DNA from: Blastococcus sp. TF02A-30
GTDB taxonomy: Bacteria > Actinomycetota > Actinomycetes > Mycobacteriales > Geodermatophilaceae
Assembly: GCF_003319185.1 (NCBI RefSeq)
Contig: NZ_QOHJ01000008.1
Span: forward strand, 1-64,000
Direction: 5' to 3'
Length of the DNA: 64,000 bases
The notes under the pieces are model-generated. The model searched no databases. It was given only the letters and a program-made list of their open reading frames with translations, and had not been told where the DNA came from. Within the stretch, counting starts at the first letter, position 1. Each line of letters starts with the position of its first letter. A program made the position numbers and the translations under genes. This document shows positions 1-64,000 of this stretch, in pieces.

Positions 1-366
1 GTTGAACTTCGGGAGCGCTGGTGCCAGGTTCCGGAGCAGGTTGGCGTGCATCTCTGCTGCCTGCGGGACGTTGAACTTCGGGAGCGCTGGTGCCAGGTTC
101 CGGAGCAGGTTGGCGTGCATCTCTGCTGCCTGCGGGACGTTGAACTTCGGGAGCGCTGGTGCCAGGTTCCGGAGCAGGTTGGCGTGCATCTCTGCTACCT
201 GCGGGACGTTGAACTTCAGGAGGGCAGGCGCCAGTGACGGCATGACGTCAAAGGCCGAGGGTGGCTTCGGAAGGGCGTTGAGCGCACGGTTGGCCGCCTT
301 GACCTGGGACGAGGTGACGACGTGGCTCACGCCCCGCAGGTGAGCGGGTGGCTTCTCTTCAGACAT
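1..366 (-). CDS. Partial tandem-repeat protein, 5' end only (runs off window)
   Basis: An open frame starts with ATG at 366 on the minus strand and runs without a stop to base 1, giving 122 codons. A GGAG box lies 7 bases before the ATG, which supports the start. After about 50 residues (beginning MSEEKPPAHLRGVSH) the protein consists of a 23-residue unit repeated nearly identically, with core motifs AEMHANLLRNLAPALPKFN and VPQ. The unit looks able to form an amphipathic helix. I do not recognise the family. The plus-strand frames over the same bases are Cys/Arg-rich and look like shadows. The near-identity of the copies implies recent expansion or homogenisation. Function unknown; confidence concerns only that the minus strand is coding. 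Confidence 0.6.
   Translation of the reverse strand, partial: MSEEKPPAHLRGVSHVVTSSQVKAANRALNALPKPPSAFDVMPSLAPALLKFNVPQVAEMHANLLRNLAPALPKFNVPQAAEMHANLLRNLAPALPKFNVPQAAEMHANLLRNLAPALPKFN
2..232. repeat. 69-bp tandem direct repeat (3 full copies plus a partial fourth)
   Basis: Full copies begin at 2, 71 and 140 and a diverging partial copy begins at 209. Copies 1 and 2 are identical and copy 3 differs by a single base. The period of 69 is 23 codons, so copy-number changes keep the minus-strand frame open. There are no spacers, so this is not a CRISPR array. The array may continue to the left of the window. Confidence 0.95.
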
Positions 367-633
367 GAAATCGCTCCGGTGTAGTAGGGCCGCTACCTAC
401 TAGCCGCGAGATCGAACCGAAACGACAAAAAATCTTCGAGCCGTCGTACGTGTCCCACGTCACCGGCTGATTGTCCCTCAGCGGTACGACAGTCCGGGGT
501 CCCTGACGATGGGCGGCCTAGGTCGTGGGTACCGGTCACGGGGTTGCTGTGCTTGCCTGCCACAGTCGCCGTCAGGCTGCTCACGTCACGGAGCCTGAGG
601 TGAGGGCGGGCGGCTCGGGGAGTAGCAGACGCT

Positions 634-660
634 GGGGACTGCCCAGGGTTCGGTTGACTC
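634..660 (+). repeat. IS3 left terminal inverted repeat
   Basis: Starts GGGGACTGCCCAG and pairs with the right end with three mismatches. It lies 41 bases before orfA. Confidence 0.8.
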
Positions 661-701
661 CTCACCTGTGAGGCTGCGGCCTCGCTGGAAGGATCAGCAT
701 C

Positions 702-1010
702 GTGCCCAAGCCGTTCCCCAAGGAGTTCCGGCGGGACGTGATCGCAGTGGCCCGGCAGGGCGACCAGTCGATCGCGCAAGTAGCCCGGAGCTTCGGGGTC
801 TCTGAGTCCTGCCTGCAACGCTGGCTGAAGATCGCCGACCGCGAGGACGGCCTTGCCACTGAGACGTCCTCGACGGCCGCTTCGAGCGCCGGCGTCGACT
901 TGGAGGCGGAGAACCGCGAGCTGCGCAAGCGGGCCAAGCAGCTCGAGCAGGAGAACGAAATCCTGCGCCGGGCGACCGCGTACTTCGCCCGCGACGTGCT
1001 CCCAAAATGA
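702..1010 (+). CDS. IS3-family transposase OrfA (HTH and leucine-zipper protein)
   Basis: A 102-residue protein. Residues 1-50 hold a helix-turn-helix of the transposase-8 type (FRRDVIAVARQGDQSIAQVA, then FGVSESCLQRW). The C-terminal half is a heptad-rich coiled coil (LEAENRELRKRAKQLEQENE) typical of IS3 OrfA dimerisation. It binds the terminal repeats and works with OrfB. Its TGA at 1008-1010 overlaps the ATG of orfB in an A-rich stretch (CCAAAATGATG), so the two are either translationally coupled or joined by programmed frameshifting as in other IS3 elements. The sequence does not decide which. Confidence 0.9.
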   Translation: MPKPFPKEFRRDVIAVARQGDQSIAQVARSFGVSESCLQRWLKIADREDGLATETSSTAASSAGVDLEAENRELRKRAKQLEQENEILRRATAYFARDVLPK

Positions 1011-1870
1011 TGTACCCGCTGGTCCAAGACCTCGCCGCCGAGAAGATCCCCGTCGCGGTGACCTGCCGGGTGCTCGGGTTCTCCAAGCAAGCCTTCTTCA
1101 AGTGGCGGGCCAATCCGGTCAGCCAGCGCGACTGGGACGACGCGCACCTGATCAACGCCGCGATCGACATCCACCACGACGACCCGGAGTTCGGCTACCG
1201 GTTCATCGCCGACGAGCTCGCCGATCAGGGCCTGCGGGCCTCGCGCAACCGGGTCAACAGGCTGTGCTCGTCGCAGCGGCTGTGGTCGGTGCACTCGCGC
1301 AAGCGCGGCCTGAACCGCAAGCCCGGCCCGCCGGTGCACGACGACCTGGTCGAGCGCGACTTCACCGCCGAAGCGCCCAACGAGCTGTGGCTTACCGACA
1401 TCACCGAGCACCCCACCGCCGAGGGCAAACTCTACCTCTGCGCGATCAAGGACGCCTGCTCCAAGCGGATCGTCGGCTACTCCATCGGCGCCCGGATGAC
1501 CTCCGACCTGGCGGTCAACGCGCTGGCCAACGCCCTGGCGCTGCGCGGTGGCGTCGGCACGATCGTGCATTCCGACCGCGGCAGCCAGTTCCGCTCCCAC
1601 GCCTACGTCCGGACCCTGCGCGACGCCCAGCTGCGCGGCTCCATGGGCCGGGTCGGTGCCTGCGCAGACAACGCCGCCATGGAGTCGTTCTTCAGCCTGC
1701 TGCAGAAGAACGTCCTCAACCGCCAGCGCTGGGCCACCCGCGAGCAGCTACGCCTAGCGATCGTCGTCTGGATCGAGAAGACCTACCACCGCCGCCGGCG
1801 CCAGGACGCCCTCGGCCGCATGACCCCCATCGAGTTCGAGACACTGACCCAGACCGCTCACGCGGCCTGA
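1007..1870 (+). CDS. IS3-family transposase OrfB (DDE integrase)
   Basis: A 287-residue DDE transposase. An N-terminal HTH_21-like region contains FGYRFIADELADQGLRASRN. The rve integrase core follows with the expected acidic residues: Asp in LWLTDITEH, Asp in IVHSDRGSQF and Glu in NAAMESFFSLLQKN. Length and motif order are normal for intact IS3 OrfB, so the element looks potentially active. Start is the ATG at 1007 inside the orfA stop; a second ATG at 1010 is possible. Confidence 0.9.
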   Translation: MMYPLVQDLAAEKIPVAVTCRVLGFSKQAFFKWRANPVSQRDWDDAHLINAAIDIHHDDPEFGYRFIADELADQGLRASRNRVNRLCSSQRLWSVHSRKRGLNRKPGPPVHDDLVERDFTAEAPNELWLTDITEHPTAEGKLYLCAIKDACSKRIVGYSIGARMTSDLAVNALANALALRGGVGTIVHSDRGSQFRSHAYVRTLRDAQLRGSMGRVGACADNAAMESFFSLLQKNVLNRQRWATREQLRLAIVVWIEKTYHRRRRQDALGRMTPIEFETLTQTAHAA

Positions 1871-1886
1871 CCGCCCCTACCGATCA

Positions 1887-1913
1887 GAGTCAACTGAAGT
1901 CTGGGCAGTCCCC
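1887..1913 (-). repeat. IS3 right terminal inverted repeat
   Basis: Reverse complement begins GGGGACTGCCCAGAC and matches the left end at 24 of 27 positions. It supplies the last seven codons and stop of the truncated gene at 1890-2027. Confidence 0.8.
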
Positions 1914-2027
1914 TTCGTCGGGCAGCAGCGGGGTGCGGACGCGGTCGGCGAACTGTGCCATGTACTCGGGGGATCCCCAGTCCGCGTCGATGTCCGCCGT
2001 CTGGTGGTCGTTGCCCTGCTCGGTCAT
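1890..2027 (-). pseudogene. Small acidic protein truncated by the IS3 element
   Basis: ATG at 2027 opens a 45-codon frame. The first 38 residues (containing ADIDADWGSPEYMAQFADRV) come from host sequence. The last seven (GDCPDFS) and the TGA are encoded by the IS terminal repeat. The natural C-terminus is therefore lost. It sits 85 bases downstream of the unknown gene at 2113-3129 on the same strand and may have been the last gene of that operon. I could not find an in-frame continuation on the far side of the IS. Family not recognised; the start lacks a strong Shine-Dalgarno. Confidence 0.45.
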
Positions 2028-2112
2028 GGCGTCAGCATGCCGTCCAGGCCGGACCGGTGGGTCGGGTCGGCGTGGGGTCAGCGTTCGGCGTGGTGGCGAG
2101 CCTGTCCGGCCG

Positions 2113-3129
2113 TCAGAACAGGGTGTCCTGCGCTGACTGGACCTTGGGCTTGGTGCGGCGCGTGATCATCGGCGGCGGCGCCTTCGACGTGGCCCGCTTG
2201 GCGATGACCTTGTGGATGTCGCCGTCGCCGGAGCGGCGGATCAGTTTTCGGGACACGGTCCAGGTGCCGTTGCCGTCGTTGGCTGCCAACCCGGCTCGTT
2301 CCAGTAGTGCCATGGCGTCGCGGACGACGGAGAGGCGGCCGATGCCGTACTCGTTCTGGAGTTGGGTGGTGGTGGTCTTCTCGTCGATAGTGATGTCGGT
2401 GGTGCCGCCGCCGTACATGGTGCGCCAGGTCCTGGTCCACAGGTGGGTGGCGAGGTAGAGCGGCTGGATGGGGTCGTTGATGAAGCCGCGTGCGGACTTC
2501 GTGTCGGCGAAGAACCGGGCTTCGACTGGCAGTCCTTCGCGCAGTTTCGTGCCGATGTGCGGGTCGCGGTCGCCGCTGTACAGGTCGCCGTTGGACGGGT
2601 CGGGCAGCCGCTGGAACAGGTAGTAGGACTCGGTGCGGGCGAACTGCACGATGCACGGCGGCCGGGGTGGGCTGTACGGGTGGTCGGGGTTGGAGAGGCG
2701 GTCGGTGAGGATCCGCTGGACGGCCAGCAGGCCGATCTTCATCTGCACGAGCAGCATCACTTCGACGTGGTGCACGGGAGCGAGTCCGCCCTGCGCGTCG
2801 GGGACGTGGGCGAGGGTGGCGTAGCGGCCGATCTGGGTGCACAACTTGTCGACGCTGCCCTCGTGCTGGGCGAACTGAGCGATCTCGCCGACGATCGCGG
2901 TGCCGTCGGTGAACAACACAGTGAAGTCCGGCGTCCAGTAGTTCTTCTTCTGGCCGGGCACGGGGATGCGCGGGAACCGCTCGAAGTGGGCGACTGTGTC
3001 CTTCAGGCCCTTGACCGTGGTGAACAGCCACTCCAGCGCGGAGACGACATCGACGTGCTGGTCGTAGGTGGCGAACCCGTCGAGCAGGTGCTGTTCTTCG
3101 GCGGCGTTGCCGGATGCGGGTGGCGGCAC
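2113..3129 (-). CDS. Unknown protein with nuclease-like N-terminal motif and winged-helix-like C-terminus
   Basis: A 338-residue protein starting at GTG 3129, four bases after the stop of the gene at 3134-4243, so the two are co-translated. Residues about 55-100 contain WTPDFTVLF, GTAIVGEIAQF and KLCTQIGRYATL. This acidic-beta-Glu pattern resembles the PD-(D/E)xK nuclease fold, but the Lys of the motif is replaced by Ala/Gln, so activity is uncertain. The region around residues 235-290 (TTTQLQNEYGIGRLSVVRDA, then LLERAGLAA) reads like a winged helix. The C-terminus is basic. No family was recognised with confidence. Location between an IS and a metal island suggests mobile accessory cargo. 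Confidence 0.65.
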   Translation of the reverse strand: MPPPASGNAAEEQHLLDGFATYDQHVDVVSALEWLFTTVKGLKDTVAHFERFPRIPVPGQKKNYWTPDFTVLFTDGTAIVGEIAQFAQHEGSVDKLCTQIGRYATLAHVPDAQGGLAPVHHVEVMLLVQMKIGLLAVQRILTDRLSNPDHPYSPPRPPCIVQFARTESYYLFQRLPDPSNGDLYSGDRDPHIGTKLREGLPVEARFFADTKSARGFINDPIQPLYLATHLWTRTWRTMYGGGTTDITIDEKTTTTQLQNEYGIGRLSVVRDAMALLERAGLAANDGNGTWTVSRKLIRRSGDGDIHKVIAKRATSKAPPPMITRRTKPKVQSAQDTLF

Positions 3130-3133
3130 GGGC

Positions 3134-4243
3134 TCAGAACGGGACGACCAGGTCGTCGAGGGACACCGACTCCGGCCGCTTCGCTTCGGTGATCTCCAGC
3201 GCCTCGAACCGCTCCCCGAGGTTCTGGGTCAGGCGGGTGAGCGCGCCCAGGCTGGAGCGGAATCCGGGGTGCACCTCGATGGCATCGGGGGTGGTCACGA
3301 ACACGTCGAAGTTGGATCCGTCGGCGGAGTCGGTGACCACGACGTGTAGGTAGGGGTTGCGGTGCAGGACGGCGATCACGAGGCCGCGCTGGCGCTCCAG
3401 TTCGGCCAGCACCTCGCCGGTGGCCTCGGCGTCGATGAGGATCGGCGCGGGGAGACGGATGCTGATCGGCTCCGGCGGCGGAGCGTCCACGCGGCGCTCG
3501 CGCCCGGCCATGAGCGCCCGGCGGCGGAACGCGGCGGTCGCTAGCCGCCCGAGGACGACCCGGTCGAACAGGCGGAAGTCACCGTTGTAGAAGGTCGCGC
3601 CCGCGCGGCGACGCAGGTGCAGGCTGATCCGTTCGGCGATGTGCAGCGTGAGGGTGCGCACGGACGCGCCCTCGGCTTCGGCGTTGCCGATCGCCTCATG
3701 GTGCGAGGGGCGCAGCGAGCCGGATCGGGCGGCCCAGCCTCGGTTCAGCGAGGACAGGTCGGAGCGCTTGCGGGCGGTCAGGCGGCTGACCTCGACCTCG
3801 CCGAACTCGGACAGGGCGGTTCCGATGTCGGCGAAGTCGTCATGGTCGAGGAAGACCGGCACGATCTCGGGGGCGGCTTTGACCACCCACCGTTCGACCT
3901 TGCGCCAGCGCGGGTCGGTGGTGGGGACACTGCCCACGAGGTGGAAGACGCCATCGTGCGCGGTTGGCCAGGCGCCGAGGACGAACGGGCCGTGTTCGTC
4001 CTCCACCCGCAGCAGGGAGACCAGGCCGACGGTGCGCAAGTCACCGGCGACGAACTCGGCGATCACCGTTAGCGGGTTCGCGTCTCCGACGATGACCGTC
4101 TCCACGGCGATCTGCTCAGCGGGGGAACCGGAGGCGCGGCTCACGGCCTCAGCCAGTGAACCGAGGTCCTGCCCGAGGTCGGCGAACTGCCACAGCAGGG
4201 AGTCGAAGCGGGTCGTCTCCGCTTCGCGTCTCCGGCCAGCCAT
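3134..4243 (-). CDS. Unknown protein, first gene of a two-gene operon
   Basis: A 369-residue protein. The ATG at 4243 (MAGRRREAETTRFD) is preceded by a strong GGGAGGGGAG box and is preferred over an upstream in-frame start at 4312. It has no membrane segment or signal peptide. The N-terminal half is beta-rich (AVETVIVGDANPLTVIAEFV; VFHLVGSVPTTDPRWRKVE). The middle is Arg/Ser-rich (ARKRSDLSSLNRGWAARSG) and the C-terminal region contains PISIRLPAPILIDAEATGEV. I recognise no domain. It is coupled to the nuclease-like gene downstream, so the pair probably acts together; a defence or element-maintenance role is only inference. Confidence 0.6.
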   Translation of the reverse strand: MAGRRREAETTRFDSLLWQFADLGQDLGSLAEAVSRASGSPAEQIAVETVIVGDANPLTVIAEFVAGDLRTVGLVSLLRVEDEHGPFVLGAWPTAHDGVFHLVGSVPTTDPRWRKVERWVVKAAPEIVPVFLDHDDFADIGTALSEFGEVEVSRLTARKRSDLSSLNRGWAARSGSLRPSHHEAIGNAEAEGASVRTLTLHIAERISLHLRRRAGATFYNGDFRLFDRVVLGRLATAAFRRRALMAGRERRVDAPPPEPISIRLPAPILIDAEATGEVLAELERQRGLVIAVLHRNPYLHVVVTDSADGSNFDVFVTTPDAIEVHPGFRSSLGALTRLTQNLGERFEALEITEAKRPESVSLDDLVVPF

Positions 4244-4497
4244 CGCTCCCCTCCCTGTTCGCCGTGTGACCTGCGAACTCACATCATTCACGTCGGCAGC
4301 CGGGCGGCGCACCTACAGGCCAGCGACAACCCGATCGGGTCAGCCCCGTTCGTCGCGGTGCGGCGGCCGGGGTGGGCTACTCGGACGTCGGTGGCGGCAG
4401 GGTGTCAGCAGGGTCAGACACGCAGCCTCGGCTCGGCGCACCTGAACGTCGCCCGCTCCCGCCCTGCCGGTGGCGGGGCGCGAGCGGGCGACGGGGC

Positions 4498-4707
4498 TCA
4501 GGCCGGGCGGCAGGCCGTCGGGGCGCAGCAGGCAGCGGCGGCCTGGCGGCTGCGGCTGAGGGCTGCGGTGAGGCGGCCGGTGGCGGCGGCGAGCCGGGTA
4601 CCGAGGCTGACGCGGGCGATCAGATGGGCGCAGCAGTTGGCAAGCGCCTCGCGGCGGAGGTCGGCCATGCGGGCTTCAGCGAGTAGGGCGGCCTGGTAGG
4701 GGTGCAT
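4498..4707 (-). CDS. Small Cys-rich protein downstream of arsI
   Basis: A 69-residue protein starting at ATG 4707 with GAGGAA 7 bases upstream. It begins 11 bases after the arsI stop, so it is likely co-transcribed and coupled. It contains vicinal cysteines in ALANCCAHLIA and a C-terminal tail AAACCAPTACRPA, giving five Cys in 69 residues with Ala/Arg-rich helix between. No family was recognised. Spaced thiols beside an organoarsenical-handling gene suggest metal(loid) binding, but this is inference. The alternative is a non-coding tail of the arsI transcript. Confidence 0.5.
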   Translation of the reverse strand: MHPYQAALLAEARMADLRREALANCCAHLIARVSLGTRLAAATGRLTAALSRSRQAAAACCAPTACRPA

Positions 4708-4718
4708 CGACAAGTTCC

Positions 4719-5252
4719 TCAGCAGCAGGCGGCGGCCTTGGCCGTCGTCTTGGTCTCGGCGGTGATGTCGGCGGGCACGTCGATGGGCATCTCGTCGGCG
4801 GCGGCGGTGGTGCAGCAAGTGCCGTCTCCGGCGACCTCGGACATTTCGAGCGCGGTCTTGCCCTCCAAGTCGGGGCGCGCGTCGCCCTTGACGGTGTAGA
4901 CCTCCCACGGCTCGCCGCCCGGACCGGTCACCCAGACCTTGTCCTGCACCGCGTAGCAACAGGTCGTGTTGTCCTCGACGCGGGTGGCCAGGCCCGCGTC
5001 TGCCAGCCGGTTGACCGCAACCGCGACCTCATCGCTGGTGGGGACCTCGACGCCCAGGTGGTCCATCCGGGTGGCCTCGCCGGGCTCGCCCTCCAGGAGG
5101 ACCAACTTCAGCGGCGGCTCAGCGATGGCGAAGTTGGCATAGCCGGGGCGGCGCTTGGCCGGGGTGGCGTTGAACAGCCGGGAGTAGAAGTCCACGGCGG
5201 CTTCGAGATCGGCGACGCGGAGAGCCAGTTGAACGCGGGACACGACGGTCAC
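4719..5252 (-). CDS. arsI: ArsI/CadI-type VOC-family protein (C-As lyase or cadmium-induced protein)
   Basis: A 177-residue glyoxalase/VOC-fold protein. It opens with the typical SRVQLALRVADLEAAVDFYS and carries metal-site elements MDHLGVEVP and WEVYTVKGD. It has the vicinal Cys pair in NTTCCYAVQDKVWV, as in ArsI enzymes that cleave the carbon-arsenic bond of trivalent organoarsenicals. The C-terminal extension has two more CC pairs (GTCC and a terminal ACC). It is divergently transcribed from arsR-acr3-arsC, with a palindrome between. Mycobacterial CadI belongs to the same family, so substrate cannot be fixed from sequence; the arsenic context favours ArsI. Confidence 0.85.
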   Translation of the reverse strand: MTVVSRVQLALRVADLEAAVDFYSRLFNATPAKRRPGYANFAIAEPPLKLVLLEGEPGEATRMDHLGVEVPTSDEVAVAVNRLADAGLATRVEDNTTCCYAVQDKVWVTGPGGEPWEVYTVKGDARPDLEGKTALEMSEVAGDGTCCTTAAADEMPIDVPADITAETKTTAKAAACC

Positions 5253-5302
5253 GTTCCTTCCAGACGGTCAGACACATCGACGGGCGTCGATGTCTGCTGC
5301 GT

Positions 5303-5325
5303 ACTATCAACAGGAGTTCGATAGT
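5303..5325. promoter_or_regulatory. Putative ArsR operator between arsI and arsR
   Basis: The divergent intergenic region contains ACTATC and GATAGT as a perfect inverted repeat (5303-5308 and 5320-5325), followed by TTGTCAATACGAT. An A/T-rich dyad inside GC-rich DNA between arsI and arsR fits ArsR-family binding and would control both directions. Not proven. Confidence 0.5.
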
Positions 5326-5384
5326 TGTCAATACGATGACCGTCGTTACTATGGGCGTCGATTAACCGCACCGAGGGAGAACCC

Positions 5385-5735
5385 ATGACTGACCCCGGCT
5401 TCGCCTGCTGCACCCCGCTCAGCGGCGCGTCGATGAGCACCGAGCAGGCCGAGCAGGTCGCCCCGCTGCTCAAGGCGCTGGCCGACCCGGTGCGGCTGCG
5501 GCTGGTCAGCCTGATCGCGTCCAGCCAGACCGGCGAGGCGTGCGTCTGCGACCTCAACGACGCCTTCGACCTGACCCAGGCCACGATCAGCCACCACCTG
5601 AAGGTGCTGCACTCGGCCGGGGTTCTGGACCGGGACAAGCGCGGCGTGTGGGTGTACTACGCGGTCAAGCCCGAGGCCCTCTCGGCGGTCGCGAACCTGT
5701 TCACCCCCGCTGCGCTGGCCGGGGCCACGGCGTGA
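5385..5735 (+). CDS. arsR: ArsR-family metalloid-responsive repressor
   Basis: A 116-residue winged-helix repressor. The core LLKALADPVRLRLVSLIAS and recognition helix TQATISHHLKVLHSAGVLDR are canonical. The sensor motif ACVCDL in the DNA-recognition region matches the ELCVCDL arsenite site, with a further CC near the N-terminus (FACCTP). It derepresses when As(III)/Sb(III) binds. GTG of acr3 overlaps its stop (5732-5735), so regulator and efflux pump are one transcript. It probably also controls divergent arsI. GAGGGAGAA lies just upstream of the ATG. Confidence 0.93.
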   Translation: MTDPGFACCTPLSGASMSTEQAEQVAPLLKALADPVRLRLVSLIASSQTGEACVCDLNDAFDLTQATISHHLKVLHSAGVLDRDKRGVWVYYAVKPEALSAVANLFTPAALAGATA

Positions 5736-6832
5736 GCGACGCGATCCGCGAGACCGCCGCGCCTGGCACCACGGGGGAGACGCCGGTCCTCCAGCGGCTG
5801 TCCACGCTGGACCGGTTCCTGCCGGTGTGGATCATCGCCGCAATGGCGGCCGGGCTGCTGCTCGGCCGGTTCGTGCCGGGCCTGGATGACGCTCTCTCGG
5901 CCGTGGAGATCGGCAACGTCAGCCTGCCGATCGCCATCGGCCTGCTGCTGATGATGTACCCGGTGCTGGCCAAGGTTCGGTACTCCGAACTGGACCGCGT
6001 CACTGGCGACCGGCGCCTGCTCGGCGCCTCCCTGGTGCTGAACTGGCTGGTCGGCCCGGCATTGATGTTCGCCCTGGCCTGGCTGCTGCTGCCCGACCTC
6101 CCCGAGTACCGGACCGGCCTAATCATCGTCGGGCTGGCCCGCTGTATCGCCATGGTGCTGATCTGGAACGACCTGTCCTGCGGCGATCGCGAGGCCGCCG
6201 CTGTGCTGGTCGCGATCAACTCGGTCTTCCAGATCGTGGCGTTCGCCGCGCTGGGCTGGTTCTACCTCCAGGTGCTGCCCGGCTGGCTGGGCCTGGCCAC
6301 CACCTCGGCCGAGTTCAGCGTCTGGGCGATCCTCCTGTCCGTGCTGGTGTTCCTCGGCATCCCGCTGCTGGCGGGGTTTCTCACCCGCACGCTCGGCGAG
6401 CGCCGCAAGGGCCGTGATTGGTACGAGGGTCAGTTCCTGCCGCGCATCGGCCCGGTCGCGCTCTACGGGCTGCTGTTCACGATCGTGCTGCTGTTCGCCC
6501 TCCAGGGTGACGCGATCACCAGCCAGCCGTGGGACGTGGCCCGCATCGCCATCCCGCTGCTGGCCTACTTCGCGCTGATGTTCGGCGGCTCGTTCCTGCT
6601 CGGGATGCGGCTGCGCCTGGGCTACGCCAAGACCGCCACCCTGGCCTTCACCGCCGCAGGCAACAACTTCGAACTGGCCATCGCGGTGGCGATCGGCACC
6701 TTCGGCGTCACCTCCGGCCAGGCCCTCGCGGGCGTCGTCGGTCCGCTCATCGAGGTCCCCGCGCTCGTCGCGCTCGTCTACGCCGCGCTGTGGGCGCGGC
6801 GGCGGTTCTACCCATCCACCAGCGCCATGTAG
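5732..6832 (+). CDS. acr3: ACR3-family arsenite efflux permease
   Basis: A 366-residue, roughly ten-helix membrane protein. It starts at GTG 5732 overlapping the arsR TGA and ends in TAG. Diagnostic segments are GNVSLPIAIGLLLMMYPVLAK, the conserved-Cys helix GLARCIAMVLIWNDLSCGD, and TAAGNNFELAIAVAIGTFG. It exports As(OH)3 using the proton gradient. Downstream arsC begins 8 bases later, so arsR-acr3-arsC form one operon. Confidence 0.95.
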   Translation: MSDAIRETAAPGTTGETPVLQRLSTLDRFLPVWIIAAMAAGLLLGRFVPGLDDALSAVEIGNVSLPIAIGLLLMMYPVLAKVRYSELDRVTGDRRLLGASLVLNWLVGPALMFALAWLLLPDLPEYRTGLIIVGLARCIAMVLIWNDLSCGDREAAAVLVAINSVFQIVAFAALGWFYLQVLPGWLGLATTSAEFSVWAILLSVLVFLGIPLLAGFLTRTLGERRKGRDWYEGQFLPRIGPVALYGLLFTIVLLFALQGDAITSQPWDVARIAIPLLAYFALMFGGSFLLGMRLRLGYAKTATLAFTAAGNNFELAIAVAIGTFGVTSGQALAGVVGPLIEVPALVALVYAALWARRRFYPSTSAM

Positions 6833-6840
6833 GAGGCGTC

Positions 6841-7485
6841 ATGGAGTCCCAGCAGTACCCGCCGATCGGACCCGATGACCTGCTGCACCGCATCGCCGAA
6901 CGCCTCGCCGAGCGGTTCGTCGGTGTCTTCTCCCGCGAGACCGTCGACCAGTACGTCTGCGACTCCTACGCCCTCCTCGACCGCACCAGCCGGATCAAGG
7001 CGCACCTGCCCGCCCTGACCGAGAACTTCGCCCGAGAGCGGCTTACCGCCCTCGCCCACACCCAGGAGTTGATCGTGTCCGACAAGCCCACCGTGCTGTT
7101 CGTCTGCGTCCACAACGCGGGCCGCTCCCAGATGGCCGCCGCCCTGCTCGACCACCACGCCGCCGGGCGCGTTCAGGTGCTCTCCGCCGGATCCGCCCCC
7201 GCCGACTCGGTCAACCCGGCCGTCGTCGAGGCCATGGCCGAACTCGACCTGGACATCTCCAAGGAGTACCCCAAGCCGCTGACCACCGAGGCCGTCCAGG
7301 CATCCGACGTGGTCATCACCATGGGTTGCGGCGACGCCTGCCCGATCTTCCCCGGTAAGCGCTACCTCGACTGGCAGTTGGAAGACCCCGCAGGCAAGGG
7401 CGTCGAGGCCGTTCGCCCCATCCGCGACGACATCGACCGCCGCGTCCAGGGCCTGCTCGCCGAACTGCTGCCCGCCACCGCCTGA
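6841..7485 (+). CDS. arsC: Arsenate reductase, LMW-phosphatase type with N-terminal helical domain
   Basis: A 214-residue protein. Residues 1-75 form a helical domain found fused in actinobacterial ArsC proteins. Residues about 83-210 are the low-molecular-weight phosphatase fold with the P-loop CVHNAGRS (nucleophile Cys89, Arg95). A later Cys-containing segment (ITMGCGDACPIFPG) and the acidic DWQLEDP motif follow. It reduces As(V) to As(III) for export by Acr3. Actinobacterial members commonly use mycothiol/mycoredoxin; that electron donor is inferred from the family. Start ATG 6841 with AGGAGG immediately upstream. Confidence 0.93.
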   Translation: MESQQYPPIGPDDLLHRIAERLAERFVGVFSRETVDQYVCDSYALLDRTSRIKAHLPALTENFARERLTALAHTQELIVSDKPTVLFVCVHNAGRSQMAAALLDHHAAGRVQVLSAGSAPADSVNPAVVEAMAELDLDISKEYPKPLTTEAVQASDVVITMGCGDACPIFPGKRYLDWQLEDPAGKGVEAVRPIRDDIDRRVQGLLAELLPATA

Positions 7486-7518
7486 TAACCCGTCAGCCTC
7501 GACCGCTATCATCGCCCT

Positions 7519-7899
7519 ATGACGATGAAAGCGGTCGAGATCGCGGGCACTGCGCCGCCGGTCAGCGAGGCCACCGCGCTGTCCGCCGCTGCTTGCATGT
7601 TCCGCAGCCTCGGCGACCCCGCCCGCCTGGCGATCCTGCGCCACCTCGCCCTGGGCGAGCACAAGGTCGTCGACCTGACCAGCCACCTCGGGCTGGCCCA
7701 GTCCACCGTGTCGGCGCACCTGGCCTGCCTGCGCGACTGCGGCCTGGTCACCTCCAGGCCGCAGGGGCGGGCGTCGATGTGGTCGCTGAACCACGCCTCG
7801 GACCTCCTGAACCTGCTGGCCGCCGCCGAACGACTGCTGGCCGCCACCGGCGACGCCGTCGCGCTGTGCCCCACCTACGGCGAGGAGACCGCCCAATGA
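7519..7899 (+). CDS. ArsR/SmtB-family metal sensor (CmtR/CadC-like)
   Basis: A 126-residue winged-helix repressor with ACMFRSLGDPARLAILRHL and recognition helix LAQSTVSAHLACLRDCGLV. Cys residues occur in the N-terminal part (AACMF), in the recognition-helix region (ACLRDC) and at the C-terminus (ALCPTYG). This pattern is closer to Cd/Pb sensors such as CmtR than to the arsenite CVCD type at 5385. The stop overlaps the ATG of the transporter at 7896 (ATGA), so it most likely regulates that transporter. Confidence 0.9.
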   Translation: MTMKAVEIAGTAPPVSEATALSAAACMFRSLGDPARLAILRHLALGEHKVVDLTSHLGLAQSTVSAHLACLRDCGLVTSRPQGRASMWSLNHASDLLNLLAAAERLLAATGDAVALCPTYGEETAQ

Positions 7900-8534
7900 G
7901 CGCCCCCACGATCACCTCGCAGGCCCGCCGGGCGATCCGGCTGGAGCAGTTCACCATCGGCTACAACGTCATCGAGATGATCATCGCGGTGGCCGCCGGG
8001 CTGACCGCCGGACTCATCTCCCTGGTCGGATTCGGCATCGACTCCGGCATCGAGGTCGCCGCCGCCACCGTCGTGCTGATCCGGCTCTACGCCGAGGTCC
8101 GGGGCGGCGAGCCGGACGAGGTCAAGGAGCGGCGGGCGCTGAAGTTCATCGCCGTCACCTTCTTCGCGCTCGCCGCCTACGTCACCTACGAGGGCATCAG
8201 CCGCCTGTTCGGCGACGACAAGCCGGAGACCAGCCTGGTCGGCGTCCTCCTGGTCGCCGCCTCCGTGGTGATCATGCCGCTGCTGGCCCGTGCCAAGCGC
8301 CGCGCCGGGGAGGCGCTTGGCTCCCGGTTGGTCATCGCCGACGCCGCCGAGACCCGGCTGTGCGCCTGGCTGTCGGTCTCCACCCTGATCGGCCTGCTGG
8401 CCTTCACCGCGTTCGGCTGGACCTGGGTCGACGCCGTCGCCGGGTTCGTGATCGCCGGGTTCGCGATCATGGAGGGCAAGGAAGCCTGGGAAGGCGAGAT
8501 CGCCTGCGACGACGATGACTGTGATGACGACTGA
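7896..8534 (+). CDS. Cation-diffusion-facilitator-like metal efflux protein
   Basis: A 212-residue membrane protein with about five to six hydrophobic helices. The CDF-like signature is GLISLVGFGIDSGIEVAAA, with the conserved Gly/Asp of the metal site. A late helix (FAFTAFGWTWVDAVAGFVIA region) includes an Asp. It lacks the usual long cytosolic domain and ends in an acidic tail with two Cys (ACDDDDCDDD), suggesting a local metal-binding tip. It is coupled to the ArsR sensor upstream. Substrate (Cd, Zn, Co or Pb) cannot be fixed. Confidence 0.8.
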   Translation: MSAPTITSQARRAIRLEQFTIGYNVIEMIIAVAAGLTAGLISLVGFGIDSGIEVAAATVVLIRLYAEVRGGEPDEVKERRALKFIAVTFFALAAYVTYEGISRLFGDDKPETSLVGVLLVAASVVIMPLLARAKRRAGEALGSRLVIADAAETRLCAWLSVSTLIGLLAFTAFGWTWVDAVAGFVIAGFAIMEGKEAWEGEIACDDDDCDDD

Positions 8535-8730
8535 GCCCCGCGCCAGCCGGGGCCGCTCATGAGCGCCCTCGTCGTGTACGTCGTCGGCCGCGACGCCTCG
8601 GACCCGACCGAGGCAACCATCGGCTGATCGGATGCGCCCTGCGACGCCACGGATAGACCCAGGGCAGCCTCGTAGGCTCGGGGCGGCGTCATGCCCGACA
8701 CACCCCCTGACTTGACGGGAGACCTCCTCC

Positions 8731-9612
8731 TTGCTCCGCCGGTGCGCCGCTCTCGCCCTTGCGGGCGGGCTGACGCTCACGCTGACCGCCTGTACGACCG
8801 AACCGTCGGACACCCACGCAGCCGACTCACACCCACGCCCGGCGGCGGATGTCGGGATGGAACACGTGCACGGGCTGGGCGTCGATCCGGCCGACGGGAT
8901 GCTCTACGCCGCCAGCCACTACGGCCTGTTCCGCGTGCCCGAGGACGGCGACGCGGAACGGGTCGCGGACCGCTACCAGGACACCATGGGGTTCACCGTG
9001 GCCGGGCCGAACACCTTCGTCGGCTCGGGGCATCCGGATCTCCAGGAGCCGGACCTCCCGACTCACCTGGGCTTGATCCGCAGCACCGACGCCGGAGAGA
9101 CCTGGGACATCGTCTCCCTCGGCGGTGAGGTGGACTTCCACGCCCTCCGGGTGGCGCACGGGCGCATCTACGGCTGGGACTCCACGACCGGCCGCCTGCT
9201 GGTCTCCGCCGATGAGGGCTGGACCTGGGACACCCGCAGCACCCTGGACCTGCGCGACCTGGCCGTGCACCCCGAGGACCCCGAGGTGCTTCTGGCGACC
9301 ACCGAGCAGGGCCTGCTGCGCAGCGGCGACGGCGGCCGGACGTGGACGGCCGTTCCGACTGCTCCCGGCGTCACCGTGCTGGCCTGGCCCGCCACCTCGT
9401 CGCTGTACGGAGTCACGCCCGACGGCGCCGTTCACGAGTCCCCCGACGGCGGAACGACCTGGACCGAGCAGGGGTCGGTCCAGGCGGAGCCTGAAGCACT
9501 GCTCGTCGACAACCGAGACGGTGTCGAGAGCATCTACCTCGCGGTGTCTCCGGCGACCATCCTCGTCAGCACCGACGGCGGCGCTTCGTTCACCACCCGC
9601 TACGCGGGCTAA
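8731..9612 (+). CDS. Secreted BNR/Asp-box repeat lipoprotein
   Basis: A 293-residue protein starting at TTG 8731, with GGGAGA upstream. The signal peptide ends in the lipobox LTAC, so it is predicted to be lipid-anchored outside the membrane. Asp-box repeats recur (STDAGETWD, SADEGWTWD, SGDGGRTWT, SPDGGTTWT, STDGGASFT), implying a beta-propeller as in the F510_1955-type proteins. Such proteins often sit in actinobacterial copper or metal islands, as here directly before the copper-type ATPase. No enzymatic residues are assignable. Despite the name of the repeat there is no evidence of sialidase activity. Confidence 0.8.
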   Translation: MLRRCAALALAGGLTLTLTACTTEPSDTHAADSHPRPAADVGMEHVHGLGVDPADGMLYAASHYGLFRVPEDGDAERVADRYQDTMGFTVAGPNTFVGSGHPDLQEPDLPTHLGLIRSTDAGETWDIVSLGGEVDFHALRVAHGRIYGWDSTTGRLLVSADEGWTWDTRSTLDLRDLAVHPEDPEVLLATTEQGLLRSGDGGRTWTAVPTAPGVTVLAWPATSSLYGVTPDGAVHESPDGGTTWTEQGSVQAEPEALLVDNRDGVESIYLAVSPATILVSTDGGASFTTRYAG

Positions 9613-9768
9613 CCGGCCTCGCACCTGGGTACTCGCCGTAGGCGACTGCCTGGACGGTGCGGCTCGACTGTTGGCTCCTCGCTTCGGGTCGGGGCCGTGT
9701 TCAGCCGTGCTGAGGGCCTAGCGGCCGATCCGATGACCCTCGCTGGAGAAGTCTTTGGCAAGGTGGAA

Positions 9769-9783
9769 TACCCCCAGGGGGTA
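9769..9783. promoter_or_regulatory. CsoR-type copper operator upstream of the P-ATPase
   Basis: Perfect palindrome TACCCCC-A-GGGGGTA, 45 bases before the ATPase start. G/C-tract palindromes flanked by TA are the classic CsoR site. No csoR gene lies in the window, so the regulator would be encoded elsewhere. Deduced from pattern only. Confidence 0.7.
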
Positions 9784-9827
9784 CTAGCCTTGCAGGCGGC
9801 ACAGCCCACCGACGAGAGGGAGCGGTC

Positions 9828-12296
9828 ATGCCAACGCAGCAGCAGACCACCGTGCTGGAGGTCTCGGGCGTGCACTGGGCCTCGGAGAAGGCAGTCGCGG
9901 AGAGCGTGCTCGGAAGGCGCCCCGGCGTGCTCAGCGTCGAGGCGAACCCGGTCTCCCAGACGGCCACGGTCACCTACGACCCGTCGCGCACGTCGGTGGC
10001 GGAGTTGGCGGGCTGGGTCCGTGACTGCGGCTACCACTGCGCCGGACAGTCGGTTCCGCAGCACGTCTGCGACCCGGCCACCGAGCCGCGCGACCACGCG
10101 ACGGCGCACGACGGTCACCGTCCCGCCGAGACCGCGAAGGCACCGCACGACCAAGCGGCGATGACGGCGCCCTCCGCCGAGTCCGAGGACGAGCACGCCG
10201 GGCATGGCGAGCACGCGGGGATGACGCCGCAGGACGCGATGGGACACGGCGGGCACCACGCCGGGATGTCGATGGACGACATGGCCCGCGACATGCGCGA
10301 CCGCTTCCTGGTCGCGGCGCTGCTGTCGATTCCGATCCTGCTGTGGTCCCCGATCGGCCGGGAGGTCTTCGGCTTCCAGGCGGCGGCGCCGTTCGGGCTG
10401 CGCGACGACGTCTTCTCGCTGATCCTCTCGCTGCCGGTGATCTTCTACTCGGCCTGGATCTTCTTCGACGGCGCCTACCGCGCCCTGCGCGCCCGCACCC
10501 TGGACATGATGGTCCTGGTCGCGGTCGCAGTCGGCGCAGGCTGGCTGTACAGCCTGGTCATCACGCTCACCGGGGGCGGTGAGGTCTTCTACGAGGCCGC
10601 CACCGTGCTGACCGCGTTCGTGCTGCTCGGCCACTGGTTCGAGATGCGCGCCCGTGGCGGCGCGAACGACGCCATCCGTGCACTGCTGGAGTTGGCGCCA
10701 CCCCGCGCGGTCGTGATCCGCGACGGCCAGCCCGTCGAGGTGCCCACCGCCGAGGTCGTCACCGGCGATCTGCTGCTGATCCGGCCCGGCTCGAAGATCC
10801 CCGTGGACGGCGTCGTGGAGGACGGCGAGTCCGAGGTCGACGAGTCCATGGTCACCGGCGAGAGCCTGCCGGTGCACAAGGCCACCGGCTCGGAGGTCAT
10901 CGGCGCCTCGGTCAACAGCACCGGCACCCTGCGGGTGCGGGCCACGAAGGTGGGCGCCGACACCGCGCTGGCGCAGATCGTGGCGCTGGTGCAGCAGGCG
11001 CAGAACTCCAAGGCGCCGGGCCAGCGGCTGGCCGACCGCGCCGCCTTCTGGCTGGTGCTGGTGGCGCTGATCGGCGGCGGCCTGACCCTGGCCGTGTGGC
11101 TGCTGGCCGGGGCCTCGTTCGCCACGGCGATGCTGTTCGCGATCACCGTCGTGGTCATCACCTGCCCCGACGCGCTCGGACTCGCCACCCCTACCGCGAT
11201 CATGGTCGGCACCGGCCTCGGTGCGCAGCGTGGCGTGCTGTTCAAGAACGCCACCGCGCTGGAGACCGCCGCCCGGATCGACACCGTGGTGATGGACAAG
11301 ACCGGCACCCTGACCAAGGGCGAGCCGGAGGTCACCGACCTGGTGGTCGAGGGCATGGCGGAGGACGAGTTCCTCGCCCTCACCGCCGCCGTCGAGCGGG
11401 AGTCCGAGCACCCGCTGGCCGACGCCGTGGTGCGCGAGGCCGACGCCCGTGGCGTTCCGGTCCTGGCCGCCGAGCGGTTCCGCAACGTGCCCGGTCATGG
11501 CGCAAGCGCCGAGGTCCACGGACGTCGGGTGCTGGTCGGCAACGCCAAGTTGATGGCCGACGAGGGCGTCGACCTCGGCACGCTGGGCGCCCGGCGGGAC
11601 GAGTTGGCGGGCAGCGGCCGGACGGCGGTGCTGGTCGCGGTCGATGGCCGTGCCGTCGGGGTGATCGCGCTGGCCGACGCGGTCCGGGAGACCTCGGTCG
11701 CGGCCGTGACCGCGCTGCACGAGGCCGGGGTGCAGGTCGTCATGCTCAGCGGCGACAACACCGCCACGGCCCGGCGGATCGCCGACCAGTTGGGCATCGA
11801 CACCGTGATCGCCGAGGTCCTCCCCGGCGACAAGGCCGCCAAGATCACCGAGTTGCAGCAGGTGGGCAAGCGGGTGGCGATGGTCGGCGACGGCGTGAAC
11901 GACGCCCCGGCGCTGGCGCAGGCCGACCTCGGCATCGCCATCGGTGCGGGCACCGACGTTGCGATCGAGACCGCCGACGTGGTCCTCATGCGCTCGGACC
12001 CGCTGGACGTGCCGATCGCGTTGCAGATCGGGCGGGGAACGCTGCGGAAGATGCGGCAGAACCTCGGGTGGGCGATCGGCTACAACGCGATCGCGCTGCC
12101 GATCGCCGCCGGGGTGTTCGAGCCCGCGTTCGGGCTGGTGCTGCGGCCGGAGATTGCGGCGCTGTCGATGTCCGGCTCGTCGTTCCTGGTCGCGGTCAAC
12201 GCGCTGCTGCTCAAGCGGCTGCGGCTGCCGGAGGCCCCGGAGGCACCCGCTCCCGAACCGGCGGCGCCCCGAGCCCCGCAGCCGGTGTCGCGCTGA
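9828..12296 (+). CDS. Copper-type P1B ATPase with CPD motif and degenerate N-terminal metal domain
   Basis: An 822-residue heavy-metal P-type ATPase. Residues 8-70 form an HMA-like fold, but the metal-binding CxxC is missing ([12 protein letters not shown] in its place). A His/Met-rich linker follows ([24 protein letters not shown]). The actuator TGES, phosphorylation DKTGT (Asp490) and hinge GDGVNDAP are intact, so catalysis should work. The intramembrane metal motif is Cys446-Pro447-Asp448 instead of CPC or CPH. It probably exports copper; a broader or different ion preference is possible. It is controlled by the palindrome at 9769-9783 and followed by DUF6153-like, DUF305 and Csp-like genes. 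Confidence 0.9.
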
Positions 12297-12333
12297 CCCG
12301 ACCTAGCCTGAGATCAACGACGCGAGGACGGAG

Positions 12334-12807
12334 GTGAGCAGCATGCGTGGGCGACGAGGGTGGGTCCTGCTGCTGCTGGCCGCCGTCTTCGCCATGCACG
12401 GTCTCCAGTGCGCCGCTGCGGACTCCGGGACCACCACCGCTGCGCATGGCACCGTCCACACCACCCCGGCCCAGCCCGACCCCGTGCTGCACGCGGTCGG
12501 GCCGGGCATGGTCATGGAGTCGGCCGCCGCCATGACCGCCGCAGCCCCTGCCGCCGTCGTCGCCGGGGCGGCGATCGGCGCGTCCCTTACGGAAGGCCAC
12601 GACGGCGCGCCGCACCCGGCCGGACACCTGTGGGCGTTGTGCCTGGCCGTCCTTGCCGCCGGGCTCGCCGCGATTCTGCTGGTCCTGACCGGGCGCCTCG
12701 GCGAGTTCCGGCTGCCCCTCACGCGCCGCACCACCGGCGGCCCCTGGGCCTGGCTGCGCCCACCACGGCCACCGGACCTGTACTCCCTCTGCCTGATGCG
12801 GATCTAG
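12334..12807 (+). CDS. Small membrane protein next to the copper ATPase (DUF6153-like)
   Basis: A 157-residue protein starting at GTG 12334 (SD GGACGGAG), or ATG 12343. It has an N-terminal hydrophobic segment (WVLLLLAAVFAMHGLQC), a linker with scattered His and Met, a second membrane helix (LWALCLAVLAAGLAAILLVL) and a basic cytosolic tail. Organisation resembles the DUF6153 group found beside copper genes in actinobacteria; that assignment is by eye. It ends in TAG. Function unknown, perhaps copper handling at the membrane. Confidence 0.7.
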   Translation: MSSMRGRRGWVLLLLAAVFAMHGLQCAAADSGTTTAAHGTVHTTPAQPDPVLHAVGPGMVMESAAAMTAAAPAAVVAGAAIGASLTEGHDGAPHPAGHLWALCLAVLAAGLAAILLVLTGRLGEFRLPLTRRTTGGPWAWLRPPRPPDLYSLCLMRI

Positions 12808-12895
12808 GCCGAACGTCGCGTCCCCTCGTCCCCAGCCTCGACGGCTGCGGCGACGCCTTCGCACGTTCCCTCAGACCCGTATTCAGGAGATCGAC

Positions 12896-13504
12896 ATGAC
12901 CCGCAAGACCACTCTGCTCGCCGGTGCCCTCCTCACTGGAGCACTCGCGCTCACCGGCTGCTCGGAGGACTCCGGCGCCTCGCACATGGACTCCATGGAG
13001 AGCGGCAGCGCCGACTCGACCAGCACGTCCGCCAGCGAGAACGCGGCGTTCAACGACGCCGACGTCACCTTCGCCCAGGGCATGATCCCGCATCACCAAC
13101 AGGCCATCGAGATGGCGCAGATGGCGTCCGAGCGGGCGCAGGACCCGCGCGTGCTCGGCCTGGCCAGCCGCATCGAGGCCGCACAGCAGCCGGAGATTGA
13201 GACTCTGACCGGCTGGCTAAAGGAGTGGGGCGCCGAAGACGACGGCATGGGTGGCATGGAACACGGCGGCGGAATGATGTCCGAGGAGGACATGAACGCC
13301 CTGATGGCCGCCTCAGGTGCGGAGTTCGACCGGCTGTTCCTGGAGCAGATGATCGAGCACCACACCGGCGCGGTGGAGATGGCCACTACCGAGGCCGGTG
13401 AGGGCCAGAACACCGAGGCGCTCGCGATGGCCAACAACATCCGCGACACGCAGAACGCCGAGATCGCCGAGATGCGGCAGTTGCTGACCGAACTGGGCGG
13501 CTGA
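12896..13504 (+). CDS. DUF305 lipoprotein
   Basis: A 202-residue exported protein. The signal peptide ends in the lipobox LTGC, followed by a Ser/Asp/Met-rich linker. A duplicated DUF305 ferritin-like helical core has two characteristic motifs, QGMIPHHQQAIEMAQMA and EQMIEHHTGAVEMA, separated by a Met/His/Gly-rich loop (GMGGMEHGGGMM). HH pairs and Met-rich loops suggest metal, probably copper, binding outside the membrane. AGGAG lies before the ATG. It follows the copper ATPase on the same strand and converges with the Csp-like gene. Confidence 0.9.
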   Translation: MTRKTTLLAGALLTGALALTGCSEDSGASHMDSMESGSADSTSTSASENAAFNDADVTFAQGMIPHHQQAIEMAQMASERAQDPRVLGLASRIEAAQQPEIETLTGWLKEWGAEDDGMGGMEHGGGMMSEEDMNALMAASGAEFDRLFLEQMIEHHTGAVEMATTEAGEGQNTEALAMANNIRDTQNAEIAEMRQLLTELGG

Positions 13505-13508
13505 GTCT

Positions 13509-13547
13509 CCCGGCGGCGGCGCCGGAGTGCATCCCGCCGCCGCCGGG
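13509..13547. terminator. Bidirectional terminator hairpin
   Basis: A perfect 13-bp stem (CCCGGCGGCGGCG paired with CGCCGCCGCCGGG) lies between the convergent DUF305 and Csp-like genes. There is no U tract, as is usual in high-GC actinobacteria. Confidence 0.75.
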
Positions 13548-13560
13548 CAGTAGCCGGTGG

Positions 13561-13968
13561 TCAGCCGAGGCTGGCGATCAGGTCGCGGCACGCCTGCTCG
13601 CAGCGGCGGCACGACTCAGCACACACCCGGCAGTGCTCGTGCATCGAGGCGTGCTGCTCGCACTCGTCGCCACACGCCTTGCAGGCTGCGGCGCACGCTT
13701 CGAGGACCGCGCGGGTGAGGTTGGCGTCGTAGCCGGTGTGCCGGGACAGCACCCGCCCGGTGGCGTCGCAGATGTCAGCGCAGTCGAGGTTGGTGCGGAT
13801 GCACTTGACCAGGTCCGCGACCATGTCCTCGCTGAGGCAGGCGTCGGCGCACGCGGTACACGCCTGGGCGCACTCGACGCACGCCTCGATACAGGCCCGC
13901 AACTTGTCCTTGTCGACCACGCCGAGGTCCTTCGGGTAGGTGTCGAGCATCTGCGCGGCGACAGTCAT
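13561..13968 (-). CDS. Four-helix-bundle copper-storage protein (Csp/DUF326)
   Basis: A 135-residue, Cys-rich helical protein with repeated CxxxC-type spacing (CIEACVECAQACTACADAC; CAAACKACGDECEQH; CRVCAESCRRCEQAC). This is the hallmark of Csp proteins, whose Cys line the core of a four-helix bundle and bind many Cu(I) ions. It has no signal peptide, so it resembles cytosolic Csp3. It would buffer cytosolic copper alongside the ATPase. GAGGA precedes the ATG. Divergent palindromes upstream suggest metal-dependent control. Confidence 0.9.
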   Translation of the reverse strand: MTVAAQMLDTYPKDLGVVDKDKLRACIEACVECAQACTACADACLSEDMVADLVKCIRTNLDCADICDATGRVLSRHTGYDANLTRAVLEACAAACKACGDECEQHASMHEHCRVCAESCRRCEQACRDLIASLG

Positions 13969-14037
13969 AAGCCCTCCTCAGGGCCAGCGCGCGACGGCCC
14001 GTATGCCGTCGGCGAGATCCACTGGCACTCCGAGCCC

Positions 14038-14082
14038 CTACCCGTGACGTTCGCGGGTAGGCAACTTGTCCCCGGTGGGGAC
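14038..14082. promoter_or_regulatory. Two adjacent inverted repeats upstream of the Csp-like gene
   Basis: CTACCC and GGGTAG (14038-14043 and 14055-14060), followed by GTCCCC-GGT-GGGGAC (14068-14082), lie 70-115 bases upstream of the Csp-like start. C/G-tract dyads resemble copper-repressor sites, and the second is similar in style to the palindrome at 9769-9783. Candidate operator only. Confidence 0.4.
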
Positions 14083-14228
14083 TACGGTCCTGGCCGGTCG
14101 GAGCCGGATGACAGACGGCTCCGCCGCGATCCCAGGGTGGATGGCCGCGCCCTGGGCTCACGGGCCCTCTGGACCGCGTAGCGGTCGGCCCAGAAGGTTG
14201 TCCGAGTCAGATGACCGCGACTCGGGCA

Positions 14229-14266
14229 CCCCGCTCCGGCCCCAGAGAACTGGGGTCGGAGCGGGG
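14229..14266. terminator. Strong hairpin in the island's right-hand intergenic region
   Basis: A 17-bp stem (CCCCGCTCCGGCCCCAG paired with CTGGGGTCGGAGCGGGG, one G-U wobble) with a four-base loop AGAA. No flanking gene clearly uses it. It could be a relic terminator or a structured element end. Confidence 0.5.
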
Positions 14267-14722
14267 CCATCCGGCATGACGGTGACGTGGCCACGGTGAC
14301 CGCTAGTCGGTACGCGGACCCCGCACTTCTCACGGACTGGAACAGGGCACGCTGTCAACGCCGCGCTGTACACGCCGGACAACTTGGTGCGGGCCATCAA
14401 AGTCGCGACGGTGTGGCCGCGCTGGCTGCCCGAGACGTGGACCGAGGAGAATCGTCGCGACGCGACGGGCGACGACTGAACTCGATGCTCGGCCGTCCAC
14501 CGAGGTCCAAACCGGCAGGTCAGGACGCTGACGCGTCCCTTCTCTACTGCCCGCTCAGGCTCACCGCCGGGCGCATCCGCAGGTATGAATCCCTGCACTC
14601 CAGTGGAGAATCACACCTGGCGGCGGTGGAGGGTCGAGATGGCTACTCCTTGTGACCTCCGGTGACCTGGCCTTTTGCTCTTTCGCGTACCGCCCGCTCC
14701 TCCCGTCGCGCGGGGTGATCCC
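14267..14722. other. Gene-free stretch, possible island boundary
   Basis: About 450 bases with several short overlapping frames on both strands, none with convincing codon structure, SD or family signature. It separates the metal island from core-like genes starting at 14783. I looked for a tRNA or an integrase attachment repeat and saw none I could support. Confidence 0.5.
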
Positions 14723-14766
14723 GGGTCCACCGGGGCCTCGCCGGCCCGGGAGACCCCGGTGGACCC
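14723..14766. terminator. Terminator hairpin 3' of the HTH gene
   Basis: A perfect 13-bp stem (GGGTCCACCGGGG paired with CCCCGGTGGACCC) with an 18-base loop, placed 16 bases past the minus-strand stop at 14783. It is preceded by GTGATC, as are the hairpins at 53692 and 54689. Confidence 0.7.
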
Positions 14767-14782
14767 GAGGTGGACGGCGAGC

Positions 14783-15025
14783 TCATCGGTGCGCCGGGTC
14801 GGCCACCCCGGCGTCGACGTCGTCGGGCACCCACTCGAGCAGGTCACCGGGCTGGCAGCCGAGCACCCGGCACATCGCCTCCAGGGTGCTGAACCGCACC
14901 GCCTTGGCCCGGCCGTTCTTCAGCACCGCCACGTTCGCCGGCGTGAGGCCCACTCGCTCGGCGAACTCGCCCACGCTCATCTTCCGCCTGGCCAGCTCGA
15001 CGTCGATCCGCACGACGATGGGCAT
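14783..15025 (-). CDS. Small Xre-type HTH regulator paired with DUF2975
   Basis: An 80-residue Cro/C1-type HTH protein (MSVGEFAERVGLTPANVAVL, then NGRAKAVRFSTLEAMCRVLG and QPGDLLEWV), of the YozG-like subgroup. Its ATG overlaps the TGA of the upstream DUF2975 gene, a common conserved pair in Gram-positives. It probably represses its own operon through the dyad at 15526-15542. An earlier in-frame start would run inside the DUF2975 gene and is not needed. Confidence 0.88.
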   Translation of the reverse strand: MPIVVRIDVELARRKMSVGEFAERVGLTPANVAVLKNGRAKAVRFSTLEAMCRVLGCQPGDLLEWVPDDVDAGVADPAHR

Positions 15026-15504
15026 CAGATGACCGCCTCCATGTCGCTGCGCAGGTTCGTCGCCTGCCGGAGCAGCGCGCGCATGACGACCATGAGCAGC
15101 CCGAGGACGGCGCCGGCGAGCAACAGCAGGAACAGCAGCAGCGGGCCGCCCGGGTCGTCGGCGGCGAACCCGGCGACCAGGAAGACGCCGAGGAAGACCA
15201 GCCACGCCGCGGCGATGGCCCACACGATCGCGTCCACCCAGCGCAGCGCGCCCTCGGTGAAGATGCGGTCGGCCGCCACCAGGGACAGCAGCTGCCAGGT
15301 GGCGACGACGACGACCTGCACGCACAGCACGAGGAAGCCCGCGACCAGCGTCGCCGGCCAGCGCAACCAGGCGTCGTCCGGCTGCTCCTCGGCCATGTGC
15401 GCGAACTGGCCGGGAAGCGAGAAGAACTGCAGCAGCAGGAGCACCCCGAACAGCAGGACCAGGAAGATGCGCAGCAGCTGCACCGCGCGACGCTCGGCGA
15501 TCAT
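15025..15504 (-). CDS. DUF2975 four-helix membrane protein
   Basis: A 159-residue protein with four hydrophobic helices (LLRIFLVLLFGVLLLLQFF; LVAGFLVLCVQVVVVATW; AIVWAIAAAWLVFLGVFLVAG; LLLFLLLLAGAVLGLLMVV) and the DUF2975 segment ADRIFTEGALRWVDA. ATG 15504 was chosen. ATG 15525 adds seven residues but directly abuts the putative operator. Its stop overlaps the HTH gene start. Role in the HTH partner's signalling is unknown. Confidence 0.85.
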   Translation of the reverse strand: MIAERRAVQLLRIFLVLLFGVLLLLQFFSLPGQFAHMAEEQPDDAWLRWPATLVAGFLVLCVQVVVVATWQLLSLVAADRIFTEGALRWVDAIVWAIAAAWLVFLGVFLVAGFAADDPGGPLLLFLLLLAGAVLGLLMVVMRALLRQATNLRSDMEAVI

Positions 15505-15525
15505 GCATCGACCATCGGTCAGCAT

Positions 15526-15542
15526 CTATCGAAAGTCAATAG
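15526..15542. promoter_or_regulatory. Inverted repeat at the DUF2975-HTH promoter
   Basis: CTATCGA-AAG-TCAATAG, an imperfect 7-3-7 dyad with one non-matching pair, immediately upstream of the operon. It is AT-rich in a GC-rich background. Likely HTH operator overlapping the promoter. Confidence 0.45.
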
Positions 15543-15885
15543 GCCATGCCGGACGGGTGTGCCGACGGTGTGCACCGGTGGCGCACGCCGGGCCGTGGAG
15601 TGCGTCGTGGCCGCACAGCGATGGCCACGACACGCGAGCGGAACCGGCCGGTCGGCGCGACCGACCGGTCGATGACCGTGTTTGCGCAGGTCAACGCGCC
15701 GCATGTCGACAAGGCGGTGCAACCGGGGACGGGTCACCGACCGCCCGGAGGGGGTGCTGCAACGGTTCGGGAACGGGCGGTCGGAGGCGGGTCGCGACCC
15801 GCCGATGACGAGCGCGGACCGCCCTAGCGTTCTGCCTGTCCGCGGTACTTCCCGCCGCGGCGAGGGTGCTGAGGAGTGTCCCCGC
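15543..15885. other. Divergent intergenic region, no gene recognised
   Basis: About 340 bases between divergent transcripts. Open frames here are GC-driven and Arg-rich with no family signal. It must hold promoters for both sides. GAGGAG at 15871-15876 is the Shine-Dalgarno for the gene at 15886. Confidence 0.5.
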
Positions 15886-16719
15886 GTGACCATGGGCGCG
15901 ACGATCGTGTGGCCGGCAGTGGCGGTGCTGGGCTTCCTGCTCTTCACCGGTCTGGTGGTGGCGCTGGGGGCCAGCTCGACGGCCCGGTACGAGTTCGAGC
16001 GCAACGGCGCCCGGGAACCGCAGCACGCCCCGGCGACGCGGGGCGCGCACCCCGCCGGCCGCCGCGCGCCGAGCGGCCCCGCCGGAGCGGGGGAGGCGCC
16101 CGAAACCCAGGCCGGCACGCAGGCGGTCGGGCTCGCCACCCGCTTCGCCCCCGCCCCGGTCACCGGCGGCCCCGCGTGGTGGCTGGTGGCCGAGACGGCG
16201 CTGGTGGTGGCCGGCCCGTTCGAGGACCAGGTGGACGCCGAGTGGGCGGCGCTGGGCGGCGGCATCGACGCGGTCACCGTCTACGGCGCCCGCCGCGCCG
16301 ACGGCACGGTGGCGCCGCGCCCCTCGCCGCAGGAGCGGTCCTGGCTGGCCGAGCTCGGCGAGCAGCTCGACCGGCTGCCCGAGGACTGGGACGCGCTGCT
16401 CTCGGACACCGACCCGCTCACGACGCTCGTCGTCGAGATCGCCGCGGCGCTCGTCGAGGCCGGCCTGCCGCTGCACGACACAGCGGAGGGCCGCGCGTCC
16501 GGCGGGGTGTGCCTGGTGCCCGAGCCGGTCGCCGAGGGCGTCGTCGTCGGCTGGCGCGCGCACGACCGGATCGCCGTGCAGCAGGTGCGCGGCCCGGCGG
16601 CCGGAGATGCGGTGGCGCAGCTGATGAACGCCGCCGTCGCCGACCTGCTCGTGACGATGGGCTTCGTGGTCGAGCCCTTCGGCGAGTCCGGCTCCTGCCT
16701 GGTGACCGCGCTGCGCTGA
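15886..16719 (+). CDS. Single-pass membrane protein of unknown function
   Basis: A 277-residue protein starting at GTG 15886, with GAGGAG nine bases upstream. One N-terminal membrane helix (IVWPAVAVLGFLLFTGLVVAL) is followed by a Pro/Ala-rich linker to about residue 85. A folded cytosolic domain of about 190 residues follows (WWLVAETALVVAGPFEDQVD; LAELGEQLDRLPEDWDALLS; AVADLLVTMGFVVEPFGESG). No domain recognised. It stands alone on the plus strand and converges with the STAS genes. Confidence 0.7.
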   Translation: MTMGATIVWPAVAVLGFLLFTGLVVALGASSTARYEFERNGAREPQHAPATRGAHPAGRRAPSGPAGAGEAPETQAGTQAVGLATRFAPAPVTGGPAWWLVAETALVVAGPFEDQVDAEWAALGGGIDAVTVYGARRADGTVAPRPSPQERSWLAELGEQLDRLPEDWDALLSDTDPLTTLVVEIAAALVEAGLPLHDTAEGRASGGVCLVPEPVAEGVVVGWRAHDRIAVQQVRGPAAGDAVAQLMNAAVADLLVTMGFVVEPFGESGSCLVTALR

Positions 16720-16740
16720 GCCGGCGGGGGGAGGCCCCGC

Positions 16741-17004
16741 TCAGACCGGCTCGGCGGTCAACCGCGCCAGGTGCTGCACGACCAGCTCCCCGCCGTCCTC
16801 GGCGAAGTCGTCCCGGAGCGCCCGCAGGACGTCCAGACCGGAGGCGTCGGCGGCCCGGACGCCGCCGAGGTCGAGGACGACGCGGCTGTGCCCGCTGCCC
16901 CGCAGCGAGTCGGCCGTGCCGCGCAGCAGGTCCGCGCCCTGGGCGGTCAGGTGCCCCCGTGCCCGGATGACGCCGAACCGCAGGTCCACGGTCTCCGACA
17001 GCAT
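16741..17004 (-). CDS. STAS-domain protein (anti-sigma-factor-antagonist-like)
   Basis: An 87-residue STAS protein. The motif VVLDLGGVRAADASGLDVLR contains the Asp-Ala-Ser-Gly-Leu core, in which the Ser is the residue phosphorylated by anti-sigma kinases in SpoIIAA-type proteins. Its ATG overlaps the stop of the second STAS gene (TGATG), so the two are made together. No anti-sigma kinase or sigma factor is adjacent. Confidence 0.82.
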   Translation of the reverse strand: MLSETVDLRFGVIRARGHLTAQGADLLRGTADSLRGSGHSRVVLDLGGVRAADASGLDVLRALRDDFAEDGGELVVQHLARLTAEPV

Positions 17005-17360
17005 CACGCCGCTCCCTTGCCCCGCGCGGACTCCAGGGTGAGCACCCGCCACAGCCCGGTGCGGTGCAGCAGGTCGAGGGTCCGGCGGTTCGCGCCGCGC
17101 AGGACGACCGTCCCGCCCCGGGCGCGGCAGATGCGGTGGGCCCACAGGAAGCTGGCCACCGCGCTGCTGGAGAGGTGCTGCACCCGGGTGAGGTCGACGA
17201 CCAGCCGCCGGGCGCCGGCCAGCAGCGCGTCGTGCAGCAGCCAGCGGACGTCGGCCAGGCCGTCGGCCAGCAGGTCGTCGCTGAGCTGGATGGTCACCTC
17301 GTCGTCGACCTCGTCGAGCCGGCTGCGGGCAGCGGCCCGCACGAGCGCGGATGTCGGCAT
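17004..17360 (-). CDS. STAS-domain protein, coupled to a second STAS gene
   Basis: A 118-residue protein. The STAS core is GARRLVVDLTRVQHLSSSAVASFLWAH, with the phospho-acceptor region HLSSSAV, followed by GTVVLRGANRRTLDLLHRTG. GGAGAA precedes the ATG at 17360. Two tandem STAS antagonists suggest a partner-switching module for stress or sigma-factor control; partners are not in the window. Confidence 0.82.
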   Translation of the reverse strand: MPTSALVRAAARSRLDEVDDEVTIQLSDDLLADGLADVRWLLHDALLAGARRLVVDLTRVQHLSSSAVASFLWAHRICRARGGTVVLRGANRRTLDLLHRTGLWRVLTLESARGKGAA

Positions 17361-17415
17361 GCGCTTCTCCTCGGGGTCGGCAGCACCGGACCTGGCCCAG
17401 ACTGGCCGCGGGACA

Positions 17416-17445
17416 TTGCGATCCGCCGGGACGCAGCTTTGCGAT
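17416..17445. promoter_or_regulatory. Direct repeats upstream of the OmpR-type regulator
   Basis: TTGCGAT occurs at 17416-17422 and 17439-17445, 23 bases start to start, between the divergent STAS and response-regulator genes. OmpR-type regulators often bind direct repeats about two helical turns apart. Candidate only. Confidence 0.3.
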
Positions 17446-17496
17446 TGCATGACGGCTCCCCCTCGTCCCGGAGATCCGCTGCGAGGCGGTGGCAGC

Positions 17497-18210
17497 ATGG
17501 CGGCCGTGGTGCCGCGCCTGCTGGTCGTCGAGGACGACGACTCGATCCGCACCGCGCTGCGCTGGGCGCTGGAGGACGAGGGCTACGACGTGGCCGAGGC
17601 GGTCTCCGGCGAGGAGGCGGTCCGCGCGGTGGCGGTCGCGGCACCCGACGTCATGGTGGTCGACCTGATGCTGGGCTCGATGGACGGGTTCGCCGTCATC
17701 CGCGAGGTCCGCCGCGAGCACGACCTGCCGATCATCGTGGTGAGCGCGCGGGCCGACACCCACGACATCGTCGCGGCGCTCGAGGCCGGCGCCGACGACT
17801 ACGTGACCAAGCCGTTCGAGGTCAAGGAGATCACCGCCCGGCTGCGTGCGCTGCGCCGTCGGGCGGGCAGCGGCGCGCCGGACCTGCCACCCGACGAGGT
17901 GGTGCTCGACAAGGACCCCGCCGCGCCGCTGGTGCTGCGGGAGGCCCGCGGCACGGTGCACCGGGGCGATCAGCAGCTGCCGCTCACGCTCACCGAGTTC
18001 CGGCTGCTGTGCGAGCTGGCCGGCTCGCCGGGGCGGGTGTTCAGCCGCCAGGCGCTGCTGGAGCGGGTGTGGGAGCACGGCTTCTTCGGTGACGAGCGGA
18101 TCGTCGACGTGCACGTGCGGCGGCTGCGCACCAAGGTCGAGACCGATCCGAGCGCGCCCCGGCTGGTCGTGACGGTGCGGGGCCTGGGCTACCGGCTGGA
18201 TCCGCAGTGA
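17497..18210 (+). CDS. OmpR/PhoB-family response regulator
   Basis: A 237-residue regulator. The receiver domain has acidic pocket EDDD (12-15), phospho-acceptor Asp56 (VVDLMLGSMDG) and Lys105 (VTKPFE). The C-terminal winged helix contains LPLTLTEFRLLCELAG, then SRQALLERVWEHGF and RIVDVHVRRLRTKVE, with VRGLGYRLDP at the end. The sensor kinase starts inside its stop codon (18207). ATG 17497 gives the normal family length. Confidence 0.93.
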   Translation: MAAVVPRLLVVEDDDSIRTALRWALEDEGYDVAEAVSGEEAVRAVAVAAPDVMVVDLMLGSMDGFAVIREVRREHDLPIIVVSARADTHDIVAALEAGADDYVTKPFEVKEITARLRALRRRAGSGAPDLPPDEVVLDKDPAAPLVLREARGTVHRGDQQLPLTLTEFRLLCELAGSPGRVFSRQALLERVWEHGFFGDERIVDVHVRRLRTKVETDPSAPRLVVTVRGLGYRLDPQ

Positions 18211-19580
18211 GGTTGGCGCTCGGGCCGCGCGGGCTCCGGGCGCGGATCGTGCTGGGGTTCGCCGCGGTCACCCTGCTGGTGTCGGTCGTGCTGGTGAGCA
18301 CCACGTTCCTCGCCGCCCGCAGCTACCTGCTCGACCAGCGCGAGTCCTCGCTCACCCGCCAGGCGTTCGCCGACGCCAACGTGCTCAACAGCCGGCTGGC
18401 CACCGCCGGCGCCGACGTCGGCGACCTGCTGGCCGAGCTGGTGCCCTCCGGCGGCGCCGACGTGGTGCTCCGGAGCGGCGGTTCCTGGTACTCCTCGAGC
18501 CTCGACGTCGGCGCGCGGGACGTCCCGGAGGAGCTGCGCGGCATCGTCACCGACGGATCGGCCGGCACCGCGCGGATCGACACCGCCCACGGCCCCGCGC
18601 TGATGGTCGGCGTTCCGCTGCGCGCCGCCGGCGTCGAGTACTACGAGGTCGCGCCGCTGGTCGAGCTGCGCCAGGTGCTCGCCACCCTCTCGGCGGTGCT
18701 GGCAGCGGCTGCGCTCGCGGCCACGGCCGCGGGTGCCGGCTTCGGCGTGTGGGCCGGCCGGCGGGCCGTCCAGCCGCTCGAGCAGGTGGCCGGCGCCGCG
18801 ACCCGGATCGCCGGCGGCGAGCTCACCACCCGGCTCCCGCCGACCGACGACCCCGACCTGGTCGCCATCGTCGGCGGGTTCAACAGCATGGTCGACGCGC
18901 TGGCCGCCCGGATCGAGCGTGACGCCCGTTTCGTCGGCGACGTGAGCCACGAGCTGCGCAGCCCGCTGACCACGCTGGTGACCAGCGTCGAGGTGCTCGG
19001 CGCCCGCCGCGACGAGCTGTCGCCCCGCGCCCAGCAGGCTCTGGCCCTCGTGGAGACCGAACTCGGCCGGTTCCGCCGCACGCTGGACGACCTGCTGCAG
19101 CTCGCCCGGCTGGACGACGCCGCGGCGCTGGACGAGGCCCGTCCCCTGCCCCTGGCCGCGCTGGTCCGCGAGCTGCTGGCCGCCACGGGCCGGCCTGCCG
19201 ACCTGCTGACCGCCGATCCCGACGAGCGGACCACGGTGCGGGGGGACAAGACCAGCCTGGAGCGTGCCGTGCGCAACCTGCTCGACAACGCCGACCGGCA
19301 CGCCGGCGGCCCGGTGCACGTCGGCGTGCAGCGCCGGGACGGCAGCGTCGTCGTGACCGTGGACGACGCCGGGCCGGGCGTCGCCCTGGAGGACCGGGAA
19401 CGCGTCTTCGAGCGCTTCGCGCGGGGGCCGCGGGCCGCCCGCCGGTCGCTGCCCGGGGCCGGCCTCGGCCTGGCCATCGTGGCGGAGACGGCCGCGCGGC
19501 ACGGGGGAGCGGCCTGGTGCGCCGACGCTCCCGGCGGCGGCGCGCGGTTCTCCCTCTCGGTCCCGGCGGTGGACGCGTGA
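18207..19580 (+). CDS. Sensor histidine kinase
   Basis: A 457-residue membrane kinase starting at GTG 18207 overlapping the regulator's stop. Helix 1 (VLGFAAVTLLVSVVLVSTTF) is followed by an extracytoplasmic loop of about 110 residues and helix 2 near residues 155-180. A HAMP domain follows (AVQPLEQVAGAATRIAGGEL). The phospho-acceptor is His248 in FVGDVSHELRSPLTTL. The ATP-binding domain has N box RAVRNLLDNADRH, G1 VDDAGPGV and G2 GAGLGLAIV. The ligand is unknown. It is co-expressed with the lipoprotein at 19580. Confidence 0.93.
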   Translation: MRLALGPRGLRARIVLGFAAVTLLVSVVLVSTTFLAARSYLLDQRESSLTRQAFADANVLNSRLATAGADVGDLLAELVPSGGADVVLRSGGSWYSSSLDVGARDVPEELRGIVTDGSAGTARIDTAHGPALMVGVPLRAAGVEYYEVAPLVELRQVLATLSAVLAAAALAATAAGAGFGVWAGRRAVQPLEQVAGAATRIAGGELTTRLPPTDDPDLVAIVGGFNSMVDALAARIERDARFVGDVSHELRSPLTTLVTSVEVLGARRDELSPRAQQALALVETELGRFRRTLDDLLQLARLDDAAALDEARPLPLAALVRELLAATGRPADLLTADPDERTTVRGDKTSLERAVRNLLDNADRHAGGPVHVGVQRRDGSVVVTVDDAGPGVALEDRERVFERFARGPRAARRSLPGAGLGLAIVAETAARHGGAAWCADAPGGGARFSLSVPAVDA

Positions 19581-20224
19581 TGCGCCGGGCCGCCGCCGTC
19601 CTCGCCGCGGTGCTGTGCGCGGCCGGGTGTGGGGTGCCGACCGGCGGCGAGCCGAGCACGATCCCGGCGTCGGACGTCCCCTACGGCCTGGCCGAGCCCA
19701 GCGCGCCCCCGACCGCCACCGCGCCGCCGGAGGTGCTCGCCGACACCTCCGAGGTGTACCTCCTCGCCGCCGGGGACGTGCTGGTGCCGCGTGGCCGGGA
19801 GCTCGACGGCAGCAGCCGCCGGGAACGCCTCTCCGACCTGCTCGAGCAGCTGGCGGCCGGGCCGACCGCCGCCGAGCGCGACGAGCAGCTGTCCACGGCC
19901 CTGCCCCCGGAGGTGCGTCTGTCGGTGACCGCGCTGGACGACGGGACGGCGACGATCGAGATGGACGCCGCCGCCCAGGCGCCGTCGGGGATCGCGAGCC
20001 GCCGGGCCGTCGCGCAGATCGTGCTGTCCGCGACCACCGTGCCCGGCGTCCGCGCGGTGCTGCTCCACCTGGCGGGGGAGCCGATCGAGGCGCCGTTGCC
20101 GTCGGGGGAGCTGACCGGGCGGCCGCTCACCGCCGAGGACTACCGGCCCCTGACCACGCCGGCACCGTCGGCCGTGCCCGCGGGACCGCCGGCCCCCGAG
20201 GCGACCGCCGCGCCGCCGTCGTGA
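19580..20224 (+). CDS. GerMN-like lipoprotein co-transcribed with the two-component system
   Basis: A 214-residue protein whose ATG shares the A of the kinase stop (TGATG). The signal peptide ends with the lipobox-like AAGC. Residues about 60-165 fit a GerMN-type domain (EVYLLAAGDVLVPRGREL; LEQLAAGPTAAERDEQLSTA; AVAQIVLSATTVPGVRAVLL; GEPIEAPLPSGEL). The tail is Pro/Ala-rich. The arrangement recalls MtrAB-LpqB, although this protein is much shorter than LpqB. It may report envelope status to the kinase; inferred. Confidence 0.8.
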   Translation: MRRAAAVLAAVLCAAGCGVPTGGEPSTIPASDVPYGLAEPSAPPTATAPPEVLADTSEVYLLAAGDVLVPRGRELDGSSRRERLSDLLEQLAAGPTAAERDEQLSTALPPEVRLSVTALDDGTATIEMDAAAQAPSGIASRRAVAQIVLSATTVPGVRAVLLHLAGEPIEAPLPSGELTGRPLTAEDYRPLTTPAPSAVPAGPPAPEATAAPPS

Positions 20225-20230
20225 CCCCGG

Positions 20231-21127
20231 TCAGCTGCCGAGCAACCGGGCTTTCTGGGCGCTGAACTCCTCCTCGGAGAGGATGCCCTCGTCCCGCAGG
20301 GTGGCCAGCTTGCGCAGCTGGTCGGCGAGGTCGGGCCGCGGCTCGGCCGGCGGCGGGGGAGCCGCCGGGGCCGCGGGCGCGCCGAGAGCCGCCCCGGCCA
20401 TGCCCGGGTTGACGTGCAGGTACTGCGACTGCCGCTCCACCGTCTTCCTGGTGCGCGCCTCGCTGACCAGCGGGGCCAGCAGGTCGAGCACCGCGTACGG
20501 CCCCTCGACGTCGTCGAGCACCACCTGCCCGCTGGTCGTGCCGTCGATGCTGCCGGTGAGGGTGAACGCGTCCTGGTTGGTGCCGTAGGCGGGGTCCTCG
20601 AGGTCGAGGACGACGTCGCCGATGTCCTTGCCGCGCTGCCACACCGCCTGGCGGACGTCCATGTCGCGGATCGCCCACAGCGGCACGCTCTCGGTGCGGG
20701 TGCCCAGCAGCCCGCTCTCGACCCACACCCGGTCCTTGGTGATGCGGTACCGGGCCGTGGCGACGCCGGTCGCGCTGGTGGCCGCGTTCCTGCTCTCGCC
20801 GAACCACAGCGTGGCGGGGTCGTCGGCCCACTGCTCGGTGCGCTTCGCGTGCTGCTCGGCGAGCTTCTGCTTGCCCTGGTCGGCCAGCGCCCTGCCCTGG
20901 TCGGCGACCTGCTTGAGCCGGTCCTTCCAGCCCAGCTTCCCGGCGGGGGCGGCGGCCGGGACCGGCGGCGGGGGGACGACGGCGTCGAACGGCGGCGGCA
21001 GCTCGGCGGGGGGCGGGTCCTGCCCCTGGGTGCCCCGGTCGGAGACGTGCTCGGTCCAGCCCAGGCCGCTCCAGTAGCGCAGCTCGTGCGCACCGCTGGG
21101 ATCAGGCAGCCAGCTCGCCTCCGGCAT
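20231..21127 (-). CDS. DUF2510-SHOCT protein with a PH-like domain
   Basis: A 298-residue protein. The N-terminal DUF2510-type motif (ASWLPDPSGAHELRYWSGLGW) is followed by a Pro-rich linker and a Gln/Lys helix (QVADQGRALADQGKQKLAEQ). A beta-rich PH-like segment spans residues about 115-225 (YRITKDRVWVESGLLGTRTE). The C-terminal SHOCT helix pair is LRKLATLRDEGILSEEEFSA. Such SHOCT proteins are common in actinobacteria and of unknown function. Its start overlaps the end of the gene at 21102 by 26 bases. Confidence 0.85.
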   Translation of the reverse strand: MPEASWLPDPSGAHELRYWSGLGWTEHVSDRGTQGQDPPPAELPPPFDAVVPPPPVPAAAPAGKLGWKDRLKQVADQGRALADQGKQKLAEQHAKRTEQWADDPATLWFGESRNAATSATGVATARYRITKDRVWVESGLLGTRTESVPLWAIRDMDVRQAVWQRGKDIGDVVLDLEDPAYGTNQDAFTLTGSIDGTTSGQVVLDDVEGPYAVLDLLAPLVSEARTRKTVERQSQYLHVNPGMAGAALGAPAAPAAPPPPAEPRPDLADQLRKLATLRDEGILSEEEFSAQKARLLGS

Positions 21128-21773
21128 CGGTGCTCCTCCTCGTGACGTCCCGCTCGGGCCGCGCAAGGATGCCAGCGCCGACCAGGTCGCGGGGCTCTCC
21201 CGTGCGCGGCTCCACCGAGCGCACCGGGGCCAGCAGCCACACCTCCACCACCAGGTCGCGGAGCGCGGCGATGCTCCCCAGCCGGCGCGGCAGCCGGGCC
21301 AGGGGGCCGTCGGCCGTGCGGCAGGTGACGGTCACCGAGCAGAGCAGGTCGCCGTCGTCGTCGCGGGCGCCTCCGCCGCGGAACGGCAGGGACCGGTCGG
21401 CGACCGCGGCCCAGCCGCCGGTGGACCGGGGCACGGCCGTGAGGACGGCGAGGTCGCCCAGCCACCCGGCGTCGTGCGCGGTCAGCAGCCGGCCGCCGGT
21501 GCGGGGCCAGGGCACCGCCGGCTGGACGACGCGGACCCGCGCGCCCAGCGCGCTGAGCACGCGGGCCGCGGTGCAGACCTGCAGCCGCCGGCGCGTCCGG
21601 ACGGCGCTGCGGGGCAGCAGCAGCCCGCGGACGGCGGCGACCGCGACGACGCCGGCCGCGCGCAGCAGCCGGCCGGTGCGGGGGGCGGGATCGAGGGGCA
21701 CGCGGGCAGCCTCCCGAGGGCCGGTGTCCTCCGGGTGACGGGCGCGGGAACCCGCCTCGGGGATCCGGTGCAC
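21102..21773 (-). CDS. Uncertain protein, weakly acyltransferase-like and probably degenerate
   Basis: A 223-codon frame. The stretch RVLSALGARVRVVQPAVPWP, then GGRLLTAHDAGWLGDLAVL, resembles the N-terminal part of PlsC-type lysophospholipid acyltransferases (NHxxxxD block). However, the His-to-Asp spacing is wrong and the Asn is Ala, so catalysis is unlikely. The rest is Arg-rich and low in recognisable structure. It may be a degenerate enzyme or a chance frame in GC-rich DNA. Confidence 0.35.
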   Translation of the reverse strand: MHRIPEAGSRARHPEDTGPREAARVPLDPAPRTGRLLRAAGVVAVAAVRGLLLPRSAVRTRRRLQVCTAARVLSALGARVRVVQPAVPWPRTGGRLLTAHDAGWLGDLAVLTAVPRSTGGWAAVADRSLPFRGGGARDDDGDLLCSVTVTCRTADGPLARLPRRLGSIAALRDLVVEVWLLAPVRSVEPRTGEPRDLVGAGILARPERDVTRRSTDAGGELAA

Positions 21774-21838
21774 GGACGGCTTCCCCCGAAAGAGCGGAAC
21801 GGCTTCGGCCGTTGTGCCGGGCTGCCGTTGAGGAGGGG

Positions 21839-22878
21839 GTGAGGACCCTGGCGTCGCTGCGTGCGCGCGAACCCCGGGCGGCCGCGCGCACCGCCGTCGC
21901 GGTGCTGGCCGTCTGCGCCGGGATGCTGGCCGTCGTCGGCGTGCTGGGCCCAGCGGACGCCGGGGACGCCAGCTCCTCGGTGGTCTGGGGCTGCGTGGCC
22001 GGGCTGGCGTCGGTCGCCTGGTTGTTCCACCGCGTGCCCGCCGAGGCCCTCGACCGGTGCGGTGCTTTCACCCTCCTCGCCGTCACGGGCGTCGCGGCCC
22101 TGGGCCTGACCGCGGCCGCCGCCGGGGGCACGTCCACGCGGGCGCAGGCCTTCCTCGCCTTCGCCGTCCTCTACGGCGGGTTCCACCTGCGCGCGGCGGG
22201 CGGGCTGCTGGTCACCGCCGCGGCCGTGGTCTGTGGGGGCTTCCTCCTCTTCGACGGCCGCTCGGGCCAGGGCGCGCTGACCGACTTCCTGTTCTTCGGG
22301 TCGATGCTCACGGTGATCGGCGTCCTGCTGGTCCGCTCGTCGGAGCGGCAGGAGCGCATGATGGCGGCGCTGCGGCGACAGGCCGACGTCGACGCGCTCA
22401 CCGGCCTGGTCACCCGCCGTGTCCTGGACGCCGCGCTGACCGCGGCCCTCGCCGCCCCCGGCAGCCGCGACCGGGTCGCGCTGGCGGTCATGGACGTCGA
22501 CGACTTCAAGGCGATCAACGACCGGCACGGCCACCCCGTGGGCGACGACGCGCTGGCGCACCTGGCGCGCGTGATCGGCGCGCAGACCCGCATGGGCGAC
22601 GCCGTCGTGAGCCGGCTGGGCGGCGACGAGGTCGCGCTGCTGCTCACCGGGTGCACGCCCGAGGTGGCCGCGCGCCGCGCCGGGCAGATCCTCGAGGCCG
22701 TCCGGTCGACGCCGCTGGTCCTGCCCGACGGATCGCTCCTGGCGCTGTCGCTCAGCATCGGCCTGGCCTCCGCGCCGCGCACGGCCGCGACCTGCGCTCG
22801 CTCTACGCCGCGGCCGACGAGGCGCTCTACGCCGCGAAGCGGGCCGGCCGGGACCGGGTCGCGGTCGCCGCCTCCTGA
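21839..22878 (+). pseudogene. Membrane diguanylate cyclase with a C-terminal frameshift
   Basis: The frame from GTG 21839 encodes about six membrane helices, then a GGDEF domain (DVDALTGLVTRRVLDAAL; MDVDDFKAINDRHGHPVGDD; signature RLGGDEVALLL) up to SIGLASAP. There the frame breaks. One base later the expected ending resumes (GRDLRSLYAAADEALYAAKR) to a stop at 22876-22878. A single missing base near 22778-22786, in a GCGCCGCGC tract, explains it. It is either a true pseudogene or a sequencing error in a GC run. If the base is restored, it is a GGDEV-type active c-di-GMP synthase. The SD lies unusually close to the GTG. Confidence 0.75.
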
Positions 22879-22879
22879 C

Positions 22880-23989
22880 TCACCGGATCCGCCGGGCCGC
22901 CGCCAGCAGCGTCGGCACGGTGAGCCGGCCGTCTGCCAGGCCGAGGTCGGTGACGTCGTCGAACACCCGCTGGTCGTGCGCCGCCGCGCGGAAGGTGGCG
23001 TCCATGAGGCGCGGCCAGCGGCTCAGCGCGGCGGCGGCCGAGGAGTGCCGGAGGTGCCGGCCCAGCCGGCGCCGCAACGCCGTCCGGTAGGACCGCCCGG
23101 CCTCCGCCCCGTGCGCCGCCGCCGCTCCCGCCAGGGCGCCGGAGAGGACGGCGTAGAAGATGCCCTCCCCGGTGAGCGGGTTGATCAGCGAGGCGGCGTC
23201 GCCGGCGAGCAGCACCCGCCCGTCGGGCTGGCGCGGCCGGCCGGTCGACAGCGGCAGCCGGTGCGCGCGCAGCTCGGCGGGCGCCACGCCGGGCAGCAGC
23301 CGGTGCAGGCCCTCCACCAGGGCGGCCCGGGTGGCCCCGCCCGACACCAGCTCCCCGTAGCCGACGTTGGCCCGGCCGTCGCCCAGCGGGAACGACCACG
23401 CGTACGCCGGCCAGCGCTGCTCGGTGGTGGCGATGACCTGCACGCCGCGGTGCTCCGGCAGCTCCGGCGCGTAGCCGCGGATGGCCACGGCCAGCCGGTC
23501 GGGCGGGTTCGGCGCGATGCCCAGTGCGCGCCGGACCACCGACTCCGCGCCGTCGGCGCCGACCAGCACGCCCGCGGTCAGGACGCCGTCGACCTCGACG
23601 CGCCCGTCCCCGGCGGTGATCCGCCGGACCCGGTGCCGCCGCAGCTCCGCACCGGCGCGCACGGCGGCGGCCAGGACCCGCTGGTCCAGCACCTTCCGGG
23701 GGACGTCGTGCGCCGGCCGGCGCAGCGGCCGCTCGACGCCGGCCCCGCCGGGGGAGCGGAGCCGCAGCCGCGGGACTGGTGGGAACCCCTCCGTCACGGT
23801 CGCGGGGTCGACGCCGAGCCGGGCCAGCTCGTCGAGCGCCTCGGCCGCGATGCCGTCGCCGCACACCTTGTCGCGCGGGAAGTCCTCGCGGTCCAGGACC
23901 AGCACCCGGGCCCCCGACCGGCGGGCGGCCAGCGCGGTGGCGGCGCCGGCCGGCCCACCTCCGACGACGACGACGTCCCAGTGCTCCAC
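22880..23989 (-). CDS. FAD-dependent oxidoreductase, geranylgeranyl-reductase-like
   Basis: A 369-residue flavoprotein starting at GTG 23989 (VEHWDVVVVGGGPAGAATAL). The Rossmann GxGxxG at the start, FPRDKVCGDGI near residue 40 and the second FAD motif GRVLLAGDAASLINPLTGEG are typical of the GGR/menaquinone-modifying group. These enzymes saturate isoprenoid chains such as those of menaquinone or lipids. Alternative: another p-hydroxybenzoate-hydroxylase-fold monooxygenase. It stands alone and faces the ROK regulator divergently. Confidence 0.85.
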   Translation of the reverse strand: MEHWDVVVVGGGPAGAATALAARRSGARVLVLDREDFPRDKVCGDGIAAEALDELARLGVDPATVTEGFPPVPRLRLRSPGGAGVERPLRRPAHDVPRKVLDQRVLAAAVRAGAELRRHRVRRITAGDGRVEVDGVLTAGVLVGADGAESVVRRALGIAPNPPDRLAVAIRGYAPELPEHRGVQVIATTEQRWPAYAWSFPLGDGRANVGYGELVSGGATRAALVEGLHRLLPGVAPAELRAHRLPLSTGRPRQPDGRVLLAGDAASLINPLTGEGIFYAVLSGALAGAAAAHGAEAGRSYRTALRRRLGRHLRHSSAAAALSRWPRLMDATFRAAAHDQRVFDDVTDLGLADGRLTVPTLLAAARRIR

Positions 23990-24085
23990 CCGCCGAACGC
24001 TAGGCAGGGCAGGGGCGTCCGGCGACCCCGGCGCGATGATCACGAAGAGGTCACGGGCCGGTGAGACCCTTGACACAGGTATGTA

Positions 24086-24098
24086 AGGACGGTGTCCT
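24086..24098. promoter_or_regulatory. Palindrome at the ROK-repressor promoter
   Basis: AGGAC-GGT-GTCCT is a perfect 5-3-5 dyad, 7 bases before the ATG at 24106. A TTGACA (-35-like) lies at 24070-24075. Likely autoregulatory operator of the ROK protein. Confidence 0.55.
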
Positions 24099-24105
24099 AA
24101 CAAAC

Positions 24106-25284
24106 ATGACGGCCCTCGGGGAGAGCACGCGGCAGCGGCGACTGCTGCGCCCGACCGCCAAGGTGCTGCCCGAGCACGCCCGCGCGCACAACCGGTCCCT
24201 GGTCCTGCAGCAGCTCTTCCACGACGGCCCGCGGTCCCGGGCCGACCTCGCCCGCACCACCGGGCTGACCCGCGTGACCATCTCCGACCTGGTCGGCTCG
24301 CTGCTGTCCGAGGGGCTGGTCACCGAGCTGGGCACGAGCGCGGAGGGGCGGCCCGGCAAGCCCGGCACCCTCGTGGGGCTGCGCACCGACGGCTTCTCCG
24401 TCGTCGCCGTCGACCTCGCCGACGACGAGCGCATGCACGGCGCGGTCCTCGACCTGTCGGGCACCGTGCTGGAGCGGCGCTCGGCGGCCGTCGAGGGGCG
24501 CACCGGCGCCGCCGCCGTCGAGGCGCTGCTGGAGCTCTGCCGCGAGCTGGTCGCGGCCGCCCCCGAGCAGGTGCTCGGCGTCGGCGTCGGCTCGCCCGGC
24601 GTCGTCGACCCCGACGGCACCGTCCTGCAGGCGCCCAACCGCGACTGGTTCGACCTGCCGCTGGCCTCCCAGCTGGCCGGGGCCCTCGGCGTCCCGGTGC
24701 ACGTCGCCAACGACGCCAACACCGCCGCGCTGGGCGAGTTCACCTACGGCGGCGCCTCGGGCGGCGGGCTGCTCGTGCTCACCGTCGGCGGCGGTGTGGG
24801 CGCCGGCATCGTGCTCGACGGCGTCCTGGTGCAGGGGCACGAGCACGCGGCCGGCGAGATCGGGCACGTCACCGCGGTGGACGAGCGGGACGACGTCGAC
24901 GGCGCGCCCCTCGGCCGCCCGGCCCGCTGCGCCTGCGGCCGGTCCGGCTGCCTGGAGACCGTGCTGTCGGTGCCGGCGATGCGCCGCCGCGTCGAGGGTC
25001 TGGACGCCGAGGGCCGCGCCGCCGCGCTCGCCTCGGTGGGCCGCCGGCTGGGGATCGTGCTGGCGCCGGTCGTCAGCGCACTCAATCTCTCCGAGGTCGT
25101 GCTCAGCGGACCTCGGGAGCTCCTGGACGGGCCCCTGCGCGATGCCGCGCTGGGCGCTCTCCGCGAGCGCACCATGCCGGTCGTCAGCAGCTCCCTGCAG
25201 CTGCGGATGACCTCGCTCGGCGAGGACGGCGCCCTGTCCGGGGCCGCGGTGCTCGTGCTGTCCGGCCAGCTCGGGGTCTCGTGA
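24106..25284 (+). CDS. ROK-family transcriptional repressor
   Basis: A 392-residue NagC/Mlc-type regulator. The N-terminal winged helix (HNRSLVLQQLFHDGPRSRAD, then ARTTGLTRVTISDLVGSLL) precedes the ROK domain, with DNA/sugar-responsive motifs GVGVGSPGVVD and VANDANTAALGEF. The zinc-type cluster is CACGRSGCLE, and AAGEIGHVT is present. It should respond to a (phospho-)amino sugar and control the transport and catabolic genes at 25376-30388, which follow on the same strand. Confidence 0.9.
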   Translation: MTALGESTRQRRLLRPTAKVLPEHARAHNRSLVLQQLFHDGPRSRADLARTTGLTRVTISDLVGSLLSEGLVTELGTSAEGRPGKPGTLVGLRTDGFSVVAVDLADDERMHGAVLDLSGTVLERRSAAVEGRTGAAAVEALLELCRELVAAAPEQVLGVGVGSPGVVDPDGTVLQAPNRDWFDLPLASQLAGALGVPVHVANDANTAALGEFTYGGASGGGLLVLTVGGGVGAGIVLDGVLVQGHEHAAGEIGHVTAVDERDDVDGAPLGRPARCACGRSGCLETVLSVPAMRRRVEGLDAEGRAAALASVGRRLGIVLAPVVSALNLSEVVLSGPRELLDGPLRDAALGALRERTMPVVSSSLQLRMTSLGEDGALSGAAVLVLSGQLGVS

Positions 25285-25375
25285 CGACCCCGAGCCGGCC
25301 AGTTGCAGGTCGGAGAACCACACCCCAGTGGCGGCGCTGTCCGGCACCGTCCGCGCTTCGGGAAGGAACCCCAAC

Positions 25376-26710
25376 ATGAAGAGGGTACGCAGAGGCGGCC
25401 TGGCCGCCCTGAGCGTCGGCATGCTCCTGGCCGTCGCCGCCTGCGGCGGCGGAGAGGACGACGCAGCGGCGAGCGGAGACGAGGAGATCACGCTCTGGCT
25501 GGCGGGCAGCGACACGCCGCAGGAGCTGCGCGACTACCTGGTCGAGACGTTCGAGGCGCAGAACGAGGGCGCCACGCTCGTCATCGAGGAGCAGGACTGG
25601 AACGGCCTCGTGCCGCGCCTGCAGACCGCCCTGGCCTCGGAGGACCAGACCCCCGACCTGGTGGAGATCGGCAACACCCAGAGCCCGACCTTCACCAACG
25701 CCGGCGCCTTCACCGACATCAGCGACATGGTCGGGGACCTGGGCGGCGATGACCTGCTCCAGGGCTTCGTCGAGGCCGGGTCGGTCGACAGCACCGTCTA
25801 CGCGGTGCCGTACTACTCCGGCGCCCGGGCGGTCTTCTACCGCAAGGACCTGTTCCAGGCGGCCGGCATCCAGGTGCCCACCACGCTCGAGGAGTTCGGG
25901 GCCGCGGCGAAGGCGCTGCAGGCCGCGAACCCGGGCGGGGCGCCGAACTTCTCCGGCTTCTGGTTCCCCGGCCAGGACTGGTACAACGGCATCGCCTGGA
26001 TCTACAGCGCCGGCGGCGACCTGGCGGAGAAGGACGGCGACCAGTGGGTCGGCGCCCTCTCCAGCCCCGAGTCGCAGGAGGGCCTGGCCGCCGTCCAGGA
26101 CCTGTTCGCCAACGCGACCACGGCCCCGCGCGACGCCGACTCGGCCGAGCCGTGGATCCCGTTCAACAACGGCGAGGCGGCCATGTTCTCCGCGCCGACC
26201 TGGGCCCGCTGGAGCATCGACCTGCCCGAGTGCAACAAGGGCGTCGACCCCGAGGACGAGTCCGAGGCGGGGAAGGCGCTGCTCGCCGAGCAGCAGGCCT
26301 GCAACGAGGAGAAGACCGGCATCTTCCCGCTGCCGGGCAACGCCGCCGGCGAGCCGGCCACGGTCTTCGCGGGTGGCTCGAACATCGCCATCCCGGCGAA
26401 GTCGCAGAACCAGGACCTCGCCAAGAGCCTGCTGGAGATCATCTTCAGCGAGGAGTACCAGACGATGCTGGCCGAGAACGGCCTCATCCCCGGCAACAGC
26501 AGCTACGCGGACGCGCTCGGCGACGACGTCTACGCGCAGGCGGCCCTGGCCGCGGCGCTCGACGCCAAGCTGACCCCGCCCGCCGAGCGGTGGGCCGAGG
26601 TCGAGGGCGACCGCATCCTGGAGGACTTCTTCCAGGAGATCGCCGGCGGCGCCGACCTGGCCGAGGCGTCGGCGAGGGCGGACCAGCTGATCACCGAGAC
26701 GCTCAACTGA
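25376..26710 (+). CDS. ABC sugar-binding lipoprotein
   Basis: A 444-residue extracellular solute-binding protein of family 1. The signal peptide ends with the lipobox AVAAC. Core motifs include ITLWLAGSDTPQ, the family-1 signature around VYAVPYYSGARAVFYRKDLF, and a late segment SNIAIPAKSQNQDLAKSLLE. GGAAGGAA precedes the ATG. It is followed by two permeases, so it delivers substrate to them. Neighbours imply an N-acetylglucosamine or chito-oligosaccharide substrate, but homology to DasA or NgcE was not resolved. Confidence 0.9.
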   Translation: MKRVRRGGLAALSVGMLLAVAACGGGEDDAAASGDEEITLWLAGSDTPQELRDYLVETFEAQNEGATLVIEEQDWNGLVPRLQTALASEDQTPDLVEIGNTQSPTFTNAGAFTDISDMVGDLGGDDLLQGFVEAGSVDSTVYAVPYYSGARAVFYRKDLFQAAGIQVPTTLEEFGAAAKALQAANPGGAPNFSGFWFPGQDWYNGIAWIYSAGGDLAEKDGDQWVGALSSPESQEGLAAVQDLFANATTAPRDADSAEPWIPFNNGEAAMFSAPTWARWSIDLPECNKGVDPEDESEAGKALLAEQQACNEEKTGIFPLPGNAAGEPATVFAGGSNIAIPAKSQNQDLAKSLLEIIFSEEYQTMLAENGLIPGNSSYADALGDDVYAQAALAAALDAKLTPPAERWAEVEGDRILEDFFQEIAGGADLAEASARADQLITETLN

Positions 26711-26780
26711 TCCGCTGACCCGGTTCCCGGGGGCGCGACCGCCTCGCGCCCCCGGGAGCCGCCTCTCCTCGGAGCCCGCC

Positions 26781-27773
26781 ATGACCGCTCCCCGCACCAC
26801 CCCGGCGCCGCCGGCCCCGCCGGTGTCGACGCCGGCGCCGGACGTCCCGGTCGAGCCGGCTCCGCGCCCCGTCGTCCGCGCCCGGCCCCGCCCGTTCCGC
26901 GCCCGGCTCTCCCCCTACCTGCTGCTCGTCCCGGCCCTCGTGCCGGTCGCGGTCGCGCTGGGCTGGCCGCTGCTGCGGCAGTTCGTCATCTCCTTCCAGG
27001 AGTACGGCCTGGCCCAGGAGTTCGGCCAGCCGGCCGAGTGGGTCGGGTTCGACAACTACACCGCCCTGCTCTCCGACCCGTACGTCTGGGGCGTCATCGG
27101 CCGCTCGATCGCGTTCTGCCTGGTCAACGCGGCGCTGACCATGGTCGTCGGCGTCGGGCTGGCGGTGCTGCTCACCCGGGTCGGGACGGCGGCCCGCACC
27201 GTCCTGCAGGTCGGCCTGCTGCTCGCGTGGGGGACGCCGGTGCTGGCCACCATGACCGTCTGGCAGTGGCTGTTCGACTCGCAGTACGGCGTCATCAACT
27301 GGCTGCTCGCCGGGCCGCTCGGCGCCGAGGGCATGCGCCAGCACTCCTGGATCATCGAGCCGGCGTCCTTCTACTTCGTCGCCACGGTGATCGTGGTCTG
27401 GATGTCGGTGCCGTTCGTGGTCTTCAGCGTCTACGCGGGCCTGCTGCAGGTGCCCGACGAGGTCATGGAGGCCGCCCAGCTGGACGGCGCCGGCCCCTGG
27501 CAGCGGCTGCGCCACCTGCAGCTGCCCATGGTGAAGCCGGTGCTGATGATCGTCGGCCTGCTCCAGGTCATCTGGGACCTGCGGGTGTTCACCCAGATCT
27601 ACGTGCTGCAGCGGGCCGGCGCCCCCACCCGGGAGACGCACCTGCTGGGCACCTACATCTACTCCCTGTCGAAGGAGTTCTCGATGGCCGGCGCCATGGC
27701 CACGATCATGCTGGTGATCACCCTCGGGCTCACCGTCTTCTACATCCGCAGGATGCTGCGGGAGGACGTGTGA
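26781..27773 (+). CDS. ABC sugar permease, first subunit
   Basis: A 330-residue MalF-type permease with a Pro-rich cytosolic N-terminus of about 40 residues and six helices. The EAA loop is EVMEAAQLDGAGPWQRLRHL, followed by QLPMVKPVL. The second permease begins at GTG 27770, inside its stop. It forms the membrane channel with the 27770 product. Confidence 0.92.
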   Translation: MTAPRTTPAPPAPPVSTPAPDVPVEPAPRPVVRARPRPFRARLSPYLLLVPALVPVAVALGWPLLRQFVISFQEYGLAQEFGQPAEWVGFDNYTALLSDPYVWGVIGRSIAFCLVNAALTMVVGVGLAVLLTRVGTAARTVLQVGLLLAWGTPVLATMTVWQWLFDSQYGVINWLLAGPLGAEGMRQHSWIIEPASFYFVATVIVVWMSVPFVVFSVYAGLLQVPDEVMEAAQLDGAGPWQRLRHLQLPMVKPVLMIVGLLQVIWDLRVFTQIYVLQRAGAPTRETHLLGTYIYSLSKEFSMAGAMATIMLVITLGLTVFYIRRMLREDV

Positions 27774-28636
27774 GCACCGCCGTCCCGACCCGGGCCCGCG
27801 GCCGGCGCACCGGGGGAGCGGGTCGCCGGGCGCTGGGCGCGCTCGCCGTCGTCCTCGCGCTGGTGTGGGTCTTCCCCATCTACTGGATGGTGAGCAGCGC
27901 ATTCCTGCCGACCAATCGGCTGCGCACTTCGGAACCGTCGTTCTTCCCGGTCGACGGAACGCTCTCCAATTTCCGCCGGGTGTTCAGCGACGGGACGTTC
28001 TTCGACGCATTTCGCGTGTCCCTCGCGGTCACCGGGATCACGCTGGTCGCGGCAATCCTGTTCGCTTTCCTGGCGGCGCTCGCGGTGAGCCGGTTCCGTT
28101 TCCGGGGGCGCAAGTCCTTCATCGTCACGATCCTGGTCGTGCAGATGATCCCGGCCGAGGGGCTGTTCATCTCCCAGTACCGGCTGCTGGACGACTGGGG
28201 CCTGGTCAACGCCGTCCTCGGGCTGACCGTCGTCTACGTGGCGGCGATCCTGCCCTTCACCGTCTGGATGCTGCGCGGGTTCGTCAGCGGGGTGCCGATC
28301 GAGCTGGAGGAGGCGGCCATGTGCGACGGCCTGTCCCGCACCGGCGCCTTCTTCCGGATCACCTTCCCGCTGCTGGCGCCCGGGCTGGTCGCGGCCGGGG
28401 TCTACGGGTTCCTGCAGGCCTGGAACGAGTACACGCTGGCGCTGGTGGTCATGACCGACCCCGAGCAGCGGACCCTGCCGCTGTGGCTGCAGGGCATGGT
28501 GGAGGCCAACAAGGCCACCGACTGGGGCGTGATCATGGCCGGGGCGACGCTCATCTCGGTGCCGGTGATCGTCTTCTTCCTGCTCGTCCAGAAGCGCATG
28601 AGCGCGGGGCTGGTGGCCGGGGCGGTGAAGGGGTGA
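27770..28636 (+). CDS. ABC sugar permease, second subunit
   Basis: A 288-residue MalG-type permease. It has an N-terminal helix LGALAVVLALVWVFPIYWMV, EAA loop ELEEAAMCDGLSRTGAFFRI and C-terminal helix TLISVPVIVFFLLVQKRM. It overlaps both neighbours by four bases (GTGA), so permease and kinase translation is coupled. No ATP-binding subunit is encoded here. Actinobacterial CUT1 importers commonly share a distant MsiK-type ATPase. Confidence 0.92.
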   Translation: MSTAVPTRARGRRTGGAGRRALGALAVVLALVWVFPIYWMVSSAFLPTNRLRTSEPSFFPVDGTLSNFRRVFSDGTFFDAFRVSLAVTGITLVAAILFAFLAALAVSRFRFRGRKSFIVTILVVQMIPAEGLFISQYRLLDDWGLVNAVLGLTVVYVAAILPFTVWMLRGFVSGVPIELEEAAMCDGLSRTGAFFRITFPLLAPGLVAAGVYGFLQAWNEYTLALVVMTDPEQRTLPLWLQGMVEANKATDWGVIMAGATLISVPVIVFFLLVQKRMSAGLVAGAVKG

Positions 28637-29601
28637 CGGCGGACCGGCCTCCGCGGGGGACGTGGTCGGTCGGCCTGGACGTCGGGGGGACGAAGGTGCT
28701 GGGCGTCCTGCTCGACGAGCGGGCCGTCGTCCGGGACCGGCTGCGGGTCCCGACCCGGCGCGGGACCGCCGGTGTGGTGGCCGCCGCGGCCGACGTCGTC
28801 GAGCGGCTGTGCGCCGGGGCGGGGCTGGCGCCGGCGGACCTGGCCGGGGTGGGCGCCGGCGTGCCGGGGCTGGTCGACCCGGGGACCGGCCGGCTCTCCT
28901 ACGCGGTGAACCTGGGCATCCACGAGCCGGACGTCGATCTGGCGCCGATGCTGTCCGCGCGCCTGGGCGGGGTGCCGGTCGTGGTCGAGAACGACCTCAA
29001 CGCCGCGGCGGTCGGCGCGGCCGCGGCGCTCGGCCTGCGCGGCGACCTCGCCTACCTCGCGCTCGGCACGGGCGTCGCCGCCGGGCTGCTGCTGGGCGGC
29101 GAGCTGCGTCGCGGGGCCCGGGGCGCGGCCGGGGAGATCGGGCACGTGCCCTACGACCCGACCGGGCCGGCCTGCCCCTGCGGGCAGCGCGGCTGCCTGG
29201 AGCTGTACGCCTCCGGCTCGGCGATCGACGCCGCCTGGACCGCGCGCGACGGCCGGCCCGCCGCGACCGACCTGTTCGCCGCCGCCGCGGCCGGCGACGC
29301 CGGAGCGGTGCGGATCCGCGACGCGTTCGCCGACGCCGTCGCCGCGGCGGTGCGGCTGCTGGTGCTCACCTGCGACGTCGAGCACGTCGTCCTCGGCGGG
29401 GGAGTCGCCGAGGTGGGCCGGCCGCTGCTGGACGCCGTCGCCGCGCGGCTGCGCCGCCAGACCGCCGGCTCGCCGTTCCTGCGCAGCCTGCACATCGCCG
29501 AGCGGCTCCAGGTGACCCCGCGGGACGTGCCGGTGGCGCCGATGGGGGCCGCGCTGAGCGTCCGGCGGCCGTCGCTCGCCGTCCGAGAGGGAGCATCCTG
29601 A
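28633..29601 (+). CDS. ROK-family sugar kinase, probable N-acetylglucosamine kinase
   Basis: A 322-residue kinase. The ATP site is GLDVGGTKVLGVL, the sugar-binding region VVENDLNAAAVGAA, catalytic/sugar Glu-His segment GAAGEIGHVPYDP, and zinc cluster CPCGQRGCLELYASG. It lacks the N-terminal HTH of the ROK repressor upstream. It sits between permease genes and nagB, so phosphorylating imported GlcNAc to GlcNAc-6-P is the likeliest role. Glucose kinase is the main alternative. Confidence 0.88.
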   Translation: MTADRPPRGTWSVGLDVGGTKVLGVLLDERAVVRDRLRVPTRRGTAGVVAAAADVVERLCAGAGLAPADLAGVGAGVPGLVDPGTGRLSYAVNLGIHEPDVDLAPMLSARLGGVPVVVENDLNAAAVGAAAALGLRGDLAYLALGTGVAAGLLLGGELRRGARGAAGEIGHVPYDPTGPACPCGQRGCLELYASGSAIDAAWTARDGRPAATDLFAAAAAGDAGAVRIRDAFADAVAAAVRLLVLTCDVEHVVLGGGVAEVGRPLLDAVAARLRRQTAGSPFLRSLHIAERLQVTPRDVPVAPMGAALSVRRPSLAVREGAS

Positions 29602-29605
29602 CCCC

Positions 29606-30388
29606 GTGGAGGTGGTGATCCTTCCCGACGCCGACGCGGTGGCGCGGCTGGCGGCCGACCGGGTCGCCGCGGTGGTGCGCCGTCGTCCCGACGCGGTCCT
29701 CGGCCTGGCCACCGGCTCGTCGCCGACCGGCACCTACGCCCGGCTGGCCGCGGCCGTGGCCGCCGGCGAGCTCGACCTGTCCCGGGCGTCCGGGTTCGCG
29801 CTGGACGAGTACGTCGGCATCCCGCGGGAGCACCCGGAGAGCTACGCCTCGGTGATCCGCCGGACGGTCACCGAGCCGCTCGGCATGGACCCCGCGCGGG
29901 TGCACGTGCCCGACGGGCGGGCGGCCGACCTGGCGGCGGCCGCCGAGGAGTACGACCGGGCGATCGCCACCGCCGGCGGGGTGGACGTGCAGCTGCTCGG
30001 CATCGGCGCCAACGGGCACATCGGCTTCAACGAGCCGACGTCGTCGTTCGCGTCGCGGACCCGGATCAAGACGCTGGCCCCGCGCACGCGGGCGGACAAC
30101 GCGCGCTTCTTCGACGACCCGGACGAGGTGCCCACGCACTGCCTGACCCAGGGGCTGGGCACGATCCTCGAGGCGCGCGAGCTGCTGCTGGTGGCGCAGG
30201 GCGAGGCGAAGGCCGAGGCGGTGGCCGCGGCCGTGGAGGGCCCGCTGAGCAGCATGTGCCCGGCGTCGGCGCTGCAGCTGCACCGCCGGGCCGCCGTCCT
30301 GGTCGACGAGGCAGCTGCCTCGCGGCTCCGGCTGGCGGACTACTACCGGTACACCTACGCGCACAAGCCGGGCTGGCAGGGCGCCTGA
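29606..30388 (+). CDS. nagB: Glucosamine-6-phosphate deaminase
   Basis: A 260-residue enzyme converting glucosamine-6-P to fructose-6-P plus ammonia. It has ATGSSPTGTY near the N-terminus, the catalytic region FALDEYVG, and the family signature LGIGANGHIGFNEP with the proton-shuttling His. It starts at GTG 29606, four bases after the kinase stop, and ends 1 base short of the convergent nagA stop. Completes the catabolic route begun by the kinase and NagA. Confidence 0.95.
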   Translation: MEVVILPDADAVARLAADRVAAVVRRRPDAVLGLATGSSPTGTYARLAAAVAAGELDLSRASGFALDEYVGIPREHPESYASVIRRTVTEPLGMDPARVHVPDGRAADLAAAAEEYDRAIATAGGVDVQLLGIGANGHIGFNEPTSSFASRTRIKTLAPRTRADNARFFDDPDEVPTHCLTQGLGTILEARELLLVAQGEAKAEAVAAAVEGPLSSMCPASALQLHRRAAVLVDEAAASRLRLADYYRYTYAHKPGWQGA

Positions 30389-30389
30389 C

Positions 30390-31535
30390 TCAGCCGGTCA
30401 CCCGCCGGCCGCCGGCCCAGACCGCGCGCACCCGCCAGTCGCGGTCCAGGACGACGGCGTCGGCGGCCATGCCGGGGGCGAGCCGGCCGAACCGGTCGTC
30501 GAGCCCGAGCGCCCGCGCCGGGGTCGCGGTGAGGGCGGCGACCGCCTCGGCGGGGTCGAGGCCGAGGACCTCGACGGCGGTGCGCAGGGCCGCGTCCAGG
30601 GTGAGGGTGGAGCCGGCCAGCGTGCCGGTCCCGGCGAGCACGGCGACCCCGGCGGTGACCTGCACGTCCTGGTCGCCGAGCCGGTAGCCGCCGTCCGCCG
30701 CCCCGGCCGCCGCCATGGCGTCGGTGACCAGCGCGACCCGGCCGGGCGCGGCGGCGAACAGCACCCGCGCGGCGGCGGGGTGGACGTGCCGGCCGTCGAG
30801 CACCAGCTCGAGGGTGACCCGCGGGTCCTCGAGCGCCGCGCCGACCGGCCCGGGCGCGCGGTGGTGCAGGCCCGGCATCGCGTTGAACGCGTGCGTGAGC
30901 AGGCTCGCGCCGGCGTCGACCGCGCGGGCGGTGAGGTCGAGGTCGGCCTCGGTGTGCCCGACGGCGACGGTGACGCCGGCGGCCGCGAAGGCGCGCACGG
31001 CGTCCAGGCCGCCGGGCAGCTCGGGGGCGAGGGTGATCTGGCGGAGCACGCCCCGGCCGGCGTCCAGCAGCCGGTCGACGGCGGCCGGGTCCGGGGGCCG
31101 CAGGTGCCGGGTGTCGTGCGCCCCGTGCCGGGACGGCGCGAGGAACGGGCCCTCCAGGTGCGCGCCGAGCACCGCCGGCTCGTGCGCGGCGACCTCGGCG
31201 ACGGCGGCCAGCCCGGCGGCCAGCCGGTCGAGCGGCCCGGACACCAGGCTGACCAGCGAGCGCGTCGTCCCGTGCGCCCGGTGCAGGGCCAGCGCACCCC
31301 GGATCGCGTCGGCGCCGTCCTCGGCGGAGTGCCCGCCGCCGCCGTGCACGTGCAGCTCGACGAAGCCGGGGGCGAGCCACGCGCCGTCGAGGCGCACCAC
31401 CTCGTCGGCGGGCGGCGGGGCGCCGGTGCCGGTGCTCTCGACGACCGCGCCGGCGAACCGCACCCAGGCGTCGTCGACCACGCCGTCGGCGTCCACCTTC
31501 CGCGCCCCGGCCAGGACGGTGCTCGGCTCAGCCAC
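30390..31535 (-). CDS. nagA: N-acetylglucosamine-6-phosphate deacetylase
   Basis: A 381-residue amidohydrolase. Metal-site motifs are FVELHVHGGGGHS and LGAHLEGPFLAP, then VAVGHTEAD, LTHAFNAMPGLHHR and VTDAMAAAG. It hydrolyses GlcNAc-6-P to GlcN-6-P. It starts at GTG 31535, overlapping nagZ by 8 bases, and converges on nagB, so the pathway is split over two facing transcripts. Confidence 0.94.
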   Translation of the reverse strand: MAEPSTVLAGARKVDADGVVDDAWVRFAGAVVESTGTGAPPPADEVVRLDGAWLAPGFVELHVHGGGGHSAEDGADAIRGALALHRAHGTTRSLVSLVSGPLDRLAAGLAAVAEVAAHEPAVLGAHLEGPFLAPSRHGAHDTRHLRPPDPAAVDRLLDAGRGVLRQITLAPELPGGLDAVRAFAAAGVTVAVGHTEADLDLTARAVDAGASLLTHAFNAMPGLHHRAPGPVGAALEDPRVTLELVLDGRHVHPAAARVLFAAAPGRVALVTDAMAAAGAADGGYRLGDQDVQVTAGVAVLAGTGTLAGSTLTLDAALRTAVEVLGLDPAEAVAALTATPARALGLDDRFGRLAPGMAADAVVLDRDWRVRAVWAGGRRVTG

Positions 31536-32985
31536 GGAGCGCCTCCGCCGCCGCGTCGGTGCACGCGCGGGCGGCGCCGTGCGTGGCCAGCGCCGGGCCG
31601 GGCACCAGCCGCAGGTCGTCGGGCAGGCCGAGCGCGACGGTGACGGCGTCGGGTCGCTGCCCGGTGAGCGCGCGCAGCCACGTCTCCTGCCACGGGCTGC
31701 GGCAGGCGTCGCGGACGGCGACGACGAGCGGCCGGCCGGCGGCGCGGGCCAGCACGTCCTCGGCGGACGGGCCGGGTTCCCGGACGGTCACCGGCTCGGC
31801 CATCAGCCCGAGGGCGTCGAGCGGCTCGGCCAGGCTCCACTTGGCCTCCCCGACGGCCATGTTCGCCTCCGCCCGCAGCTCGACGACGACCGCGGGCGCC
31901 GGGAGCGGGACCAGGTCGCGGCTGCGCAGCGCCCGGCGGGCGGCTTCGGCACCGATCCCGTCGCCGTCCTCGGCGGGCGGCGCGGCGGCCGCCGCCAGCC
32001 GCTCCCGGAGCGCGGTCACCCGTCCGGCCGCCTCGCGCAGCCGTTCCTCGGTCAGCGTGCCCGCGCGGAGGTGGGCGGCCACGGCCGCCCGGATCGCCGC
32101 GCAGTGCTCCTCGCCGTCCTCCGCGCCCACCAGCAGCAGGTCCGCGCCGGCGGCGAGGGCGAGGGCACCGGCCTCCGGGATGCCGTGCGCGGCCCGGACA
32201 CCGGCCATGTCCAGGGCGTCGGTGACGACCACCCCCGCGAAGCCCAGCTCGCCGCGGAGCAGGTCGACCAGGATCCGGCGGCTGAGGGTGGCCGGCCGGT
32301 CGTCGAGCGCCGGGAAGACGACGTGCGAGGTCATGACCAGGTCCGCCCCGGCCGCGACGGCGGCGGTGAACGGGGGGAGCTCCCGGCCGCGGAAGACCGC
32401 CTCGTCGACGTCGATGACCGGCAGCCCGAGGTGGCTGTCGACGGTGGTGGCGCCGTGCCCGGGGAAGTGCTTGGCGGTGGCGGCGACCCCGGCCGCGCGC
32501 AGCCCGCGGACCGCGGCAGCGCCGTGCCGCGCCACCAGCGCGGGATCGGCGCCGAAGGAGCGCACGCCGATCACCGGGTTGCGCGGATCGCTGTTGACGT
32601 CCACCGAAGGGGCGAAGTCGACGGCCACGCCGACCCGGCGCAGGTCGCGGCCGATGGATCGCGCCACCGCCTCGGTGAGCGCCTCGTCGTCGACCACGCC
32701 GAGAGCCAGGTTGCCGGGGTAGCGGCTGCCCGTGAGGTACTCCAGGCGCGTGACGTCGCCGCCCTCCTCGTCGAGGGCGACGAGCGCGTCGGGCCGGGCG
32801 GCGCGGACCGCCGCGGTCAGCTCGGCGACCCGGGCGGTCCCGTCGGCGGCGCCGGCGAGGTTCTGGCCGTAGAGGCACACCCCCGACAGCCCCTCGCCGA
32901 GCGCGTCCGGCACCCATTCCGGAACAGCCGTGCCGGCGAATCCGGGCATCAGGCAGCCATTCACCAGCGCGTCGATCTCGGACAT
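31528..32985 (-). CDS. nagZ: Family 3 glycoside hydrolase, beta-N-acetylglucosaminidase
   Basis: A 485-residue GH3 enzyme without signal peptide, so cytoplasmic. The substrate-binding motif KHFPGHG and following THVDSHLGLP-like region (TTVDSHLGLPVID) match NagZ-type enzymes, as does nucleophile Asp in VVTDALDMAGV. The C-terminal domain is extended compared with short E. coli NagZ. It would release GlcNAc from chitobiose or muropeptide sugars for the kinase/nagA/nagB route. It is first in the nagZ-nagA operon. Confidence 0.88.
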   Translation of the reverse strand: MSEIDALVNGCLMPGFAGTAVPEWVPDALGEGLSGVCLYGQNLAGAADGTARVAELTAAVRAARPDALVALDEEGGDVTRLEYLTGSRYPGNLALGVVDDEALTEAVARSIGRDLRRVGVAVDFAPSVDVNSDPRNPVIGVRSFGADPALVARHGAAAVRGLRAAGVAATAKHFPGHGATTVDSHLGLPVIDVDEAVFRGRELPPFTAAVAAGADLVMTSHVVFPALDDRPATLSRRILVDLLRGELGFAGVVVTDALDMAGVRAAHGIPEAGALALAAGADLLLVGAEDGEEHCAAIRAAVAAHLRAGTLTEERLREAAGRVTALRERLAAAAAPPAEDGDGIGAEAARRALRSRDLVPLPAPAVVVELRAEANMAVGEAKWSLAEPLDALGLMAEPVTVREPGPSAEDVLARAAGRPLVVAVRDACRSPWQETWLRALTGQRPDAVTVALGLPDDLRLVPGPALATHGAARACTDAAAEALRG

Positions 32986-33096
32986 GGCCCTCTGCTCGTC
33001 GTCGGGGAGGTGTCGCCATTTCCGGCGCGGCGGTGATCATCGCACGGAAAAGGTGTCCCGGGGAGAGCGGAAATGGCCGGCGCGCGCCATTCCGGG

Positions 33097-34002
33097 TCAG
33101 CGCGAGAGGAGGGCGCGCCAGCCGTCGCGGTCGTGGACGACGGGCTGCGTGGTGTCGATGAACTCCAGCAGCGCCCGGGCGAAGCGCTCGGGATCGGCCA
33201 GGTGCGGCCAGTGCCCCGCGTCGCGGAACACCTCGACCCGGGCCGACGGCACCAGCCGGCGCACGGTCTCGGCGTGCTCGGGCGGCACGATCGGGTCGCG
33301 GTCGCCCCACATGACCAGCATCGGGATGGCCTCGGCCAGGTAGAGCCGGTCGATCGCGGTGACCGACTGGCCGCGGGCGTCGACGACGCTGCGCAGCGTG
33401 CGCAGGAACGCCCGGCGGGCCTCGACGTCGTGCAGCGCGAGCATCGCGTCACCGGCCTCGGCGAGGTCCCGGGCCCGGTGCCAGCCGATCGCCCGGCCGA
33501 ACGCGTCCAGCAGCCGCATCCCGGTGCGCAGCGGCAGGGGCAGGTGGGTGAGCGCCGTGAGCACGGCCTCGCTGCCCGGCAGCGTCGCCGCGCGCAGCGG
33601 CAGGCCCAGCTCCGGGCCGAGGCCGCCGCTGCTGACCAGCACGAGCCGCTGGCACCGCTCGGGGAACTGGTAGGCGAACTGCAGCGCGATGCCGCCGCCG
33701 AGGGAGTGCCCGACGACGGTCACCTGCTCGATGTCGAGCACCGAGAGCAGGTCGCGCATGCCGTTGGCGTAGCCGGCGACGGAGTAGTCACCGCGCGGCT
33801 TGTCCGAGGAGCCGTGCCCGAGCAGGTCGGGCGCGATGACGGTGTGCGAGGCGGCCAGCCGGTCGATGACGCCGGCCCAGGTCTGGGCGGTGTTGCCGAT
33901 GCCGTGCAGGAGCAGCAGGGGTGGGCCGTCGCCGGCGCGCACGAAGGCGCGCCGGTGCCCGTGCACCACCCGGGACTCGCGCGGCAGCGGCGTCGACGGC
34001 AC
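33097..34002 (-). CDS. Alpha/beta hydrolase
   Basis: A 301-residue alpha/beta-hydrolase-fold protein. The oxyanion region is LLLLHGIGNTAQTW, nucleophile elbow VVGHSLGGG (Ser), acid VMWGDRDPIVP and catalytic His in DAGHWPHLADP. Start GTG 34002 (VPSTPLPRESRVV) is preferred because an earlier GTG at 34053 would overlap the upstream LOG-like gene. Neither has a clear SD. Substrate unknown. Confidence 0.85.
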   Translation of the reverse strand: MPSTPLPRESRVVHGHRRAFVRAGDGPPLLLLHGIGNTAQTWAGVIDRLAASHTVIAPDLLGHGSSDKPRGDYSVAGYANGMRDLLSVLDIEQVTVVGHSLGGGIALQFAYQFPERCQRLVLVSSGGLGPELGLPLRAATLPGSEAVLTALTHLPLPLRTGMRLLDAFGRAIGWHRARDLAEAGDAMLALHDVEARRAFLRTLRSVVDARGQSVTAIDRLYLAEAIPMLVMWGDRDPIVPPEHAETVRRLVPSARVEVFRDAGHWPHLADPERFARALLEFIDTTQPVVHDRDGWRALLSR

Positions 34003-34037
34003 GGCCCCAGTGCACCACGGATCGTGTTGCCGAGGGG

Positions 34038-34601
34038 TTACACCTTCTGCCACTTGCGGCCGGGGTGCCGGTAGCCCTCGACGAAGCGCAGCAGCCCGGC
34101 GGCGTCCTCGACCACGCCGAGCGCGTCGAGCCGGGCCGCGTCGAGGTAGCCGTCGTCCACCATGCGGCGGAGCTGGGCCAGCAGCGGCTGCCAGAACCCG
34201 TCGACGTCGACCAGCGCCGTCGGCTTGGCGTGCAGGCCGAGCATCCCCCAGGTCCAGGCCTCGAACAGCTCCTCGAGGGTGCCGGCGGCGCCCGGCAGCG
34301 CGACGAAGACGTCGGCCAGGTCGGCCATCACCGCCTTGCGCTCGTGCATGGACTGCACGACCTCCAGCCGCGGCAGGCCGGGGTGGGCCACCTCGTCGTC
34401 GACCAGGTGCTGCGGGATGACGCCGACGACCTCGCCGCCGGCCGCCAGCGCGGCGTCGGCGACCACGCCCATCAGCCCGACCTTGCCGCCGCCGTAGACG
34501 ATGCCGACCCCGGCGCGGGCCAGGTCGGTGGCGAAGGCGGCCGCGGCCGCGGCGTGCGCGGGCGGACCCGCGTGCGATCCGGTGAAGACGGCGACCCTCA
34601 C
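34038..34601 (-). CDS. LOG-family protein (cytokinin-riboside phosphoribohydrolase type)
   Basis: A 187-residue TIGR00730/LOG protein with RVAVFTGS at the start, [17 protein letters not shown] and the family motif [20 protein letters not shown], then [12 protein letters not shown]. The PGGxGTxxE signature appears as PGAAGTLEE, one Gly replaced by Ala. Family members cleave nucleoside 5'-monophosphates at the glycosidic bond. It starts at GTG 34601 overlapping the MaoC stop, so the two are coupled. Confidence 0.88.
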
Positions 34602-35062
34602 GCCCCGCCGCCGTAGTACCGGTAGACCGGCTCGGCGATGCAGACCGGCTTGTCGCCGCCCTCGCGCTCGATGACGCAGCTGAAGGTGAGCTGCTTGCCG
34701 CCGGTGATCTCCTCCACCCTGGTGAGCGTCGCGGTGAGCCGGAGCTTCGCGCCGACCGGCACGGGGGAGGGGAACCGGACCTTGTTGAGGCCGTAGTTCA
34801 CGCCCATGGTCGTGTCGGTGACCGTGAGCACCTGGGTGAACAGCACCGGCAGCATCGACAGGGTGAGGTAGCCGTGCGCGATCGGGCCGCCGAAGGGGCT
34901 CTCGGCGGTGGCGCGCGCGACGTCGACGTGGATCCACTGGTGGTCGCCCGTGGCGTCGGCGAACAGGTTGACGGCCTCCTGGGTGACCTCGACCCAGCCG
35001 CTGGTGCCCAGCTCGCTGCCCTCGAGCCCGGACAGCTCGGCCATCGTCGTCGTGGTGCTCAT
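34598..35062 (-). CDS. MaoC-like (R)-hydratase / dehydratase domain protein
   Basis: A 154-residue hot-dog-fold protein with the hydratase motif region [18 protein letters not shown], then [20 protein letters not shown]. The Asp...His pair of the R-hydratase active site is present. It probably hydrates or dehydrates acyl-CoA thioesters. Start ATG 35062 with GAGGAAC upstream. Confidence 0.9.
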
Positions 35063-35169
35063 GCCTGGGGTTCCTCCGTCGGACGCGCGGGATGCCTCCT
35101 GCAACCTAGTGCTCCGGGTCGTCCGGGCTCCGGGAGCACCGGCGTCGCGGAGCCGGTTCACTGGAGGGC

Positions 35170-35640
35170 GTGGAGTCGACCGACGGCTGGACGTTCTGCG
35201 CCCAGGGGCACAAGCACTGGGGGCGCGCCGGCGCGGCCGGTCTGTTCCTGCACCGCGACGACGGCGACGGGGTGGAGGTCCTGCTCCAGCACCGCGCCTG
35301 GTGGTCGCACCACGGCGGCACCTGGGGGACGCCGGGTGGTGCGCTGCACGTGGGCGAGACGCCGGCCGACGGGGCGCTGCGCGAGGTGGAGGAGGAGCTC
35401 GGCCTGACCCGCGACGACGTCGTCCTCGGGGCGCGCTCGGTGGACGACCACGGCGGCTGGGCCTACACGACGGTGCTCGCCCGGCCGTCCCGGCCGATCG
35501 CCGCCGCCGAGCTCCGGCTGGACGGCGAGAGCGACGGCGTCGCCTGGTGGCCGCTGGCCGACCTGGACGCCGTCGCGCTGCACCCGGGCCTGGCGGCGTC
35601 GCTGGACCGGCTGCGGCCGCTGCTGGGCGGGGCGGGGTAG
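35170..35640 (+). CDS. Nudix hydrolase
   Basis: A 156-residue protein with a complete Nudix box in GALHVGETPADGALREVEEE (GX5EX7REUXEEXGU), so hydrolysis of nucleoside-diphosphate-linked or 8-oxo-nucleotide substrates is expected. It starts at GTG 35170 and ends in TAG, an ordinary termination use of the codon that is recoded in fdhA. Confidence 0.9.
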   Translation: MESTDGWTFCAQGHKHWGRAGAAGLFLHRDDGDGVEVLLQHRAWWSHHGGTWGTPGGALHVGETPADGALREVEEELGLTRDDVVLGARSVDDHGGWAYTTVLARPSRPIAAAELRLDGESDGVAWWPLADLDAVALHPGLAASLDRLRPLLGGAG

Positions 35641-35720
35641 CGCGTCAGGTGTGATGCGGTACCGCCCGGGGCACTGGCACGGAGCACCCTGCACCACCCG
35701 AGCACCCCGAGGAGCCGGCC

Positions 35721-36434
35721 CTGTCCCGCCCTGCACGTCACCGAGCTCCCGACCGTCGGCGGGCGGCGCGCCTCCTGCTGGTGCTCGCCGCCGTGTGCGC
35801 GGCGCTGCTCGTCGCCGCGCCGCTGGCCGCCGTCCTGTCCGGCGGGTCGGGCGGCACGTCGACCAGCACGCCGGACGACGACGTCTTCACCGGCGGCACG
35901 GGCGAGGGCGGCGGTGCGGGCACGCCCGGCGGCGGCGGTGGTGGTGGCGGCCTGGCCACCGAGTCCGCGCAGCGGCCGGCGCCGGACGCCCCGGGCGCAC
36001 CCGCCGGCGGCGGCACCGGTTCCCCTGACGTGGGCGGTGGCACGGCGGTGGGGGACGGCGGCTCCGGCGGTGGCACGACCGGCTGGACCGCCGGGAGCGG
36101 TGCGGGGACAAGTGCCGCGGTCCCACCGGCATCCGGCGGAGCGGCAGCCGCGGTGCCGGGCACGAGCGCCGGCCGGCCGGCGGCCGAGCCCGCACAGCAG
36201 CAGCCCGCCCAGCAGCAGCCCGCCCAGCAGCAGCCGACCCAGCAGCAGCCGCAGCAGCCCGCGCCGCAGCAGCCGGCGCCGCAGCAGCCCGCTCCCCAGC
36301 AACCGTCGCCGGCGCCCGAGGAGGACGCCGCCGGCGTCCCCTGCCCCTGCACCGTGATCAACGGTGTGCTGGTCAGCCTGTCGCGGCTGGTGAACGGCGT
36401 GCTGCCGCCGGTCGGTGGGCTGCTCGGCGGCTGA
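35721..36434 (+). CDS. Secreted Gly/Pro/Gln-rich low-complexity protein with probable CTG start
   Basis: About 237 residues. GAGGAG at 35709-35714 is followed six bases later by CTG at 35721, which opens the frame with a basic stretch and hydrophobic helix (RRRAARLLLVLAAVCAALLV). This is a normal signal-anchor layout. The first conventional start, GTG 35781, would cut into the helix. The body is Gly/Ser/Thr-rich, then tandem AQQQP and APQQP repeats (residues about 155-195), ending CPCTVINGVLVSLSRLVNGV. Probably extracytoplasmic. Function unknown. Confidence 0.65.
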   Translation: MSRPARHRAPDRRRAARLLLVLAAVCAALLVAAPLAAVLSGGSGGTSTSTPDDDVFTGGTGEGGGAGTPGGGGGGGGLATESAQRPAPDAPGAPAGGGTGSPDVGGGTAVGDGGSGGGTTGWTAGSGAGTSAAVPPASGGAAAAVPGTSAGRPAAEPAQQQPAQQQPAQQQPTQQQPQQPAPQQPAPQQPAPQQPSPAPEEDAAGVPCPCTVINGVLVSLSRLVNGVLPPVGGLLGG

Positions 36435-36456
36435 GCCCGCGGGCTAGGTTCGGGTC

Positions 36457-37344
36457 ATGACCGCGCGCGACGACGTCTCCGAGATCTTCGACAGCTCCGC
36501 GTGGCGGCCGGTCGAGGGCTTCGACTTCAGCGACATCACCTACCACCGCGCCGTCGACGCCGGCGTCGTCCGGATCGCCTTCGATCGGCCCGAGGTGCGC
36601 AACGCCTTCCGGCCGCAGACCGTCGACCAGCTCATCACGGCGCTGGAGCACGCCCGGCTGTCCACCGACGTCGGCTGCGTGATCCTCACCGGCAACGGCC
36701 CCAGCCCCAAGGACGGCGGGTGGGCGTTCTGCTCCGGCGGCGACCAGCGGGTGCGGGGCAGGTACGGCTACGAGCACGCCGAGGGCTCCAGCGGCCGGCT
36801 GCACGTCCTGGAGGCGCAGCGGCTGATCCGGTTCATGCCCAAGGTCGTCCTCTGCGTCGTCCCCGGCTGGGCGGCCGGTGGCGGGCACAGCCTGCACGTC
36901 GTCGCCGACCTCACGCTGGCCAGCGCCGAGCACGCGCGCTTCAAGCAGACCGACGCCGACGTGGGCAGCTTCGACGGCGGGTTCGGATCGGCCTACCTCG
37001 CCCGCCAGGTGGGGCAGAAGTTCGCCCGCGAGATCTTCTTCCTGGGTGACGAGTACTCCGCGGCCGACGCGCACGCCATGGGCATGGTGAACCGGGTCGT
37101 CCCGCACGCCGAGCTGGAGGCGACCGCGCTGGAGTGGGGCCGGAAGATCGTGGCCAAGTCACCCACCGCCCAGCGGATGCTGAAGTACTCGTTCAACCTG
37201 ATCGACGACGGCCTGGTCGGCCAGCAGCTGTTCGCCGGCGAGACGACCCGGCTGGCGTACATGGCCGAGGAGGCCGTCGAGGGCCGCGACGCGTTCCTCG
37301 AGAAGCGCGACCCCGATTTCAGCCGCTTCCCCTGGCACGTGTGA
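36457..37344 (+). CDS. menB: 1,4-dihydroxy-2-naphthoyl-CoA synthase
   Basis: A 295-residue crotonase-fold enzyme of menaquinone biosynthesis, closing the naphthoate ring of o-succinylbenzoyl-CoA. MenB-specific blocks are present: FDRPEVRNAFRPQTVDQL, GWAFCSGGDQRVRGR, VVPGWAAGGGHSLHVVADL, TDADVGSFDGGFGSAYLARQ and the C-terminal EKRDPDFSRFPW. Length matches the family. Stand-alone, with a pair of palindromes 14 bases past its stop. Confidence 0.95.
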   Translation: MTARDDVSEIFDSSAWRPVEGFDFSDITYHRAVDAGVVRIAFDRPEVRNAFRPQTVDQLITALEHARLSTDVGCVILTGNGPSPKDGGWAFCSGGDQRVRGRYGYEHAEGSSGRLHVLEAQRLIRFMPKVVLCVVPGWAAGGGHSLHVVADLTLASAEHARFKQTDADVGSFDGGFGSAYLARQVGQKFAREIFFLGDEYSAADAHAMGMVNRVVPHAELEATALEWGRKIVAKSPTAQRMLKYSFNLIDDGLVGQQLFAGETTRLAYMAEEAVEGRDAFLEKRDPDFSRFPWHV

Positions 37345-37357
37345 CGAGTGGCCGATC

Positions 37358-37377
37358 AGCTTTCGGTACCGAAAGCT
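37358..37377. repeat. 20-bp palindrome, copy 1
   Basis: AGCTTTCGGTACCGAAAGCT, a perfect palindrome 14 bases after the menB stop. Same sequence as copies at 47706 and 47736. Confidence 0.95.
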
Positions 37378-37390
37378 GAGGGGACGAACC

Positions 37391-37410
37391 AGCTCTCGGT
37401 ACCGAGAGCT
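37391..37410. repeat. 20-bp palindrome, copy 2 (compensated variant)
   Basis: AGCTCTCGGTACCGAGAGCT. It differs from copy 1 at two symmetric positions, so it remains a perfect palindrome. It lies just before the SD of the gene at 37429. Confidence 0.95.
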
Positions 37411-37428
37411 CGAGCAGGGGAGGCCGGA

Positions 37429-37761
37429 GTGATCGTCGAGGTGATCACGGGGGCGGACGAGCGCCCGGAGGCGCGGGTCGTCGACGTCGACGACCTCGGG
37501 CGGCTGCACCTGGCCCTCGGCCAGGTGACCGACACCGAGGCCGCCGAGGTGCTCGAGCGCTCCGGCCTGGGGCGCCTGGCCGATCCGCAGACCGCGTGGC
37601 TGGACGCCGCCGCGCTGCGGGCCGCCGCGGAGCCCCGGGCGACCGCCGGCGACTGGATCCAGCAGTGGGACGCGATGGTCGCCCAGGCGCGCAGCCAGGG
37701 CTGGCTGTCCGACGACGGCGCCAGCATCAAGGTGCACGTCGAGAGCGCCGCCGGCGCCTGA
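37429..37761 (+). CDS. Small protein of unknown function
   Basis: A 110-residue protein starting at GTG 37429 with AGGGGAGG five bases upstream. An earlier in-frame ATG/GTG would translate through the palindromic repeats and is rejected. It is acidic to neutral and helical (VTDTEAAEVLERSGLGRLAD; WIQQWDAMVAQARSQGWLS), with no recognised domain, signal or membrane segment. It is separated from menB only by the repeats. Confidence 0.7.
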   Translation: MIVEVITGADERPEARVVDVDDLGRLHLALGQVTDTEAAEVLERSGLGRLADPQTAWLDAAALRAAAEPRATAGDWIQQWDAMVAQARSQGWLSDDGASIKVHVESAAGA

Positions 37762-37778
37762 CCTGCGGTGCCTGTCAC

Positions 37779-37808
37779 GCAACCCTGCGTTGCATGACCT
37801 TTCATGCA
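37779..37808. promoter_or_regulatory. Overlapping inverted repeats upstream of the TetR gene
   Basis: TGCATGA-CCTT-TCATGCA (37791-37808) is a perfect 7-4-7 dyad, and GCAAC-CCTGC-GTTGC (37779-37793) overlaps it by three bases. They lie 100-130 bases before the TetR start. Good candidate for TetR autoregulation. Confidence 0.5.
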
Positions 37809-37911
37809 GGTCAGCGACTCGGGGAAGAGTTCACGCCCGGTCATTGTGGTGACTCCACCTGACAGGCAAGTATGTCGCGGTGCAGATGACCCACCGGGAC
37901 CTGGATCGGCC

Positions 37912-38508
37912 ATGACCGGAACTCCGGGACGCCCGCTCAGCGCCGAGCTGTCCGAGCAGCTGCTGTCCGTCGCCGTCGACATCCTCGCCGACGAAGGCTG
38001 GGGGCGGCTGAACAGCGACCGCGTCGCCGCTCGCGCGCGGGCGGGCAAGGCCGGCATCTACCGCCGGTGGCCCACGATGGCCGCCCTCGCCCGCTCCGCC
38101 GTCTCGCGGTTCCAGCTGGTCCCGGTGCCGGAGGACACGGGCTCCCTGGGGTCGGACCTCCGGGCCCTCGTCGACCGGTGGGGCACCCCGCTGGACCGCG
38201 AGGAGCGCGCCGTCGCCAGCATCGTCGGCGCCGCGCGGCACGAGGAGGACCTGCGCGCCGGTCTCGACGCCGCGCTGGTCGCCCCGCTCGCCGCCGCGGT
38301 CGCCGAGATCGGTGCGCGCGCGACGGGCCGCGGTGAGGAGATCGCGCCGGCCCGCCTGGCGCTGCTCGGGTCGGTGCTCGAGGCCTTCTGGTGGCAGCGC
38401 TTCACCGCGGCCGGTGACGGCGCGATGCTCGCCGAGCAGGTCGACCGCGTCGTCGACGAGGTCCTCGTCCCGCTGGTGCGCCCCGCGGCGGAGTCCGTCG
38501 CCGCCTGA
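37912..38508 (+). CDS. TetR-family regulator
   Basis: A 198-residue protein. The N-terminal HTH is LLSVAVDILADEGWGRLNSD, then RVAARARAGKAGIYRRWPTM. The C-terminal ligand-binding region has TetR_C_16-like features (APARLALLGSVLEAFWWQRF). It probably binds the dyads at 37779-37808. Target and ligand unknown. Confidence 0.88.
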   Translation: MTGTPGRPLSAELSEQLLSVAVDILADEGWGRLNSDRVAARARAGKAGIYRRWPTMAALARSAVSRFQLVPVPEDTGSLGSDLRALVDRWGTPLDREERAVASIVGAARHEEDLRAGLDAALVAPLAAAVAEIGARATGRGEEIAPARLALLGSVLEAFWWQRFTAAGDGAMLAEQVDRVVDEVLVPLVRPAAESVAA

Positions 38509-38532
38509 CCGCGTCGCCGCCTGACCGCCGCC

Positions 38533-39231
38533 TCAGCCCGCGCGGCGCCCGGAGGCGGCGGGGAGCGCCCGCCCGTGCAGGCGGTGCGCCTCGTCGTGCA
38601 GGTGCCCGAGCACGCGGTCGGCGACGTGCTCGACCGCGGCGCTGACGGTCGCCGCGTCGGTCTCGCCGGTGACCACCCGGCCCCGGTTCTCGACGATGAG
38701 CACGCGCACGGCCGACAGCCACATGGCCGCGACGAGCGGCGCGGTGACCTCGGGCGGGAACGCCATCGGCCGGCCGGCTGCCTCCTCGTCCCGCCAGGCC
38801 TCCAGCAGAGCCGCGGCGAGCCGGCGCTCGGCCTCGGCGGCCAGCTCCCGCTCGCGGGCCCGGAGCGTCTCCGACGCCTCGACGGTCGCCACGTAGGACC
38901 GTCGCTCCGCGCAGGCCAGCGAGCCGAGCTGCCCGGCGACCAGGGCCAGCAGGTGATCGCGCAGCGCGGTGAGCGGCGAGGTCCCGGGCGTCCGCGTCCG
39001 GACGGCCTCGGCGGATCCGGCCACCCACGGGGTGCGGCCGTCGAAGAAGAGCTCCTCCTTCGTCGCGAAGTGGTTGAAGACGGTCTGGACGGCGACGTCG
39101 GCGTCGCGGGCCACGTCGGCGATGGTCATGGCGTCGAACCCCCGCTCGGCGAACAGCCGGTGGGCGGTGCTGCGGACCAGCTCCCGGGTCCGTGCCTTCT
39201 TCGCCGCGCGCCGGTCGCTGAGCTCACTCAC
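38533..39231 (-). CDS. TetR-family regulator
   Basis: A 232-residue protein starting at GTG 39231 (VSELSDRRAAKKARTRELV). HTH region: AHRLFAERGFDAMTIADVAR, then VAVQTVFNHFATKEELFF. It converges with the TetR gene at 37912. Its promoter faces the small Cys-containing gene at 39284 and the alcohol dehydrogenase region, which it might control. Inferred only. Confidence 0.88.
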   Translation of the reverse strand: MSELSDRRAAKKARTRELVRSTAHRLFAERGFDAMTIADVARDADVAVQTVFNHFATKEELFFDGRTPWVAGSAEAVRTRTPGTSPLTALRDHLLALVAGQLGSLACAERRSYVATVEASETLRARERELAAEAERRLAAALLEAWRDEEAAGRPMAFPPEVTAPLVAAMWLSAVRVLIVENRGRVVTGETDAATVSAAVEHVADRVLGHLHDEAHRLHGRALPAASGRRAG

Positions 39232-39283
39232 GGTGTGGATCTTAGCGACGGAAAGTATCGGGTGCTCGTGCTGGAACCGGGCG

Positions 39284-39658
39284 TTATCGATATCTCTCGT
39301 CCCGTCGTGGTGCGCCCGCGTCCTCCAGCACCGTGCGCCGCCACGTGCCCACCAGCACCGCGAGGTCGATGACGTCCAGGTCGGCGGCGACGTCGGCGAT
39401 CGTCGTCCGCCACGCGCGGGGCGCACCCGCCGGGGGTACCGGGTGCTGCAGGTCGTAGGTGGCGTCGGCCTCGCGCACGACGGCCGCGACGCCGGCATCG
39501 GCGGCCGCCTCCTCGCGCAGGCCGCGCAGCGTCACCTCGAACAGGCGGGTGCAGGACACCGAGGCGCCCGGGTGGGCGGGCCCGGCACCGGGTGCGGGCG
39601 CGAGGACGGCGCCGCAGCCGGGGCAGACCTCGGTCGGGGCGGCGTCGTCGTCGGGCAC
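39284..39658 (-). CDS. Small zinc-ribbon-like protein (DUF5946-like)
   Basis: A 124-residue protein starting at GTG 39658. The N-terminal CPGCGAVLAP knuckle plus a later Cys (VSCTRLFEV) suggest metal binding. A helical middle contains the YDLQHP motif seen in DUF5946-like proteins. Function unknown. It is divergent from the alcohol dehydrogenase. Confidence 0.7.
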   Translation of the reverse strand: MPDDDAAPTEVCPGCGAVLAPAPGAGPAHPGASVSCTRLFEVTLRGLREEAAADAGVAAVVREADATYDLQHPVPPAGAPRAWRTTIADVAADLDVIDLAVLVGTWRRTVLEDAGAPRRDERYR

Positions 39659-39745
39659 CCGCCCGATGGTGCCGCACCCGGAGCGGCCAGGCACGATGGC
39701 CGCCGGACGACCAGGACGACGACGTCGAGCGAGAGGGGCCGCGGG

Positions 39746-40861
39746 ATGCGGACCAGGGCAGCGGTGCTGCGGGAGCCGGGCACGGACTACGAGATCGTCG
39801 AGCTCGAGGTCCGCGATCCCGGACCGGGCGAGGTCCTGGTCGAGATGGCCTACGCGGGGCTGTGCCACTCCGACGAGCACCTGCGGCACGCCAACCCGGG
39901 TGGCCGGTACCCGATCGTGGGCGGGCACGAGGGCTCCGGCGTCGTCACCGCCGTGGGGCCGGGCGTCACCGGCGTCGCCCCGGGCGACCACATCGTCACG
40001 AGCTTCCTGCCCGCCTGCGGGCACTGCCGGTTCTGCGCGTCCGGCCGGTCCAACCTGTGCGACAAGGGCGCCACGATCGCCACCGGGCTGCTGCCGGGCG
40101 GCCGGTACCCGTACACGCTCGACGGCGAGGAGCTGGGCGGCTTCTGCATGGTCGGGGCCTTCGCCCGGCACACCCTGCTCAGCGAGTTCTCCTGCGTGAA
40201 GATCGACCCCTGGCTGCCGCTGGACACCGCGGCGCTCACCGCCTGCAGCGTGCCCACCGGCTGGGGCTCGGCCGTCTACGCGGGCGGCACGCGCCCCGGC
40301 GACGTCGTCGTGGTCGTGGGCCTCGGCGGCGTCGGCGTCAACGCGGTGCAGGGCGCGGTGCACGCGGGCGCGATGCACGTCATCGGCGTGGACCCGGTGG
40401 CGATGAAGCGGGAGTTCGCCGAGACGGTGGGCGCGACCCGCACCGTGGCCTCGACCGACGAGGCGGTGGGCCTGGCCCGCGAGCTGTCCCGCGGCACCGG
40501 CGCCGACGTCGTCGTCGTCACCGTGGGGAAGATGTCCGCCGAGGTCCACGACGGCGCGGCGGCATGCCTGGGCAAGGGCGGCACGCTGGTGCTCACGGCG
40601 CTCGGCGACCGCCCCTCGGACGGGCGGGTGACCCTGAACGGGCAGGTCACCACGGTGTTCGAGCACCGGGTGCAGGGCACGATGTTCGGCTCGTGCAACC
40701 CGTTCACCGACATCCCGCGGCTGCTGCGGCTGCACGAGGAGGGCCGGCTGGAGCTCGACCGGCTGATCACCCGCCGGTACCCGCTCGACGAGGTCAACCA
40801 GGGCTACCGCGACCAGGCCGCCGGCGAGACCGTCCGCGGCCTCCTCGTCCACGCCGGCTGA
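39746..40861 (+). CDS. NDMA-type zinc-dependent alcohol dehydrogenase
   Basis: A 371-residue class III-like zinc alcohol dehydrogenase. The catalytic zinc ligand region is GLCHSDEHL, followed by GGHEGSGVV. The structural zinc site is CGHCRFCASGRSNLC and the NAD motif VGLGGVGVNAVQGA. The sequence matches the actinobacterial NDMA-dependent/mycothiol-cofactor group, in which NAD stays bound and an electron carrier regenerates it. Physiological substrate unknown (alcohol or formaldehyde adduct). A palindrome pair starts four bases after the stop. Confidence 0.9.
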   Translation: MRTRAAVLREPGTDYEIVELEVRDPGPGEVLVEMAYAGLCHSDEHLRHANPGGRYPIVGGHEGSGVVTAVGPGVTGVAPGDHIVTSFLPACGHCRFCASGRSNLCDKGATIATGLLPGGRYPYTLDGEELGGFCMVGAFARHTLLSEFSCVKIDPWLPLDTAALTACSVPTGWGSAVYAGGTRPGDVVVVVGLGGVGVNAVQGAVHAGAMHVIGVDPVAMKREFAETVGATRTVASTDEAVGLARELSRGTGADVVVVTVGKMSAEVHDGAAACLGKGGTLVLTALGDRPSDGRVTLNGQVTTVFEHRVQGTMFGSCNPFTDIPRLLRLHEEGRLELDRLITRRYPLDEVNQGYRDQAAGETVRGLLVHAG

Positions 40862-40864
40862 CGC

Positions 40865-40917
40865 AGCTTTCTGTACCGAAAGCTGCGTTTCCGGCGCAGC
40901 TTTCGGTACAGAAAGCT
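40865..40917. repeat. Palindrome copies 3 and 4, forming a larger inverted repeat
   Basis: Copy 3 (40865-40884, AGCTTTCTGTACCGAAAGCT) and copy 4 (40898-40917, AGCTTTCGGTACAGAAAGCT) each deviate from palindromy at the same kind of position but are exact reverse complements of each other. With flanking GCG/CGC they form a 23-bp perfect stem with a 7-base loop. They start four bases past the dehydrogenase stop and end 22 bases before the HAD gene, consistent with a terminator. Confidence 0.95.
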
Positions 40918-40939
40918 TCATTCGGGGCAGTGGCGGCGC

Positions 40940-41605
40940 ATGAGCTCTCCGCGCATCGCCGTCCTCGATGTCGACGGCACCCTCGTCGACACCAACTACC
41001 AGCACGCGCTCGCCTGGTACCGGGCGTTCCGGTCGCTGGGCGAGACGTTCCCGGTCTGGCGGATCCACCGGCTGATCGGGATGGGCGGTGACCGGATGCC
41101 GGCCGCGCTGGGCGGGGACGAGCTCGAGGAGCGGATCGGTGACCGCGCCCGCGAGCGCTGGACCGAGGAGTTCGACGCGATGATCGACGAGGTCGCCCCG
41201 CTGCCGGGCGCGCGGGACCTCGTCGTGGCGCTGCGCGACCGGGGGCACCGCGTGGTGCTGGCCAGCTCGGGCCAGGCGGAGCACGTCGACCACTCCCTGG
41301 ACCTGCTCGACCTGCGCGACCTCGCCGAGGCGTGGACCACCAGCGCCGATGTCGAGTCGAGCAAGCCCGCGCCGGACCTGCTGCAGGTGGCGCTGGAGAA
41401 GCTCGGTGAGCCGGTGGACGCCCCGAGCGTGATGATCGGCGACTCGGTGTTCGACGTGGAGGCCGCCGAGAAGGCCGGGATGCCCGCGCTGGTCGTCCGC
41501 TCCGGCGGCTTCGGGGACGACGAGCTGCGCGCGGCCGGCGCCGTCTCGATCCACGACACCCCCGGTGACCTCGCCGCCGCGCTGGACGACCTCGACCTGG
41601 GCTGA
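40940..41605 (+). CDS. HAD-family hydrolase (phosphoglycolate phosphatase-like)
   Basis: A 221-residue HAD phosphatase. Motif I is AVLDVDGTLVDTNYQHA, motif II VLASSG, motif III Lys in ESSKPAPDLL and motif IV MIGDSVFDVEAAEKAG. The helical cap lies after motif I (subfamily IA). Likely dephosphorylates a small sugar or glycolate phosphate. Substrate undetermined. Confidence 0.9.
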   Translation: MSSPRIAVLDVDGTLVDTNYQHALAWYRAFRSLGETFPVWRIHRLIGMGGDRMPAALGGDELEERIGDRARERWTEEFDAMIDEVAPLPGARDLVVALRDRGHRVVLASSGQAEHVDHSLDLLDLRDLAEAWTTSADVESSKPAPDLLQVALEKLGEPVDAPSVMIGDSVFDVEAAEKAGMPALVVRSGGFGDDELRAAGAVSIHDTPGDLAAALDDLDLG

Positions 41606-41607
41606 GC

Positions 41608-42435
41608 TCACGCCCGGCCGAGGAGGCGCAGCATCTCGGCCGGGTGGTCGGTGATGATCGCGTCCGGCCCGAGCTCGCGGGCCAGCTCCATGTCGGCCGG
41701 GCGGTTCACCGTCCACACGTGCAGCTGCTTGCCGGCGGCGTGCGCGTCGGCCACGAACCCGGGGTCGGCGCGCAGCACGGCGATCGAGGGGCCGAGCGCC
41801 GTCGCCGCGCCCGACAGCAGCTCCCGGCGCACCGGGCGCAGCCGCTTGCCGATCAGCTGGACGGTGGGGACGCCGGGGGCGAGGTCGTGCATCCGGCGCA
41901 CGGCCAGCTGCGAGAAGCTCATCACCCGGACGGCGGGGCGGCCGGCCCACTCCACCGGCCCGGCCGAGCCGAGGAGGCCGAACCGGCGCAGGCAGGCGAC
42001 CAGCTCCTCCTCGACCTTGCGGGTGTGCCGGGTCGGGTGCTTGGTCTCGATGGCCAGGCGCACGGTGCCGGGGGTGGCGGTCACGTAGTCGAGCAGCCGC
42101 TCCAGGGTCAGCACCCGGCCGTTCTCGACGTCGGGCTCGTCGGTGACCGAGGTGATCTCGTCGTCGGCCCACCGGCTGCGGCCGCGCGGCCGGCGGGCGC
42201 CGAAGTGGAACTGCTCCAGCTCGGCCAGGTGCATCGCCGAGACCACGCCGCGGCCGTTGGAGGTGCGCCGGATCTGCCGGTCGTGCACGCAGACCAGGAC
42301 GCCGTCCCGGGTGAGCCGGACGTCGCACTCGACGGCGTCGGCGCCGAGCTCGGCGGCGAGGCGGTAGGCGGCGAGGGTGTGCTCGGGCGCGTCGCTGGTG
42401 GCGCCGCGGTGGGCGACGACCTCCGGGGACGTCAC
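41608..42435 (-). CDS. Glycerophosphodiester phosphodiesterase
   Basis: A 275-residue GDPD/PI-PLC-fold enzyme. Catalytic motifs VVAHRGATSDAPEHTLAAY, GADAVECDVRLTRDG and VCVHDRQIRR are present. Later LAIETKHPTR and DAIITDHPAEML fit the family. Hydrolyses glycerophosphodiesters to glycerol-3-phosphate and an alcohol. Converges with the HAD gene. Confidence 0.92.
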   Translation of the reverse strand: MTSPEVVAHRGATSDAPEHTLAAYRLAAELGADAVECDVRLTRDGVLVCVHDRQIRRTSNGRGVVSAMHLAELEQFHFGARRPRGRSRWADDEITSVTDEPDVENGRVLTLERLLDYVTATPGTVRLAIETKHPTRHTRKVEEELVACLRRFGLLGSAGPVEWAGRPAVRVMSFSQLAVRRMHDLAPGVPTVQLIGKRLRPVRRELLSGAATALGPSIAVLRADPGFVADAHAAGKQLHVWTVNRPADMELARELGPDAIITDHPAEMLRLLGRA

Positions 42436-42507
42436 CGGGGGAGGGAGGCGATCGGCACCCGGGGATCCTCACCCGAGGGCCGGGCGTGGCGCGAGGCGAC
42501 CCGCGGA

Positions 42508-43470
42508 TCAGCCCGCCTGCAGCATCCGGTACTCGGGGATCGAGGCCATGGGCGGCCGCTCGTCGATGTCGACGGCGCTGCTGCGCGGGACGAAGCCGGT
42601 GCCGTCGTGCCGGAACTGGGTGAGCAGCCCGCTGGCGGCGGGGGCGCCGCTGCGGGCGAGCACGGTGGCCACCACCTGCGCGGCCATCGCGCCCAGCGCC
42701 TCCTGCGACTGCGAGGTGTGCCGGCGCTCGCCGAGGTCGACCTGGGCCAGCGAGCCCAGCCCGCCCTCCCGGAGCAGGTCGACCAGCAGGCCGACCTCCA
42801 CGCCGTAGGAACCGACGAACGGCACCTGCTCGAGCGCCGAGCGGCGGCCGGCGTACTCGCCGCCCAGCGGCTGGACGAAGCCGGCCAGCTCGGGCCACAG
42901 CGCGTTGAGCAGCGGCCGGGCGGTGAGCTCGGTGACCCGGCCCCCGCCGGCCGGCACGCTCACGCCGTCGACCTCCAGCGGGCGGGTGTAGCAGCCCTTC
43001 ACGTACTGGACCTGCGGCTCGGTGAGCAGCGGCCGCAGCAGGCCGGGCACGTAGTGGGCGACGTCGCCCTTGAGGTCGGCGTCGAGGAAGACCAGCAGGT
43101 CGCCGGAGGTGGCGGCCAGCGACTTCCACAGCGCCTCGCCCTTGCCGGGGCGGGTGCCGTGGCCGGGCAGCACCTCGGTGGTGGCGACGACGTCGGCGCC
43201 GGCGGCCCGCGCGACGGCGGCGGTGGCGTCGGTGGAGTCGGAGTCGACGACCAGCAGCTCGTCGACCAGCGGCACGCGGCGCACCCAGCGCTCGGCGAGG
43301 TCGGTGACCAGGCGGCCGACCGTCGCCTCCTCGTTCCGCGCCGGCAGGACCACGCTGACCCGGTGCCCGCCCCGGCGCTTGGCGTGCAGCAGCGCGGGCA
43401 CGTCCAGCCCGGCCAGCGAGGTGGCGGACGACGTGCGGCTCCGGAACCAGGCGCGGGCGTCGGGTCTCAT
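42508..43470 (-). CDS. gpgS: Glucosyl-3-phosphoglycerate synthase
   Basis: A 320-residue GT-A glycosyltransferase (GT81). Nucleotide-sugar region VSVVLPARNEEATVGRLV, VDSDSTDATA, acceptor-site GTRPGKGEALWKSLA, the metal motif FLDADLKGD and GGEYAGRRSALEQVPFVGSYG are typical of GpgS. It makes glucosyl-3-phosphoglycerate, first step to glucosylglycerate/methylglucose lipopolysaccharide precursors. Starts near 43470 after a short intergenic gap. Confidence 0.92.
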   Translation of the reverse strand: MRPDARAWFRSRTSSATSLAGLDVPALLHAKRRGGHRVSVVLPARNEEATVGRLVTDLAERWVRRVPLVDELLVVDSDSTDATAAVARAAGADVVATTEVLPGHGTRPGKGEALWKSLAATSGDLLVFLDADLKGDVAHYVPGLLRPLLTEPQVQYVKGCYTRPLEVDGVSVPAGGGRVTELTARPLLNALWPELAGFVQPLGGEYAGRRSALEQVPFVGSYGVEVGLLVDLLREGGLGSLAQVDLGERRHTSQSQEALGAMAAQVVATVLARSGAPAASGLLTQFRHDGTGFVPRSSAVDIDERPPMASIPEYRMLQAG

Positions 43471-43562
43471 CGCCCCACTGTCGACGATGAGCGCCGTCCC
43501 CCGCCAGGACGGCGGGCCGTGTTCACGCGTTCGTCACGGGGATGTCGGCCACGCGGACGGGG

Positions 43563-43970
43563 CTACTCCAGGGTGCCGGTGTGGATGACGTCCTCGGCGA
43601 CGTCGCGCAGCTTCTCGTTGCGCTGCATGCTCGCGTCGCGCAGCGCCTCGAAGGCGACGTCCTCGGCGATCTTGCGGGTGGCCATGAGGATGCCGATGGC
43701 CATGCCGATGCGCCGGTTGGTGGCCAGCGCCGCTTCCAGGTTGGTGGTGTGCTCGATGGCGGCGGCCAGCTCGCCGCGCAGCCGGGTGACCTCGGCGGGG
43801 AGGAAGACGTGCGGGGCCCCGTCGAGGACGGGGACGTCCTCGACCCCGGTCCGGGGGGTCGAGGAGGGGTCGCCGGAAGGCGGACGGATCAAAGCGGATG
43901 TCCCAGGCGCGAGATGCCGAAGAGGCGATGACTCCTTGCGCCGCCTCTTGGACGCCCGGTGCCCGCTCAC
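43563..43970 (-). CDS. ANTAR-domain protein
   Basis: A 135-residue protein with GTG start at 43970. Residues about 70-130 form an ANTAR RNA-binding domain (NRRIGMAIGILMATRKIAED, then VAFEALRDASMQRNEKLRDV). ANTAR proteins bind paired hexanucleotide hairpins in mRNAs as antiterminators. The N-terminus is basic and Pro-rich with a short coiled coil, and no GAF or receiver domain is present. Start could be further downstream. Confidence 0.8.
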   Translation of the reverse strand: MSGHRASKRRRKESSPLRHLAPGTSALIRPPSGDPSSTPRTGVEDVPVLDGAPHVFLPAEVTRLRGELAAAIEHTTNLEAALATNRRIGMAIGILMATRKIAEDVAFEALRDASMQRNEKLRDVAEDVIHTGTLE

Positions 43971-44000
43971 GTTACCAGCGCTCAGGACCGAGCGGCCAGG

Positions 44001-46151
44001 TCAGGGGCGAGCGGCGCCGATCGGGTCGTCGGCCAGGGCGGTGCGGCTCTGCTCGCCGACGGCGGCGCCGTCCCCGGTCGGCTCGGGGTGGCCGAGGTCG
44101 GTCAGCCAGCCGCGCAGCACCCGGTGCAGGTGCTCGGCGCCGACGATCTCGCCGGGGTCGGCCCACGCGGCCGGGTGGGTGAGGAAGCCGTGCTGCTGCG
44201 GGCCGCCGAGTCCACCGTGCGAGCCGACGTGCGGCTCGAACGCCGAGGCCTCGTCGGTGGCCGGGTCGTACCGGCTGTTGATGACGACGTCGGCGCAGTG
44301 CGGGAAACCCGAGACGCGGGCGACCAGCGCGGGGGCGTGCGGGCCGTAGGGCAGCAGCGGATCGGTGCCGATCACCACGCCGGTGGCCAGCCGGTGCAGC
44401 CCCTCCCGGCCCAGGACGACGGGGCCGAACTCGTCGGAGTGCACGAGCACGAAGCCGACGCCGTCGTGGTCGACCAGCCCGGGCAGCAGGTCGGGCCAGT
44501 GCCGCTCGATCTCCTCCAGCGACGCCCGGCCGGGCAGGTCGGGGAAGGAGACGAGCGCGGTGTGGCCGGAGACGGCGCAGACGACGCCGGGTGCCACGCG
44601 GGGCACCTCGCCGGCGGCGGGCTCCAGCGGGTGGTCGTGCCCGGCGGCGCCTTCCACGCGCTGCCGCAGCCGGCGGGCGATCGGCCCGCTGCCCTCGGCC
44701 AGCGCCGCCCCCAGCTGCCAGTTCTCGGTGGTGCGCCGGCTGTCGCGCGGCCCGGTGAGGTGCCGGCGCAGCGGCTCGGCGGGGTTGCCGCACAGCGCGC
44801 CGACCAGCTCCTCGATCGAGTGGCCGAACCGGTCGGCGAACGCCCAGCCCTGGGTCTGGCCGTGGTCGGAGAGGCAGACCAGGTGGTACTCCCGCGGGGC
44901 CAGGGCGCTGGCCCGGTGCAGCCGGCCGATCTGCTGGTCGATGCTGCGCAGCACCTCGAGGGTGTCGAACCGCTCGACCCCGGAGTGGTGGCCGACCTCG
45001 TCGTAGCCCAGGAAGTCGGCGTAGACCACCGGCCGTCCGTCGAGCATGTCCTCCAGCAGCGCGGAGACGACGACGTCGCGGGAGATCACCGTCGTCCCGG
45101 CGCGGGCGAACGGGTACAGCCCGCCGCGCGGCACCCGTGGGCGGACGTCGGCGCGGCGCTGCTGGGCGGCGGCCCGCAGCTCGCGGTGCACGTCGACCAG
45201 GGAGACGCCGAGGGTGCGCAGCGCGTTCACCGGGTTGGCGAAGTAGGCGTAGTACCCGGCGCCGACGCGGTCGCGGCCCCGCCGGCGCCGCCGCGCACCG
45301 GCGGGGACGACGTGCGACAGCGAGCTCATGGTCAGGCTGACGAACCGCGCGTCGCCGGTGAACAGGTTGCCGCGGCCGGCGCCGTCACCGGCCAGCAGGC
45401 CCCGCCCGTCGGAGTGCCGGCGCTCGACCTCGGCGGCGTCCCGGGGACGGGACACCTGCACCAGCCGGTCGTGCTCCTTCTCGTACCAGCGGAAGCCGGG
45501 GATGTCGTGGTTGGAGCCGTGCAGGATGCCGCAGACGCTGGCGCCGGTCTGCGAGCTCCAGTCGGTGTGCCAGGGCCGCAGCACGTGGCTGCCCTCGCGC
45601 AGCCACGCGGCGAGGGTGGGCATCGTGCCGTCGCGGACGGCCCGTCGGGCGACGTCGTGCCCGAGGCCGTCGATCTGCAGGAAGAGGACGCCGGGCGGGA
45701 GCTCCTCGCGGGAGCGGCCGGCGGCCCGGCGGCGGGCCCGGCGGAAGAAGATCTCGTCCTCGTCGACCGCGAGCAGGCTGTTGACCACCCCGGAGACGGC
45801 GGCCATGGCCACGGCGACGACGACCGAGGTCGTGAAGCTGTGCACCTCGACGCCGGGGATCGCGGAGAAGATGCCGAGCACGCCGGCGCCGAGCAGCAGG
45901 AAGCCGCCGACCCCGAAGGTGAACAGGGCCAGGGGCAGCGCGATCCGCAGCACCAGGGGCCAGACGGCCGCGGTGAGCACGCCGAGCAGCAGCGCGGCCA
46001 CCGGCGGCTGCCACCACGAGCGCATGGCGAAGCCGCTGAGCCAGCGGTCGAGGGCGATCAGCGCGCCGGTGGCCGCCGCCCAGGTGAGGACGACGCGGGC
46101 GAGCGCGCGGCCGGTTTGCAGCAGCCGGCCGGTGGGGGCGGGTGCGCTCAT
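44001..46151 (-). CDS. Membrane-anchored alkaline-phosphatase-superfamily hydrolase
   Basis: A 716-residue protein. The first about 130 residues hold four membrane helices of phage-holin-like type. A type I phosphodiesterase/phosphatase domain then starts VLFLQIDGLGHDVARRAVRD, with the TGAS segment (SSQTGASVCGILHG) supplying the Thr/Ser nucleophile. Metal-binding motifs follow: LGYDEVGHHSG, LSDHGQTQGW and HVGSHGGLGG. It probably cleaves phosphodiesters at the membrane, substrate unknown. Its ATG overlaps the DedA-like stop (46148-46151). Confidence 0.85.
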   Translation of the reverse strand: MSAPAPTGRLLQTGRALARVVLTWAAATGALIALDRWLSGFAMRSWWQPPVAALLLGVLTAAVWPLVLRIALPLALFTFGVGGFLLLGAGVLGIFSAIPGVEVHSFTTSVVVAVAMAAVSGVVNSLLAVDEDEIFFRRARRRAAGRSREELPPGVLFLQIDGLGHDVARRAVRDGTMPTLAAWLREGSHVLRPWHTDWSSQTGASVCGILHGSNHDIPGFRWYEKEHDRLVQVSRPRDAAEVERRHSDGRGLLAGDGAGRGNLFTGDARFVSLTMSSLSHVVPAGARRRRRGRDRVGAGYYAYFANPVNALRTLGVSLVDVHRELRAAAQQRRADVRPRVPRGGLYPFARAGTTVISRDVVVSALLEDMLDGRPVVYADFLGYDEVGHHSGVERFDTLEVLRSIDQQIGRLHRASALAPREYHLVCLSDHGQTQGWAFADRFGHSIEELVGALCGNPAEPLRRHLTGPRDSRRTTENWQLGAALAEGSGPIARRLRQRVEGAAGHDHPLEPAAGEVPRVAPGVVCAVSGHTALVSFPDLPGRASLEEIERHWPDLLPGLVDHDGVGFVLVHSDEFGPVVLGREGLHRLATGVVIGTDPLLPYGPHAPALVARVSGFPHCADVVINSRYDPATDEASAFEPHVGSHGGLGGPQQHGFLTHPAAWADPGEIVGAEHLHRVLRGWLTDLGHPEPTGDGAAVGEQSRTALADDPIGAARP

Positions 46152-46774
46152 GCGGGCTCGCAGCGCGCCGGCTCGGGCTCGGGCTCGGGGACGGCGCGCC
46201 GGCGGCGGGCGCCCACGAGGTTGAGCACCGCGCCGACCAGCAGCACCAGCAGCGTGGCGGTGAGCACCGCGACCAGCGGGGAGTCGAAGATGCCGCCGCT
46301 GACCACGCCGAGCAGCGCGTAGGCGAGCGCCCACAGCAGGGCGGCGGCGGAGGAGGCGGGCAGCAGCCGGCGCCAGGGGTAGGCCAGCGCCCCGGCGGCG
46401 AGCAGCACGGGGATCCGCCCGGCGGGCAGCAGCCGGCCGACGACGATGATCTGCCAGCCGTGCCGGCGGAACTGGCCGCGGACCTCCTCGATCCGGTCGG
46501 CGTGCTGGCCGCGGGACACCCAGCGCACGGCGGCCGGCCCGCCGGAGCGGCAGACCGCGAAGGTGATCAGGTCGCCGATCAGGGCGCCGGCCGTGGCCAG
46601 CGCCAGCACGGTGGGCAGGCCGAGGTCGTTGCTGGTCGTCGCGAACGCGGCGGCGGAGCCCACGACGGCGCCGGTGGGCACGACCGGCACGACCGAGCCG
46701 ACCAGCACGCCGAAGAAGACCAGCGGGTAGCCGACCGACGAGGCGGTCTCGGCGGCGGCGGTGAGCGCGCTCAC
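46148..46774 (-). CDS. DedA-family membrane protein
   Basis: A 208-residue DedA/SNARE-associated protein starting at GTG 46774. The family region GALIGDLITFAVCRSGG, then RRHGWQIIVVGRLLPAGRIP with the conserved Arg and Gly residues, is clear. DedA proteins are linked to lipid-carrier flipping and membrane homeostasis. It overlaps genes on both sides by four bases (46771 and 46148), forming a tight three-gene operon. Confidence 0.88.
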   Translation of the reverse strand: MSALTAAAETASSVGYPLVFFGVLVGSVVPVVPTGAVVGSAAAFATTSNDLGLPTVLALATAGALIGDLITFAVCRSGGPAAVRWVSRGQHADRIEEVRGQFRRHGWQIIVVGRLLPAGRIPVLLAAGALAYPWRRLLPASSAAALLWALAYALLGVVSGGIFDSPLVAVLTATLLVLLVGAVLNLVGARRRRAVPEPEPEPARCEPA

Positions 46775-47580
46775 GATTGCACCCCCGGCGAGAGCGTCAC
46801 GGTGTCGCCCGGCTGCGCGACGACCACGGTGGTGTCCAGGCCGCGGGCGGCGACCTCGGCGGCGAAGGTGCGCGGCGGCTCGGTGAGCAGCCGGCGCATG
46901 CGGGTGCGCAGCGGGCTGGGCAGCCGGGTGGTGCCGCGGGGCGCGAGCGTGCCCCAGTGCACCGGGACGGCGTAGCGGGGCCGCAGCCGGGCGACCGCCT
47001 CGGCCGCCGCCACCGGGTCGAGGTGCCCGGGGCCCAGGTTGAGCCCCCAGCCCCACACCGGCAGCACGGCGACGTCGACCCCGCGCTCGCCGAGCAGGTG
47101 CATGCCGTCGTGCAGGCCGGTGTCGCCGCTGAGGAAGACCGACCAGCTGTCGCCCTCGACCAGGTGGCCCAGGGCGGGGGAGTCGGGTCCGGAGGTGAGC
47201 CGCGGGCCCCACCGGTGCCCGCTGTGCCGCGCGGCGACGGCGGTGACCTTGAGCCGGCCGTCGGTCAGCGACTCCCCGGGGGAGAGCTCCGCGACGTGCG
47301 CGAACCCGTGCCGGCGCAGCCACCGGCCGGCTCCGCGGGGGGCCACGAGCCGGACGTCCGACCCGAGCAGCCGCAGCGAGGGCAGGTGCAGGTGGTCGGC
47401 GTGCAGGTGGCTGAGTAGCACGAGGTCGACCCCGGCGCGCACGGCAGGCTCCGGGGCCGGCACCACCCGCCGCAGCGGGCCGACGCGGGAGGTGAGCAGG
47501 GGGTCGGTCAGCAGGCTGCGCCCGGCCAGCTCGACGCGCACCGTCGAGTGGCCGACGAACCGCAGCTCCGGACCTCCCAC
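46771..47580 (-). CDS. Metallo-beta-lactamase-fold hydrolase (UlaG/RomA-like)
   Basis: A 269-residue protein starting at GTG 47580. The metal motif LLSHLHADHLHLPSL and downstream VAARHSGHRWGP, FLSGDTGLHDGMHL and PVHWGTLAPRG identify the MBL superfamily, subgroup near NAPE-PLD/UlaG. Likely a phosphodiesterase or lactonase. Position as first gene before DedA and a membrane phosphatase suggests a lipid-related role, but this is inference. Confidence 0.88.
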   Translation of the reverse strand: MGGPELRFVGHSTVRVELAGRSLLTDPLLTSRVGPLRRVVPAPEPAVRAGVDLVLLSHLHADHLHLPSLRLLGSDVRLVAPRGAGRWLRRHGFAHVAELSPGESLTDGRLKVTAVAARHSGHRWGPRLTSGPDSPALGHLVEGDSWSVFLSGDTGLHDGMHLLGERGVDVAVLPVWGWGLNLGPGHLDPVAAAEAVARLRPRYAVPVHWGTLAPRGTTRLPSPLRTRMRRLLTEPPRTFAAEVAARGLDTTVVVAQPGDTVTLSPGVQS

Positions 47581-47672
47581 GCGGCCAGTATTCGCCGGAG
47601 GGGTGACGGAGCCCAGGGACCAGGCGCGGAACCGGGGGTGTCCCCGACCGGAACCAGGGATCACCCCGACCC

Positions 47673-47788
47673 GGCTCCCGCTACCGAGAGCTGGCGGGGA
47701 CGCCGAGCTTTCGGTACCGAAAGCTGGGGACGCCGAGCTTTCGGTACCGAAAGCTGGGGGGCGAGCCGAGCTTTCGGTACCGAAAGCC
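47673..47788. repeat. Palindrome copies 5-8, tandem cluster
   Basis: A decayed copy lies at 47673-47692. Perfect copies AGCTTTCGGTACCGAAAGCT are at 47706-47725 and 47736-47755, and a copy with one terminal change is at 47769-47788. Starts are 30-33 bases apart. The last copy ends 7 bases past the minus-strand stop at 47795. The cluster therefore sits at the 3' end of the GGDEF/EAL operon and upstream of the MBL gene. Confidence 0.95.
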
Positions 47789-47794
47789 GGCATG

Positions 47795-50365
47795 TCAGGG
47801 GGTGGGGACGGCGGACAGCAGCGCCGCGGCGTCGTCCACCGTCAGCCCGTGCGGCAGCGCGCGGCCGTGCAGCAGCTGCACCCCGGCGGCGACCGCGCCC
47901 TCGTGCGCCGCGGCGGTCGAGATCCCGCCGGCGATGACCCGCAGGTCGAAGCCCGACGTCGTCACGCAGATGGCGCGCAGCACCTGGAGCGCGCGGGCGA
48001 GGTCGTCGCGGGGGGCGAGCACGTTGAGGTCGATGCGGACCACGTCCAGCGGCAGCCGGGCCATGAGCGCGAAGAGGCTGTGGCCCATGCCGTAGTCGTC
48101 CAGGCACAGCTGCACGCCCTGGTCGCGGGCGGCCACCAGCTCGGGCACGAGTTCTGCGGAGCTGGTCAGCAGCGTCTCCTCGGTGAAGGAGAGCAGCAGC
48201 CGCGCGGGCGCCAGCCCGGTCTCGGCCAGGACGGCGGCGACGTCGGCGGCCAGGCCGTCGGGGGTGACGTGCCCGGCGGGCAGGCTGACCGCCACGCCCA
48301 CCGAGGGGTCGGGGAGGGCGGCGATCGCGCCGGCCGCCTCGCGCAGCAGCCAGCGCTGCAGCTCGGCGCTGCGCCCCTGGCGCCCGGCGAAGCCCCACAG
48401 CTCCAGCCCGCCGACCTCGCCGTGCTCCGGGTGGCGCCACGTGGGCACCGCGTGCAGCAGCTCGATCCGGCCGTCCGGGGTGCAGGCGGCGTCCAGGCGC
48501 AGGGCGAACACGCCCTCGGCGACGACCTCCTGGAAGTCCGGCTCGGCCTCGACGCCCGCCGGCGGCGCGGTGGACCCGGCGACCCGCACGCAGCCCTTGC
48601 CGGCCCGCTTGGCCTCGCGCAGGGCGGCGTCGGCCTCGCGGAAGGCGACCTGGCCGCCGGCCGCGTCGAGCACGGCGACGCCGACGCTGGCGCCCAGGGC
48701 GAAGGTCCAGTGCTCCACGCGGTGCGGCATCGCCATGACGTGCACGACCCGCTGGGCGACCTCGACCGCCTCGTCCAGGCTGCCGGTGACGACGACGGCG
48801 AACTCGTCGCCGCCGAGGCGGGCCAGCACGTCGCCGTCGCGGACGACGGTCCCCAGCCGGCGGGCGACCTCGACCAGCAGCTGGTCGCCGGCCTCGTGCC
48901 CGGCGACGTCGTTGACCGCCTTGAAGCCGTCCATGTCCAGGACCAGCAGGGCGCGCGGCCCGGGAGCGGCCGTGCCCAGCTCCTGGAAGAGCATGGCGCG
49001 GTTGGCCAGCCGGGTGAGGTGGTCGGTGTAGGCCATGCGCTCGAGCTCGCGCTCGCGGCGGCGGCGGGTGGTCACGTCGCGCAGGTAGACGACGCGGCGG
49101 TCGCCGCCCCGCTCGGTGGAGCTCACCTCCAGCTCGCGGACGCCGTCGTCGCCGGCCGGCACGTGCACGTGCAGCGACTGCCCGTCCGCGGCGCCGCGCC
49201 CGGTGGCGGCGCGCAGCAGCGCCCGGTCCTCGGGGACGACGACGTCGAGCAGCGAGACCTCCGCGCCGGCGTCGGGGATGCCGAGCAGCCGGCGGGCGGC
49301 GGGCGAGGTGAACAGCAGGCGGTGCTCGCCGTCGGTGATGGCGACACCGTCGGAGCTGGCCTCGATCAGCTCGCGGAAGTCCTCCTCGGTGCGGACCAGC
49401 CACTCCGACACCTGGCCGTCCTCGCGGATCCGCAGGACCAGGCGCAGGGCCATGAGCGTGAAGACGACGGCGCAGCCGAACTCGGCGAGGTCGGACAGCG
49501 GCCGGTTCTGCAGCAGGCTGACGGTGATCGCGGCGGGCAGGCTGATCAGGGCGGTGACGACCAGGGCCAGCCCCAGCGGGGACACCACCGGGGCCGAGGC
49601 GCGGGCACCGCGCTCGTCGAGCCGCAGCGGCGCCCGGTACGCGGCCGCGGCGGCGGTGACCAGCGCGACGGCGACGGCGACGTCGGAGACCGCCACCCAC
49701 AGCGGCGAGGGGGCGACGATGGCCGTGGCCTCCGCCGCCGCCGCGGTGGCCTGCAGCGCGACGGCGCCCATCAGCGTGCTCGCCGAGGAGCGCAGGGCGC
49801 GGGTGGAGACGGTGCACGCCGCACCGGCGCAGCCGAGCATCACGGCGGCGTAGGCGCCGTACAGCAGCACCAGCGAGCGCAGGTCCTCCGGCGCGTCGGC
49901 CGGGTTGACCACCGGGGTGCGCAGCACCTCGGTGAGGACGACGAGCGCCACGGTGACGACGAGCCCGTCGACGGCCAGGGCCGCCCAGCGGGTGCGGCTG
50001 ACCCGGCGGGCCAGGAGGGCGCAGGTGACCAGCGGCGAGGTGGCGCCGAGCACGAGGACGACGTCGTCCACGCCGAACGCGTCGAACGCGGGGCCGGGGA
50101 ACGCGCCGGCCAGCAGCTGGGCGACGGCGAACATCGCCGAGCCCACGACCAGCGGGTACCAGGTCCGGGCGGTGGAGCGGTCCATGGCGCGGACGCGGCG
50201 GTGCACGGTCCACGAGCAGGTGGCGGCGACGGCGAACAGGACCAGTTCGTCCCACTGCATGCCCGTGCCGTCGGGGGCGCTGAACGGCACCGCCGCGGCC
50301 AGGCCGAGCAGGCCGAGGAGGAAGGCCCGGCGGAGGGCGCCGGGGACGGCGCGGTAGCCGGTCAC
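47795..50365 (-). CDS. Membrane PAS-GGDEF protein with degenerate EAL domain
   Basis: An 856-residue protein starting at GTG 50365, overlapping the stop of the upstream EAL gene. About eight N-terminal membrane helices precede a PAS domain (residues about 310-420) and a GGDEF domain with intact active site (LARLGGDEFAVVV). A C-terminal EAL-like domain lacks the EAL Glu (HAV in RIELLHAVPTWRHP) and the AEGVE-type Glu (IAGGISTAAAHEG), though DDYGMG remains. Predicted to synthesise c-di-GMP with the EAL part a binding or regulatory module. Confidence 0.88.
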   Translation of the reverse strand: MTGYRAVPGALRRAFLLGLLGLAAAVPFSAPDGTGMQWDELVLFAVAATCSWTVHRRVRAMDRSTARTWYPLVVGSAMFAVAQLLAGAFPGPAFDAFGVDDVVLVLGATSPLVTCALLARRVSRTRWAALAVDGLVVTVALVVLTEVLRTPVVNPADAPEDLRSLVLLYGAYAAVMLGCAGAACTVSTRALRSSASTLMGAVALQATAAAAEATAIVAPSPLWVAVSDVAVAVALVTAAAAAYRAPLRLDERGARASAPVVSPLGLALVVTALISLPAAITVSLLQNRPLSDLAEFGCAVVFTLMALRLVLRIREDGQVSEWLVRTEEDFRELIEASSDGVAITDGEHRLLFTSPAARRLLGIPDAGAEVSLLDVVVPEDRALLRAATGRGAADGQSLHVHVPAGDDGVRELEVSSTERGGDRRVVYLRDVTTRRRRERELERMAYTDHLTRLANRAMLFQELGTAAPGPRALLVLDMDGFKAVNDVAGHEAGDQLLVEVARRLGTVVRDGDVLARLGGDEFAVVVTGSLDEAVEVAQRVVHVMAMPHRVEHWTFALGASVGVAVLDAAGGQVAFREADAALREAKRAGKGCVRVAGSTAPPAGVEAEPDFQEVVAEGVFALRLDAACTPDGRIELLHAVPTWRHPEHGEVGGLELWGFAGRQGRSAELQRWLLREAAGAIAALPDPSVGVAVSLPAGHVTPDGLAADVAAVLAETGLAPARLLLSFTEETLLTSSAELVPELVAARDQGVQLCLDDYGMGHSLFALMARLPLDVVRIDLNVLAPRDDLARALQVLRAICVTTSGFDLRVIAGGISTAAAHEGAVAAGVQLLHGRALPHGLTVDDAAALLSAVPTP

Positions 50366-52341
50366 GACGGCACCCCCGGCAGGTCGGGTGCGCGCGGCAC
50401 CGGGACGGCGGCGGCCGCCGGCTCGTCCGCGCGCCAGCCGCCGGCGGTGAGCTGCGCGGCCTCCAGCGGGCGGGAGAACACGTAGCCCTGCAGGTAGCGG
50501 TGGCCCATGTCGCGCAGCAGCGCCAGGGTCGCGGGGTTGGTGACGCCCTCGACGACGACCGGCAGGCCGAGGCTGGAACCCAGCTGCAGCACCGCGCGGC
50601 ACATGGCCCGGCGGGCGGGGTCGTGCTCGACGTTGGCCAGGAAGTACTGGTCCATCTTCAGCACGTCGACGGGCATGCCGACGAGGTAGGCCAGCGACGA
50701 CCAGCCGGTGCCGAAGTCGTCGACGGCGATCCGCACGCCGAGCCGGCGCAGCGCGGCGAGGTCCTCGATCACGTGCGCGTCGTCGAGCAGCACCGACTCG
50801 GTGATCTCGACGATCAGCCGCTTCGCGGGCAGGCCGCTGCTCTCCAGGGCCGCGAGCACGTCGGGCACGAGCTCCCCGCTGCGCACCTGGCGGGCGGAGA
50901 CGTTCACGGCGACGCCGAGCTGGTCGTCGATCGCGGCGACCGCGGCGCAGGCCTCGCGCAGCACCCAGCGGCCGACGTCGACGATGAGCGGCGACTCCTC
51001 TGCAAGGGGCACGAACTCGGCGGGGGAGACCTCGCCGAACAGCGGGTGGTGCCAGCGCAGCAGCGCCTCGACCGAGACGGTGCGGTGCATGACGACGTCG
51101 ACGACCGGCTGGAACACCAGGCGCAGCTCGCCGCGCTGCAGGGCGCCGTCGAGGTCGGTGCGCAGGGCGGTGCGGCGGTCCTGGGCGGTGCGCAGCGCGT
51201 CGTCGTAGCGGTGCACGGAGCCGGGCCCGGCCCGCCGGGCGCTGCGCAGGGCCAGGTCGCCGCGGCGCAGCGCCTCGCCCGGGTCCAGGTCGGCGGTCAG
51301 GGCGCTCAGCCCGGCGGCCGCGGTGAGGTGCAGGGTGCCGGTCTCGGTGGCCAGCGGGCCGACGGTGGCGATGAGGCGGGTGGCCACGGCCTCGGCGTCG
51401 GCGACCGAGCCGTCGACCAGCACGACGAAGTCGCCGTCGGTGCCGCGGGCCAGCCAGTCCTCGCCACGCAGCGCGCGGGTGAGCCGGGCGGTGAGCGCGC
51501 GCAGCGCCGTCGCCTCGGAGCCGGGGGTGAGCACGTCGGCGTCCCAGCCGTCGATGCTGATCAGCGCCAGGGAGGTGGGCCGGGGGCCGGCCGCCCGCTG
51601 CACCGCGCCGAGCCGGCGGACCAGCGCCGTGCGGTTCGGCAGCCCGGTCACCGGGTCGGTGAGCGAGAGCTCGAGCAGCTCGGAGTCGATCCCCGGCGAC
51701 GGCGCCCGGGAGGTGACGTCGCGGCAGTACAGGACGAGCGCACCGACGTCGGGGTCGGTGCGCAGGTCGCGGACGGTGGCCTGGATCAGCCGCCAGCGGC
51801 TGTCGACGTGCCGCACGCGGGCGGTGCGGACGGCGGCCTGCTCGGTGCCGGCCAGGGCGGCGAAGAAGACCGACCGGTCGTCGGGGTGGACGGCGTCGGG
51901 CAGCGGCATGCCGGCGAGGTCGTCGGGGTCCAGGCCCAGCAGGCCGACGACCGCCTCGGAGGCGAAGGTGACCCGGAGCCGGTCGTCGACGATGACGACG
52001 GGGTCGACGCTGCTCTTCACCAGCGTGCGGAACGAGCTCTCGCTGCGCTGCAGGGCGCCGGTGAGAGCGGTCTGGCGCTGCCAGAGCAGGGCCTGGAAGC
52101 CGATCAGGACGGCGAGGCCGAGCAGGGCGGCCAGCAGCCCGAGCGTCGTCGGCCGGGCGAGCACCGCGGCGAGGACGGCGAGCACCGCGATCCCGACCGC
52201 GAGCACGAGGAACCGCCCGGGGCGCCCGCTGCGGGGCGCCGCCGGGATCGCAGCCACGGGCTGCGCCTCGGGGGCGGGGGTCACGGTCTGGTGATCGGGA
52301 GGGCGTCGGCGGGGCTGCAGTCGGGGCGGCGGCGGTGTCAC
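50362..52341 (-). CDS. Membrane PAS protein with degenerate GGDEF and intact EAL domain
   Basis: A 659-residue protein. Two N-terminal helices (FLVLAVGIAVLAVLAAVLA; LGLLAALLGLAVLIGFQALL) precede a PAS domain (residues about 100-215). The GGDEF-like domain signature is RGTDGDFVVL (GGDEF lost). The EAL domain is complete: VSVEALLRWHHP, NVSARQ, VEITES, AVDDFGTGWSSL and VVVEGVTNP (Glu retained). Predicted c-di-GMP phosphodiesterase. It is coupled to the GGDEF-active protein that follows. Confidence 0.88.
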   Translation of the reverse strand: MTPPPPRLQPRRRPPDHQTVTPAPEAQPVAAIPAAPRSGRPGRFLVLAVGIAVLAVLAAVLARPTTLGLLAALLGLAVLIGFQALLWQRQTALTGALQRSESSFRTLVKSSVDPVVIVDDRLRVTFASEAVVGLLGLDPDDLAGMPLPDAVHPDDRSVFFAALAGTEQAAVRTARVRHVDSRWRLIQATVRDLRTDPDVGALVLYCRDVTSRAPSPGIDSELLELSLTDPVTGLPNRTALVRRLGAVQRAAGPRPTSLALISIDGWDADVLTPGSEATALRALTARLTRALRGEDWLARGTDGDFVVLVDGSVADAEAVATRLIATVGPLATETGTLHLTAAAGLSALTADLDPGEALRRGDLALRSARRAGPGSVHRYDDALRTAQDRRTALRTDLDGALQRGELRLVFQPVVDVVMHRTVSVEALLRWHHPLFGEVSPAEFVPLAEESPLIVDVGRWVLREACAAVAAIDDQLGVAVNVSARQVRSGELVPDVLAALESSGLPAKRLIVEITESVLLDDAHVIEDLAALRRLGVRIAVDDFGTGWSSLAYLVGMPVDVLKMDQYFLANVEHDPARRAMCRAVLQLGSSLGLPVVVEGVTNPATLALLRDMGHRYLQGYVFSRPLEAAQLTAGGWRADEPAAAAVPVPRAPDLPGVPS

Positions 52342-52430
52342 CCGTCCGGGTGGTGGTGGTCGTGCGTGGCGCGACGGCCGCGATCACCTGCCGACTTCGA
52401 GCACTCAGCGCGACACTTAGGCTGCTCTCC

Positions 52431-52934
52431 GTGGCAGAGCTCAGCATCCGGACGGCGACGGCGGCGGACGCCGACGCCGTCGGCCGCATCTACGCCCACT
52501 ACGTCGAGCACAGCGTGGCCACCTTCGACCTGGAGGTGCCCGGGCCCGGGTTCTGGCCGGCGAAGATGGCCGACCTGGTCGGCGCCGGGCTGCCGTTCCT
52601 GGTGGCCGAGGTCGATGGCGAGGTCGCCGGCTTCGCCTACGTGTCGCCGTGGCGGGCCAAGCGGGCCTACCGGCGCACGGTCGAGGACACGATCTACCTG
52701 GCGCCGGGTTACGAGGGCCGCGGCCTGGGCACGGCGCTGCTCTCGGCGCTGCTGGACCGCGCCCGCGAGGCCGGCTCGCGCGAGGTGATCGCGGTGGTCA
52801 CCGACAGCGGCGACGCCTCGATCCGGCTGCACACCTCGCTCGGGTTCGCCGAGGTCGGCCGGCTGCGGGCCGTCGGGTTCAAGCACGACCGCTGGCTGGA
52901 CACCGTGCTGCTGCAGGCCTCGCTGCACGGCTGA
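52431..52934 (+). CDS. GNAT acetyltransferase, phosphinothricin-acetyltransferase type
   Basis: A 167-residue GNAT enzyme starting at GTG 52431. It shows the family block ATAADADAVGRIYAHYVEHS, the N-acetyltransferase acceptor region and acetyl-CoA loop YEGRGLGTALLSALL, then the C-terminal FAEVGRLRAVGFKHDRWLDT typical of PAT/MddA. Acetylates a small amine such as phosphinothricin or methionine sulfoximine. True substrate unknown. Possibly leaderless: no SD before GTG. Confidence 0.9.
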   Translation: MAELSIRTATAADADAVGRIYAHYVEHSVATFDLEVPGPGFWPAKMADLVGAGLPFLVAEVDGEVAGFAYVSPWRAKRAYRRTVEDTIYLAPGYEGRGLGTALLSALLDRAREAGSREVIAVVTDSGDASIRLHTSLGFAEVGRLRAVGFKHDRWLDTVLLQASLHG

Positions 52935-53060
52935 GGTCCCCGCGCCTTCTTGCGGTTCTCTTGCGCTTTCCGCGCGGGTCCCGTGCGGCTGGGCGCGCAG
53001 TGTCGTCCCCGAGACCGGAGCGGACCCTCCCTCCGGCGGCACCTCGGGGGAGAGAACACC

Positions 53061-53678
53061 GTGAGCGCGACCATGAGCAGCACCGCCCGCCGGTCCACCG
53101 TGGCCAAGGTCGTCGGCACGATCGGCGTCGTCGGCGCCGCGGCCGCCGTCGCCGGCCTGGGCACGTTCGGTGGCTTCACCGCCTCGACGTCGCCGGTGGA
53201 CACGGCCGTGGACGCCGGCACGCTGTCGATCGACGTCTCGCAGGCGGGCAGCTCAGCGCCGATCCCGGCCACCGCCGGCCGGATCATGCCGGGGCAGACC
53301 TACTCCTTCCCGATGGACCTGCGCAACGGCGGCGACGTCGACCTGTCCCGCCTGGTCATCACCTCGCAGGCCAGCGCCTCCAGCAAGCTCGACAGCGACG
53401 CGGAGCACGGCCTGCAGCTGTCCGTGCGGTCGTGCGACGTCGACTGGGTCCGCAGCGGCGACGCGTGGAGCTGCGCCGGCGACGTCGTCGACCTGTACGC
53501 CGGGCCGGTCCTGGTCGACCAGGCGCTGACCGGCGCCCGCAGCCTGACCGCCGGCGGCGTGGACCACCTGCTCACCAGCGTCTCGCTGCCCACCACGGGC
53601 GGCAACGCGCTGCAGGGCGAGACCAGCACGCTGTCGGTCGTCTTCACCGGCACCCAGCGCGGCGGCACCGACCGCTGA
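53061..53678 (+). CDS. TasA/camelysin-like secreted protein
   Basis: A 205-residue exported protein starting at GTG 53061, with GGGGGAGA upstream. An N-terminal basic stretch and hydrophobic segment (VVGTIGVVGAAAAVAGLGTF) precede GGFTASTSPVDTAVDAGTLS, then MPGQTYSFPMDLRNGGDVDL, the pattern of the TasA/CalY (M73-like) family of cell-surface fibre proteins. Two Cys (RSCDVDWV; WSCAGDV) may form a disulfide. Function in this organism unknown. Confidence 0.75.
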   Translation: MSATMSSTARRSTVAKVVGTIGVVGAAAAVAGLGTFGGFTASTSPVDTAVDAGTLSIDVSQAGSSAPIPATAGRIMPGQTYSFPMDLRNGGDVDLSRLVITSQASASSKLDSDAEHGLQLSVRSCDVDWVRSGDAWSCAGDVVDLYAGPVLVDQALTGARSLTAGGVDHLLTSVSLPTTGGNALQGETSTLSVVFTGTQRGGTDR

Positions 53679-53691
53679 CGCCGCCTCCCGC

Positions 53692-53757
53692 GTGATCAGC
53701 CCGGGCCCGCCGGGCCCTCGCCGTTGAGCGAGGCCCCGGCGGGTCCGTCCTGATCAC
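53692..53757. terminator. Terminator hairpin between convergent genes
   Basis: Outer arms GTGATCAG and CTGATCAC (perfect) bracket an inner stem CCCGCCGGG/CCCGGCGGG plus CCTCG/CGAGG with a C-C mismatch. It overlaps the stop of the gene at 53754. Convergent position supports bidirectional termination. Confidence 0.75.
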
Positions 53758-54635
53758 CGCGCCATCGCGGCGCGGATCCGCCGCACCAGCTCCTCAGGCC
53801 GGCGCAGCTCGGTGGCGGTGACGAAGAGGCCCCGCCACCCTGCCGCGGCCAGCCGGGTGAGCCGCCGCCGGTCCCGGGCGAACTGCCCCCGCTCGCCGTG
53901 CCAGGCGCCGTCGTACTCGATGGCGATCCGGAGCTCCGGGTAGGCGAAGTCCACCCGCGCCACGAACCCGTCGGCATCGAACACCCGGAACTGGGCGACG
54001 GGCGCCGGCAACCCCGCGGACCGCAGGACCAGCCGCAGCCGGGTCTCCTGCGGCGACTCGGCCAGCCCGTCGGCCAGCGCGACCACCTCCCGGGCCAGCA
54101 GGCTGCCGCGGCACCGGGGCAGCGCCGCCACGGCGTCCCGGACGTCGGTCAGCGAGGCCAGGCCCGCGTCGACCAGCCGGTCGAGCAGCACGACGCCGTC
54201 CTCGAGCGGCCCGCGGCGGGCGAGGTCGACGGCGGTGCGGACCCGGCCGGTGCGGGGGAGCCCCCGCTGCGGGTGGACGACGTCGCCGTCCAGCGATGCT
54301 GCCCGGACGACGACGCCGCGACCAGGGTCCCAGCGAACCCCGGGCGGGAGCACCACCTCGACCGGGTCGTCGTCCGTGGCGAACTGCTCGCCCGCCCACA
54401 GCACGGCCGCGGTGAGCCCGCCGAAGACGGCGCCGGGCGGTGCGGCCACCCGGACGCCGCGGGCGCGGAGCACGTGCGTGAGCGGCAGGGCCGCGTCGGC
54501 GTAGACGTCACGGCGCAACCGGCGCCAGGCGGTGCTGCGCAGCTGATCGGCGGTGAGAAGCCCGGCCGCCACCGCCCGGGTGCCCCGGAACACGCGGCCG
54601 CGCAGGGCCGGTGGTCGGGCGGGCGGGACGGGCAC
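53754..54635 (-). CDS. AbiEi-like N-terminus with DUF559 endonuclease-like C-terminus
   Basis: A 293-residue protein. The N-terminal part (AVAAGLLTADQLRSTAWRRL, then RRDVYADAALPLT) resembles the AbiEi-antitoxin-type winged helix common in actinobacteria. The C-terminus carries the DUF559/Vsr-like motif ARVDFAYPELRIAIEYDGAW, with Asp and Glu residues of a PD-(D/E)xK-type nuclease. These stand-alone proteins are widespread and uncharacterised. Not accompanied by a toxin gene. Confidence 0.8.
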   Translation of the reverse strand: MPVPPARPPALRGRVFRGTRAVAAGLLTADQLRSTAWRRLRRDVYADAALPLTHVLRARGVRVAAPPGAVFGGLTAAVLWAGEQFATDDDPVEVVLPPGVRWDPGRGVVVRAASLDGDVVHPQRGLPRTGRVRTAVDLARRGPLEDGVVLLDRLVDAGLASLTDVRDAVAALPRCRGSLLAREVVALADGLAESPQETRLRLVLRSAGLPAPVAQFRVFDADGFVARVDFAYPELRIAIEYDGAWHGERGQFARDRRRLTRLAAAGWRGLFVTATELRRPEELVRRIRAAMAR

Positions 54636-54688
54636 CGACGGAGGGTGCCGGAACCGGGGGCCGGTGCGCGGACGTCGTCCACAGCCCG

Positions 54689-54754
54689 GTGATCACCGCG
54701 GACCCGCCGGGGCCTCGCAGCGGGACGAGACCCCGCTGCACCCGTGGTGATCAC
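54689..54754. terminator. Hairpin with GTGATCAC ends, upstream of gene at 53754
   Basis: GTGATCAC occurs at both ends (54689-54696 and 54747-54754) around an 8-bp stem GCAGCGGG/CCCGCTGC. The left part shares GACCCGCCGGGGCCTCG with the hairpin class at 14723 and 53692. It lies 54 bases upstream of a minus-strand gene start and may be a relic terminator or regulatory element. Confidence 0.5.
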
Positions 54755-54860
54755 GGCGGAACGCCGCCCCGCCGCCCGGCGTTGAGGAGGAGGCTGGCTC
54801 CAGCTCCGCCCTGAGATGCCGATGTACCGGTGTCGGGAGCTGCGCGAGCGAGGAGGACTG

Positions 54861-55061
54861 ATGGTGGAGTACCTGCGCCGGCTGCAGATGGAGCGGCCCG
54901 TGCTGTTCTGGGTCGTGGTGCTGGCCGGCTTCTACGTCGCCTTCCAGCTCCTGCTCTTCGTCGCCGCGGTCGTGCTCGGCCCGTTCTCGCTGCCGCCCTG
55001 GGCGCCGCTGGTCGCCGTCGTCGCCGTGCTGGTGATCATCGCCCGCCGGCAGCAGCGCTAG
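54861..55061 (+). CDS. Small two-helix membrane protein
   Basis: A 66-residue protein with an ideal GAGGAGG SD before ATG 54861. Helices: LFWVVVLAGFYVAFQLLLFV and WAPLVAVVAVLVIIARR, with a basic C-terminus. Ends in TAG. No family recognised. The next gene starts 15 bases later. Confidence 0.75.
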   Translation: MVEYLRRLQMERPVLFWVVVLAGFYVAFQLLLFVAAVVLGPFSLPPWAPLVAVVAVLVIIARRQQR

Positions 55062-55076
55062 CGGTACCGGCCGCGC

Positions 55077-55304
55077 ATGGACGGGGGACGTCGGGAGCAG
55101 GTGGCAGGTCCGGAGCGGGACTGGTCGCCGGGGCGGCTGCTCGCGGCCCGGGTGCTCGCGGGGGTGCTCGCGCTGGCCGTGGTCGTGCTGACCGTGGTCC
55201 TCGCGGTGGTGCTCGCCTTCCTCGAGTTCTGGCTGGCACCCGTCGCGGTGGTGGCCGTGCTGATCGCCGCCGCCGTCGTGCTCTGGTACGCCGGGCGCGC
55301 CTAA
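55077..55304 (+). CDS. Small membrane protein, second of a pair
   Basis: A 75-residue protein with two helices (LAGVLALAVVVLTVVLAVVL; FWLAPVAVVAVLIAAAVVLW). It is probably co-transcribed with the gene at 54861. Its TAA overlaps the stop of the convergent TetR gene. A short tandem TGACCGGCC repeat lies at the junction. Confidence 0.65.
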   Translation: MDGGRREQVAGPERDWSPGRLLAARVLAGVLALAVVVLTVVLAVVLAFLEFWLAPVAVVAVLIAAAVVLWYAGRA

Positions 55305-55876
55305 CCGGCCTGACCGGCCTGACCGGCCAGGCGGAGCAGCGCGGAGCGGATCTGGGCCGCATCCATCGGATCGGTGGACAGCGCGCTGTGCAGCACCAGC
55401 CCCTCGACCAGCGCGTCGACCTCCCGCGCGGTGACCGGGTCGAGGTGCCGCTCGAGGCTGCGCCGGCTGCGCTGCATCCACCCCTGGGTCACGGTCCGCA
55501 GCGCGGGCTCGCGGGCCGCGGCGGCGTACAGCTCGACGGCGAGGAGGAGGTCGCGCGGGGAGTCGAGCAGGTCGCCGGTGAGGTGCTCGACCAGGGCCTC
55601 CAGCGCCGCCGCCCGGTCGGGCGCCGCGCGCATGCGCTCGTCGAACCGCGCCGCGACGACGTCGACGTGCCGGGTGAAGGCCTCCGCCTGCAGCTCGGTC
55701 AGCGACGAGAAGTGGTAGGTCAGCGACCCGAGCGGGACGTCGGCGGCGCGGGCGATCGCCCGGTGGGTCGCCGCGGGCACCCCGTGCGCGGCGATGACCT
55801 CGAGCGCGGTGTCGACCAGGCGGTCGCGCCGGCCGGGGTCGTACCGGCGCGCCCGGCGGACCGGGGCGTCGGTCAT
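55301..55876 (-). CDS. TetR-family regulator (BetI-like)
   Basis: A 191-residue regulator. HTH region: VDTALEVIAAHGVPAATHRA, then ARAADVPLGSLTYHFSSLTE, typical of BetI-type TetR proteins, followed by a TetR_C_6-like domain. Its start overlaps the stop of the acetyltransferase gene at 55873, so regulator and enzyme are coupled. Confidence 0.88.
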   Translation of the reverse strand: MTDAPVRRARRYDPGRRDRLVDTALEVIAAHGVPAATHRAIARAADVPLGSLTYHFSSLTELQAEAFTRHVDVVAARFDERMRAAPDRAAALEALVEHLTGDLLDSPRDLLLAVELYAAAAREPALRTVTQGWMQRSRRSLERHLDPVTAREVDALVEGLVLHSALSTDPMDAAQIRSALLRLAGQAGQAG

Positions 55877-56454
55877 GCGTCCAGGTGCTTGACCACGCGG
55901 GCGGGGTTGCCGACGGCGACCACGTCGGCCGGGAGGTCCCTGGTGACGACGGCGCCCGCGCCGACGACGGTGTTCTCGCCGATGGTGACGCCGGGCAGCA
56001 CGATCGCCCCGCCGCCGAGCCAGACGTTGTCGCCGATGGTGATCGGCTGCGCCGCCTCCCACTTGTCCCGCCGCGGACCGGGCTCGACCGGGTGGGTGGG
56101 GGTCAGCAGCTGGACGTTCGGCCCGATCTGGACGTCGTCGCCGATGGTGATGGCCGCGACGTCGAGGGCGACCAGGCCGAAGTTGGCGAAGCAGCGCGCA
56201 CCGATGCGGATGTTGCTGCCGTAGTCGACGTAGAACGGCGGTCGCAGCTCGGTGCCCTCACCGATCTCGCCGAGCAGCTCCTCGAGCAGCTGCCGGCGCA
56301 GCGGGCCCTGGCGGACCGACGTCGCGTTGTAGGCGGCCATCAGGTCGAGCGACCGGGCCGAGGCCTCGGCGATCTCCGGGTCGTCGGCGATGTACAGGTC
56401 GCCGGCGAGCATCCGCTCGCGCATGGCCCGGGTGTCCTGCGCCTCGGTCGTCAT
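55873..56454 (-). CDS. Maltose O-acetyltransferase-type hexapeptide transferase
   Basis: A 193-residue left-handed beta-helix acetyltransferase. N-terminal Mac domain (MRERMLAGDLYIADDPEIAE), then hexapeptide repeats with catalytic His in LLTPTHPVEPGPR and ITIGDNVWLGGGAIVLPGVT. It transfers acetyl to maltose, glucose or a related sugar. Start ATG 56454. Confidence 0.9.
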   Translation of the reverse strand: MTTEAQDTRAMRERMLAGDLYIADDPEIAEASARSLDLMAAYNATSVRQGPLRRQLLEELLGEIGEGTELRPPFYVDYGSNIRIGARCFANFGLVALDVAAITIGDDVQIGPNVQLLTPTHPVEPGPRRDKWEAAQPITIGDNVWLGGGAIVLPGVTIGENTVVGAGAVVTRDLPADVVAVGNPARVVKHLDA

Positions 56455-56620
56455 AGGAACGACTGTACGCATCGGCGGACGGTGGGCCGTGCGGGTCGGG
56501 CCGGGCCGCCGGACGTCCAGCCGCGCCACGGCGCGGCCAGACGTCGGGCCACGCGGCTCGACGCCCGACGGATTTCGACCCCGAGTCGCGGACCGCCCGG
56601 ACACCCGCCACCATCTGCCC

Positions 56621-56878
56621 ATGACCTCCGTCCAGAGGCATGACGCAGCGCGATCCTCCCGGCCCGTCGACCGGGTCCGCGAGGAGCTGCGCCGCGTGGT
56701 GCTGCTGCTCGAGACCGCCGACGCCCTGGACCTGCGCGCCCGCCGCAGCACCGATCCGGTGCAGGCCGCGCAGCTGCACCAGCACGCGGAGGAACGCCGC
56801 CAGGAGGCCGCCCGCCTCCGCAGCCGGCTGGGCGCCCTGCGCCGGCAGTCGCCGGCGCGCCGACCCGCCTTCGGCTAG
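56621..56878 (+). CDS. Small coiled-coil protein, unknown
   Basis: An 85-residue, Arg/Glu/Ala-rich helical protein (VREELRRVVLLLETADALDL; QAAQLHQHAEERRQEAARLR). No recognised family or signal. Ends in TAG. It lies 76 bases upstream of fdhA on the same strand, but there is no evidence it belongs to that operon. It could be a chance frame. Confidence 0.5.
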   Translation: MTSVQRHDAARSSRPVDRVREELRRVVLLLETADALDLRARRSTDPVQAAQLHQHAEERRQEAARLRSRLGALRRQSPARRPAFG

Positions 56879-56954
56879 GGCCGGCAGGGGTTCCGGACGG
56901 GCGCGACACGCAATCGCGAGCGCCGTCGCGCCAACGGCCCGCAACGGTGGCAGA

Positions 56955-59900
56955 GTGACGCGAGTGAAGACGTGGCTCGACAGCTGGCCGGTGTACCGCC
57001 AGCTCACCGGCTCGGACCCGATGGGTCGCGGCAAGGCCGCCCGCAGCAAGGCGACCGAGGCGACGGTGTCGCGCACCGCCACCGCCGACCGCGTCGCGAA
57101 GAGCGTCTGCCCCTACTGCGCCGTCGGCTGCGCGCAGAACGTGTACGTGAAGGACGAGAAGATCGTCCAGATCGAGGGCGACCCGAACTCGCCGATCAAC
57201 CGCGGCCGGCTCTGCCCCAAGGGCAGCGCGAGCAAGCAGCTGGTCACCAGCCCGACCCGCGTCACCACGGTCAAGTACCGCCGTCCGTTCGGGACGGAGT
57301 GGGAGGACCTGGACCTCGACACGGCGATGGAGATGATCGCCGACCGCGTCCTGGAGGCCCGCGAGAAGGGCTGGCAGGAGGAGGACGGCGGCAAGCGCGT
57401 CAACCGCACCATGGGGATAGCGAGCCTCGGAGGGGCGACCCTCGACAACGAGGAGAACTACCTCATGAAGAAGCTCTACAGCGCCATGGGCGCGATCCAG
57501 ATCGAGAACCAGGCCCGCATATAGCACTCCGCGACGGTGCCCGGTCTGGGTGCCTCGTTCGGTCGTGGCGGCGCCACGAACTTCCTGGAAGACCTCGCGA
57601 ACTCCGACTGCATCGTCATCGAGGGTTCGAACATGGCCGAGTGCCACCCGGTGGGCTTCCAGTGGGTCGGTGAGGCCAAGGCGCGCGGCGCCAAGATCAT
57701 CCACATCGACCCGCGGTTCACGCGGACCAGCGCGATCGCCGACCTGCACGTGCCGCTGCGCATCGGCACCGACATCGCGTTCCTCGGCGGGCTGATCAAC
57801 TACGTCCTCGAGAACGAGCTGTACTTCGAGGAGTACGTCCGCGCGTACACGAACGCCGCGGCGATCGTGAGCGAGGAGTTCGTCGACGCCGAGGACCTCG
57901 ACGGCCTGTTCTCCGGCTTCGACCCCGAGACGCAGACCTACGACGAGACCAGCTGGCAGTACGAGCCCGGCAGCCAGGACGCGAGCACCGACCACCCGGC
58001 CGAGGCCGCGGAGCAGGAGCGCGAGGAGCAGCACCCCGACGTCAAGCACTCCGACCGCGCCCAGGCGGCCGGCAGCGGCGGGCCGCCGATCCCGAGCAAG
58101 CCGCACCGCGACGAGACGCTGCAGCACCCGCGCAGCGTGTTCCAGATCCTCAAGCGGCACTACGCCCGCTACACCCCGGAGATGGTGTCGCAGGTGTGCG
58201 GCATCGAGCCGGCGGTGTTCGAGCAGGTCGCGAAGTGGGTCACCGAGAACAGCAACCGCGACCGGACGACGGCGTGGGTCTACTCGGTCGGCTGGACGCA
58301 GCACAGCGTGGGCGCGCAGTACATCCGCACCTGCTCGATCCTGCAGACCCTGCTGGGCAACATCGGCCGTCCCGGCGGCGGGATCATGGCGCTGCGCGGG
58401 CACGCCAGCATCCAGGGCTCCACCGACGTCCCGACGCTGTTCAACCTGCTGCCCGGCTACCTGCCGATGCCGCACGCGATGCAGCACGACTCGCTCGAGG
58501 AGTACGTCGCCGACGCCGCCGGCAAGGCCGGCTTCTGGGGCAACAAGCGGGCCTACATGGTCAGCCTGCTCAAGGCCTGGTGGGGTGATGCGGCGACGGC
58601 GGAGAACGACTTCGCCTTCGACTACCTGCCCAAGATCAACGGCGACCACAGCAGCTACCGGACGATCGCCGACATGATCGAGGGGAAGGTGCACGGCTAC
58701 TTCCTCGTCGGCGAGAACCCCGGCGTGGGGCACCCGAACAGCCGGATGAACCGGTTCGGGTTGGCCAACCTCGACTGGCTGGTCGTCCGCGACCTGCAGA
58801 TGATCGAGTCGGCGACCTTCTGGAAGGAAGGCCCCGAGCACGAGACCGGCGAGCTGGCGCCCGAGACGATCGGCACCGAGGTCTTCTTCATGCCGGCGGC
58901 CACGCACGTGGAGAAGGAAGGCACCTTCACCCAGACGCAGCGGGTGCTGCAGTGGCGGCACAAGGCCGTCGAGCCGCCGGGCGACTCCCGCAGCGACCTG
59001 TGGTTCTACTTCCACCTGGGTCGGATCCTGCGCGAGCGGCTCAAGGACTCCACCGACCCGCGGGACCGCCCGCTGCTCGACCTCACCTGGGACTACCCGA
59101 CCCACGGGCCGGAGGTGGAGCCCAGCGCCGAGGCGGTGCTGCAGGAGATCAACGGCTTCGGTCCGGACGGCACGCTGCTGAACTCCTACATGGAGATGAA
59201 GGACGACGGCTCGACGACGGGCGGCTGCTGGATCTACTGCGGCGTCTACGCCGACGGCGTCAACCAGGCCGCGCGGCGCAAGCCGGCCAAGGAGCAGGGC
59301 GTCGTCGCCACCGAGTGGGGCTGGGCCTGGCCGCTCAACCGCCGGATGCTCTACAACCGTGCCTCGGCCGACCCCGACGGCAAGCCGTGGAGCGAGCGCA
59401 AGAAGTACGTGTGGTGGGACGAGGACGCCGGTGAGTGGACCGGTCTCGACGTCCCCGACTTCGAGAAGAAGAAGCGCCCGGACTACGTGCCGCCGGAGGG
59501 TGCCAAGGCGCAGGACGCTCTGGCCGGCACCGACCCGTTCGTCATGCAGGGCGACGGCAAGGCGTGGCTGTACGCACCGGCCGGCCTGGTCGACGGGCCG
59601 CTGCCGACGCACTACGAGCCGGCCGAGTCGGTGGTCGAGAACGGGTTGTACAAGCAGCAGGCGAACCCGACCCTCGAGATGATCGAGGGGCCGTGGAACC
59701 GGGCCAACCCCGCGCGCAGCGAGGTCTACCCGTTCCAGGTGACCACCTACCGGCTCACCGAGCACCACACCGCCGGTGGCATGAGCCGCACGCTGCCCTA
59801 CCTCGCCGAGCTCCAGCCGGAGTTCTTCGTGGAGGTCAGCCCGGAGCTGGCCCGGCTGCGCGGGCTGGAGAACAACCAGTTCGCGACGCTGATCAGCGCC

Positions 59901-60251
59901 CGGACGGCGATCGAGGCGAAGGTGCTGGTGACCGAGCGGGTGCGGCCGATCAAGCTGGCCGACGGCACGGTCGTGCACCAGATCGGCATGCCCTACCACT
60001 GGTCCTACGCAGGCATCTCCACCGGTGACGCCGCGAACGACCTGCTCGGGATCGTCATGGACCCGAACACCCACATCCAGGAGTCCAAGGTCAGCAGCTG
60101 CGACATCGTGCCCGGACGGCGGCCCCGCGGGCCGGAGATGCTCGAGCTCGTCGAGTCCTACCGCAGGCGGGCCGGCGTCCCGTCGGGGAAGGTCGGCGTG
60201 AACGGCCGCGACCCGGTCGAGGCGGAGGCCGGGGAAGGGGCGACGGCATGA
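56955..60251 (+). CDS. fdhA: Formate dehydrogenase catalytic subunit, selenocysteine encoded by UAG
   Basis: A 1098-residue molybdenum/tungsten bis-MGD enzyme oxidising formate to CO2. Start GTG 56955; GTG 56964 is possible. The N-terminal 4Fe-4S site is Cys52, 55, 59 and 87 (SVCPYCAVGCAQN; RGRLCPKGSASKQ). The active-site context IQIENQARI-[Sec190]-HSATVPG is interrupted by TAG at 57522-57524, exactly where FDHs carry Sec or Cys followed by His. The same frame then continues for 908 more codons with strong conservation (GASFGRGGATNFLEDLANSD; NMAECHPVGFQWV). A SECIS hairpin follows the codon. No Tat signal is seen. fdhB starts inside its stop (ATGA). Confidence 0.95.
57522..57554 (+). promoter_or_regulatory. 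UAG selenocysteine codon and bacterial SECIS element
   Basis: UAG (57522-57524) is followed by a hairpin: GGUGCCC (57536-57542), loop GGUCU (57543-57547), GGGUGCC (57548-57554). The seven base pairs include two G-U wobbles. The loop G-U dinucleotide is the SelB-recognised feature, and the loop starts 19 bases after the codon, the same offset and same GGUCU loop as E. coli fdhF. It should recruit SelB with a tRNA-Sec whose anticodon reads UAG. Such a tRNA is not in the window. Confidence 0.9.
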
Positions 60252-61312
60252 CGATCAGCTCGGCGAGCCCGGCCTTCACCGGCCGGGACCCGGAGAACCG
60301 GCTGTTCGGGCCGCTGCCGGACGTCACGCAGGAGGCCGGCTACGAGCCGGAGCACCCCAAGCGGGTCGGCTTCTTCACCGACACCTCGGTGTGCATCGGC
60401 TGCAAGGCCTGCGAGGTGGCGTGCAAGGAGTGGAACACGCTCCCGATGGACGACTCGCACGGCAACCGCGACGCGCTCGGGCTGTCGGGGATGTCGTTCG
60501 ACAACACCGGCCAGCTGGGCGCGAACTCGTGGCGGCACGTGGCGTTCATTGAGCAGAGCCGCACCGTCGACCTGCCGATGCCGACCTTCGGCCGGCCCGG
60601 CGACGACCGGCACGACCACGGACCGTCGCCCGCGGCTGCCGGGGACGACGTCAGCCTGGCCAACGCGCAGCAGAGCGTGCTGAACGCCGAGGCGCTCAGC
60701 GAGTTCGATCCGCAGACCGGGCAGAGCGGCGGCGACAAGCAGATCCGCTGGCTGATGAGTTCCGACGTGTGCAAGCACTGCACGCACGCCGGCTGCCTGG
60801 ACGTCTGCCCGACCGGGGCGCTGTTCCGCACCGAGTTCGGCACCGTCGTCGTCCAGGGCGACATCTGCAACGGCTGCGGCTACTGCGTGGCGGCCTGCCC
60901 CTACGGCGTCATCGACCAGCGCAAGGACGACGGCCGGGTCTTCAAGTGCACGATGTGCTACGACCGGCTGACCGACGGGCTCCAGCCCGCGTGCGCCAGC
61001 GCCTGCCCCACGCAGTCGATCCAGTTCGGCGACCTCGACGAGCTGCAGGAGCGCGCCGACGCCCGGCTGGCGACGCTCAAGGCGCAGGGCGTGGAGACCG
61101 CCCGCCTGTACGGCCGGGACGAGGACGACGGCGTCGGGGGAGACGGGGCGTTCTTCCTGCTGCTCGACGAGCCGGAGGTCTACGGGCTGCCGCCGGACCC
61201 GGTGGTGACCACCCGCGACCTGCCGGCGATGTGGCGGGCGGCCGGCAAGGCCGCGGCGATGATGGTCGGGGTCGCCGTGACGGCGATCCTCGGCTCGAGG
61301 AGGAGCCGGTGA
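60248..61312 (+). CDS. fdhB: Formate dehydrogenase iron-sulfur (beta) subunit
   Basis: A 354-residue ferredoxin-type subunit with four 4Fe-4S clusters. Cluster motifs: CIGCKACEVACKEWN, CKHCTHAGCLDVCPTG, CNGCGYCVAACPYGVID and CTMCYDRLTDGLQPACASAC. A C-terminal hydrophobic helix (AAAMMVGVAVTAILG) probably anchors it to the membrane. It relays electrons from FdhA to the NrfD-like subunit. The ATG overlaps the fdhA TGA. Confidence 0.95.
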   Translation: MTISSASPAFTGRDPENRLFGPLPDVTQEAGYEPEHPKRVGFFTDTSVCIGCKACEVACKEWNTLPMDDSHGNRDALGLSGMSFDNTGQLGANSWRHVAFIEQSRTVDLPMPTFGRPGDDRHDHGPSPAAAGDDVSLANAQQSVLNAEALSEFDPQTGQSGGDKQIRWLMSSDVCKHCTHAGCLDVCPTGALFRTEFGTVVVQGDICNGCGYCVAACPYGVIDQRKDDGRVFKCTMCYDRLTDGLQPACASACPTQSIQFGDLDELQERADARLATLKAQGVETARLYGRDEDDGVGGDGAFFLLLDEPEVYGLPPDPVVTTRDLPAMWRAAGKAAAMMVGVAVTAILGSRRSR

Positions 61313-62349
61313 CCGGCGGCATCACCAGCCCCGACGCGGGCTGGCGGCAGGCCGACCGCGGCCCGGCGACGCAGCGGACCGGCAAGAAGCGCCGGCGCGG
61401 TGGCGGTCGCGGCCGCGCCGAGATGCCGATGGTCGACGACGTCGAGTTCACGTCGTACTACGGCCGGCAGATCGTGAAGACGCCGGTCTGGAAGAGCCCC
61501 GACGTGCCGCTGTACCTGTTCCTGGGCGGCGCCGCGGGCTCCTCGGCGATCCTCGGGGCGCTGGCCGACGTGACCGACCGGCCGAAGCTGACCCGCGTGG
61601 CGCGGTACACCGCGGGCGGCGGCTCGATCCTGTCGGTGGTCTTCCTGATCCACGACCTGGGACGGCCGGAGCGGTTCCTGCACATGCTGCGGGTGCTGAA
61701 GCCGACCTCGCCGCTGTCGGTGGGCACCTACATCCTGGCGCCGTTCAGCGCGGCGGCCGGGGCGACGGCGGCGGTCGAGGCGCTGGGCTGGTTCCCGAAG
61801 CTCAAGCGGTTCGGGGGAGCGGTGGCGGCGCTGTTCGGTGGGCCGCTGGCGACCTACACCGGCGTGCTGCTGGCCAACACCGCAGTGCCGTCGTGGCACG
61901 AGTTCCACACCAAGCTGCCGTTCGTGTTCGGCGGCTCGGCGATGGCGGCCGGCGGCGGGATCTGCATGGCGCTGGCGCCGCTGGACGAATCCGAGCCCGC
62001 CCGCAAGATGGCGATCATCGGGGCGGGCATCGAGCTGGCCGCGATCCGCGGGGTGGAGCACAGCGAGAGCATCGTGTCGGAGCCGTTCCACGAGGGCCGG
62101 CCCGGGAAGCTCATGCGGGCGGCGAAGGCGTGCACCTCGGCGGGGCTCGGGCTGGCCGTGCTGGGTGGGCGCAAGCGGTGGGGCGCGGTTGCGTCAGGAA
62201 CGCTGCTGGCGGCCGGCTCGCTGCTGACCCGGTTCGGTGTCTTCGAAGGGGGCATCGCTAGCACGAAGGACCCGAAGTACGTGGTGATCCCCCAGCGCGA
62301 GCGGCTGGCCAAGGGCGAGCACGACCACGCGTCGACCATCACCCGCTGA
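61309..62349 (+). CDS. NrfD/PsrC-like membrane subunit of the formate dehydrogenase
   Basis: A 346-residue protein starting at GTG 61309 overlapping the fdhB stop (GTGA). A basic cytosolic N-terminus of about 55 residues precedes eight or so hydrophobic helices. NrfD-type segments include LYLFLGGAAGSSAILGALAD and LIHDLGRPERFLHMLRVLKP, then SPLSVGTYILAPFSAAAGAT. It likely passes formate-derived electrons to menaquinone in place of a cytochrome b subunit. The absence of heme-ligand His pairs fits. Confidence 0.92.
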   Translation: MTGGITSPDAGWRQADRGPATQRTGKKRRRGGGRGRAEMPMVDDVEFTSYYGRQIVKTPVWKSPDVPLYLFLGGAAGSSAILGALADVTDRPKLTRVARYTAGGGSILSVVFLIHDLGRPERFLHMLRVLKPTSPLSVGTYILAPFSAAAGATAAVEALGWFPKLKRFGGAVAALFGGPLATYTGVLLANTAVPSWHEFHTKLPFVFGGSAMAAGGGICMALAPLDESEPARKMAIIGAGIELAAIRGVEHSESIVSEPFHEGRPGKLMRAAKACTSAGLGLAVLGGRKRWGAVASGTLLAAGSLLTRFGVFEGGIASTKDPKYVVIPQRERLAKGEHDHASTITR

Positions 62350-62356
62350 GGCTTCG

Positions 62357-62755
62357 TCACCGTTCGACAGCGGCCGTCACATCCGTGTGCGAGAAGTCGT
62401 CGCCCCTGAACAGCAGCGGCTCGCCGGTTTCTCTGGCGAGTGCGTAGGCGAAGCAGTCGCCGAAGTTCAAGCCGGCTGGGTGGCCGCTGCCCTTGCCGAA
62501 GTCGCGGTACGCCTGACGGGCGATCTCCGCCTGCCGCCTCGTGACCGGTTCGACGGTGATCGGCACCGCGGCCACCAGATCGTCGAATCGGCCGCTGAGC
62601 ACGGGGTCACGGTTGGCATCGACGACGATGGCGGCCTCCAGATAGGTCGCGGCCGACGCGCGGGCGCTCCGTGCCGTTGCCAGCGCGCGGATGTAGCGAT
62701 CGGCGTCCGGTTCGCCGCGCAGTATCGCGACGATCGCGGAGGTATCGACGATCAC
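62357..62755 (-). CDS. vapC: VapC-type PIN-domain RNase toxin
   Basis: A 132-residue PIN domain starting at GTG 62755. Acidic residues of the active site are present: Asp4 in [12 protein letters not shown], Glu in [10 protein letters not shown], Asp in [11 protein letters not shown] and Asp in [11 protein letters not shown]. It overlaps the antitoxin stop by four bases. Cleaves RNA (often tRNA or rRNA) when free of VapB. Convergent with the nrfD-like gene, 8 bases from its stop. Confidence 0.92.
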
Positions 62756-63015
62756 CGGGGCAGGCCCGCACCGTCGTAGAGGAGATCGCCGTGGTCGGTG
62801 CTGCCGTACGGCTGGACCCACCGGCCGGCTGCGTCCTGGCCGATCTCGCGCAGTCGAGCAGCCAGCTCGTCCGCCGGGACCGCATCCTGGCTGCGCAGTC
62901 GCTCGAGACGTTCCCGAACCGCGACGGCTACCGCCCGGGTGACGCTCTCACCGGTCGCAGCAGCGAGCTGGCGCGCCAACTCTTCGGCTTCCGGGTTCTT
63001 GATGTTGAGCGCCAT
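62752..63015 (-). CDS. vapB: VapB-type antitoxin
   Basis: An 87-residue protein starting at ATG 63015. The N-terminal motif [20 protein letters not shown], then [20 protein letters not shown], is the PSK-type ribbon-helix-helix/antitoxin family (Rv0623-like). The C-terminus ([18 protein letters not shown]) would wrap the toxin active site. Forms the operon and autorepressor with vapC. Confidence 0.92.
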
Positions 63016-63114
63016 GGTGGAAACGGTACCGCTGAAGTACACCATTCCACCGATACCGGATATCGGCACTCGCGCGCCGACGAGGGGCGCGGGCGCCGTA
63101 ACGGACCGAGTTGG

Positions 63115-63204
63115 GGCACCGTCGTCGTGCAGGGTGAGATCTACACCGGTTGCGGCCACTGCGTGGCGGCCTGCGCGTAGGGCGTCATCGACCGGCGCTG
63201 CCAC
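63115..63204 (+). pseudogene. Decayed fragment of an fdhB-like gene
   Basis: Translation [20 protein letters not shown], then A, stop and GVIDRR, aligns to GTVVVQGDICNGCGYCVAACPYGVIDQR of fdhB at 60838 onward. The Tyr codon is replaced by TAG (63178-63180) and no flanking homology continues. It is a relic of a second FDH or hydrogenase-type iron-sulfur gene, or an ancient partial duplication. Confidence 0.75.
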
Positions 63205-63483
63205 TTCGGCAACGGGCGCGCCGTGGCCCGTTCGAAGGGGTCACGGCGATCTACTCCTACGCCCCTTCGGGCGGGACGCTGAACGAGGGCGGCGTCAACC
63301 GTTGATGTCGTGGTGCTGAGGCAGCTCCTGGGCGACGTTGCCCTTCACAACCCACTCGCGGGCTGCGTCACCGTGGTGCGCCACGACCATGCGGGCACCG
63401 CAGTGGCCGCACGCCTCGGTGAGCCGGACGCGGGGATCCCAGGACCGGTTGAACCGGTGCCTGAACGCCCGCGGACGCCTGCC

Positions 63484-63905
63484 ACCACGGGACCGGTGGA
63501 ACGCCCCTCGCTCGTCGTGGTCTACGGCGACGTCAACTCCACCATCGCCGCCGCGCTGGTGGCCGCAAGCTGCTCATCCCGCTGGCACACGTGGAGGCTG
63601 GCCTGCGGAGCTTCGACCGGGCGACGCCCGAGGAGGTCAAACGGGTCGTCACTGACCGGCTGTCTGATCGCCTGGTCACCAGTGCCGACGCGATCGACCC
63701 GTACGTGTCGATTTGGAATGCGGCTGAGCACGGTGATCCGGAGCGGCTGATCAAGGGCGAGAGCGGCCTACGTCAGGCGATGGAGGAAGCCGACCTCGTC
63801 GTGCTGCTGCAGGCGCACGACGACTACCTCGGCGGTGCGCTCGACGGTGCGCGGGTGTTCGATACCCGCGGCGTGCTGACCGGTGAGGGCGTCGACCGAC
63901 TCTGA
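63484..63905 (+). pseudogene. wecB/wecC hybrid remnant with frameshift
   Basis: The frame VVVYGDVNSTIAAALVAA belongs to UDP-N-acetylglucosamine 2-epimerase. One base is missing near 63565. In the shifted frame HVEAGLRSFDRATPEEVKRV and TDRLSDRLVTSADAIDP continue the epimerase. Then, without the rest of that enzyme, EEADLVVLLQAHDDYLGGAL and ARVFDTRGVLTG match the C-terminus of UDP-sugar dehydrogenases (WecC type). It is a deletion fusion plus frameshift, hence non-functional. Confidence 0.7.
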
Positions 63906-64000
63906 CGAGGGCCTGGCCGGACCCGCGGCGCAATGTCGCGGTCTCGGCGCCCGATGGCCCCAGGTGTCGGCGCCGCCGGGCCGTCGGAGCTCGAGCCGCG
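63906..64000. other. No feature seen at right edge
   Basis: The last 95 bases contain no supported frame, repeat or hairpin. Confidence 0.4.

Follow-up and report, generated by a model that had tools for sequence, protein, structure and literature searches.

A formate dehydrogenase gene with an in-frame TAG

The window analyzed here is a stretch of 64,000 nucleotides, positions 1-64000 of contig C38, from the 4.13-Mb genome of Blastococcus sp. TF02A-30, which is assembled in 38 contigs. It contains a formate dehydrogenase (FDH) catalytic gene with two further subunit genes downstream, all on the forward strand:

56955..60251, + strand: fdhA, FDH catalytic subunit, 1098 residues if the TAG is selenocysteine (U190); presumed GTG start
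57522..57524, + strand: in-frame TAG, the proposed selenocysteine (Sec) codon, motif NQARI-U-HSATVPG
57536..57554, + strand: candidate SECIS-type hairpin, 7-bp stem, apical loop GGTCT at 57543-57547
60248..61312, + strand: fdhB-like iron-sulfur subunit, its first 4 bases shared with the 3' end of fdhA
61246..62349, + strand: NrfD-like membrane subunit (PF03916, PF14589); 61246 is the cut of the search frame, not an established start

Once the TAG is counted as a residue, positions 56955-60251 form a single frame with no further internal stop; under the standard code the frame closes at 57524 and a second ORF opens at 57537. The NCBIfam model formate_DH_Act (NF041513) spans both halves, with profile positions 2-185 aligned upstream of the TAG and 192-1067 downstream, and the half after the TAG scored 1559.1 bits by itself, passing the curated cut-off of 1400. 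When aligned to solved FDHs, the TAG coincides with the active-site residue, the X or C of 'QARI-X-HS.TV', which reads 'QARI-X-HSATV' in 1h0h and 'QARI-C-HSPTV' in an entry named selenocysteine-containing. A sequence-only reading of this DNA had placed the TAG at the catalytic Sec/Cys position of an FDH whose halves are both conserved in one frame and free of other disruption, had noted the fdhB and nrfD-like genes that follow, and had warned that annotation as an ordinary stop would split the enzyme in two; all of this was borne out, and a TAG at the catalytic site of an otherwise open fdhA is confirmed. Chance or a sequencing error at this position was ruled out by the presence of the same TAG in every family FDH gene that retains the site (68/68). 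The fdhB-like product scored 178 bits against the FDH-beta model TIGR01582, below its curated cut-off of 335, and an NCBIfam search with the NrfD-like subunit gave no match.

Decoding machinery and the reading of the codon

The proposal that UAG specifies selenocysteine in fdhA came with the suggestion to look elsewhere in the genome for a tRNA-Sec with a CUA anticodon and for selA, selB, and selD. All four are present on contig C36, in support of a UAG-directed selenocysteine:

C36:55967-56058: tRNA-Sec, anticodon CUA (CTA in DNA), Rfam RF01852, 66.9 bits (gathering score 47)

The selB and selA genes lie on one side of this tRNA and selD on the other. In NCBIfam searches, for which we chose the start positions of selB and selD, selA scored 428 bits (cut-off 268), selB 286 bits (cut-off 242), and selD 387 bits (cut-off 125). 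The best model stretch of SelB covers residues 10-360 of 587, mainly the GTPase half, and the presumed hairpin-binding part falls outside it; the SelB proteins of relatives align over their entire length. A second RF01852 match, just above the cut-off at 48.2 bits, is a tRNA-Ser according to ARAGORN. Release factor RF1 was also found (481 bits, cut-off 423), and the stops of 41 window ORFs selected by GC3 comprised 36 TGA, 4 TAG, and 1 TAA. Since RF1 is present and 4 of these 41 ORFs end in TAG, UAG still serves as a stop elsewhere, and the fdhA codon is a case of recoding, not reassignment. The prevalence of TGA as a stop (36/41 ORFs) is insufficient as a reason for UAG to be favored, since the outside genes that we read retain TGA for Sec. 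Among the three families searched for a second selenoprotein in this genome, we found the one FDH, no UGSC protein, and no CMD-like match.

The candidate hairpin starts 14 bases downstream of the codon's first base, and its loop 21 bases downstream. As a single sequence, positions 57510-57575 fold no more stably than shuffled versions (z -0.72), so the case for the hairpin rests on conservation. Across 51 distinct sequences (35 with TAG and 16 with TGA), standard pairs occupied 96.6% of the stem pair cells, compared with at most 62.5% when the stem was slid out of register. Changes on both sides of a pair were seen in 25 cells against a shuffled mean of 7.3, a value reached in 0 of 500 shuffles that ignore relatedness. 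The strongest covarying pair, columns 18-30, links the third positions of two codons; it is formed in 51/51 sequences, with five pair types. In 12/51 sequences the outermost pair is broken, and within the TGA genes alone it was paired in 6/16, below the shuffled mean. Together, these patterns argue for conservation of a SelB-binding type of hairpin after the codon.

We therefore regard fdhA as encoding a selenoenzyme in which selenocysteine is specified by UAG, with a probability of about 0.95. The codon, the tRNA, the sel genes, the hairpin covariation, and the distribution described below were observed directly; charging, delivery by SelB, and selenium incorporation would proceed as established for Sec insertion in bacteria. 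The tRNA-Sec(CUA) would be charged with serine and then converted by SelA with selenophosphate made by SelD, and SelB would carry it to this UAG because the downstream hairpin, with its GGUCU loop, marks the codon. Other UAGs would be read by RF1 as stops. In E. coli, UGA in fdhF is likewise served by a tRNA-Sec together with SelA, SelB, and SelD, and GGTCT stands at the identical distance from the codon; unlike that system, the window has a UAG codon and the tRNA a CUA anticodon, and decoding would compete with RF1 rather than RF2.

The frame does stop at 57524 under the standard code, as it would if the TAG were a nonsense mutation that left fdhA a pseudogene or an enzyme made as two fragments. 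With the same TAG in all site-keeping family FDHs, TGA in the 20 outside genes that we read, both halves fitting one model in one frame, and a matching tRNA and sel genes in the genome, we consider this exceedingly improbable. Pyrrolysine is another amino acid that UAG could specify, and ARAGORN labels the CUA tRNA 'tRNA-Pyl'. Rfam, however, lists the same tRNA as tRNA-Sec above the gathering score; it sits between selA-selB and selD, and it shares 83 of 92 bases with the UCA tRNA-Sec of a sister genus (genome G072), with four of the nine differences in the anticodon arm. The TAG, moreover, occupies the Sec/Cys position of an FDH, and on these features of the tRNA and the site we give pyrrolysine almost no weight. 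Lastly, UAG might be suppressed with a standard amino acid, such as serine from unconverted Ser-tRNA-Sec or cysteine, to yield an enzyme of low activity, at least when selenium is short; tRNA-Sec does first bear serine in known bacterial systems. Against this stand selA and selD scores well above the model cut-offs and the conserved hairpin of SelB-binding type, which make such suppression very unlikely.

Codon and tRNA across Geodermatophilaceae

Among 112 genomes of the family, the CUA tRNA-Sec pattern was found in 101, distributed over 9 of 12 genera. The UCA pattern was found in 8/112: seven of the nine genomes of three genera (g5, g6, and g7) plus Geodermatophilus sp. LHW52908 (G058), the sole genome with both. 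Neither pattern was found in G067, G071, G097, and G098, which are 72-82% complete. The g5-g7 genomes, with their fragmented assemblies, are probably MAGs. ARAGORN agreed with the pattern scan on 29 loci (21 CTA and 8 TCA). It calls the tRNA at L001:1497-1592 and 21 CUA tRNA-Sec loci tRNA-Pyl, an annotation trap. Two incomplete genomes each carry two CUA tRNA-Sec copies: G036 (C25:216-280 and C168:20833-20897) and G095 (C376:60-124 and C481:4344-4408); the G036 copies differ in sequence, possibly as a result of mixed bins.

We also scanned GTDB contigs with the exact CUA pattern, which misses divergent tRNAs, and obtained 92 stretches, of which 80 were listed; 79 of these 80 carry a family-type tRNA-Sec-like sequence. 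A Methylotetracoccus stretch (L142), considered as a CUA tRNA-Sec outside the family, proved to be a chance pattern match with no tRNA. Two MAGs with titles outside the family, 'Jatrophihabitans' (L121) and 'Frankiales' (L148), have tRNAs of the family type. So does SPQJ01000003.1 (L112), titled 'UNVERIFIED_ORG: Bacillus sp. AZ43', which is probably a misnamed Geodermatophilaceae genome because its CUA tRNA-Sec is of the family type.

We inspected 70 FDH loci of the family; the Sec site survives in 68 of them, with TAG in all 68. The other two, the FDH copies of genome G079 (L082 and L273, on contigs C4 and C12), are both deleted across the Sec codon and the hairpin with different end points, which may be a real loss or an assembly fault. 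Outside the family, TGA occupied the site in all 20 loci that we chose for reading; among the matches listed, every outside row had TGA and none had TAG. Within the family, g6 and g7 contain an FDH of another subtype ('CNRT-U-HAPSV') with TGA at the site followed by GGTCT in G070, G071, G072, G073, and G074. This amounts to five of the nine g5-g7 genomes, all five in g6/g7, counting only TGA sites read in context; several '1 TGA' rows were ordinary stops. The contigs retrieved for G070, G072, and G073 include a selA gene. For seven family FDH rows scored '1 TGA, 1 TAG', we rejected the TGA as an additional Sec codon, since in the six loci fetched (L072-L077) it lies at the gene end, more than 900 codons downstream; the remaining row, a G098 fragment, was left out of this reading. 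The extra TAG in the '2 TAG' rows of G030 and G060, 187 codons upstream of the site and near the gene start, was likewise rejected.

The UGSC proteins (NF041046), a second selenoprotein family, gave matches in 54/112 genomes. In 48 of these 54 genomes, one or more matches contained a single in-frame TAG, counted anywhere in the match; the other 6 had no stop-bearing match, and TGA appeared in no row.

These distributions are consistent with a history in which the anticodon of an ordinary UGA-reading tRNA-Sec would have switched from UCA to CUA in an ancestor of most of the family, after which selenoprotein genes would have changed from TGA to TAG with the hairpin retained; we infer this direction from the outside genomes. 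In a quick IQ-TREE analysis of 88 FDH proteins (LG+G4, Sec site masked), the 68 TAG genes fell into five groups among TGA genes, requiring a minimum of five codon changes, and the starred branches force five. Constraining all TAG genes together was rejected (p-AU 9.9e-33). Two genes, L197 and L204, are on long branches. The topology would be explained either by repeated import of FDH genes from UGA-reading bacteria followed by codon conversion, or by old paralogues that were converted around the time of the switch. The minor TAG groups are patchily distributed, which appears to favor import. Complete sel-fdh cassettes on plasmids are a possible vehicle. In NZ_CP110115.1 (L290; Arthrobacter pYA7-1a, typed conjugative) and NZ_LR134459.1 (L291; Tsukamurella plasmid 17), selB, selA, tRNA-Sec(UCA), selD, nrfD, an Fe-S gene, and fdh adjoin one another. 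The cassettes share with the window's genome the selB-selA / tRNA / selD order and the fdh-type genes; their anticodon is UCA and their sel genes adjoin fdh, whereas in the window's genome the anticodon is CUA and sel and fdh lie on two contigs.

Most accounts of selenocysteine recoding link it to UGA. For UAG, 75Se labelling or mass spectrometry was reportedly shown by Mukai et al. in 2016. The claim that UAG-selenocysteine had already been reported in this family is upheld by Santesmasses et al. 2017 (PMC5330540), where three tRNA-Sec genes with a CUA anticodon are described from genomes of Geodermatophilaceae; the UAG FDH and UGSC proteins are there attributed to an earlier paper, and AhpC of Blastococcus saxobsidens is added. 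PMC10778597 cites Mukai et al. 2016 on UAG-coded selenocysteine in Geodermatophilaceae, and PMC8124441 mentions the use of UAG by some bacteria; beyond this, the accessible portions of PMC10778597 and PMC13188914 hold nothing further on the family. PMC3639795 tabulates Geodermatophilus obscurus among organisms that are candidates for pyrrolysine, an entry that we take to reflect a wrong name for the same CUA tRNA. The use of UAG for selenocysteine in FDH of Geodermatophilaceae is therefore already published, and the family, the CUA tRNA-Sec, and the FDH gene family are all common to that system and the window. Compared with the three tRNAs in the published genome set, our comparison adds the distribution over 112 genomes, the UCA/UGA sister genera, several probable conversions, and one genome with two tRNAs. 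Our literature search, which looked at titles and abstract openings, left out most subscription papers, and is thus no proof of absence, showed no paper on the UCA sister genera, repeated conversion, or a two-tRNA genome.

The lasting interest of the locus lies in this family-wide series together with the candidate two-codon genome described below. Within a single bacterial family, the gene, the hairpin, and the tRNA can be traced through a change of codon, in a natural series of UCA/UGA genera, a larger CUA/UAG group, and FDH lineages that each arrived at TAG, and one can ask how the assignment of a codon shifts while the proteins relying on it keep working. There is also a practical side, in that the standard code splits fdhA in two and ARAGORN misnames the CUA tRNA.

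A Geodermatophilus genome with two tRNA-Sec types

In Geodermatophilus sp. LHW52908, fdhA (L080) and a UGSC match contain TAG, and selA, selB, and selD lie beside the CUA tRNA. A second tRNA-Sec and a possible selenoprotein gene are found on contig C17, which has 69,133 bases and no N runs:

C17 (L040):1173-1263, - strand: second tRNA-Sec, anticodon UCA, 81.8 bits
C17 (L040):1579-2157, + strand: CMD/AhpD-like gene (PF02627) whose CxxU motif contains an in-frame TGA

The two are on opposite strands about 315 bases apart, and the UCA tRNA is identical to the CUA tRNA of the same genome at only 64 of 93 aligned positions. No selA, selB, or selD was found on C17. A candidate hairpin after the CMD-like TGA was no better than shuffles (z -0.47), and a SECIS there is only suggested. 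Kilobases 2-6 of the contig have a GC content of 0.59-0.65 with transposase genes around, and the UCA tRNA and CMD-like gene look like part of an acquired island. The pair may instead have been joined to C17 by chimeric assembly at an IS element. No synteny of the left part with G055 and G063 was found at the places that we guessed; among the relatives' stretches compared there, only 52.5-59.9 kb of C17 aligned, to G055. Pieces within 12.2-17.3 kb match other Geodermatophilus genomes (six searched), and 52.5-59 kb is 84% identical to a Geodermatophilus relative.

On balance we lean slightly toward a cell with two selenocysteine codons, UAG and UGA, in which the UCA tRNA and the CMD-like gene would be served by the SelA, SelB, and SelD of the host. 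If so, selenoprotein genes that a UAG-Sec lineage acquires from outside would settle either by codon conversion to TAG, as in several FDH lineages, or by bringing their own tRNA, and such a genome would make it possible to test directly whether a single SelB can serve both stop codons in one cell. At the position of the CMD-like TGA, 13 other hand-picked sequences have Cys (8), Trp (4), or Leu (1). The Trp rows (P0003, P0004, P0006, and P0007) are among the closest relatives of the CMD-like protein and may represent TGA translated by another code, that is, unrecognized selenoproteins.
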